From Treponema sp. (GTDB taxonomy: Bacteria; Spirochaetota; Spirochaetia; Treponematales; Breznakiellaceae), in contig JAIRQF010000059.1 in NCBI GenBank assembly GCA_031256635.1, positions 1 through 39,215 on the forward strand: DNA of 39,215 bases, given 5' to 3'. Shown one piece after another: positions 1 through 39,215 of this stretch. The number at the start of each line of letters is the position of its first letter. Within the stretch, counting starts at the first letter, position 1. The notes beneath the pieces are model-generated. The model saw only the letters and a program-made list of their open reading frames with translations, ran no database searches and was not told where the DNA came from. Position numbers and translations under genes: made by a program.

Positions 1-1116
1 CTTGATGAATGGCTGGCAAATATCGGATTGTCAAAAATGCGCCCGTCCAGCACGGACGAGGTAAAAGTCGCGAAAGGCAACACCAATTCCAAAATACAGG
101 CGCTTTATGAAAAGGCGCAGGGTAAACTTGAAGGCGCGAAATCCTTGCTTAAGGCAAAAGACAAGGAGCGCGTTGATGTCGAGAATATGCTGCGTGACAG
201 AGTAAATTCCCTATATGAAAAACATCCTCTTCGCGAGTTTGGCGAGGTAAGCGATACATATACCGACGGGCAAAAAGCGTCAATCAATGAAATTCAAAAT
301 CTGCTTAAGGTTTTACTTAAAAATGATCACGATCTGGAAGTAAGCATCAGGGATTTTGCCAATGCCGACACGGATGTACAGAGCCTTGCCGAAAAACTTG
401 CAAGTGAAGGCGGAAGCTCTGTTACGATTGATACAGGCGCGATTGATACCGAATGTGAAACCATCCGTCAAATGGCGAAAATGACAATCGGGCGGCAGGG
501 TAATCACTTTCCCATTTTAACCAACGAATATTATCACAGCGTTCCAAACGATGTGGCTACACGGGAAAACATCATTACCATGCTCGCCAGAATAGAGAGC
601 ATAGACGCTGAAGCTTTCTGCCGCATATATAAAAATAAATTAAACCGCATTACCCCGTATGTTTTGCTTTTAGCTACATACGGCGATATGGGTTTCTGCT
701 GGGAGCCGTTTGACCGTTTTAACAGAGCCACCAGCCGCGGCCGTATTATTGTCCCAATGTACCCCAGAAATTTATACATCGCTGTTTTGACGGCGGTTGC
801 CGATCTTCGCTGGCAGGTAGCCAAGGAAAAAGCGTCATTTTACTGGATGGAAGAAGGGCTTACAGGAAATTATTATCAGTGGTTCCAGGCGCAAAAATTA
901 AAAGGCGATATTAAGGAATATTTTATCCGTGATTATATTCTGTGGATGACAAAAGAATCGGAAGGAATTCAGAAACTTGATAAGGATGTCCGGGGCGCTT
1001 TCTGGCGGCACATGCCGTTTACAAGGGAAGTGAAAGAAAAACTCAAAAACCGCAATCTGATTTATCAGGAATTATATCAGCGTGATGTAAACCGCACAAT
1101 GTCTGACGGTTATTAA
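1..1116 (+). CDS. Conserved hypothetical protein, 5' truncated by window edge
   Basis: Reading frame is open from base 1 (LDEWLANIGLSKM...) to stop at 1116; no recognisable family. Confidence 0.8.
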   Translation, partial: LDEWLANIGLSKMRPSSTDEVKVAKGNTNSKIQALYEKAQGKLEGAKSLLKAKDKERVDVENMLRDRVNSLYEKHPLREFGEVSDTYTDGQKASINEIQNLLKVLLKNDHDLEVSIRDFANADTDVQSLAEKLASEGGSSVTIDTGAIDTECETIRQMAKMTIGRQGNHFPILTNEYYHSVPNDVATRENIITMLARIESIDAEAFCRIYKNKLNRITPYVLLLATYGDMGFCWEPFDRFNRATSRGRIIVPMYPRNLYIAVLTAVADLRWQVAKEKASFYWMEEGLTGNYYQWFQAQKLKGDIKEYFIRDYILWMTKESEGIQKLDKDVRGAFWRHMPFTREVKEKLKNRNLIYQELYQRDVNRTMSDGY

Positions 1117-1237
1117 GATCGGACATTAAATATAATTATATTGATATTAAAATAATCCTTGTGTTCACTGAATACTCGAAGTAAAATATTATTTACGGAT
1201 AGTGTTATATCCGAACAATGAAACAAGGAGCATATTT

Positions 1238-1690
1238 ATGGGTGTTTTTGATTCGATTAAAGAAAAACTTTTTGGCAAAAAGACAGCGGAACCAGCCAAG
1301 ACTGAAGTTATTCAGCCTAATTATTCAGCACCGTCAGGGACAGCGGCAGCGGCGATAGCGGCAGGAAAAGCCGCCGCGGCAAGAGCAGAAATAGCCGCCA
1401 AGATTGCTGAGGTTTCAAAACCGGCGCAACCTGTCGACATTGAAGCTATTATGGAAGCCGCTGTGAAAGCGAAAGGCATTAAGCTTAACTGGCGCGAATC
1501 CATTGTCGACTTATTGAAAGCGCTTGATCTTGACAGCAGTCTTGCTGCTCGAAAGGAACTTGCCGCCGATTTAAAATATTCAGGCCCTCACGCGGACGGT
1601 TCCGCAGAGAAGAACATCTGGTTGCACAAAGAAGTTATGAAGGCGCTTGCCGCAAACGGCGGAAAAGTACCGAAAGAATTATTAAAATAG
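1238..1690 (+). CDS. DUF3597 domain-containing protein
   Basis: Ala-rich linker then DWRxSIVDLLKxLxLDSSLAARKELAxxLxYxGxxxxSAxxNIWLHKxVMxxLAxNGGKVPxxLLK pattern; start moved to ATG 1238 behind SD aaggag. Confidence 0.85.
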   Translation: MGVFDSIKEKLFGKKTAEPAKTEVIQPNYSAPSGTAAAAIAAGKAAAARAEIAAKIAEVSKPAQPVDIEAIMEAAVKAKGIKLNWRESIVDLLKALDLDSSLAARKELAADLKYSGPHADGSAEKNIWLHKEVMKALAANGGKVPKELLK

Positions 1691-1691
1691 A

Positions 1692-1726
1692 TAGCCGCTT
1701 GCAAAACTGAAGTTTTGCAAGAGCTT
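1692..1726. repeat. Short form of dispersed GCTCTTGCAAAACTTCAGTTTTG repeat
   Basis: CTTGCAAAACT-GA-AGTTTTGCAAG palindrome at 1698-1721; its reverse complement matches both ends of the 7600-7731 element. Confidence 0.75.
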
Positions 1727-1745
1727 CTAAATTCTCGTAATATTA

Positions 1746-1769
1746 CAAGGCGCATATGTTTGCGCCTTG
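1746..1769 (+). terminator. Hairpin, possible terminator after DUF3597 gene
   Basis: CAAGGCGCA-tatgtt-TGCGCCTTG perfect 9-bp stem followed by cttctatt; weak U tract. Confidence 0.45.
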
Positions 1770-1795
1770 CTTCTATTAAAATAGAATAGTATACT
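1767..1795 (+). promoter_or_regulatory. Putative promoter of hflK
   Basis: TTGCTT-17-TATACT, then 6 nt to ATG 1802; no SD. Confidence 0.5.
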
Positions 1796-1801
1796 TCACT
1801 C

Positions 1802-2752
1802 ATGAAATTCACCTCACAAAACATGGGCAAGTTAAGCCCGCGACTTGTTTCCTTTATCATAGCGGGAATATTGGTGCTGATTTTTTTGGCTACCAGTGTT
1901 TTTATAGTCGATCAGACTGAACAGGCTGTTATTACCCGATTTGGAAAATTTATCGGTATAAGGGATCCCGGCCTTCACTTTAAGCTGCCCTTTGGTATTG
2001 ACCGCAATTATACGGTCAATGTCAGGACTGTACAAACCGAAGAGTTCGGTTATCGCACAACAAGGGGAGGAAATTTCCCCGCATACTCCAGTCAGTCAAT
2101 TGAATCTGTCATGCTTACAGGCGATTTGAATATTGTCGATGTTGAATGGATTATCCAGTACCGTGTTGTTGATCCAAAGGCATGGGTTTTTAACGTACAG
2201 GAGCGCACCGAAACAATCCGCGATGTGTCCCGTTCCGTTATCAATATGCTTGTCGGCGACCGCGCCATTATGGATATCATGGGCGTTGAACGCAGCGCAA
2301 TCGAAACCGAGTCTTCCATTATCATGAACGATACTTTCAATGACTACGCGCTTGGCATCAATGTTATCGCTGTCAGGCTGCAGAATGTCACCCCTCCGTC
2401 GGGACAGGTGCAGGAAGCTTTTGAGGATGTTAACAGGGCGATTCAGGATCGCGAGCGTCTTATCAATGAGGGGCAGCAGTCATACAACGAGGCGATTCCA
2501 AGGGCGAGAGGCGAAGCCGACAGGATGGTTCAGGAAGCGCAAGGTTACGCGCTTGAACGCGTGAACAGGGCAAACGGCGATGTCGCCCGTTTTATTTCCG
2601 TATTCGCGGAATACAGCCGCGCGCCTGACGTTACAAGGCAGCGTTTGTATTATGAAATGATTGAAGAAGTGTTCATGAACGAGACGGATATGACAATTAT
2701 TGACCGAAACCTTAATAATTTCCTGCCTCTTATGAACGTGGGAGGAAGATAA
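1802..2752 (+). CDS. hflK: Band-7/prohibitin family protease modulator HflK
   Basis: N-terminal TM, VDQTEQAVITRFGKF...DPGLHFKLPFGID, SPFH domain; adjacent to hflC. Confidence 0.9.
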   Translation: MKFTSQNMGKLSPRLVSFIIAGILVLIFLATSVFIVDQTEQAVITRFGKFIGIRDPGLHFKLPFGIDRNYTVNVRTVQTEEFGYRTTRGGNFPAYSSQSIESVMLTGDLNIVDVEWIIQYRVVDPKAWVFNVQERTETIRDVSRSVINMLVGDRAIMDIMGVERSAIETESSIIMNDTFNDYALGINVIAVRLQNVTPPSGQVQEAFEDVNRAIQDRERLINEGQQSYNEAIPRARGEADRMVQEAQGYALERVNRANGDVARFISVFAEYSRAPDVTRQRLYYEMIEEVFMNETDMTIIDRNLNNFLPLMNVGGR

Positions 2753-3741
2753 TGAAAAAATTTTTTACAACGTTAGTTGTTATATTCATCATAATAATTG
2801 CCATTGTTATTGCGGGCCCCTTGTTTGTCGTGAACGAAGGTGAGCAGGTTGTTATCGTTCAATTGGGAAGGATAACCAATGTTATTACCGACGCCGGACT
2901 TCATTTTAAAGTACCGTTTATTGACGAAGTCGTCCGTTACCCCAAAAAGATTATGGCGTGGAACGGAGAGGCAAATATCATACCGACAGCGGAAAGACAG
3001 TTCATATATGTTGACGTAGTGGCGCGCTGGCGTATTTCCGATCCAAAGGTGTATTACGAATCCATTAACACTGTTAACGCCGCTTACTCAAAACTTTCTG
3101 AAATTATCGACTCGGCTGTCCGTACTGTTGTCGCTGAAAACCCTTTAATTGAATCGGTGCGCAATTCAAATTCCATTATTGAACGCGGTACAAGCACAGA
3201 TGATCTTGGCCTTGGGGAAGGTATCGAAGTTGAAATTATCACTACAACAACACAGGCAAATTCCAGTCATGATCCCATTGTCCGCGGCCGCCGGCAGCTT
3301 GCCGAATTGATTCTTGCCCGTTCCAGGCAGAACATGGAACGCGAGTTCGGTATAACGCTGATTGATGTAGTAACGCGTCAAATCAGTTATTCTCCGGAGC
3401 TTACACCCAGCGTTCACGCGCGCATGATCAGGGAACGTAATCAGCTTGCAATGCTTTACCGTTCAGACGGAGAAGGCCGCAAAGCGGAATGGATGGGAAG
3501 AATGGACAGGGACAGGCGCGAAGTAATATCTGCCGCTTATTCCCAGTCGCAGACAATCATGGGAACGGCTGACGCCGAAGCCGCAAGGATTTACGCTGAT
3601 GCTTATAACAGGGACGCGTCAACCAGAAATTTTTATGATTACTGGAGATCGATAGAATCGTACCGTCAGACAATGCCCAAGTTTAATAAAACCCTTACTA
3701 CAGACATGGATTATTTCCGTTTTCTGTATAATCCCAGATAG
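2752..3741 (+). CDS. hflC: Band-7/prohibitin family protease modulator HflC
   Basis: VVNEGEQVVIVQLGRITNVITDAGLHFKVPFIDEV...; start overlaps hflK stop (taATG). Confidence 0.9.
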   Translation: MKKFFTTLVVIFIIIIAIVIAGPLFVVNEGEQVVIVQLGRITNVITDAGLHFKVPFIDEVVRYPKKIMAWNGEANIIPTAERQFIYVDVVARWRISDPKVYYESINTVNAAYSKLSEIIDSAVRTVVAENPLIESVRNSNSIIERGTSTDDLGLGEGIEVEIITTTTQANSSHDPIVRGRRQLAELILARSRQNMEREFGITLIDVVTRQISYSPELTPSVHARMIRERNQLAMLYRSDGEGRKAEWMGRMDRDRREVISAAYSQSQTIMGTADAEAARIYADAYNRDASTRNFYDYWRSIESYRQTMPKFNKTLTTDMDYFRFLYNPR

Positions 3742-3758
3742 GCGATGTAAAAGTAAGC

Positions 3759-5204
3759 ATGCTTAATGTTTATATTTCTGATGTAGATAACAAACCCGCT
3801 GTCTTTTTTAACTCAAGGCTTGATCCGCGTTCCTTCGCGAGAACCAAAATGTCCCAAAGCATGACCGAACAGGGTTTTATTGTAAACCCTGACGGCTCGC
3901 ATGAAATATGGAGAGCATCGGGAATTGATGAAAAAGACGGCTTCATGCAGTTCTGGGGCCCTCTGTTCAGCGGAAAAAGACTTGATTCCCTCATTGATGA
4001 AGCTGTTTCAAAGACAGACAGCGCGGCAGATCAAAGCGCACTGGACGCGGTTGTTCTGTGGATTAGGGCAAAAATGCTGTTAGGTGAAACTCTTTCCGCC
4101 GCCAATCCCGGCGCCGCGTTTGTCCGCTGCGAAGACGGGAAACCGGATCATTTAAAGAGCGGCATTTTTTTCTCACCTGAATATTTATCAACCCGGTGTC
4201 TTTTAATGGAAAGCTCGGATAAATATCCGTCGGATAAAAATCCGTCGGAAAAAGATCCGGTTGACCGTTATAACAGTCCTGATCTGAAAGGTTTGGATAC
4301 ATCGGCTTTTTGCGCCGGAGTTATGCTGTATACGCTCTTCGCAAAAGCACACCCATTTCTTTCCGGCAGCGTTTATCAGGATATGAGGGAAGGAGTATTT
4401 CTGCCCATTCATCTTGCCGCGCCGAATTTAAATGAAAAACTTTCCGGCCTTATTCAATCCGCGCTCATGCTGCCTGCCGCGAATAACAAACCTCCTGTCA
4501 AGGCTGCGGATATTCTTACGAATATACTTAAAACATTAATAAGTAATAATAATGAAATCGTTTCCGTTTCTTCGCTGTTTAATGTATTGTCAGAGGAAAA
4601 ATCACTGCAAATTGAAAATGAAAAGAACCGCTATCTTTCCAGACAAAAAAAAATCGTTAAAACAAAACGTTTTATACTTCGCAACAGAACCGTTTTATTG
4701 ATTGCCGCCGCGGTTCTTGTTTCTGTCATTTTAGTTATTTTCGGCATGATGGATAGTATCTCCAAGCGTCCGACAACCGCGGGAATGTATCCTGATAATG
4801 TTATATACGCCTATTTTAACGCGTTCAGTTCTCTGGATCATGTGTTAATGGAAGCATGCCTGGACGGTGCGAGTAAAGCCGATCTAAGCGCGGCTATCAG
4901 CATAACCGCAATTACAAGAACAAGAATGGCATATGAATCATCGATGCAGGGTATAATTACGGCTGAAGAATGGAGGGAAAACGGAGGAGAACTGCCCGCT
5001 CCCGATGTTTTTGGCGTAACGAATTTATCGATCTCTCAGGCAGGCGGCAGTATGGATGAAGGTATTGTAACTTACCGTGTTACTTACCAGCTTTGGCCTC
5101 TTGGCGAAGATCTGCCGTATAACCGCACCGATATTATGATATTAAAAATTGACAGAAAGAAAAATTGGCGGATAACGGAGATTCAGCGTACAGAAAGACA
5201 GTGA
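3759..5204 (+). CDS. Membrane protein with degenerate protein-kinase-like cytoplasmic region, one TM and an extracytoplasmic C-terminus
   Basis: LDTSAFCAGVMLYTLFAKAHPFLSG...LSGLIQSAL resembles kinase subdomains IX-XI; TM RTVLLIAAAVLVSVILVIFGMM; no HRD or DFG motif seen. Confidence 0.65.
   Translation: MLNVYISDVDNKPAVFFNSRLDPRSFARTKMSQSMTEQGFIVNPDGSHEIWRASGIDEKDGFMQFWGPLFSGKRLDSLIDEAVSKTDSAADQSALDAVVLWIRAKMLLGETLSAANPGAAFVRCEDGKPDHLKSGIFFSPEYLSTRCLLMESSDKYPSDKNPSEKDPVDRYNSPDLKGLDTSAFCAGVMLYTLFAKAHPFLSGSVYQDMREGVFLPIHLAAPNLNEKLSGLIQSALMLPAANNKPPVKAADILTNILKTLISNNNEIVSVSSLFNVLSEEKSLQIENEKNRYLSRQKKIVKTKRFILRNRTVLLIAAAVLVSVILVIFGMMDSISKRPTTAGMYPDNVIYAYFNAFSSLDHVLMEACLDGASKADLSAAISITAITRTRMAYESSMQGIITAEEWRENGGELPAPDVFGVTNLSISQAGGSMDEGIVTYRVTYQLWPLGEDLPYNRTDIMILKIDRKKNWRITEIQRTERQ
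4215..4259 (+). repeat. 3 x 15-bp tandem repeat inside CDS
   Basis: tcggataaatatccg / tcggataaaaatccg / tcggaaaaagatccg, encoding SDKYP-SDKNP-SEKDP. Confidence 0.8.
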
Positions 5205-5224
5205 TATCATTTTTTGCTTACCAA

Positions 5225-6040
5225 TCACTGGAAACAATTTTTCTTTTCAGCTAACCATTCATTTATCAAACTGCGTGACAGAGAGCCTTCGGCCGGCAGC
5301 TCAGGCAGATTGTCTTTTGTAAACCATGCGGCGTCTTCTATTTCCTCTCCGTCCGGATTAATTGTTCCTGATAAGTACCGCGCTCTAAAGCCAATCATCA
5401 GCGAGTTCGGGAAAGGCCACGGCTGGGAGGCGGCATATTCGATATTTTCTACTTCGATGTTTATCTCTTCTCGGATTTCTCTCGCTGCTGTTTCCTCAAG
5501 CGATTCTCCGGCTTCATTAAAACCTGATATGTGGCTGTAAACACCCTGCTTGAATCTTTTGTTATGCGCAAGCAGGATTCGGTTGTCATTATCTGTGATG
5601 ATTACAATAACAGCCGGACAAATTCTCGGAAACTCCATCCGTCCGCATTTCGGACAAAGACGGTGTTCCCCTCCGGGAACATCGTTGTTTTCCGCGCCGC
5701 AGGATCCGCAAAAGCGCGATTCCTGCCTCCACCCGGAAATGTGGCATGCGCGCATAATTTTTGATAATTTTACGTCTTCTTTCCCGGCTGCGCTGAACAT
5801 GGAAAGAAGATGGCGAACGGGAATTCGTTTCCAGTTTACAGGCAAAACAGTTTCCGGGGGAATATATACTCCGGTTATTATGGAAGGGGGAGAGCCGTCA
5901 ACCGCGGGAACTTCAAAAATTTGCGTATCTTTAAATTCTTTGGATAATTCAAGCGGCAATTCTTCGGTTATCTGTGAATCAGAAGTATTTTGCGGAACAA
6001 GTAAACCATCACTCTGAAAGAAAAACGCCTTTTTTTCCAT
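5225..6040 (-). CDS. nudC: NAD(+)/NADH pyrophosphatase, Nudix family
   Basis: Zn ribbon CGSCG...CPKCG, Nudix box GFNEAGESLEETAAREIREEIN, NudC motif SQPWPFPNSLM. Confidence 0.92.
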   Translation of the reverse strand: MEKKAFFFQSDGLLVPQNTSDSQITEELPLELSKEFKDTQIFEVPAVDGSPPSIITGVYIPPETVLPVNWKRIPVRHLLSMFSAAGKEDVKLSKIMRACHISGWRQESRFCGSCGAENNDVPGGEHRLCPKCGRMEFPRICPAVIVIITDNDNRILLAHNKRFKQGVYSHISGFNEAGESLEETAAREIREEINIEVENIEYAASQPWPFPNSLMIGFRARYLSGTINPDGEEIEDAAWFTKDNLPELPAEGSLSRSLINEWLAEKKNCFQ

Positions 6041-6046
6041 AATTTT

Positions 6047-6075
6047 ATCATAATTTGTTTTTATTTGTTTATCAA
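6047..6075 (-). promoter_or_regulatory. Putative promoter of nudC
   Basis: On minus strand TTGATA-17-TATGAT then 6 nt to ATG; no SD. Confidence 0.6.
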
Positions 6076-6138
6076 TTATTTTTATTTTATATTATAATTG
6101 TACGTGTCAATTTATTTTTTTCCGTAAAGGAGGCTATT

Positions 6139-6522
6139 TTGAACAGTATGAATTATCTTGAGATGCTGCCGCTGAGCAGTATCACTAAATACGCAAAGGG
6201 GCATCCTAAAGACGGAGTCTCTTTTTCGGGCTATCCAAGAGCGCACCCGTCGGATAAAAATAAACTTATTCTTGTAAATGACCCGCTGGGAAACGAGCCG
6301 ACAGTTCTGGAATTTAAACTTGATGATATTCTTTTTGTTGAGGAGGTTCCTTCCGCCGTTACCGAAACAGGCGAAGGCGTGCCTCTTGTAAAACTTTGGA
6401 TACAGCGCGGAGCGGTCGGAGTGATTCTTGAACCGTTTGAAGTAAACGATCAGATTCACTTTGCAGGGAAGGTCCGGGCAATTAAGGAACGTATTTTGCG
6501 CTGGCAGCAGGCGGCAGTTTAG
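6139..6522 (+). CDS. Conserved hypothetical protein
   Basis: SD aaggagg then TTG at 6139 (or ATG 6148); compact soluble protein of unknown family. Confidence 0.75.
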   Translation: MNSMNYLEMLPLSSITKYAKGHPKDGVSFSGYPRAHPSDKNKLILVNDPLGNEPTVLEFKLDDILFVEEVPSAVTETGEGVPLVKLWIQRGAVGVILEPFEVNDQIHFAGKVRAIKERILRWQQAAV

Positions 6523-6533
6523 TTTATTAATAA

Positions 6534-7592
6534 ATGGATACACCGGCAGTCTCTCAATTTAATTCCGCTGCGGGTCTCCCAATGTTTATGATGCCGGATG
6601 GAGAAAATGTCCGCTGCGATCTTTGTCCCAAAAACTGCAAAATAAAAACCGGAAATTTCGGATCATGCGGGGTCAGGGGCAATAAAGGCGGGAAGGGAAT
6701 AATTCCGTATTACGGGCTTATTTCCGCGTTAGCTGTCGATCCTGTTGAAAAAAAGCCGCTTTATCATTTTAAACCCGGATCAAAAATACTTTCACTCGGG
6801 TTTGCAGGATGCAACCTCCGCTGCCCTTTTTGCCAAAACTGGCAAATATCGCAGATAAATCAACGCTCACAGATAAATCAGCGCTCACAAAAAACTGATA
6901 TCAGCGATTTGGGCAGGCGTATGCAGAGCGGAGAAATTATTTCCGCAGCGCTGCGGCAGGATTCACCGTCCATTGCCTACACATACTCAGAACCTCTTGT
7001 TCATATCGAGTATATTCTGGATTGCATGGCGCTTGCGCGCAGGCACGGGATTGCGAATGTTCTTGTAACGAACGGCTGTATTAAACCTGAAGCTGCTGCC
7101 GCTGTTCTTAAATTGACTGATGCCGCCAATGTCGATTTAAAATGTTTTTCCGCGGACACTTATAAAAATTGTTTGGGCGGCGATTTGGAAGCGGTGCTTG
7201 ATTTTATCAGGTTATGCAGAAAAATGAATGTTCACATTGAAATAACCACATTGGTTGTACCGGATTTGAATGATTCAAGGGAAGAACTGGATGCGGCTGC
7301 GGATTTTATCGCGTCTGTCGATAAAGATATTCCATGGTTTCTTTCCGCGTATCATCCCGATTACCGCTGGAACGCGCCGCCTACAGATCCTGTTTTTTTA
7401 TTAAGAACGGCAAAAGAAGCCGGAAAGAAACTAACCTATGTTTATACCGGAAATTTTTCATCGGATAATAATACACATTGCGCTTCCTGCGGCGCTGTTC
7501 TTGTGAAACGCAGAGGTTATAACGCGGATACTTCGGGATTAATTAATAACACATGCGCGGCTTGCGGAAAAATAACAGATATAGTTATATAA
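6534..7592 (+). CDS. AmmeMemoRadiSam-type / PFL-activating-like radical SAM protein
   Basis: CDLCPKNCKI...GxCGVRGN...SLGFAGCNLRCPFCQNWQIS (CxxxCxxC), terminal zinc-ribbon-like Cys pairs. Confidence 0.88.
   Translation: MDTPAVSQFNSAAGLPMFMMPDGENVRCDLCPKNCKIKTGNFGSCGVRGNKGGKGIIPYYGLISALAVDPVEKKPLYHFKPGSKILSLGFAGCNLRCPFCQNWQISQINQRSQINQRSQKTDISDLGRRMQSGEIISAALRQDSPSIAYTYSEPLVHIEYILDCMALARRHGIANVLVTNGCIKPEAAAAVLKLTDAANVDLKCFSADTYKNCLGGDLEAVLDFIRLCRKMNVHIEITTLVVPDLNDSREELDAAADFIASVDKDIPWFLSAYHPDYRWNAPPTDPVFLLRTAKEAGKKLTYVYTGNFSSDNNTHCASCGAVLVKRRGYNADTSGLINNTCAACGKITDIVI
6852..6887 (+). repeat. 2 x 18-bp tandem duplication inside the radical SAM CDS
   Basis: cagataaatcaacgctca / cagataaatcagcgctca, encoding QINQRS twice. 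Confidence 0.85.
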
Positions 7593-7599
7593 AATCAAA

Positions 7600-7731
7600 G
7601 GCTCTTGCAAAACTTCAGTTTTGTAAGAGCTTCCTTAAATACCGCAGTTTTGCAGGGCGTTAGCCCGAAAAACTGCTTAGCCGCAGCATCGAACCAAAGG
7701 TTCGCACTAATCGTGTTTTGCAAGCGGCTAA
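7600..7731. repeat. Long form of dispersed repeat, multi-hairpin
   Basis: GCTCTTGCAAAACT-TC-AGTTTTGTAAGAGC (7601-7630), GCAGTTTT...GGGC-GTTA-GCCC...AAAACTGC (7644-7676), CGAACC-AAA-GGTTCG (7690-7704), end GTTTTGCAAGCGGCTAA. Confidence 0.8.
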
Positions 7732-7745
7732 TCATTTTAATCTTA

Positions 7746-7774
7746 TTGACTATCGGGTTGTTTTCTGTTTAAAC
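7746..7774 (+). promoter_or_regulatory. Putative promoter of SDR gene
   Basis: TTGACT-17-TTAAAC (weak -10), 7 nt before ATG 7782; no SD. Confidence 0.35.
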
Positions 7775-7781
7775 AATTATT

Positions 7782-8609
7782 ATGAAAAAACTTGCGCAAT
7801 ATATGCAATTTGTAAATAAATACGGGCCGTGCGCTCTTGTTGCCGGCGGTTCTGACGGCCTTGGCGCCGCATTTGCCGAAGCGCTTGCGCGCAGGGGTTT
7901 AAACCTTGTTTTAATTGCGCGCAATAAAGCAAGGCTGGACGAAACGGCAAAACGAATCAGGGATAAATATTCTGTTGATGTTTCTGTTATTACATGCGAT
8001 CTTGCCTACTATGAAAATGCAAAAAACCTCATACAGGAACATATTTGTGCGGATAAGAATAATTCCTACGGTGCTTCAATCGGTATATTGGTTTATAACG
8101 CGGCATTCGCTCCAATCGGGTTATTCGAAAATACAGACGAAGAGAGTTTATCTCTTGCTGCGGCTGTTAATGTAAGAACGCCGCTGTTACTTACAAAATT
8201 TTTATCCGCGCAAATGATTCAAAACAGGCGCGGAGGCATTGTGCTGATGTCTTCTCTTGCAGGCGCGCAGGGAAGTCCCAATCTTGCGGCATATGCCGCA
8301 ACAAAATCATTTAACGCGGTGCTTGCCGAAGGCTTATGGAAAGAACTCAAACCGCACGGCGTTGATGTAATCGGATGCTGCGCCGGCGCGGTACTTACGC
8401 CGGGTTATCAGCAGGCAGAAAAAGTTAAAAAAGCGCCCGGAACATTACCAGCGAAAGAAGTAGCGGAACAGACATTGAAAGCTCTTGGAAAGGGGCCTGT
8501 TGTTATTCCGGGAACAATTAATAAAATAGCGCGTTTTGTTTTAACGCGGCTTTTGACCAGAAAGGCTGCGATTAATATAATGTCAAATAATACAGGAAAC
8601 TTATTATGA
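7782..8609 (+). CDS. Short-chain dehydrogenase/reductase (SDR) family oxidoreductase
   Basis: VAGGSDGLGAAFAEALARRGLNLVLIARN Rossmann motif, YAATKSFN (YxxxK). Confidence 0.92.
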   Translation: MKKLAQYMQFVNKYGPCALVAGGSDGLGAAFAEALARRGLNLVLIARNKARLDETAKRIRDKYSVDVSVITCDLAYYENAKNLIQEHICADKNNSYGASIGILVYNAAFAPIGLFENTDEESLSLAAAVNVRTPLLLTKFLSAQMIQNRRGGIVLMSSLAGAQGSPNLAAYAATKSFNAVLAEGLWKELKPHGVDVIGCCAGAVLTPGYQQAEKVKKAPGTLPAKEVAEQTLKALGKGPVVIPGTINKIARFVLTRLLTRKAAINIMSNNTGNLL

Positions 8610-9697
8610 AAATGTGGATTTTAGGATTTTTTACAACTATTATCGCGTATGCCGGAATAACTTTTTTGCACATAATTCTGCCGGTTAAAAAAATCAATGG
8701 TTATGTGAAACATGAAAAAACAGGTGAGGTTCTGAAATACCGCATTAACGGAAAAATGGTTCTCCCTTTAAGCATTCTTATTTGGTTTGGTTTAGGATAT
8801 TTTAGTATAGTTCCTTTTGACTGGCTTTATCAGGTAAGGTGGCCGGGGCTTGTCTGCGCAGTTGTTATCGGGCTTATATTTTCTTTTATACTTGTTTTAA
8901 AGGTTCCTTCTTCAGGAAAACCTTTTATCGCTGATTTCTGGTTTGGAAGAATTTGGAATCCGCAAATCGGAAATGGTTTTATTGACGCAAAGATGTGGCT
9001 TTATTTAATCGGAGCCGTAATGCTTCAATTGAACGCGCTTTCATTCGCGGCGTATCACATACAGGAAATGCAAAGAACAGGTCAATTAATTAACTCAGGC
9101 TTTTTATTCGGAGCCGCGATGACATCATGGTTTTGTTGGGATTATTTGATTTTTGAAAAAGTTCATCTTTACACATACGATCTTTTCGCTGAAAGAGTAG
9201 GTTTTAAATTGGGCTTTGGCTGCCTTACCTTTTATCCGTATTTTTATATTATCCCGCTCTGGTGTACAGTTAATCTTCCCAATCCGGGCCATCCGCTTTG
9301 GCTTACAATTTTATTTGCCTGTATTTTTCTTTTTGGATGGATCTTCACGCGCGGCGCGAATCTGCAAAAATATTTATTTAAGACCGCGCCTGATAAGAAA
9401 TTCCTCTGGATGAAACCGGAAGTCCTTACCGATGGAAAACTCAGTCTTCTTGTCAGCGGATACTGGGGCGCAAGCCGCCATATAAACTACATGGGCGAGA
9501 TTATTCAGGCAATTGCCATCGCTCTTTCTGCGGGTTACCCTGGTGTTTGGCAGGTGTGGCTGTATCCAATTTACTATATCGGGCTTTTGTTCTCCCGTCA
9601 GGCGGATGATGATAAAATCTGCAAAGCAAAATACGAAGAACTGTGGGATGATTATAAGAAGAAAGTAAAGTACAGGATCATTCCCTTTATATATTAA
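8606..9697 (+). CDS. ERG4/ERG24 (sterol C14/C24 reductase)-family integral membrane protein
   Basis: GKPFIADFWFGRIWNPQIG and SGYWGASRHINYMGE...LLFSRQADDDKICKAKYEELWDDYKKKVKYRIIPFIY match the family signatures; polytopic; overlaps SDR stop by 4 bp. Confidence 0.82.
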   Translation: MKMWILGFFTTIIAYAGITFLHIILPVKKINGYVKHEKTGEVLKYRINGKMVLPLSILIWFGLGYFSIVPFDWLYQVRWPGLVCAVVIGLIFSFILVLKVPSSGKPFIADFWFGRIWNPQIGNGFIDAKMWLYLIGAVMLQLNALSFAAYHIQEMQRTGQLINSGFLFGAAMTSWFCWDYLIFEKVHLYTYDLFAERVGFKLGFGCLTFYPYFYIIPLWCTVNLPNPGHPLWLTILFACIFLFGWIFTRGANLQKYLFKTAPDKKFLWMKPEVLTDGKLSLLVSGYWGASRHINYMGEIIQAIAIALSAGYPGVWQVWLYPIYYIGLLFSRQADDDKICKAKYEELWDDYKKKVKYRIIPFIY

Positions 9698-9700
9698 AAT

Positions 9701-10198
9701 ATGAAAGAAATATTTGAAAATCAACTGCTTGCGGCATTAGCGACATTAATGCAATGTTTTGAAAATTGCCCTGATACTGAATGGGAAGAATCACATAACG
9801 ACGCTCCTTTTTCTCAAGTAATGTTTCATGCTTTATTTTTTACAGATTTTTATTTATCTGTGAACGAAATTGAATTCAAATTACAGAAATTCCACATTGA
9901 TAATAAGAACTTATTCAGGGATTATGAAGAATTGGAATACAGAAAAGCGGAGCATGTCTATTCCAGGGAAGAGATAAAAAAGTATTTTGATTTTTGTTTT
10001 TTCAAAGTAAAGGATTATTTTAAGGATATCAAGAGCGGAACTTTTACAGAAGACAGCGCGTTTAAAAAAATGACAGTATGCGAATTATTTATTTATCTTA
10101 TCAGGCATATACAGCATCACGCCGCGCAATTGGGTTTAAGAATACAGCAAATAACAGGTAAGGAATTAATCTGGGTTTCATCCGGATGGAACTTGTGA
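9701..10198 (+). CDS. DinB-superfamily protein
   Basis: Four-helix pattern with HALFFTDFYL and HIQHHAAQLGLR metal-site-like histidines, SSGW end. Confidence 0.75.
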   Translation: MKEIFENQLLAALATLMQCFENCPDTEWEESHNDAPFSQVMFHALFFTDFYLSVNEIEFKLQKFHIDNKNLFRDYEELEYRKAEHVYSREEIKKYFDFCFFKVKDYFKDIKSGTFTEDSAFKKMTVCELFIYLIRHIQHHAAQLGLRIQQITGKELIWVSSGWNL

Positions 10199-10245
10199 GA
10201 CAAGTTATTTGGCTTTATCCAAACGACGGGTGTTGAAATCCGTAT

Positions 10246-10386
10246 TTATTTTGATTCTTTTTCTTTCCCTGTTTTTCCGCAATTTGTTCTTGAACCATCC
10301 TTGCGGTGATATTCCTGGCAGGCTTTACAATCACCGTGACGATTACAGGGATAAGTACATTTACATTCATTGTTTTGATTCGGCAT
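10246..10386 (-). CDS. 46-aa cysteine-rich small protein (absent from ORF track)
   Basis: MPNQNNECKCTYPCNRHGDCKACQEYHRKDGSRTNCGKTGKEKESK; SD AGGAGAGG 5 nt upstream of ATG. Confidence 0.75.
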   Translation of the reverse strand: MPNQNNECKCTYPCNRHGDCKACQEYHRKDGSRTNCGKTGKEKESK

Positions 10387-10460
10387 AGTCCTCTCCTGTA
10401 TTAAGTATAGCACTTTTTACTATTGACAATACCACTATACTATGATTAAGTAATTGGAAT

Positions 10461-12452
10461 ATGCGTCAATTTGAAGTAGTGTCTCCGTTCAAGCCCGCAG
10501 GCGATCAGGGTGAGGCGATTGCCGCTCTTGCCGGCGGAATTAAAGCGGGTGATAAATATCAGGTATTGCAGGGCGTAACAGGTTCGGGCAAGACATTTAC
10601 CATGGCGAAGATTGTTGAGGCTGTGCAGATGCCGACTCTTGTTGTAAGCCATAATAAAACGCTTGCCGCGCAGCTTTACCGCGAATTTAAAAGTTTTTTT
10701 CCCAATAACGCTGTTGAGTATTTTGTTTCATACTACGACTATTATCAGCCGGAAGCGTATGTCGCAAGCCGCGATTTATATATCGAAAAAGACTCGTCAA
10801 TTAACGCCGAGATAGAGCGTATGCGCCTGTCCGCGGCGAGAAGTATGATGGAACGTGAAGATGTAATCATCGTAGCGACAGTATCCTGTATTTACGGAAT
10901 GGTAACGCCCGATGTTTATAAAAAAATGAACGCGACTGTCGCGAAAGGCGAGACTTTTGATGTTGACCATCTGATGCGGCGCTTTGTTGAGCTGCAATAT
11001 GAACGCAATGACGCAGTTCTTGAAAGGGGCCGTTTTCGCCGCAGAGGCGAGACGCTGGAAATTTATCCCGCTTATATGGAAGAGGCGTATCGAATTGATT
11101 TTGACTGGGATCGCGTTGAGCGAATCCGTCATTTTAATCCCGTGTCAGGCGAAATGCTGGAAGATATTGACCGCGCCCTTATTTATCCGGCAAAGCAGTT
11201 TGTTTTGCCCGGAGAGATGATAACTAATTCGTTAGGCGCTATCAGACAGGAACTGAAAGAGAGACTTGAATATTTTCAGAAGAACGGAAAGATAATGGAA
11301 GCTGAACGCCTTAAAACGCGCGTTGAATATGATTTGGAAATGTTATCTGAAATGGGCTACTGCCCCGGAATCGAAAATTATTCCGCTGTTTTGGCAGGCC
11401 GCAAACCTGGAGAATCTCCCGATACGCTGGTCGATTATCTTCCGAAAAGGCATCTTACCTTTATTGACGAAAGCCATGTAACGCTCCCTCAGTTGGGCGC
11501 GATGTACGCAGGGGATCGCAGCCGAAAACAGAGCCTTGTAGATTACGGTTTCCGCCTTCCCTGCGCTCTTGATAACCGGCCTCTCCGCTATGATGAATTT
11601 GTAGAGCGCCTTGATAAAACCGTCTTTGTTTCCGCTACTCCCGGAAAAACCGAAGTCCAGCAGTCATCGCGCGTTGTGCAGCAGCTAATCCGGCCGACCG
11701 GCCTTCTGGATCCGGAAATTGAAGTGCGTCCAAGCGAAGGCCAGATGGAAGATATTTACGGAGAGGTTATTAAACGCATCAAGGCCGGAGAGCGATCCCT
11801 CATTCTTACGCTTACAAAAAAAATGGCGGAAGACTTAACAGATTACCTTTCTGGTCTTGGATTGAAAGTACGCTATATTCACAGCGAAGTGGAAACAATT
11901 GAGCGCGTGGAAATTCTGACTCAATTACGGCAGGGCAGCTTTGACATTCTTGTCGGAATCAATCTGTTACGCGAAGGAATAGACCTTCCTGAAGTTTCTT
12001 TCATCGCGATTCTTGACGCTGACAAGATCGGTTTTCTGCGTTCTCTTACAAGCCTTGTTCAGATAATCGGGCGCGCCGCGCGCAACGCCGCCGGAAAAGT
12101 AATCATGTACGCCGATCGAATGAGCGAAGCGATGGAAAAGGCCATCGCGGAAACCAACCGCCGCCGTGAAATACAGCTTGAATATAATAAAAAGCACGGC
12201 ATAACTCCCGAAACGGTCAAAAAAGCCATCGCGGAAATATTGACACGTCATGCCGAAGAAGCGGACAGCGCCGCAGGAAACACAATCGAAGTTCTTAAAA
12301 AATCCTACAATGTGTTAATCCCCGCGCAGCGCAAACAGCTTATTAAGGCTCTTGAAAGCGAAATGCTCGAACATGCCAAAAACCTTGAGTTTGAGCAGGC
12401 GGCGGCTATCAGGGATGAGATCGCTCGTATAAAAAATAACGATGGGTTTTAA
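10461..12452 (+). CDS. uvrB: Excinuclease ABC subunit B
   Basis: GVTGSGKTFTMAKIVE, YFVSYYDYYQPEAYVA, FIDESHVTLPQL, QIIGRAARN, C-terminal UVR domain. Confidence 0.98.
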   Translation: MRQFEVVSPFKPAGDQGEAIAALAGGIKAGDKYQVLQGVTGSGKTFTMAKIVEAVQMPTLVVSHNKTLAAQLYREFKSFFPNNAVEYFVSYYDYYQPEAYVASRDLYIEKDSSINAEIERMRLSAARSMMEREDVIIVATVSCIYGMVTPDVYKKMNATVAKGETFDVDHLMRRFVELQYERNDAVLERGRFRRRGETLEIYPAYMEEAYRIDFDWDRVERIRHFNPVSGEMLEDIDRALIYPAKQFVLPGEMITNSLGAIRQELKERLEYFQKNGKIMEAERLKTRVEYDLEMLSEMGYCPGIENYSAVLAGRKPGESPDTLVDYLPKRHLTFIDESHVTLPQLGAMYAGDRSRKQSLVDYGFRLPCALDNRPLRYDEFVERLDKTVFVSATPGKTEVQQSSRVVQQLIRPTGLLDPEIEVRPSEGQMEDIYGEVIKRIKAGERSLILTLTKKMAEDLTDYLSGLGLKVRYIHSEVETIERVEILTQLRQGSFDILVGINLLREGIDLPEVSFIAILDADKIGFLRSLTSLVQIIGRAARNAAGKVIMYADRMSEAMEKAIAETNRRREIQLEYNKKHGITPETVKKAIAEILTRHAEEADSAAGNTIEVLKKSYNVLIPAQRKQLIKALESEMLEHAKNLEFEQAAAIRDEIARIKNNDGF

Positions 12453-12455
12453 CCG

Positions 12456-13517
12456 CTACTTTGAAAGAATCGTGTGCAGCTTTTCTCCTAACACAACGGC
12501 TTCTTCGCTGGTTGGCGTTGATGTTTGAATGAAAACGCCTTTGCGCCCGAAAAAATCAATCAGTTTCTTTGTGTATTCCGCCAAATCTGTATTTTTGTCA
12601 TTAATGTGATCCCAATAAAAATGACGCAGGCATAAAACAGTTTTTCCCGATACAGCATCGCGCACTTTTGCCCAATCCTGTACCTGAGGAATCGTAAAGT
12701 CCAAACCTCGAAGAAGAGGTATTTCCATCATCGCTTGTGCGACATTTGAGACATCGCCGCAGGAATGAACCACGATGCCGCCGAATTCTTTTGCGATCAT
12801 CGCGTTATATTTTACGCCGAACTCGCGGTAAAGTTTCGGAGAGAGAAGGGCTGCGGTGTCATCGCTGATTCGGATGCCTGTTTCTTTGGGCACATACCAG
12901 AACTCATGACTGACTCCGTAAAGATTTGTTATGCGTTTAAACATCTCTTTTATGTAGCCGATAGTCGCTTCGGTTATTTTTTCCAATAGCGCGTGAACTT
13001 CATCAGGATAAACGAGCGTGGCTTCTATAAATGAAGTGTATTCCCAAATGAGTGAAGCTGTAACAAGCGGAGATGGGACATTTACAACCCGTAAAGGAAT
13101 TTTTGATTTTGCCTGAAGAGCTTCAACATGTTTCCATGCCTGTTCAAAATACGGGTTGTTAACAGGATCAGGAACTTTTAATTTATAAACATCGTCAGTA
13201 TTTTCCTCACTGATAAGGCAACTTGCCCACGGATCAGCTTCGTCATTAGGTTTACATTCGCAGCCAAATGCGCCTGCAATTATATTAATACCCTGATTAG
13301 GTTTGATATTGGGAAAACCGTAATCGTATACACCTTCGCGTTTTCGGCCGTGATCTTCTGCCCATTGAATTTCCGCTTCGGGATTATTGTAAAATTTTTT
13401 TGTCGCCATATGCATCGGGCCTACTTCTATAACAAATGGTACCTCGTTTAAATCTTCCATGCGCCAATTTGCTTCGATTAGTTTTTTCTTTGATTCAATG
13501 TTAAGAATTTCTGCCAT
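12456..13517 (-). CDS. Uroporphyrinogen decarboxylase (URO-D)/MtaA-type family protein
   Basis: VVHSCGDVSNVAQAMMEIPLLRGLDFTIPQVQDW and overall URO-D-like layout; start at ATG 13517 after AAGGA. Confidence 0.75.
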   Translation of the reverse strand: MAEILNIESKKKLIEANWRMEDLNEVPFVIEVGPMHMATKKFYNNPEAEIQWAEDHGRKREGVYDYGFPNIKPNQGINIIAGAFGCECKPNDEADPWASCLISEENTDDVYKLKVPDPVNNPYFEQAWKHVEALQAKSKIPLRVVNVPSPLVTASLIWEYTSFIEATLVYPDEVHALLEKITEATIGYIKEMFKRITNLYGVSHEFWYVPKETGIRISDDTAALLSPKLYREFGVKYNAMIAKEFGGIVVHSCGDVSNVAQAMMEIPLLRGLDFTIPQVQDWAKVRDAVSGKTVLCLRHFYWDHINDKNTDLAEYTKKLIDFFGRKGVFIQTSTPTSEEAVVLGEKLHTILSK

Positions 13518-13587
13518 TTCTTTTTTCCTTGTTACTGGCGGCAAGCGCTGTTTAAAAGTATATCATCTTTTTTTCTTTTTTGTAAAT

Positions 13588-14301
13588 TTACTTATTTTCT
13601 GTTTTCGCGGCTTTAATGATTATATTCCTGAAGTATTTACCTTCATTTATGGACATGCCCGCGCGCGAAATGACATCACGCAGAAAGCGTGTTTGCTCTT
13701 CCCTGTTGGGATATTTATAGAAACCAATGTCCGCCAAAGTATCTGTAATTGAGCTGACAAGAGCGGATATTTCTTCTTGATTCATGGCTGTCCATTCACC
13801 TTTTATTGGGAGCTGCTTTTCCATGGCTAGAAATAATTCATAAGCATAAATCTGTACCGCATGGGATAGATTCAGTGAAGGGTGATTCTCACAAACAGGG
13901 ATATGAGAGGCGATATTACACATTTCCAGCTCCGCCTCTTTTAGTCCTGTTCTTTCATTGCCAAAAATAATCGCAGCAGGACCAGGACGTTCCGCAAGCC
14001 ATGCTGCAAGCGCGCGCGGAGTCATTGAAGCGCTTTTCCTGTGATGTCCGCGCCTGCGGGTAGTGCCTGCTATAATTGCGCAGTCTGCAGTTGATGCCGC
14101 AAGATCATCATATATTCGTGCGTTTTCCCAGATATCCCATGAATTTACCGCTCTTGTATATATTTCTTCTGGAACGAGAGGCTGGGGAGCGGCAAGCCGA
14201 AGTTCGGAAAGGCGCATATTTTTCATTGCGCGGCAGACCGCTCCCACATTACCTGATTGCGAAACCCCGCATAAAACAATCCTTATATCCTTTAAAAACA
14301 T
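13588..14301 (-). CDS. trmJ: TrmH/SpoU-family RNA 2'-O-methyltransferase, TrmJ-like
   Basis: GNVGAVCRAMKNM, AIIFGNERTGLKEAEL, LNLSHAVQIYAYEL; length and C-terminal extension fit TrmJ. Confidence 0.82.
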   Translation of the reverse strand: MFLKDIRIVLCGVSQSGNVGAVCRAMKNMRLSELRLAAPQPLVPEEIYTRAVNSWDIWENARIYDDLAASTADCAIIAGTTRRRGHHRKSASMTPRALAAWLAERPGPAAIIFGNERTGLKEAELEMCNIASHIPVCENHPSLNLSHAVQIYAYELFLAMEKQLPIKGEWTAMNQEEISALVSSITDTLADIGFYKYPNREEQTRFLRDVISRAGMSINEGKYFRNIIIKAAKTENK

Positions 14302-14306
14302 TAAAA

Positions 14307-14335
14307 ATTATAACATTCAGTTTCCTGAAATGTAA
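14307..14335 (-). promoter_or_regulatory. Putative promoter of trmJ-like gene
   Basis: Minus strand TATAAT 5 nt before ATG; weak -35 TTACAT at 17-nt spacing. Confidence 0.4.
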
Positions 14336-14382
14336 GAATTCTTACTTTGTGAATTTCAGTTTCATTTTAACAATCGTTTAAG

Positions 14383-14411
14383 TTGACAAAAAAACTAAAA
14401 ATTTGTATCAT
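14383..14411 (+). promoter_or_regulatory. Sigma70-type promoter of STAS operon
   Basis: TTGACA-17-TATCAT, followed by leader and SD aaggaagag. Confidence 0.7.
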
Positions 14412-14449
14412 AGAAGGGAGGTATTGTCTTTACATGTCAAGGAAGAGTT

Positions 14450-15001
14450 ATGGCTAACAATGATATCGTTCCCGGGTTTGATGATGAGAAGGATGACAGT
14501 CTCAAAATAAAACTCGACAAAATTACTGATGCTCCCAGATGCCTTATGTTAACTTTAACCGGGTACATTGATACCTACAATTCCAATTTTTTCCAGAAGC
14601 GGGTGCAGAAAGCCATAGAAGGCGGTTTTGTCAGGCTGATTTTTCAATGCGGCAGTTTAAATTATGTATCATCTACAGGTATTGGCTCTTTTACCACATT
14701 CTTAAAAGCAGTAAAACCCCAGGGCGGCGATCTTGTCCTGTTGGAAATCCAGCCGAAAGTTTATGAAGTTTTCCAGCTTCTTGGTTTTTCCCAGTTTTTT
14801 AATATTAAAGACAGTCTAGATGATTCAATTCATTATTTTAATACAGATCAAACCAGGGAGAAACCGTCGGTTTTTCCCAAAGTTGTTTCTTGTCCTATTT
14901 GTTACAAGAAATTAAAGGCTGTAAAACCGGGCCGATTCCGCTGTTCTGAATGTAAGAGTATTCTTGCGATAGACGATGCCGGACAGGTCTTATTAGGTTA
15001 A
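14450..15001 (+). CDS. STAS-domain protein with C-terminal zinc ribbon
   Basis: LTLTGYIDTYNSNFFQKRV...LNYVSSTGIGSFTTFL STAS motif; CPICYKKLKAVKPGRFRCSEC. Confidence 0.85.
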   Translation: MANNDIVPGFDDEKDDSLKIKLDKITDAPRCLMLTLTGYIDTYNSNFFQKRVQKAIEGGFVRLIFQCGSLNYVSSTGIGSFTTFLKAVKPQGGDLVLLEIQPKVYEVFQLLGFSQFFNIKDSLDDSIHYFNTDQTREKPSVFPKVVSCPICYKKLKAVKPGRFRCSECKSILAIDDAGQVLLG

Positions 15002-15010
15002 AGGTGGTAT

Positions 15011-15439
15011 ATGGCAGACAGTAAAATCGAACAATATTTAATCGATCTGATGATAACATATCAGCAGGTAGACGCGAATTTATGGCTGTTGGATGACGCG
15101 GAACACTCGCTTCAGGGTGTTGCAATCATGCAGGCCGAATCAATTGTCATTGTCAGGGCAGAAATTATGGATGTACCGCAAAACAATCTTTTGGAACTTT
15201 ACACAAAACTGCTTGAAATCAACGCTTCAGATCTTGTTCACGGCGCATACGCGCTTGAAAACAACAAGATTGTTCTAATTGATACTTTGCACTATGACAC
15301 AATGGATTATGATGATTTCCGGGCGGTTTTGGATTCATTCAGCCTGGCTTTAACTGAGCATTATCCGATACTTTCTAAATTTAGAGAAAAATCGTCTTCT
15401 TCGGAAGCCTCGTCTTCCGGAAAAGCCGTAGGAGCATAG
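15011..15439 (+). CDS. YbjN / type III chaperone-like small acidic protein
   Basis: Predicted mixed alpha/beta fold resembling CesT/YbjN proteins; in operon with pspA-like gene. Confidence 0.5.
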   Translation: MADSKIEQYLIDLMITYQQVDANLWLLDDAEHSLQGVAIMQAESIVIVRAEIMDVPQNNLLELYTKLLEINASDLVHGAYALENNKIVLIDTLHYDTMDYDDFRAVLDSFSLALTEHYPILSKFREKSSSSEASSSGKAVGA

Positions 15440-15440
15440 G

Positions 15441-16130
15441 ATGGGTATCTTTTCAAGACTTAAAACATTAATTTCCGCGAATGTAAACTCGCTTATCGGA
15501 AAAGCTGAAAAACCTGAAAAAATGTTAAACCAGCTTATTATCGAGATGAATGAACAGTTAATCGAGTCAAAGAAAGCCGTAGCCATGGCTATTGCCGATG
15601 AGAAGAAACTGGAGCGCGAAAAAGAAAACCAGTATGCCATGTCAAAGGAATGGGAACGCAAGGCGATGCTGGCAGTCACAAGCGGCAAGGATGATCTGGC
15701 GAAAGAAGCTCTTCTTCGCAAGCAGGAATACGATAACGCCGCCGCCGAGTATCAAAAACAATGGGAATCGCAGAAAAGTTCTGTCGATCATTTAAAAGAA
15801 AGCTTAAAAGAACTGCAAAACAAGATCGAAGAAGCCCAGCGAAAGAAAAATCTTCTCATCGCAAGAGCAAAGCGGGCCGAAGCCCAGCAGAAGATTCAAG
15901 ACACAATTTCCACAGTTTCCGGCAACCGCAGCGCCTTTGAGGCATTTGATCGTATGGCTACGAAAGTTGATGAAATGGAAGCGATGGCCGACGCTTCAAA
16001 AGAACTTCAGGATCTCAGCAACGATTCCAATCTTGAGAGAAAATTCAAAGAACTGGAAAGATCAGATTCCAGCGCCGATATGATGCTTCTTGAATTAAAG
16101 GAGAAAATGAAGGCTCTTCCGGGAAGCTGA
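15441..16130 (+). CDS. pspA: PspA/IM30 family protein
   Basis: MGIFSRLKTLISANVNSLIGKAEKPEKMLNQLIIEMNEQL, long coiled coil. Confidence 0.92.
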   Translation: MGIFSRLKTLISANVNSLIGKAEKPEKMLNQLIIEMNEQLIESKKAVAMAIADEKKLEREKENQYAMSKEWERKAMLAVTSGKDDLAKEALLRKQEYDNAAAEYQKQWESQKSSVDHLKESLKELQNKIEEAQRKKNLLIARAKRAEAQQKIQDTISTVSGNRSAFEAFDRMATKVDEMEAMADASKELQDLSNDSNLERKFKELERSDSSADMMLLELKEKMKALPGS

Positions 16131-16179
16131 TAATCGATTTTGATTGGTTTACATCCTTCTTAATGGCTGAATTGATTGA

Positions 16180-16218
16180 GGCTGTTCTAAAAATTATTTT
16201 TGGAATAGCCTTTTTTTT
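16180..16218 (+). terminator. Intrinsic terminator after pspA
   Basis: GGCTGTTC ... GAATAGCC stem (one G-U) followed by TTTTTTTT. Confidence 0.8.
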
Positions 16219-16636
16219 ATATAAAAATTTTTCAAAAAACTTTCAAAATAGGTTGATCTGTTTTTTATATTTTTATATATTATCACCAGATAGAATTTCA
16301 ATTTAATTTGATTGCTATACCATTTCATAGTGAGAATTGTGCATAATAAAGTTTTTTGATCCTGACTTAATTATGAACCGGTTAATATATTGTTTTTGTG
16401 GAAAATATATGTATATAACCTTAACAAATGGGTATTTGTGTCAATTTAATTAACGGTTATTAATGAATTTCTTTATTACAAATAACAGATAGCGTTAATT
16501 CCTTATCAGATAAAGAGTTACGTATTTTATTTTTGTGAGTTTTTTATAATAATAAAAATGTTAAAATAAGCAAATAGTTTTACTTGTGGAAATCCGGTGA
16601 ATACAGGTGGAATTGTTAAAATTTAGGAGTTTTACG

Positions 16637-18724
16637 ATGAATGATGATATCGGCAGAATGCGTAACATTGGAATCAGCGCGCACATCGACTCGGGAAAAA
16701 CCACCCTGTCTGAGCGTATTCTGTTTTACAGCAAAAAAATTCACGCAATTCACGAAGTCCGGGGCAAGGACGGAGTCGGCGCTACAATGGACCATATGGA
16801 ACTTGAGCGCGAACGCGGTATCACAATTCAATCCGCCGCGACCCAGGTGACATGGAAAGACCATACCATCAATGTTATCGATACGCCCGGCCATGTGGAT
16901 TTTACCATCGAAGTTGAAAGATCCCTTCGCGTTCTTGACGGCGCGATTCTTGTGCTTTGCGCGGTAGGCGGGGTGCAGTCTCAATCCATCACTGTTGATC
17001 GCCAGCTTAAGCGCTACAACGTGCCGCGTATCGCTTTTGTAAACAAGTGCGATCGCACAGGCGCGAATCCGTTTAAAGTGCGTCTCCAACTGCGCGAAAA
17101 ACTCGGCCTTAACGCGGTTATGATTCAAATTCCAATCGGGCTTGAAGACAAACTTGAAGGAATTATAGACCTTATTTCCATGAAAGCTGTTTATTTTGAC
17201 GGGCCGCAGGGAGAAACAATCAGATGCGCGGAAATTCCCGCTCATTTAAAAGCTGACGCTAATAAATACCGCGAAGAATTGCTGGACGCGGTTTCAATGT
17301 TCTCCGACGAGCTTGCCGAAAAATTTCTTGGCGGGGAAGCAATTCCCGATGAGATGATACATGCCGCGATTCGCAAAGGAACATTGTCTGAGCAATTTGT
17401 GCCTGTAATGCTTGGCTCCGCTTATAAATTCAAGGGTATTCAGCCGCTTTTGGACGGCGTGACGCATTATCTTCCCAATCCGACCGAAGTCAAAAATTTC
17501 GCCCTCGACCTTGATAAAAACGAAGAAAAAGTTGAGCTTAACGCCAATGAAAATAACGCGACAGTAGCGCTTGGCTTTAAACTGGAAGACGGTCAATATG
17601 GACAAATAACATATGTGCGGATATATCAGGGAAAGCTGAAAAAAGGCGAGGAGCTTTTAAATACCCGCGCGCGCAGGAAATTTAAAATCGGACGTTTAGT
17701 GCGCATGCATGCGGACAGCATGGAAGATATTAACGAAGGATCCCCTGGTGATATTGTCGCTCTCTTTGGAATTGAGTGCGCAAGCGGCGATACATTCTGC
17801 GGCGGCAATCTCAATTACGCCATGACCTCCATGTTTGTGCCGTCTCCTGTTATTTCTCTCGCGGTTATGCCGAAAGACAAAAAAAGTTCCGATCAAATGG
17901 CAAAAGCGCTCAACCGTTTTACAAAAGAAGATCCAACTTTTCAGACATATGTCGATCCTGAATCGAACCAGACAATTATTAAAGGGATGGGAGAGCTTCA
18001 TCTTGAAGTTTACATTGAACGGATGCGGCGCGAGTACAAGTGCGAAGTAGAGACCGGCATGCCTCAGGTTGCCTACCGGGAGACAATCACGCAAAAAGCG
18101 GAGTTTAATTACACTCACAGAAAACAAACAGGCGGCGCCGGCCAGTTCGGGCGCGTTGCGGGGTATATGGAAGCGTATTCTGGCGGCGATTATGAATTTG
18201 TCGACATGATTAAAGGCGGCGCGATTCCCACTGAGTATGTGCCAAGCTGTGACAAGGGATTTAAAGAGGCGATTAAAAAAGGCAGCCTGATAGGTTTCCC
18301 GATTGTAAATATCCGCTGTGTTATTAATGACGGACAGAGCCACCCTGTCGATTCATCGGATATAGCCTTCCAGTCCGCTGCAATCGGCGCTTTCCGCGAA
18401 GCGTATAACAAGGCAAAACCGTGTATTCTTGAGCCAATCATGAAAGTGGCGGTGGAAGGCCCTACGGAGTTTCAGGGGAATATTTTCGGCTCGATTAATC
18501 AAAGGCGCGGTATAATTTCATCTTCTGTTGAAGACGGACATTTTTCCCGCGTAGAAGCCGAAGTGCCGTTAAGTGAAATGTTCGGCTATTCCACAGTTCT
18601 GCGTTCGCTCACGCAGGGAAAAGCCGAGTTTACGATGGAATTTGAAAAATACTCAAAAGTTCCCATGAGCGTTTCAGAAGAACTGATAAAAGCGGCGGAA
18701 GCCAGGCGCAAATCAGGAAAATAA
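16637..18724 (+). CDS. fusA: Elongation factor G, spirochaetal/mitochondrial-EFG1-like type
   Basis: [74 protein letters not shown]. Confidence 0.95.
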
Positions 18725-18744
18725 AAACCGGAGGTTTTAAGAAA

Positions 18745-19467
18745 ATGATTTTAAGTGAATTAATCAGCAGAAGCCCTGTCAGAATTTTTGAGCAGTTTCT
18801 TGACGGCGGATTAAAAGCCGGAGAAATCGGTATTATCGCTTCACCTAACGGCGTGGGAAAAACTTCGGTGCTTGTTCAGCTTGCCATGGATAAGCTTCTT
18901 CAGGGAAAGAAAGTGATTCATGTTTCCTTTACCCAGCATAAACAATACGTCCCTTTATGGTACGAAGATATATTTGCCGAAATTACCAGTAAAAAAAATC
19001 TTGAAAACGCAGAAGACATTAAAAACGATCTTGTTAAAAACCGCGTGTTGATGAGCTTTAATCAGGACGGAGTTACGAAAGAGCAGATTTTAAAGAGCCT
19101 GCGCGCGATGATAATTGACGGCAGCTTTAAGGCGGATTCGATAATTATTGACGGATTTGATTTTTCCCGCGTGAACAAAGAGGGAATTCAAAACGTTAAA
19201 AATTTCGCGGTTGAACTTGGTTTAAGCATCTGGTACAGCTGTTCAGTAAAGGATTCGGAACAAAGCGCGGGCATTCCATTTGTACTTGGCGGCTTTGCCG
19301 GTATTGTAGACATTATTATTTCATTGCAGCCTAAATCCGATCATGTTGAACTTTCAATTATTAAAGACAGGGGAACTGCTGCCGCCAAACCAATGGCGAT
19401 GAAACTTGATCCGAAAACTTTACTTATACTGGAAAATCCGGTGAAGTTTTCCGCGGAAACCCAATAA
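18745..19467 (+). CDS. RecA/KaiC-like P-loop ATPase
   Basis: Walker A ASPNGVGKTS, Walker B SIIIDGFD; SD ggagg. Confidence 0.7.
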   Translation: MILSELISRSPVRIFEQFLDGGLKAGEIGIIASPNGVGKTSVLVQLAMDKLLQGKKVIHVSFTQHKQYVPLWYEDIFAEITSKKNLENAEDIKNDLVKNRVLMSFNQDGVTKEQILKSLRAMIIDGSFKADSIIIDGFDFSRVNKEGIQNVKNFAVELGLSIWYSCSVKDSEQSAGIPFVLGGFAGIVDIIISLQPKSDHVELSIIKDRGTAAAKPMAMKLDPKTLLILENPVKFSAETQ

Positions 19468-19744
19468 CCTCTTTTAATTTTTCTGTGTAAGACTCCGGAA
19501 TCGAAATCGTTTTAATTCTTGATTTTTCTCCTTTTTTTATAACGATGTCGCGTTTTGGACAGTGTAATGTTTTTGCAAGGAATTCGCACAGGTTGTTGTT
19601 TGCTTTGTTGTCCTGCGCCGCTGCGGCAACACGGATGCACAAGCGGTTATCCCTGATTCCCGCAAACTCATTCCTTGATGATCCCGGAAACGCTTTAATT
19701 TGTATGAGGATAACTCCGTTTTCTGTTTGCAGCCAATTCTCCAT
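19424..19744 (-). CDS. DUF167 (YggU-like) family protein
   Basis: VxIxxKAFPGSSRNEFAG...LCIRVAAAAQDNKANNNLCEFLAKTL...IVIKKGEKSRIKTISI. Confidence 0.88.
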   Translation of the reverse strand: MENWLQTENGVILIQIKAFPGSSRNEFAGIRDNRLCIRVAAAAQDNKANNNLCEFLAKTLHCPKRDIVIKKGEKSRIKTISIPESYTEKLKEVIGFPRKTSPDFPV

Positions 19745-19776
19745 ATAATATGTTCCGTTTTAAAATATAACATATT

Positions 19777-19810
19777 GGACTTGTGAGATAACCCGGTTGG
19801 TTGTCTCACA
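19777..19810. repeat. 34-bp palindromic dispersed repeat, copy A
   Basis: ggacttgtgagataacccggttggttgtctcaca; stem TGTGAGAtAACC / GGTTGTCTCACA with 5-nt loop. Confidence 0.85.
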
Positions 19811-19860
19811 ATGTTGACGAAGTAATGGAAATAATGTAAATTTCCGTCAGGAGACATTAA

Positions 19861-20085
19861 ATGAACGCATGGATGCTCGTACCGTTAGTTGCTTTATCAA
19901 TACCGATTATTGCCATAATTCTTGGTCACAGAAGCAGCAGTCAAAAAATAAAAATACGGGAGCTTGAAATAAAAAAAGAGATTTTAGAACTTGAAATTGT
20001 TAAACAAAACAGCACCATTAAATTACTGGAAGAAGAAAATAAAAAATACGATAGAATTCTCGGTGAAAAACAGCAGGATAAATAA
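19861..20085 (+). CDS. Small membrane protein with N-terminal TM and coiled coil (PspB-like architecture)
   Basis: MNAWMLVPLVALSIPIIAIILGHRSS then charged heptad-rich helix; SD caggaga. Confidence 0.65.
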   Translation: MNAWMLVPLVALSIPIIAIILGHRSSSQKIKIRELEIKKEILELEIVKQNSTIKLLEEENKKYDRILGEKQQDK

Positions 20086-20104
20086 AGGGAACTCCGATAT
20101 AACT

Positions 20105-20719
20105 TTAAATTTTCCGTCCAAGCATTGTTTGTGCCAGCGCAATGTCACCTTCATTAATCGCGGCGCGGATTCGGCTTGAACTGACAGGAAGAGCGCCTTC
20201 CATTACTTCCGGAATAATTTCGGCGGGAATACCGCGCGAAACAAAGAATTTTTCAATCGCACATGCGTCTGTATCAAGACGGTATCCGCAGCGAAAATTG
20301 CTTCCGGCTGTAAAAAAGCCGGGGTTTCCGTATTTTAATAAAACATCCAGAAACTCAATCCCCGGCATTTTTTTGAACTCTTCTGTAAAATCAGCGGCAA
20401 TTATTATTTGTATTCCCAGTTTTTCAAACATCTCCAGCCGTTGTTGAAAATTCTGTATTTCTTTCTGACATTTATTTTCTTCATGCTTTATTCCGCGCTT
20501 TGTACGCCCGTGTTTTTCAGTTTTGTGATTCTGCCGGAATGTTACAATCACAGGCAAATAATTTGCGTTATGCGAAACTATTCTCCTTATTAATTCCAGA
20601 TGTCCGCGGTGAATGCCGTCAAACATTCCGACAGTCATGGATGTTTTTTTTTCCTTATGATTGATTCCAATTATGTTAAATCCGTTATTTGTAAATTGTG
20701 TCCAGTTAATAACTTTCAT
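20105..20719 (-). CDS. ribF: FAD synthetase / FMN adenylyltransferase domain protein, without riboflavin kinase domain
   Basis: TVGMFDGIHRGHLELIRRI, FTEEFKKM...FL, AGSNFRCGYRLD, VSSSRIRAAINEGDIALAQTMLGRKI then stop. Confidence 0.82.
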   Translation of the reverse strand: MKVINWTQFTNNGFNIIGINHKEKKTSMTVGMFDGIHRGHLELIRRIVSHNANYLPVIVTFRQNHKTEKHGRTKRGIKHEENKCQKEIQNFQQRLEMFEKLGIQIIIAADFTEEFKKMPGIEFLDVLLKYGNPGFFTAGSNFRCGYRLDTDACAIEKFFVSRGIPAEIIPEVMEGALPVSSSRIRAAINEGDIALAQTMLGRKI

Positions 20720-22409
20720 GGGTTTTGTCAGCGCTTTTAATTTCTTCAAGTTTGGTCCGGAACAATTCATAATCCGGAGCAAGTTTGACAGCCTTATTAA
20801 TCATGCGGATCGCGCTTTTTTTATTTCCGTTAAAGTAATAAACAAGTCCGCGTAAATAATAAAGCGCAGGATCAGCGTCTGGCTGCGGGTTTAATTTTTT
20901 TCTGATTTTTTCTGCAGCGTCAAGTTCCTTTGAACATTTGGCGTAATCTTCAATACTGAAGGACCATTTCCCGATTAAAGCGCGCGCTTCCCAGTTATCT
21001 TCGCCGGTCAAAGCGAGTCTTTGCGTTACCGCGGCAAGTTCAGGCAGATTATCCTGATTAAGAAATATTTTTCCAGCGAGGATATATTTTTCCAGCGCTT
21101 TTTCCTTTTTCTCCGCAAGCTCCCATGCGTTAGCTGCATTGGCCGCGTAAATGCCGTTTTCTCCCGATGACTTGGCCATTTTAAACGCCTTGTCCCATGT
21201 TTCGGCTGATTTTTTATATTTTTTTAATTCCCAGTAACTGCGCGCAAGCATTGTAAAATAATTAATATCTTTATTAATATCCGCAGGATATTTTAACGCG
21301 AAATCTTTCAGCTCCGCGTATTTTTTCAATTCAAACAGTATTTTTAATTTCTCCGTATACGCGAGTTTTCCTTCGGCGGAATCAGGCCACTCGATTAAAA
21401 TTAAATTAATATAATCTTCAGCTTCGCTGTAACGCTCAAGCCGGAATGACATCCGCGCGGCAAGAAGGAGTTCCCTGCGTGTCCTTACTTTTGAATAGCC
21501 AGTAGTTACGCTGATAATTGCCTCATCCCTTCGCTTCCATGCTTTTTCAAGCTGATCCAGCGCTTTTGAACAGTCATTCATGGCCGCGTAAGTCTCCGCC
21601 AGCCGCAAATGACATTCGGCGTTTATGTTTGACGCGTCTGTCCATTTTTTAAAATAAGTTTCAATAGCGTCCAATCGCGTATCTATTGATATATACTCAA
21701 GATGCGCTTTGCAGACATACCCGCGGTTTTCATTTTCCTGTGTATTGTTATCTGTAAATGTATCCTCCTCTTTTTTTTCTGTTATCTGTTCTGTATTAAC
21801 TTCTCCGCTTTCCTCGTAAGCTGCAGCCGCGAATCCCAACCTGCCGCTTGCGATTAAATCAACATTTACTTCGGCGACCCATTTATTATTAACATGGAAT
21901 ATCAAATATGTGCCGTAAGTGATAATGTTCAGGCTGACATTTGTTCCGTCAAAATCCGATACTTCTGTCCACGCGATACAGGTTTTCGGCGCGTTGTTTT
22001 TCACAACATCAAAGCGAAAATATCCCTTGCTGGAAACAAGCGCAAGATAGTAGGATTCATCGTCCATAATCCGGAAAATGATTCCTGCCGCGGCATATCC
22101 GCCATGGCTGTCAATTTTAAATTTCGCTTCAATTATGTGATCCGTATATTCCGGTTCGGGAATGTCCGTCCACGCGATGCAATTGGTTTTTTTTAAACCC
22201 AGTTCAAGAGCCTTATCTGACAGATAGGAATTATATGATGATTCTGATTTAATGTTAAAAAGGGATTCTTTATTTCTGGGCCGGAATATGGGTAATCCGG
22301 ATGACGGCTTTGCAAAATCTATGATTAGTTTTTCATTGTAAGCGTTATAATTTGACTTACGAACTTTATTGGAGAGTGTATAAATGAGCCTTCTTGAAAA
22401 AGCAACCAT
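20706..22409 (-). CDS. TPR protein with N-terminal LamG/DUF1080-like beta domain
   Basis: Multiple TPR-like helices (ALDQLEKAWKRRDEA, YYLRGLVYYFNGNKKSAIRMINKAVKLAPDYE); HIIEAKFKID...GIIFRIMDDESYYLAL beta region. Start uncertain. Confidence 0.7.
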   Translation of the reverse strand: MVAFSRRLIYTLSNKVRKSNYNAYNEKLIIDFAKPSSGLPIFRPRNKESLFNIKSESSYNSYLSDKALELGLKKTNCIAWTDIPEPEYTDHIIEAKFKIDSHGGYAAAGIIFRIMDDESYYLALVSSKGYFRFDVVKNNAPKTCIAWTEVSDFDGTNVSLNIITYGTYLIFHVNNKWVAEVNVDLIASGRLGFAAAAYEESGEVNTEQITEKKEEDTFTDNNTQENENRGYVCKAHLEYISIDTRLDAIETYFKKWTDASNINAECHLRLAETYAAMNDCSKALDQLEKAWKRRDEAIISVTTGYSKVRTRRELLLAARMSFRLERYSEAEDYINLILIEWPDSAEGKLAYTEKLKILFELKKYAELKDFALKYPADINKDINYFTMLARSYWELKKYKKSAETWDKAFKMAKSSGENGIYAANAANAWELAEKKEKALEKYILAGKIFLNQDNLPELAAVTQRLALTGEDNWEARALIGKWSFSIEDYAKCSKELDAAEKIRKKLNPQPDADPALYYLRGLVYYFNGNKKSAIRMINKAVKLAPDYELFRTKLEEIKSADKTHESY

Positions 22410-23694
22410 GATTAATAAGATGTACAATAAAAAATTAAAAAAGTCGATACATTTACCTGAAAGAATTGATATCTTTCTTGTTATTGTCATTCTTATTTTG
22501 ATTATTACCCCGATAATTATCAGCATTTACACAGGAAAGAATGAAGTCAGGCAGGAAACTGTTACTTTGTATCTTTCTCCGCGGTTTGAAGGATTATTGG
22601 GCAGGGAGTTAACAGAAAAATTAATACAGGAATATAAAACTAAAAATCCTGATATTCAGTTCGTTTTTTCTGATATTTCAGGAGAACCGGAGCTTCATGG
22701 CGGAATAATTAATATAAACCTGGATGAAAACCCGGCGCCTGATATTTTTCTTTTTGATGAAGGCAGCTTAAGCGCCTATATTGATAACGATATGTTACTT
22801 GAATTAAATTCCTTTACAGGATATGATTCCGGTTTTCGCCAGCTTGTTATACCGCTTGCTTCCTTTATGGATTTGCTTTTTTATAATATTGAGATTTTAA
22901 CTGCCGCCGGTTTTGATTCACCTCCCAAAACAAGGGATGATTTTCTTGCCTATGCAAGAAGAATTGCAGGATCCGGTTTGAATGTATCCGCCGCCGCGTT
23001 AAGTTTATACCGCGGCGATAAAAGAGCGCTTTCAAGGGATGTCTTTTCCTGGATTTGGGCGGGTGGAGGAAATTTTTGGGTTAACGGAGATAATCCGTTT
23101 CTTAACACCAGGGCCATAATTAATGATATCGCTTTTTTCGGCACTCTAAACCGCGAAGGGCTGCTTGCGCCGTACTTGTTTGAAACGACAGGGGATCAGC
23201 GCCTTATTGAGTTTGCCAGAGGAAGAATAGCGATGATGACCGCTTCTTCGCAGGGTATTCCGTTTTTAAGGGAAAGGATGAAAGACGGCGCGTTCGGCAT
23301 TACCACAATCCCCGATGCAAGCACCGGAGAAAGGTACAGCGCCGGTATATCATCAATTTATACCGCAATTTCCGCTGATTGTAAAAATATAAACGAAGCG
23401 TGGAATTTCCTTTTGTTCCTGGCTGAAAAAAGTCCCTTTATTTGCGCAGAACTAAAAGCTGTTCCCGGAATGGTTTCCAGCTTAATTCCCGGTGATTATG
23501 TAAGCGATGATCCGTATTATTCCAAAGCATGGGAAATATTTGAATATGCCCAAATCGCGGAAAGTTTCTCCGGAAAACCCGGTTTTGAAAAATATGAAAC
23601 TATTTTTCTGGAAGAGCTTCAGGTATTTTTTGGGAGTACCCGCACAGCGCAGCAGACTGTTAACGCGATTCAACGCCGCTGGGATGAAGAATAA
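22384..23694 (+). CDS. Membrane-anchored extracellular solute-binding protein, family 1-like
   Basis: N-terminal TM; LIQEYKTKNPDIQF, NPAPDIFLFDEG, LFYNIEILTAAGFDSPPKTRDDFLAYARRI, GRIAMMTASSQGIPFL. Confidence 0.85.
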   Translation: MSLLEKATMINKMYNKKLKKSIHLPERIDIFLVIVILILIITPIIISIYTGKNEVRQETVTLYLSPRFEGLLGRELTEKLIQEYKTKNPDIQFVFSDISGEPELHGGIININLDENPAPDIFLFDEGSLSAYIDNDMLLELNSFTGYDSGFRQLVIPLASFMDLLFYNIEILTAAGFDSPPKTRDDFLAYARRIAGSGLNVSAAALSLYRGDKRALSRDVFSWIWAGGGNFWVNGDNPFLNTRAIINDIAFFGTLNREGLLAPYLFETTGDQRLIEFARGRIAMMTASSQGIPFLRERMKDGAFGITTIPDASTGERYSAGISSIYTAISADCKNINEAWNFLLFLAEKSPFICAELKAVPGMVSSLIPGDYVSDDPYYSKAWEIFEYAQIAESFSGKPGFEKYETIFLEELQVFFGSTRTAQQTVNAIQRRWDEE

Positions 23695-23706
23695 TGGATG
23701 TTTTTC

Positions 23707-23735
23707 TTGACAGGTTATTTAATTAATTCTATTCT
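23707..23735 (+). promoter_or_regulatory. Putative promoter of Uma2 gene
   Basis: TTGACA-17-TATTCT, 6 nt before ATG 23742; no SD. Confidence 0.65.
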
Positions 23736-23741
23736 TTAAAA

Positions 23742-24350
23742 ATGGCGGATACAATAGGCAATTTAGCTCTTGATAAATATTATACATATGCTGATTACAA
23801 GGGCTGGAAACTTGCGGAAGGCGAACGTTATGAGCTAATCTACGGTAAAGCGTACTGTATATCCAAACCTGACGCTTTTGGCATGTCCGCACCGAGCGCG
23901 TATCATCAGCTAATCCTCGGTGAATTACATAGGCAGATCGCTACTTACCTTATAGGCAGACCTTGTAAAGTTTTCCCCGCTCCGTATGATGTCCGGCTAT
24001 TTTATGAAGAAGATGAGAACGACGGTACAGTTGTTCAGCCGGACATTACCATAATCTGCGATCCTAAAAAACGCGGACCTGAAGGCGGAAGAGGCGCACC
24101 GGATTTTATCGCGGAAATTCTTTCACCTTCCAATACAGCTATCGAAATGGAAAGAAAATTCCAGCTTTACCGCGAAGCGGGAGTCCGCGAATATTGGGTG
24201 ATAAATCCTGAACATAAAGCGCTAAGTGTTTATAATTTTAAAGACGGCGCTATTTTCCCTTCAACTTACCGCTCAGCAGATACCGCTAAAATCAGTATTT
24301 TCCCAGATCTTGAGATAAAACTTGAATCTGTGTTTGCGGAAAGCGATTAA
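23742..24350 (+). CDS. Uma2 family (DUF820) PD-(D/E)xK nuclease-like protein
   Basis: YELIYGKAYCISKP...H...VQPDITIICDP...PDFIAEILSPSNTAIEMERKFQLYREAGVREYWVINP. Confidence 0.9.
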   Translation: MADTIGNLALDKYYTYADYKGWKLAEGERYELIYGKAYCISKPDAFGMSAPSAYHQLILGELHRQIATYLIGRPCKVFPAPYDVRLFYEEDENDGTVVQPDITIICDPKKRGPEGGRGAPDFIAEILSPSNTAIEMERKFQLYREAGVREYWVINPEHKALSVYNFKDGAIFPSTYRSADTAKISIFPDLEIKLESVFAESD

Positions 24351-24458
24351 TACCGGCTGGTTAAGCGTTCATTTCCTGGCTTCACGCAGCCTGCGCGATA
24401 TTACTGAAACTGTCGTAATGTCAAGAGACACACGTTATCTGATCATTTTCTGTTATTT

Positions 24459-24492
24459 ATCCCGTTAATTTGTTAATTGCCGGGATTATTTT
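24459..24492 (+). terminator. Hairpin with U-rich tail after Uma2 gene
   Basis: ATCCCG-tt-AATT-tgtt-AATT-gc-CGGGAT then tatttttt. Confidence 0.55.
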
Positions 24493-24505
24493 TTAATGTT
24501 ATACT
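24477..24505 (+). promoter_or_regulatory. Putative promoter of GH130 gene
   Basis: TTGCCG-17-TATACT, 5 nt before ATG 24511; no SD. Confidence 0.5.
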
Positions 24506-24510
24506 TAATC

Positions 24511-25518
24511 ATGAGCAAATATATTATTAACGGCAGCAGTCTGCCGGATATTCCGTGGGAAGACAGACCGTCTTCAAGCGATCTCGAAAAGGATTTAATG
24601 TGGCGCTATTCGAAGAATCCCATTATTCCAAGGGATTTGACTTTACGTTCAAACAGTATCTTTAACAGCGCGGTTGTTCCGTTTAAGGGACAGGAAGCCG
24701 GATTCAGGTACGCCGGTGTTTTCCGCTGCGATGACACAGCCCGCCATATGGACATTCACGCGGGAAAAAGCAAGGACGGCATTAACTGGGTTATTGAGGA
24801 TGAACCCATAAAGTTTATAAAGACCGACCCTGAACTTCCCGATTCAGATTATAAATATGATCCACGCGTTATTTTTATTGAAGACCGGTATTATATTATT
24901 TGGTGTAATGGTTACTGCGGGCCCTGTCTTGGCATGGCTTACACTTATGATTTTGAAAAATTTTATCAGATGGAAAATCCGATGATGCCGTATAACCGTA
25001 ACGGCGCCCTGTTCCCGCGCAAGATTGGCAAAAACTACGCGATGTACAGCCGCCCAAGCGATTCGGGGCATACTCCGTTCGGCGACATCTGGTATTCAGA
25101 AAGCCCGGACTTTATTTACTGGGGAAAGCACCGCCATGTAATGTCGCCTAACGGAGGCTGGCAAAGCACAAAAGTGGGAGCGGGTCCCTGCCCCATTGAA
25201 ACAACAGAAGGCTGGCTTGTTTTTTATCATGGGGTGCTGACAAGCTGCAACGGCTTTGTTTACGCTTTCAGCGCGGCGTTAATGGACATTGACAAACCAT
25301 GGAAAGTAATCGCGCGTCCGCGTCCTTACATTATTAACCCGCGTGAAATTTACGAGCTTGCAGGCGATGTTCCCAATGTTACTTTCCCTGTCGCTTCCCT
25401 TGTAGACAAAGACACAGGCAAAGTCGCGATTTATTACGGCTGCGCTGATACGGTCACAGGTCTTGTCTTCGGCAAGATCGATGAAATAATTGACTGGGTA
25501 AAGAAAAATAAGATGTGA
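24511..25518 (+). CDS. Glycoside hydrolase family 130 (beta-mannoside phosphorylase-like)
   Basis: [69 protein letters not shown]. Confidence 0.88.
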
Positions 25519-25980
25519 TTTATTATTTAAAAAGCAAGCAATACTAAGTCCGCATTTTATAATAGGCTCTCTTGATAACAAGATAAAAAAATATCATCAA
25601 CCGGAAAGGAAAATCGTCTTTTTTAAATGCTATATGTCGTTTTAGCTCCTAATTCTGTTGGTTAACCGATACTTTTGTTCGCTTTATACACGTCTGTGTC
25701 TGCTGTAATTTATACGACATTCGCTTTTTTACAGTTATTTACGGGTTATACGAATTTCGTCTAAAAGTAGTTATGCGAAATATCCATTGAATTGTTAGGA
25801 AATATGAATTTTACAAAGGAAATAACGAATTTTTACAATAACCTTTGCGTATGTATAGTATTTGGTAAAAATATTCTTAAAAAAAGAAGAAAAAAGGGCT
25901 AAAAACTATGAAATTCATCAAATGAGCTTCGTAAATATATATATGAAATTTAATAAATATTATTTTTTTGGAGGGTTAAG

Positions 25981-26544
25981 ATGAGTGACATCTACGAGAA
26001 TGAAAATCAAAGGGAAAAATTCCGTGATAGTAGATTTAATAAATGGTTTCCAGAAAGATATAAGGATTCAGATACGTTACCTATAAAAGTTAATCCTTAT
26101 TTACAGGATGTAAAGAATCCTAAGTACAAAAACATTTGTGAATGTTTTGATTCTCATGAACCTATACACGGTTTTTTTCTTGAAGATGAAATTATGCTTA
26201 AGTATTTGATTCAAGCTATTTTTTATATTTATATCAGAAAGAATAAAGGAAATATTTTTTATTACGGTAATTCAGATTTCTTTTATCGCGTGGATATTGA
26301 TAATATATCTGACCATTGGTATATTTTTGAAAGTGATAAATTTCATAAAATAGGATCTATATTAAGAAAACATTTTTGTAAAAATGATTTACTAATAATA
26401 GCGTATACAAATCAAGGAAGAAAAAGTAAAACAGTGATAGAAAACATTAATAAAATTATTCAAAACAGATCAGAAACTAATAAAAAAACATTTTTATGTT
26501 CAATGGAAAAAGAAAATTTTAAAATCGAATGGAAGGAAATCTAA
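25981..26544 (+). CDS. Hypothetical protein in AT-rich islet
   Basis: 187-aa ORF with strong SD ggaggg; composition differs from neighbours. Confidence 0.65.
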   Translation: MSDIYENENQREKFRDSRFNKWFPERYKDSDTLPIKVNPYLQDVKNPKYKNICECFDSHEPIHGFFLEDEIMLKYLIQAIFYIYIRKNKGNIFYYGNSDFFYRVDIDNISDHWYIFESDKFHKIGSILRKHFCKNDLLIIAYTNQGRKSKTVIENINKIIQNRSETNKKTFLCSMEKENFKIEWKEI

Positions 26545-26648
26545 AAAAATGGACACTTCGCATAACCAGACTGTCGAAAATATAAATATTGACACCTAAC
26601 AAATAAAATAATTTGCGATAAATAAATATAAATGATATAATTTTCATT

Positions 26649-26831
26649 ATGACATGATTTAAAGAAAGCAATATATTGCAAGGGCAATTCATAGTAGTTA
26701 ATTTGAGCGAACAATTAATTCCGGGAACTTATGAATGGACGCTTAAATATCTTATAGACAGGATGGATATATCATTATTTGGAAAAAGTATATTAATAAA
26801 ATATGCCATAGATGAGCTAAATAAAAAGTAA
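26649..26831 (+). pseudogene. Possible N-terminal remnant of an IS transposase
   Basis: MT*FKESNILQGQFIVVNLSEQLIPGTYEWTLKYLIDRMDISLF... resembles the N-termini of IS1182/IS4-like transposases (from memory); stop at codon 3 and truncated. Confidence 0.5.
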
Positions 26832-26883
26832 TTAATCTATTTTATTTTACACGTTATGCGCAACAATTATCACAAACAATATA

Positions 26884-26912
26884 TTGACAGTTCCATAAAT
26901 ATCCCGTATAAT
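26884..26912 (+). promoter_or_regulatory. Consensus sigma70-type promoter
   Basis: TTGACA-17-TATAAT upstream of 26944 CDS with SD aagggg. Confidence 0.85.
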
Positions 26913-26943
26913 GTTATTAAAATAGAAAATAAGGGGTGATAAA

Positions 26944-27654
26944 ATGAAAAAAGCGGTTTTGGTTTTAGTTCTCGCAGCACTTGTCACAGGAGGAATGTTC
27001 GCTCAGCTTGGCATGAGTATGGGTGGCGGTGCATATTTCGATATGAGCCGTGGAAACGGCTTGGATAATATTATTACGGATAGCTCAAAAGCAAAAACTG
27101 CTTCGAATAATACATCTTACGGCGGTTTTGTGTTTTTTGATGCCAAATTTGTTGAAGTCAGCGCTGGTTATGCCTATGGTATGATAAAGCCCACCCTTAC
27201 AAATAATGGAGAGGAATATAAGTTCGGCGGCAGCGGTTTATTTGATCCTTTGATGGATGCATTAATGTTTTTAGCTTTTGGAGTAGCAGAGATGAATGTT
27301 TGGCAGCTTAATATTTCTTTATTGGGAAAATATCCGATAAATCTTGGATTTTTAACGCTCTATCCTCTGGGTGGTATTGAATACAACCGGATAATGGCAG
27401 GGACATTAAAATTTGGCGGTGAAGAAGCGCCATTTGAAGAAGAAATCGCTGAATTTAGCCAGTTTGGAATTCTTGCGGGTTTAGGCATTGATATTTCGCT
27501 TGGCAGGCAATACTTTATAAGAGCTCAGGGGTTGTTTAATCTCCGCCTGCCCAATCAATTTCAATCTGCATTGGCTAAAGCACATGGAAACGGTGTAAAA
27601 GCCGGTTTAGGACTTGGACCCCGTTTAAAAGTTGGCGTGGGTTACAGGCTTTAG
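26944..27654 (+). CDS. Outer-membrane beta-barrel-like protein with signal peptide
   Basis: MKKAVLVLVLAALVTGGMFAQ; glycine/aromatic-rich strands, C-terminal GVGYRL. Confidence 0.7.
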   Translation: MKKAVLVLVLAALVTGGMFAQLGMSMGGGAYFDMSRGNGLDNIITDSSKAKTASNNTSYGGFVFFDAKFVEVSAGYAYGMIKPTLTNNGEEYKFGGSGLFDPLMDALMFLAFGVAEMNVWQLNISLLGKYPINLGFLTLYPLGGIEYNRIMAGTLKFGGEEAPFEEEIAEFSQFGILAGLGIDISLGRQYFIRAQGLFNLRLPNQFQSALAKAHGNGVKAGLGLGPRLKVGVGYRL

Positions 27655-27658
27655 TACA

Positions 27659-30600
27659 TCATCCAAACTCAAAGCGCCATAAACCGGTTTTACCGTAAAA
27701 AACCAGATAAAAGTCATGTAAGCCGCAGATTTTTTCCATCTGACATTCAACGTACCCCCATGAAGGAAGCCTTCTGTGGCTTGTTTCTGGGAGCGGATAA
27801 AATGATATATCTCCGGTGTTTGGGATTTCAATTGAACCTGCAAGAAAACCGTCAGGAGAGTCTAGGCGAATTTCAAGGCGGCAATTATATCTGCCCTGAA
27901 CAATAGCTGAAAAGCGGGAGACGCCTGAGGCGAAATCCAAAGATAAAAAACGAATCCATCCGCCGTCTGTTTTATTAAATACTGCGGGAATTCTGTTGCC
28001 GCGTTTTTCATGCAGATAACATGAGCAGTAGTCGTCAAAACTTTGCGCGTAAATCTGATGGTTTTCTATTGCGTTATTCTGTCCGCTGGATTCAGGCGGC
28101 AGCGAGATTTTTCTGGGAAGAGGATTTTCTCCGTTAACATTAAAACCGCCTGAAAGGCGAATGTCCAAAGAAGACGCGCCTATTAATACAGAGCAGTAAC
28201 CGGATTCAACAATAAAACAATTTTTGAAACTGTCCCATATGGAAAGTTCGTTTACCGGCAGTTCAAATGTAATGGTTTTTTCTTCGCCTGACGCAAGTGA
28301 CAGACGGGAAAATCCTTTCAAGGTTTTTAACGGACGGTAAAACGAAGAACCTGAAAAAGTAATATACATTTGCGGAACTTCTTCCGAAGATACAGAACCT
28401 GTATTTTTCAGATTAAATGTTACATTAACAATTTCATCTTTATTCGCCGCTGTTTTATCAATTCTTAACAGGGAATACTCAAAGACGGCGTACGAAAGAC
28501 CGTGTCCGAACGGCCACAGTACCTTTCCGGAAAAATATTGATATGTAGATGCGCCTTTTTGAATATCGTATTCCATGATTGACGGAAGCTGTTTTTCATC
28601 TTCATACCATGTAAGGGGAGTCCTTCCCGCAGGAGAAGAGCCGCCGCTAATTATGTCCGCGATGCCGTTTCCTGTTTCCTGAATACCGTGCGCCATCCAT
28701 AAAATTGCCGGAACTTTCTTTGCGATCTCTTTACAGGAATAAGGATAACCTGAAAGCAGTACCAATACTGTTTTTGGATTTATTTCCGCTGTTCTGCGGA
28801 TTAATTCCTCCTGGCGCGCGGGTAAATTCAAACCAGGGCGATCTACACATTCGCGTCCGTTAATCATGGGATCGTTACCTGCGAATATAATTACATGTCC
28901 AGCTTTCGAGGCGGCTTCGCACGCTGACGCAAGACCGTCTTTTTCAATTTTCATCCGGAATAATTCGCCGTTAGCTGCAATAGGATCATCATGTTGAATT
29001 ACCGGAACATTTGTCTCTCTGAAAGCGGCGCGCCTGTTGTCGTGCGTTTTTAAAAAAACAGCGCCGCCTTCCTGCGGAACTATATTAAAAAGCGTAAAGC
29101 CGAACCATTCCAGATTGTTTTTTCCATCCGCTGTAATTGTAAACTCTGTGCGCGTATTGGGAGGCATCGCTTCCGGTGGAATCGGCTCTTTGCGAGGAGG
29201 GACAACTTCCCGTCTTCCGTAACAGCCCTGAAGCATAAGGCCGCTTTCAACATCGGTAAATGTTTTTACGCCCCATCCCCAGTCTTCCATATAAAAACGC
29301 GCTGCGTTTTCACCTAACGAGCCGGCTGCCAGTGTTTTTCTTGTTTTTACCGTAGAGTTTATTGGATTATCGTTATTGCTGCTTTCTTTTACATCAATTA
29401 GTATTAAAGGTCTTCCGTCTTCTGTTGTAAATGAAACGATATCGCGGCAGTCGGTATATTCTATTTTATCGCCGTAAATTTCTTTAAGGCCGTTCAAAGG
29501 CGTACTAGAATACGCAGGGTGGCCTGAGTACCAGTCAAGATGCAGATCATCCGCAAGGGGACCCATTACTGCGATTGTTTCATTTATCGTTCCGGGCCGC
29601 AGCGGAAGAATCGAACTATCATTTTTAAGCAATACAACTGATTTTCTGACCGCTTCCCGCGCGAGCTCTTCCTTCATTGAATCGGTTTCATTAAATTCCT
29701 CGAATGGACAAAGTTCCGGCGGATCAAACTGACCGAAACGAAACCTGACTGCAAGGATTCTTTCAAGGTGTTCGTCAAGGTCTGCCTCACAAATTAAATT
29801 TCTTTCCAGCGCTTCCTTTGCCGCGAATATTATTCCTTCCGGCATATCCGTCATATTGTCAGCGCCGTTTTTAAGCGCGGCGGCAAAAGTTTCTCCGTGT
29901 GTTTCAAAATAATGATGAAGATCAACAGTGTGCAGAAAATCGCCGCCGTCTGTTACCATATGGCCTTCAAAACCCCAATCGTTTTTTACAGTTTCTTTCA
30001 GCAGAGGATGCAGCATCATGGGAATGCCGTTTACTTCGTTGTAAGCTGTCATCATGGACGCGGCTCCTGCGTGCTTGATGGCGTTTTTAAAAGGAACAAG
30101 ATAATATTCATGCATCAGGCGCGCGGGAATTGAACATGAACATGCGCAGCGATTCTCCTCGTTGTTATTCGCAAAAAAATGCTTTGGGCCGCAGCTTGCG
30201 CGCAGATAGAAAGGATCATCTCCCTGAACGCCTTTAATGTATTCGCATGAAAGTTCGCTTGTAAGGAAAGGATCTTCCCCGTAACCTTCTTCGGTACGGC
30301 CCCAGCGCGGATCGCGTTCAAGATCAATTGTCGGAGACCAGACTTCAAGGCCGCGCTTGCGGCTGTTGGCTTTATAATAAACGCGCGCTTCTGAGCCCAC
30401 AACTTTTCCGATTCTGCGCATAAGGTCTCTGTCCCATCCTGCAGCGAGCCCTATTGTCTGCGGAAAAGTGGTATTTTTTCCTTCCCTGTTAACAAAACCG
30501 TGCGCTCCTTCTCCGCCGAAACTCCACTCAGTGATTCCAAGCCGCTCAACGGCATGATTATGCGTTGGAATAAAACCGATTTTTTCGTCAATTGTAAGTC

Positions 30601-30664
30601 TTGAAATTAAATCTTTAATTCGTTCTTTTAGCGGTAATTTTGGATCATAAAACGGATACATCAT
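27659..30664 (-). CDS. Glycoside hydrolase family 3 (beta-glucosidase/xylosidase-like) with C-terminal FnIII-like and CBM6-like regions
   Basis: GEGAHGF, SPTIDLERDPRWGRTEEGYGEDPFLTSEL, KHFFANNNEENR, MVTDGGD; ends in CBM6-like beta domain. Confidence 0.93.
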   Translation of the reverse strand: MMYPFYDPKLPLKERIKDLISRLTIDEKIGFIPTHNHAVERLGITEWSFGGEGAHGFVNREGKNTTFPQTIGLAAGWDRDLMRRIGKVVGSEARVYYKANSRKRGLEVWSPTIDLERDPRWGRTEEGYGEDPFLTSELSCEYIKGVQGDDPFYLRASCGPKHFFANNNEENRCACSCSIPARLMHEYYLVPFKNAIKHAGAASMMTAYNEVNGIPMMLHPLLKETVKNDWGFEGHMVTDGGDFLHTVDLHHYFETHGETFAAALKNGADNMTDMPEGIIFAAKEALERNLICEADLDEHLERILAVRFRFGQFDPPELCPFEEFNETDSMKEELAREAVRKSVVLLKNDSSILPLRPGTINETIAVMGPLADDLHLDWYSGHPAYSSTPLNGLKEIYGDKIEYTDCRDIVSFTTEDGRPLILIDVKESSNNDNPINSTVKTRKTLAAGSLGENAARFYMEDWGWGVKTFTDVESGLMLQGCYGRREVVPPRKEPIPPEAMPPNTRTEFTITADGKNNLEWFGFTLFNIVPQEGGAVFLKTHDNRRAAFRETNVPVIQHDDPIAANGELFRMKIEKDGLASACEAASKAGHVIIFAGNDPMINGRECVDRPGLNLPARQEELIRRTAEINPKTVLVLLSGYPYSCKEIAKKVPAILWMAHGIQETGNGIADIISGGSSPAGRTPLTWYEDEKQLPSIMEYDIQKGASTYQYFSGKVLWPFGHGLSYAVFEYSLLRIDKTAANKDEIVNVTFNLKNTGSVSSEEVPQMYITFSGSSFYRPLKTLKGFSRLSLASGEEKTITFELPVNELSIWDSFKNCFIVESGYCSVLIGASSLDIRLSGGFNVNGENPLPRKISLPPESSGQNNAIENHQIYAQSFDDYCSCYLHEKRGNRIPAVFNKTDGGWIRFLSLDFASGVSRFSAIVQGRYNCRLEIRLDSPDGFLAGSIEIPNTGDISFYPLPETSHRRLPSWGYVECQMEKICGLHDFYLVFYGKTGLWRFEFG

Positions 30665-30763
30665 ATTTTAATGATAGTATAACATTTTGTAAAACTCCAG
30701 TTTTTTTATTTAATAAATTATTTATACTAAAAGGTAATAAAAAATTGACAGCTTCAATTAATT

Positions 30764-31327
30764 TTAATTAAGCGGCACCTCGCCGGCTTTTTCAATATAC
30801 ATGCCCGCAGCGTTGAATCCGACGTTAAAAGTAATACCTGAATAATTTGCTTCAAAAACAATTTCTGATACAAGTCCCGATGTTATGTTTGTAATTGAAA
30901 TTATATGTTTGCCGTTTTTTACGGGAAAATTTAATTCCCTTCCGTTATCAAGAACAGCGGCAGGTTCTCCGTTAACTTTGACCAATAATGAAACCGTTGA
31001 ACCATTGTTATTATTGGGGCGTTTCATTGTAACAATTGATTCAATTGCAGTTTTATATTCGCTGTTCAACTGCTCTGATATAATCCCGGAAAGACCACCG
31101 TTGTTTATAAAATTTATAAGACTTACGGGCGTAATTTTTTCCGGAAAGCTGTTATTTAAAATGGTTTTTAATTCAACATTAAATGCATCTTCGGCCTTTT
31201 CAACGGAAAATGACACAATTTTATCAAAATTAACCCATACAATAATGAATGACACAAGCAATACAGTAACTATAAATATGCAAATAACGGCATATACACA
31301 TAACAGTATTTTTAATGCTTTTTTCAC
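30764..31327 (-). CDS. Membrane-anchored hypothetical protein
   Basis: N-terminal TM ILLCVYAVICIFIVTVLLVSFIIVWV; GTG start with SD AGGAG. Confidence 0.65.
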   Translation of the reverse strand: MKKALKILLCVYAVICIFIVTVLLVSFIIVWVNFDKIVSFSVEKAEDAFNVELKTILNNSFPEKITPVSLINFINNGGLSGIISEQLNSEYKTAIESIVTMKRPNNNNGSTVSLLVKVNGEPAAVLDNGRELNFPVKNGKHIISITNITSGLVSEIVFEANYSGITFNVGFNAAGMYIEKAGEVPLN

Positions 31328-31340
31328 GTAACTTCTCCTT

Positions 31341-31420
31341 ATAACAGCATGCGTATATTAATGATTTATTTTATTAATGTCAACTAACAAATAGAGGTAT
31401 TAATTCTAAAGTCCTGTTAT
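31341..31420. repeat. 80-bp symmetric inverted repeat, attC-like
   Basis: ATAACAG-9nt-ATTAAT ... ATTAAT-9nt-CTGTTAT, followed by GC giving GTTATGC. Confidence 0.6.
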
Positions 31421-31464
31421 GCGCAGTAAAAATTGCTATTATATTGACTCACTCATTACTGCGG

Positions 31465-32409
31465 TTACTTACCCCCAATATTACCAGATTCTGTACGCTC
31501 TCTAACAGTTTCGCCACTAGGTAACACCAATCCATTTGGCAGGATTTGCTCATGTTGACCGTATGCTTCTGTATGTTCGCGTTGAAAAGAATCAGAACGT
31601 GTAGTTCCTTCATTTGTATCAATCCGCCTTGTTTCATTTAAAGATGTATTATTATTGTCTAATATTTGATTAACAGATTGTCTGGTCCCAATTGTCCAAA
31701 GTCTGCCATTATATAAATATATACCTTCACGGCGACTTTGAGAAAGGTAAAAATTTATAAAATTTTGATCTTCAAATACTAAATTTAACCATTGATCAGA
31801 GAGATTTCCAATTAATTCAATACACATAATTCTTCCTTGATTGAATATTGGTGAACGATTAGAATTAGTTGGACGTTCTACTGTAAATGCACTTTCAATT
31901 TTTAAATAATCTATATCAATAGCTTCAAAGGCTCGTTGACCAACATATTCTAAAGTTCTAGGTAAAATAATACTTTTTATATGTACTTTCTCTAAAGGAT
32001 CTGGTTCTAAACTTAAAATACCCGGAATAGCCTGCATAAAAGCTGATTGCCCTATTCTTTTTAACCCATTTGGTAATGATATATTAATCAATCCACTGCG
32101 ATTCATGTAAGATAGATTATGTTGAAATGCTCCATCACCTATTTCAATAATTCCGTTTGTAATAGTAAGATTATCAATATTACTAAAACCTCCACGTATA
32201 GCCCAGTAACTATTAATCCCTTCAACTTTAGAAACATTATAACCAAACAATTTTGAAGGAATAATCAGATTTCCACTACCACCGTTAATTCCAGTTATAG
32301 CTAATGTTCCATCTCGTAATTGACTTACTTGAAATGAATCTTCTGATTGCGCTATTAACAAGGAAGAATAAAATAATAAGGCAAAAATTGAAATTATTAT
32401 CTTTTTCAT
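31465..32409 (-). CDS. Secreted BspA-type (LRR_5) leucine-rich repeat protein
   Basis: Signal peptide MKKIIISIFALLFYSSLLIAQ; NGIIEIGDGAFQ, NGLKRIGQSAFM, TLEYVGQRAFE repeats; SD GGAGG. Confidence 0.82.
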   Translation of the reverse strand: MKKIIISIFALLFYSSLLIAQSEDSFQVSQLRDGTLAITGINGGSGNLIIPSKLFGYNVSKVEGINSYWAIRGGFSNIDNLTITNGIIEIGDGAFQHNLSYMNRSGLINISLPNGLKRIGQSAFMQAIPGILSLEPDPLEKVHIKSIILPRTLEYVGQRAFEAIDIDYLKIESAFTVERPTNSNRSPIFNQGRIMCIELIGNLSDQWLNLVFEDQNFINFYLSQSRREGIYLYNGRLWTIGTRQSVNQILDNNNTSLNETRRIDTNEGTTRSDSFQREHTEAYGQHEQILPNGLVLPSGETVRERTESGNIGGK

Positions 32410-32577
32410 AAATAACCTCCAATTCATATGGATCGTGATTTTTAACATATTAATAATATTATGTCAATAATATAATGTAAATTGTATTATTAACAAATTT
32501 TTCAATTTTTATTGCATATAACTTATAATAGCGGAACGTGCCATAGATATGTAAAATACTATTTTATTTTTTCATTG

Positions 32578-33924
32578 TTACTTAAACGACATTCCAGGCG
32601 GAAGTTGCATTCCGCCGCCTTTAGCGCCCTTCGCCATTTTTTTCATCATGGTTCTCATTTTTTCGAACTTTTTTATAAGGCGGGCTACTTCGGCGACCGA
32701 TGTGCCGGAGCCACGGGCGATTCTGCTTCTGCGCGGCGGCCCGATAATTAAATGATTAGCGCGCTCTTTTTTTGTCATGGAGCTGAGAATGGCTTCCTGG
32801 CTTTTTAATTCCGCTTTGTCGATATCGTCTTCGCTGATCTGTCCCTGCATTCCGGGAATCATTTCAAGCATCTTTTGAATGCTGCCCATTTTTTTCATTG
32901 AGCGAATTTGATTCAGCCAGTCATCAAGAGTGAAGCTTTCCTTCTCCATTTTTTTCTGGAGTTCAATGGCTTCTTTCTCGTCGATTACTTCCTGCGCTTT
33001 TTCCACAAGGCTTACAACATCGCCCATACCGAGGATGCGGCCCGCGATTCTGTCAGGATAAAACGGTTCAAAGTCTTCCGGCTTTTCTCCGGTGCCTGTA
33101 AATTTTAACGGTTTGCCCGTAACGGTTTTTAACGAAAGAGCGGCGCCGCCCCTTGTGTCGGAATCAAACTTGCTTAAGATAACTCCTGTAAGTCCTATTT
33201 TTTCATCGAATGTTTTTGCGATGTCCGCGGCGGCCTGTCCTGTCATTGAATCGGCGACAAGCAGCATTTCATCAGGAGCGGCCGCGTTTTTTAAGCGGGA
33301 AAGTTCCTGCATCATAGGTTCGTCAATCTGAAGGCGTCCTGTTGTGTCGATGATGACAGTATCGATCATATTCTTCTTTGCCCAGGTGATGGCGTTCTGA
33401 TAAACTTTTACGCTGTCCGACGCGCCGTCTTCCTTGTGGACTGGAATATCAATTTGTCCGCCGAGAACCGCGAGCTGTTCCATTGCGGCAGGGCGGACAA
33501 GATCGCATGCCACAAGCAGCGGCTTTCGTCCTTCTTTTTTCAGGCGCAGCGCGAGTTTCGCGCAGCTTGTAGTTTTGCCTGAACCCTGAAGGCCAAGCAT
33601 CAGAATCGTTGATATTACATCAGGCCCGCGGAGTTTTAAGGCGCGGCTCGCGGGATCTTCGTCGCCCAGAAACGAAACAAGTTTATCGTGAACGATTTTT
33701 ATAAATTGCTGTCCGGGATCTACGGAGCGTAAAACTTTTTCTCCCTTTGCTTCCTCAATTGTTGAGTTGACAAAACGGCGGACAACGCGCAGGTTTACAT
33801 CAGCTTCAAGAAGCGCCATTTTAATCGCTTCTACCGCGTCTTCTATATTTTTTTCCGAAATTGCGGATTTACCGGCAACAAAGCGAAACGCGTCTGTAAT
33901 TTTTCCGGTTAATTTTTCAAACAT
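32578..33924 (-). CDS. ffh: Signal recognition particle protein Ffh
   Basis: GLQGSGKTTSCAKLA, DLVRPAAMEQL, DTTGRLQID, SKFDSDTRGGAALS, M domain ending GGGMQLPPGMSFK. Confidence 0.97.
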   Translation of the reverse strand: MFEKLTGKITDAFRFVAGKSAISEKNIEDAVEAIKMALLEADVNLRVVRRFVNSTIEEAKGEKVLRSVDPGQQFIKIVHDKLVSFLGDEDPASRALKLRGPDVISTILMLGLQGSGKTTSCAKLALRLKKEGRKPLLVACDLVRPAAMEQLAVLGGQIDIPVHKEDGASDSVKVYQNAITWAKKNMIDTVIIDTTGRLQIDEPMMQELSRLKNAAAPDEMLLVADSMTGQAAADIAKTFDEKIGLTGVILSKFDSDTRGGAALSLKTVTGKPLKFTGTGEKPEDFEPFYPDRIAGRILGMGDVVSLVEKAQEVIDEKEAIELQKKMEKESFTLDDWLNQIRSMKKMGSIQKMLEMIPGMQGQISEDDIDKAELKSQEAILSSMTKKERANHLIIGPPRRSRIARGSGTSVAEVARLIKKFEKMRTMMKKMAKGAKGGGMQLPPGMSFK

Positions 33925-33937
33925 ATGCCGCCCCTGA

Positions 33938-35002
33938 TTATTCTATATTCCAGTCTACCAGCAAATTCCTGCAGAACTCCATTGGTTCTACTTCGCGGTT
34001 TAAAAGCCTGCAAAGGCCCAAAGATACAGGCATCCTGAGTTTATGTTTTTCGGAAAGAACCTTGATATATTTTGCCGCGGCGACGCCTTCGGGAAGATAC
34101 CCGATTTCTCCGATTCGGGACAGGATATCATCAATATCCTTAAAGGACTTTAAAATATTTTTCTCGATAATTTCCCTTCCGAAGCGGCGGTTTCTCCCGT
34201 GTATTGAACGGCATGTGACGTCCAGATCGCCGATTCCGGAAATTGATGTGAATGTTTCCGGATGGGTTGCGCCTAACGCCATGCCGAGAGTCTGTATTTC
34301 ATTCAATCCCGCCGCAAGCAATAGGGATTCTGTTCCGTCTCCGAACATTTCCGCTTTCCCGGATGTTTTCAGCGCGTCAAGCATTCCGAACGCGATTGCG
34401 ATAACGTTTTTTGCCGCCGCGGCTACCTGCACTCCACGGACATCCAGTGACGAATAAACCATAAGCCGTGGATTTTTTATCAGGTCCCTGAAGCGGATGG
34501 AATTTTTCGCGTTTTCGCTTGCGGCTATCAGTCCTGTTAATTTTCCGCGGGATACTTCTTCCGCGTGGCTGGGGCCTGAAATATAAACAAGAGACTGGCG
34601 GAAAAATCCTGGAAGGTAATCTTCCATCGTTTCCAAAATTAAACGCGGGCCGTGTTCTGTGGGCAGAAAACCTTTCGTTATTACCGCGATAATTGTTTTT
34701 CCTTCCCTGACAGAATTAACCATAATGGATTTTTTTAAGGTATCCAAAAGGAATAACGAAGGGACGGCGTAAATTAAAAATTGCTTTCCTTCTGCGGCTT
34801 CCTCAATATTTGTAGTCGCTTTTATTGACTGCGGAAGCATTACATCAGGCAGGTATCTTGTGTTTTGTTTGTTATTGTTAATGTCATCTTTTACTTTTTC
34901 TTCAAAGCTCCAGATAACAACATCCTTATCCCTTTCAGCGATTACCTTAGCTATCGCTGTTCCCCATGCGCCGGCGCCCAGTACCGCTATTTTATTATCC
35001 AT
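33938..35002 (-). CDS. gpsA: Glycerol-3-phosphate dehydrogenase [NAD(P)+]
   Basis: VLGAGAWGTAIAKVIAER, YISGPSHAEEV, AAAKNVIAIAFGMLD, GIGDLDVTCRSIHGRNRRFG. Confidence 0.96.
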   Translation of the reverse strand: MDNKIAVLGAGAWGTAIAKVIAERDKDVVIWSFEEKVKDDINNNKQNTRYLPDVMLPQSIKATTNIEEAAEGKQFLIYAVPSLFLLDTLKKSIMVNSVREGKTIIAVITKGFLPTEHGPRLILETMEDYLPGFFRQSLVYISGPSHAEEVSRGKLTGLIAASENAKNSIRFRDLIKNPRLMVYSSLDVRGVQVAAAAKNVIAIAFGMLDALKTSGKAEMFGDGTESLLLAAGLNEIQTLGMALGATHPETFTSISGIGDLDVTCRSIHGRNRRFGREIIEKNILKSFKDIDDILSRIGEIGYLPEGVAAAKYIKVLSEKHKLRMPVSLGLCRLLNREVEPMEFCRNLLVDWNIE

Positions 35003-35007
35003 GTGTT

Positions 35008-35036
35008 ATTATGGCTTTTTTTTTAATCAGTTTCAA
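35008..35036 (-). promoter_or_regulatory. Putative promoter of gpsA
   Basis: Minus strand TTGAAA-17-CATAAT then 5 nt to ATG; no SD. Confidence 0.55.
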
Positions 35037-35040
35037 TAAT

Positions 35041-35074
35041 GGACTTGTGAGACAACCCGGTTGGTTGTCTCACA
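35041..35074. repeat. 34-bp palindromic dispersed repeat, copy B
   Basis: ggacttgtgagacaacccggttggttgtctcaca; perfect 12-bp stem TGTGAGACAACC / GGTTGTCTCACA; one base differs from copy A. Confidence 0.9.
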
Positions 35075-35572
35075 TCATGTTGGTATATCAGCCAATGAGA
35101 GGTGCAGTTTTCCGTCCGCTTTTTTTGTTGCAATGCCCCTGAAATAATCGCAGTATTTCTTGTCCATTACGGCAATATGCGATAAAACCCAGTCTTTAAG
35201 AAAGTACCCAAATGATGTAAGGGTGAGCCTTTTGCCTGCTTGATAATCTTTTGCTGTTTGCAATACTTTCAGAATAAACTCTTCATGGCTTTTCTTGTGA
35301 ATATCATACTCCCTGTATTTTGTGGAGATCATTATTTTTTCTTCTGTTGCGAAATGGTACTTAACATAATCTACAGCCTGTTTAATTACCGTTTTAAAAT
35401 ATTCATGTTCTTCCCGATCATTGCCTGAAGCATGATTGAAAATATCATTGACAATATTTAAAAGTTCTTTATGCTGATCGTCGATCAATTTTATGCCCAG
35501 AGAATATGATTCAGACCATTTTACCTGATCTTTATCATTTTTACTGATCGGAACCGGCCCTTTACTAATCAT
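35075..35572 (-). CDS. Bacteriohemerythrin domain protein
   Basis: WSESYSLGIKLIDDQHKELLNIVND, YHFATEEKIM, HKKSHEEF, LKDWVLSHIAVMDKKY. Confidence 0.92.
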   Translation of the reverse strand: MISKGPVPISKNDKDQVKWSESYSLGIKLIDDQHKELLNIVNDIFNHASGNDREEHEYFKTVIKQAVDYVKYHFATEEKIMISTKYREYDIHKKSHEEFILKVLQTAKDYQAGKRLTLTSFGYFLKDWVLSHIAVMDKKYCDYFRGIATKKADGKLHLSLADIPT

Positions 35573-35716
35573 TATCTGCCTCCACAGGATAAATTAATCT
35601 GTAATGATATAATTTTTATATATTGATTATTTCTGATAATAATTTATACCTGAATGATTTTTTCGTCAATAAAAATTGTGCTGGACACCGTGTTCATGGC
35701 ATGATAATCTGGAAAA

Positions 35717-36631
35717 GTGAGGAAATTAGCAAAATTAATTCTTTTTTTTAGTTTTACTTTTATTATTATTTTTGCGGCAGCGGCAGCTGTTAAATTTTTA
35801 TCTCTGAGCGTTGACTGGGCAAAGAATCTTCCCGCGAAGCCCGAAACCGCGCTCACATTGCTGCTGACAGCGGCGCATTGGGCTTTATCGCTGGCGCTTT
35901 TTTCCTCAATTATTCTGGCTGTTAATTACGCGGCAAGAAGAGAATATTTCGCGGTAATGGCCGTTGGCTGTGTGATGATTTTATCTTTTCTTTTTTGCTT
36001 TGGAATTTCTTTCGCTCTTGAGCAATGGAAATCCGTACCGCCGTCTCAGCGTTCCGGCGTGCCGCTCGGCAGCAATGGATTGATACTCACCAATTCACTT
36101 AACAGGAATGAAACCGCGGTAGTCCTTTTAAACGGAGCCTCTGATCCTCTTGGCCCGAGAGTAGTCGCGATTCCGGGACAGCGCCTTGTTTATCAGCCGT
36201 CAGCAGCCGCAAATTACATCCTTCCTCCTGTTCTTTTCGGCGATGATACTCCGTGGTTCATGGAAAGCCTCGCGATTGATATCAGGTTAAACGCGGAAAT
36301 GTTCCGGCAAAAATTTTTGGATGGAATTTTTCCGTATCTGTTTTACGCAGGCTCCATGATTTTTATGCTGTGTTCGCTTGCCTATGTTTTAAAGTTCAGC
36401 GTTTGGCCGCTTGCGAATCTTTTTCTTGCGGCGCTTGTTTTCCGCGGTGTTCTTGCGCTTAATACATTTTTGAATACTCCTGAAATGCAGGAAATTACAG
36501 ATTCATTCCTGAATAATATAATACCAGTATCGATCGCCCTTCCGCTTTTCTTTTTGGGACTCGGTATTCTCCTGAATTTATATTCTCTGCTTTCATATGC
36601 CGCAAAGAAGAGGTATGACGATGAGAATTAA
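35717..36631 (+). CDS. Polytopic membrane protein (N-terminal TMs, extracytoplasmic domain, C-terminal TMs)
   Basis: Hydropathy by eye; GTG start; overlaps next gene. Confidence 0.65.
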   Translation: MRKLAKLILFFSFTFIIIFAAAAAVKFLSLSVDWAKNLPAKPETALTLLLTAAHWALSLALFSSIILAVNYAARREYFAVMAVGCVMILSFLFCFGISFALEQWKSVPPSQRSGVPLGSNGLILTNSLNRNETAVVLLNGASDPLGPRVVAIPGQRLVYQPSAAANYILPPVLFGDDTPWFMESLAIDIRLNAEMFRQKFLDGIFPYLFYAGSMIFMLCSLAYVLKFSVWPLANLFLAALVFRGVLALNTFLNTPEMQEITDSFLNNIIPVSIALPLFFLGLGILLNLYSLLSYAAKKRYDDEN

Positions 36632-38372
36632 TTTTGATAGATTCCGCTCTCCTCAATTTATATTTTTAATTTATATTACGGCCGCTTCTTTATTGATTAT
36701 CGCTTTCCGTTTTATTTTTCCCGGCAGTGAAGTTCCGCTGCCGGTATATTCCAGAAACTGGCGGCTGATACAGGGAGAGCTTGAAGTTTTCAATTTGTTT
36801 CCCGCGCTTGCTTTTTCCGCGTTAGTGATACCGTTCGCTCTTGCGTCATTTGATGAAACTTACGCAAGTTTTTCTGAAATGTTTTTTAAGCGCCTTATAT
36901 CATTTGTCGCTACTGCAATTATAGCCGCTATTATTTACGGAATTATTTTCTTTGTCGCGCTTCCCGTTCAGAAAAACAATGAACAGAATATGCGCTTCAG
37001 CGGATCATTGTATCAGTTCGCGAAAAAAAACGCGTTTGACACCGCAGATAAGGGCGAATGGTTTGAATCATCGCAGTTTATCGCAATTTGCGATCGTATC
37101 TGGCATAACAGCCCGGAGCTTGAAGGTCTTAGAGACAGGGTTGTGATTGGCATGGGTGGGCAGACTGTTGAGGAAAACAGATTGGCAAGGACGGCGATTA
37201 CAAGAGGCATGCAGACTTTTGAAACATTGTCGTTATCTGACGAAACTGTTGACGCTACGCAGGCCATCAATATGAGCATTGCGGCCTTTAATGAAGAGCG
37301 GTATTTTGACGCGCACTGGCTTGCGAATCTGGGGGAACGCCTTTCTGTAAGCGGAAGCGCGCAGGCTGCAAGCGCGGCAAGGCTTTCCAGTGAAGCGTGG
37401 AATATGATAGCTTCTCTTGCGCCCAATCAAAATGAAACCCGTCTCTTTGATTTGTTTAATCTGAAGATTTCAGGTTATCATGCGATGGAAACAGGCGACT
37501 GGATCCGCGCATTCTACATTTTTCAGAGATTAAAGGATTTGAACCCCGGCGATCCTGATGTTGAAAACTTCCTTGCCGTAAGTGAGCAGGGCGCGAAGAG
37601 AACCGCGTTTTTTATTGATGAAATGGAATTGTCTATCGGTGAAATATTAAACGGCGCCGTATTTTCCCTGCCTGAAGGAGACGGGAGGTCTGTTCTGCGG
37701 TTTTCCAGCCTGACGTTATCTGAAGATGTCGCCTATGGTTTTGGGTTTGATTATATGAACTTTGACGGGCAGATGAACCTAAAAGCAAACGGAACAGCGC
37801 GTTATGTGAAACTTTTGCCGTTTGCGTCAAACAATAAGCCGCAGATTCTTGTATTAACGCACGCGCTTGACCGCGCCAATGATAATATTTTTTATCAGAG
37901 CGAATGGCTGACAGGAAGTGAAAGCGCAGGCGGAGTGCTTCTTGATATCAGTTTTGAGGATTTTCTTTTAATATCAAAAGCGCGCCACGGATTGTCCAAT
38001 CTTCAGATTAACGAACTTTTTGAAGCGGCTGGAAAACTTGAGAAAGCAGGATATGTTAAAGAGATTTTTCAGGCTGAGATTTTAAACCGATTCGGCACAG
38101 CTTTGTTCTTTTTGCCGATGGCAATTTTTGTAATTGTTATCGCGTGGCGTTACCGCGCGAAACAAAAACCGCGTTATATTTTCGCGCTTATGCTTCCTGT
38201 ACTGCCGGTTGTTTTTCACGGCTTTGTTTTCCTGTACCGGTCTGTTTTTAACACTCTGGGTATCTGGCTTGTTATAAGCATAGGCTTTGCTTCCGCGCTT
38301 GTTATTTATTTGGTAACACTTGCCGTAATTTTATTTATTTCATTGATCGTGTTATCCGCGCAGCACAGCTGA
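36621..38372 (+). CDS. Polytopic membrane protein with large extracytoplasmic domain; possible distant LptF/LptG-like layout
   Basis: N-terminal TMs, helical (TPR-like) and beta-rich middle, terminal TM set AEILNRFGTALFFLPMAIFVIVIAWRYR.... Confidence 0.6.
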   Translation: MRINFDRFRSPQFIFLIYITAASLLIIAFRFIFPGSEVPLPVYSRNWRLIQGELEVFNLFPALAFSALVIPFALASFDETYASFSEMFFKRLISFVATAIIAAIIYGIIFFVALPVQKNNEQNMRFSGSLYQFAKKNAFDTADKGEWFESSQFIAICDRIWHNSPELEGLRDRVVIGMGGQTVEENRLARTAITRGMQTFETLSLSDETVDATQAINMSIAAFNEERYFDAHWLANLGERLSVSGSAQAASAARLSSEAWNMIASLAPNQNETRLFDLFNLKISGYHAMETGDWIRAFYIFQRLKDLNPGDPDVENFLAVSEQGAKRTAFFIDEMELSIGEILNGAVFSLPEGDGRSVLRFSSLTLSEDVAYGFGFDYMNFDGQMNLKANGTARYVKLLPFASNNKPQILVLTHALDRANDNIFYQSEWLTGSESAGGVLLDISFEDFLLISKARHGLSNLQINELFEAAGKLEKAGYVKEIFQAEILNRFGTALFFLPMAIFVIVIAWRYRAKQKPRYIFALMLPVLPVVFHGFVFLYRSVFNTLGIWLVISIGFASALVIYLVTLAVILFISLIVLSAQHS

Positions 38373-38375
38373 ATG

Positions 38376-38843
38376 TTATTTATATTTCTTTTCCAGCTCA
38401 AGTAATTTTTGTTTCAGTTCCAAACCGCCCGCGTAACCTGTCAGTCTGCCGTCATGTCCGATTACGCGGTGGCACGGAATTATAATTGAGATTTGATTGA
38501 CATGATTTGCCATGCCGACAGCCCGGCTTGCCTTCGGATTATTGATCAGCGCGGCGATTTCACCGTAACTTAGCGTTTCTCCGTAAGGAATGGTTTGCAG
38601 CGTTTTCCAGACTTTAACCCTGAAAGCTGTACCATTTAAAGCAAGCGGTAAATCGAACGTCTTCCGTTTTCCGTTGAAATATTCTTCAAGCTGTTTTGCC
38701 GCTTTTTTTAAAAATGGCGTTTCGCGTTTTTCAAAACCTTTCGGCGGCTTATTCGCGTCAAAAAAAACATTGCTGACAGCGGCTTCTTTTTCGGCAAGCC
38801 CAAGCGTACAGAGCCTGAAGTTATAAATATTATAATAACCCAT
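38376..38843 (-). CDS. ogt: Methylated-DNA--protein-cysteine methyltransferase
   Basis: FRVKVWKTLQTIPYGETLSYGEIA, IIIPCHRVIGHDGRLTGYAGGLELKQKLLELE. Confidence 0.95.
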   Translation of the reverse strand: MGYYNIYNFRLCTLGLAEKEAAVSNVFFDANKPPKGFEKRETPFLKKAAKQLEEYFNGKRKTFDLPLALNGTAFRVKVWKTLQTIPYGETLSYGEIAALINNPKASRAVGMANHVNQISIIIPCHRVIGHDGRLTGYAGGLELKQKLLELEKKYK

Positions 38844-38849
38844 GTTACC

Positions 38850-39215
38850 TTAACGCTGAATCCGCGCTGAGCCGCCTTTGGCGAATGCTGTTACCTGATC
38901 AAGGCTGAACATTGAGGTATCGCCGGGAGTTGTCGTAACAAGCGCGCCGTGCGCCCAGCCAAGGTTCAAAGCTGTCTGCGGATCCTTTCCGGACAGAAGG
39001 CCGTAAAAAAGTCCTGCGGCAAAACCGTCGCCGCCGCCGACTCTGTCATAAACATCAAGCTCGGCTGTTGGAGCCTGATAGGTTTTTCCGTCAAGAGCCA
39101 GAACCGCGCTCCATGAATGGCGGTTTGTAGAGTGAACTTCGCGTAATGTTGTCGCTACGGCTTTAATGTCAGGAAAATCTTTTTTTACATTTTCTATCAT
39201 GCCGAAAAACGCCGA
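38850..39215 (-). CDS. PfkB-family sugar kinase (2-keto-3-deoxygluconate kinase-like), truncated by window edge
   Basis: YDRVGGGDGFAAGLFYGLLSG catalytic motif, GAHGALVTTTPGD; frame open to window end. Confidence 0.88.
   Translation of the reverse strand, partial: SAFFGMIENVKKDFPDIKAVATTLREVHSTNRHSWSAVLALDGKTYQAPTAELDVYDRVGGGDGFAAGLFYGLLSGKDPQTALNLGWAHGALVTTTPGDTSMFSLDQVTAFAKGGSARIQR

Follow-up and report, generated by a model that had tools for sequence, protein, structure and literature searches.

A divergent ERG4/ERG24-family reductase coupled to a short-chain dehydrogenase in Treponema: a candidate two-gene lipid-reducing module

Two overlapping genes in a Treponema contig, coding for a short-chain dehydrogenase/reductase (SDR) and for a homolog of the ERG4/ERG24 sterol reductases, raise the question of whether their products form a functional unit and on which lipid such a unit might act. 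In the contig stretch analysed here (39,215 nucleotides; hereafter the window), a classical SDR gene (7782..8609, + strand; 275 aa; PF00106, adh_short; e-value: 1.2e-36) is followed by a gene for an integral-membrane NADPH reductase of a divergent ERG4/ERG24 subfamily (8606..9697, + strand; 363 aa; PF01222; e-value: 2.8e-41). The open reading frame coordinates (7782-8609 and 8606-9697) agree with the 4 bp ATGA-type overlap noted when the sequence was first read, and this stop/start overlap (8606..8609, + strand) suggests translational coupling. A radical SAM gene (6534..7592, + strand; PF04055; e-value: 9e-18) lies upstream; it is common to several relatives and missing at other loci of the pair, and is a marker of the commonest locus, outside the unit. 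Directly downstream, a DinB-like gene (9701..10198, + strand; 165 aa; PF12867, DinB_2; e-value: 2e-5, barely above the cut-off) begins 3 bases past the reductase stop codon. Besides the window genome, only the nearest relative (G033) was seen to have this gene next to the pair, and the gene was rejected as a member of the operon.

The initial attribution of this DNA to a spirochaete was borne out, the source being a Treponema metagenome-assembled genome (MAG) of termite-gut type. The closest named relatives are the Treponema MAGs Co191P3bin16, Co191P3bin32 and Co191P1bin8 (93%, 82% and 85% identical, respectively, along the whole length of the proteins), where we take "Co191" to denote a Cornitermes termite sample. 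The family Breznakiellaceae accounts for most spirochaetes of termite guts (PMC13067680). It is probably also the window's family. In the nearest relatives, the genes surrounding the pair follow a collinear order, indicating that the contig is not a contaminant. Elsewhere in the window, genes for a GH130 β-1,4-mannooligosaccharide phosphorylase (24496-25518) and a GH3 enzyme with a CBM6 module (27659-30664) are fitting for a hemicellulose-degrading gut treponeme, and a CesT_Tir_1/YbjN-like protein is encoded directly before PspA/IM30 (15011-16130).

Placement of the second protein in the ERG4/ERG24 family, as proposed from the sequence alone, was upheld. It matches PF01222 over profile positions 71-432 of 432 (Bitscore: 142, cut-off 27; e-value: 2.8e-41), carries both of the signature stretches on which the proposal had drawn, and in a PDB sequence search retrieves the delta14-sterol reductase MaSR1 (4quv; e-value: 3e-32), with which it shares 33% amino acid identity, and a second delta14-sterol reductase (9l5r; e-value: 2e-21). 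The structural comparison with MaSR1 suggested at the outset points the same way: an AlphaFold (AF2) model, built from five sequences and with a pLDDT of only 60.5, too weak for pocket analysis or docking, has 4quv as its only significant Foldseek match (probability: 1.00; e-value: 1e-11; TM: 0.67), in keeping with a fold of the MaSR1 type. A best match to a generic isoprenylcysteine methyltransferase (ICMT) or DUF1295 protein with lost NADPH residues, which the sequence-only reading had named as the result that would overturn it, was not obtained: DUF1295 scores 23.5 bits against 142 for PF01222, the NADPH residues are kept, and misassignment was rejected on the profile scores and the 4QUV fold match. 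Furthermore, hmmscan identified no PF02544 (SRD5A/Steroid_dh) match in the reductase protein, nor was any found in the window genome (G000).

Alignment with MaSR1 shows which parts of the active site have been retained. The NADPH-site residues K319, W352, N359, Y360, R395, D399, C403 and Y407 (MaSR1 numbering) are identical in the reductase, and MaSR1 R323 is replaced by Lys. Two of them, N359 and R395, correspond to N547 and R583 of LBR, where mutation cuts NADPH binding (PMC4951196). Tyr241 and Asp363 of MaSR1 are the catalytic pair predicted from structure and docking, with Tyr241 as the proposed proton donor (PMC12489058); they align to Phe176 (codon 9131..9133, + strand) and Glu298 (codon 9497..9499, + strand) of the reductase. 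The Tyr241 position is occupied by Phe in 22/22 members of the reductase clade and by Tyr in 13/13 other relatives examined, while Glu at the Asp363 position is also found in several bacterial C14-type reductases and was rejected as a clade marker. Further clade-specific changes, fixed or nearly so, are Q220H, M266K, L275Y and R398D; D271C is also found in one other non-C14 group, and H151, K201 and Y210 are new invariant polar residues of the clade. The C-terminal signature had initially been read as altered at its HR and RD positions and hence as a sign of a different substrate. The flanking residues are indeed changed in the clade (His394 to S/T/A, Arg398 to D/A), but R395 and D399, on the NADPH side, are conserved. 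An altered substrate is still probable, but the argument from the HR/RD residues fails, the telling change being that of Tyr241 to Phe in the catalytic site. The NADPH half of the active site is kept and the proton-donor half rebuilt.

The reductase clade stands apart in the tree (support: 100/100) on a stem of 2.04 changes/site, as long as any other, a length that calls for long-branch caution in its placement and may leave room for a changed substrate class. It appears to lie outside the C14-type subgroup of ERG24 and MaSR1: Tyr241 is lost and, with the same long-branch caution, it branches outside the C14 clade. The best reading of these data is that the reductase represents a new ERG4/ERG24 subfamily which, together with the SDR, would form a sterol- or steroid-reducing module. 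A subfamily in which the presumed proton donor has been uniformly replaced furthermore constitutes a natural experiment on double-bond choice in these membrane reductases.

The SDR contains the glycine-rich Rossmann motif GGSDGLG and the Ser-Tyr-x3-Lys catalytic residues (S157, Y171 and K175) of a classical SDR. G22, S157, Y171 and K175, as well as R47, are invariant among nine homologues, and the position of Arg47 after β-2 suggests the use of NADP(H). No NCBIfam equivalog (mycolate reductase, 7β-HSDH, FabG) was matched above its cut-off, the best being mycolate_SDR with 130 against 380 bits.

Members of the reductase clade are present in 25 of 200 genomes of the window's family, representing 7/57 genera, and the SDR in 22/200. 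Both genes occur in 20 genomes, the reductase only in five, the SDR only in two and neither in 173 (Fisher p 7e-21, which overstates independence among related genomes), and four of the five reductase-only cases start at a contig edge. Where enough upstream sequence is available, the SDR gene lies directly upstream of the reductase gene in 20/21 cases, and a 4-bp ATGA/GTGA overlap is seen in about ten homologous pairs, about half of the adjacent cases. The coupled pair recurs in other genomes of the family as well as in one gammaproteobacterium, so that its arrangement cannot be put down to chance, and the functional pairing first suggested by a single overlap is supported. The coupling is not absolute: one genome (G004) has a lone reductase with no SDR above the threshold, and in another (G027) the SDR gene is intact at the usual radical SAM locus (L102:3155-4000), with the reductase missing and two opposite-strand genes in its place. 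The latter SDR may be a natural single-gene remnant or reflect independent use of the SDR. The combination of an SDR with a PF01222 protein carrying Phe at position 241 provides a searchable signature by which others may detect the pair in metagenomes.

The pair is found at several unrelated loci. No neighbor recurs across these, where Mg-chelatase-like/DHH/Mem_trans genes, a tRNA synthetase, a nucleotide cyclase, an AraC regulator and a PF09479 repeat protein variously adjoin it, and no adjoining gene at any examined locus points to steroids. Relative to the window copy, the reductase has a dN/dS of about 0.05-0.10 and the SDR one of about 0.12-0.24, low values which indicate that both are functional genes under purifying selection. 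In the reductase tree, genus g188 is rejected as a monophyletic group (p-AU 0.0008), as is, weakly, g1 (p-AU 0.035), which suggests exchange of the reductase between lineages. The SDR and reductase trees have 9/16 splits in common, including most of the well-supported ones.

Among 345 spirochaete genomes from across the phylum, no member of the reductase clade was found outside the window's family. Three spirochaete genomes of another family encode canonical full-length ERG4/ERG24 proteins (G140, L058:7736-9004; G194, L059:7152-8417; G199, L060:8768-10060), with an EBP-type gene adjoining the reductase gene in G140 and a tocopherol-cyclase-like gene nearby in G199. In a scan of 369 genomes from the class of the gammaproteobacterial carrier, the pair occurs in a single MAG (G100; WTFY01000010), in the same order, with the same overlap and with 47% identity to the window pair. 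This genome also contains a sterol cluster comprising a squalene epoxidase-cyclase fusion, a P450, a C14-type reductase, a Rieske protein and a 3β-HSD-like SDR, to which the pair is not physically linked. Clusters of this kind are found in about 4/369 genomes of the class, three besides G100, and given this rarity it is notable that the sole carrier outside the treponemes is a sterol maker. In the gammaproteobacterial sterol clusters, squalene epoxidase and oxidosqualene/squalene cyclase are fused in open reading frames of 1130-1184 aa (L056:7676-11068, - strand; L062:10201-13659; L064:298-3852), of which that in L056 matches the Pfam profiles SE and SQHop_cyclase N and C.

Carriage of the pair by phages or plasmids was rejected, no phage match being found and the single plasmid match being a different, C14-type reductase. 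A fragment encoding a 71%-identical reductase is present in a viral collection (IMGVR_UViG_3300037657_000160, positions 3-752; L088), on a 4.8-kb contig that is probably a chromosomal fragment. Plasmid p2 of Planktothrix agardhii (NZ_LR882940.1, positions 1-11473; L053) bears an apparent sterol-biosynthesis cluster with genes for an SDR, an FAD oxidoreductase, a P450, three Rieske proteins, an ERG24-type reductase annotated as "hypothetical protein" and an EBP (emopamil-binding) protein.

The absence of accompanying sterol-biosynthesis genes, first noted for the window, was followed into the genomes of carriers. Profile searches found neither a triterpene cyclase (PF13249) nor a squalene/phytoene synthase (PF00494) in ten pair-carrying treponemes, the window genome included, while both were found in G100; the carrier MAGs are incomplete, yet the absence is consistent in all ten. 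The idea that the treponeme makes sterols of its own was accordingly rejected, and a sterol used as substrate would need an external source. Similarly, the pair shows no association with 5α-reductases of the PF02544 family, one weak sub-cut-off match being obtained among 19 treponeme carriers against two among 20 non-carriers. Insects, unable to make sterols, rely on their diet and on microbes for them. We know of no gut bacterium to which sterol alteration in termites has been assigned, and the pair is a compact two-gene candidate for it. Stigmastanol occurs in plants too. Both cholestanol and stigmastanol are present in the frass of a lower termite, with no attribution to bacteria (PMC11679580). 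Use of host or dietary sterols by the pair would fit both the genomic data and the production of sterols by the gammaproteobacterial carrier.

We propose that the pair constitutes a self-contained two-enzyme lipid-reducing module, in which an ERG4/ERG24-family C=C reductase and a dedicated SDR would act on what is likely an external sterol or steroid, a reading to which we give just short of an even chance. We infer its substrate class, direction and physiological use, the last perhaps in membrane lipid, as an electron sink or in detoxification. The reductase would be an NADPH-dependent C=C reductase of its own subfamily, and the SDR its dedicated partner, with a hydroxyl or carbonyl group on that lipid as its target. 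As the treponemes apparently make no sterols, the likely substrate would be a sterol or steroid from the termite or its food, such as cholesterol, phytosterols or fungal sterols. With the NADPH half of the active site kept, the proton-donor half rebuilt and the SDR obligate-looking, the pair is most simply read as one in which the SDR introduces, and later takes away, a carbonyl that activates the double bond. It would oxidise the 3-hydroxyl to a ketone, allowing a conjugated enone to form; the reductase, without the Tyr with which its relatives presumably protonate an isolated double bond, would deliver the NADPH hydride to this enone, and the SDR would then reduce the ketone back to an alcohol, yielding a saturated stanol. 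This enone route is a tentative suggestion that we consider rather doubtful, and the loss of Tyr241 could alternatively reflect a non-sterol substrate. A shade more doubtful is the wider proposal of an undescribed anaerobic hydrogenation of sterols or triterpenoids in termite-gut spirochaetes, by which a Tyr-less, SDR-coupled reductase, exchanged between treponemes and shared with a sterol-making gammaproteobacterium, would reduce enone intermediates and so convert host or dietary sterols to stanols.

Other substrates and chemistries have to be weighed against the proposed module. The reductase may be a C14, C7 or C24 sterol reductase of the ordinary kind, reducing an isolated or dienic bond in a sterol that the cell has imported. 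Glu298 or some other residue would then stand in for Tyr241 as the acid, and the SDR would perform an unrelated 3-ketosteroid/hydroxysteroid step. Its PF01222 membership and conserved NADPH site would suit this, as would the precedent of Coxiella Stmp1 (CBU1206), an orphan sterol reductase of a bacterium that makes no sterols, which is active on yeast sterols (PMC8787468). We nevertheless hold it to be unlikely, since every other member examined keeps the Tyr241 that is Phe throughout the clade, and the clade is set off by the longest stem in the tree. To our knowledge, near-obligate pairing with an SDR has not been reported for C14, C7 or C24 reductases, which also counts against it.

Peptidoglycan-bearing bacteria make endogenous polyprenol, so that a linear isoprenoid substrate would require no import. 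In such a scheme, following the logic of dolichol synthesis, the SDR would oxidise polyprenol to polyprenal, the reductase would saturate the conjugated bond and the SDR would re-reduce the aldehyde, a division of labour between SDR and membrane reductase that is established in animals for DHRSX and SRD5A3 (PMC11607601); SRD5A2 and MaSR1, moreover, have a six-helix core in common (PMC7591894). Its probability seems to us lower again, as the protein belongs to PF01222 and not to Steroid_dh/SRD5A, PF02544 being missing from the window genome and nearly all carriers, the patchy distribution (25/200) is unlike that of a general cell-envelope lipid, and the one carrier found outside the family makes sterols. 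That same carrier is left unexplained if the pair detoxifies a dietary or host terpenoid, such as plant or soldier-defence di-/triterpenoid alcohols or enones, through ketone and C=C reduction. A patchy gene pair, probably horizontally shuffled and present at many loci in the family, would suit such an accessory trait, but neither an efflux gene nor a regulatory gene accompanies it with any consistency, the AraC-type regulator and Mem_trans gene each lying beside a single copy, and we consider detoxification the least probable of these explanations.

Compared with known systems, the reductase resembles MaSR1 of Methylotuvimicrobium alcaliphilum (4QUV) in Pfam family, in NADPH residues, in its 33% identity and, in a low-confidence model, in fold, and shares a short N-terminus with the cluster-borne bacterial C14-type reductases. 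It differs from MaSR1 in the fixed or nearly fixed replacements Tyr241 to Phe, Asp271 to Cys, Gln220 to His, Met266 to Lys, Leu275 to Tyr and Arg398 to Asp, and from both in being SDR-coupled and in having treponeme carriers without sterol-synthesis genes. Orphan ERG4/ERG24-type enzymes are also found in other host-associated bacteria, namely Stmp1/CBU1206 and CBU1158 of Coxiella burnetii and the delta7-reductases of Legionella drancourtii and Protochlamydia (PMC8787468, PMC2667531). Those bacteria are, however, intracellular or intra-amoebal and their enzymes are thought to be eukaryotic in origin, whereas the treponemes live as symbionts in the gut and their reductases form a clade that groups with a gene from a gammaproteobacterium, the Coxiella proteins being compared by description only. 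A gut spirochaete that takes up and reduces a sterol has a parallel in Brachyspira (Treponema) hyodysenteriae, which reportedly reduces cholesterol to cholestanol (Stanton 1987); with no clade member outside the window's family among the 345 spirochaete genomes, cholesterol reduction of the Brachyspira type must use other enzymes.

A parallel in logic is the DHRSX and SRD5A3 dolichol pair, in which an SDR first oxidises an alcohol and then, once a membrane-bound C=C reductase has acted, reduces it again (PMC11607601), and on the simplest reading the proposed carbonyl activation would follow the same logic by analogy. It differs in that the DHRSX and SRD5A3 system employs a reductase of the SRD5A/PF02544 family, a linear substrate and genes that are not in an operon. 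The sequence-only reading is thus confirmed in its observation and partly supported in its interpretation. The kind of enzyme is itself already known; what is new is the ERG4/ERG24 subfamily and its SDR partner.
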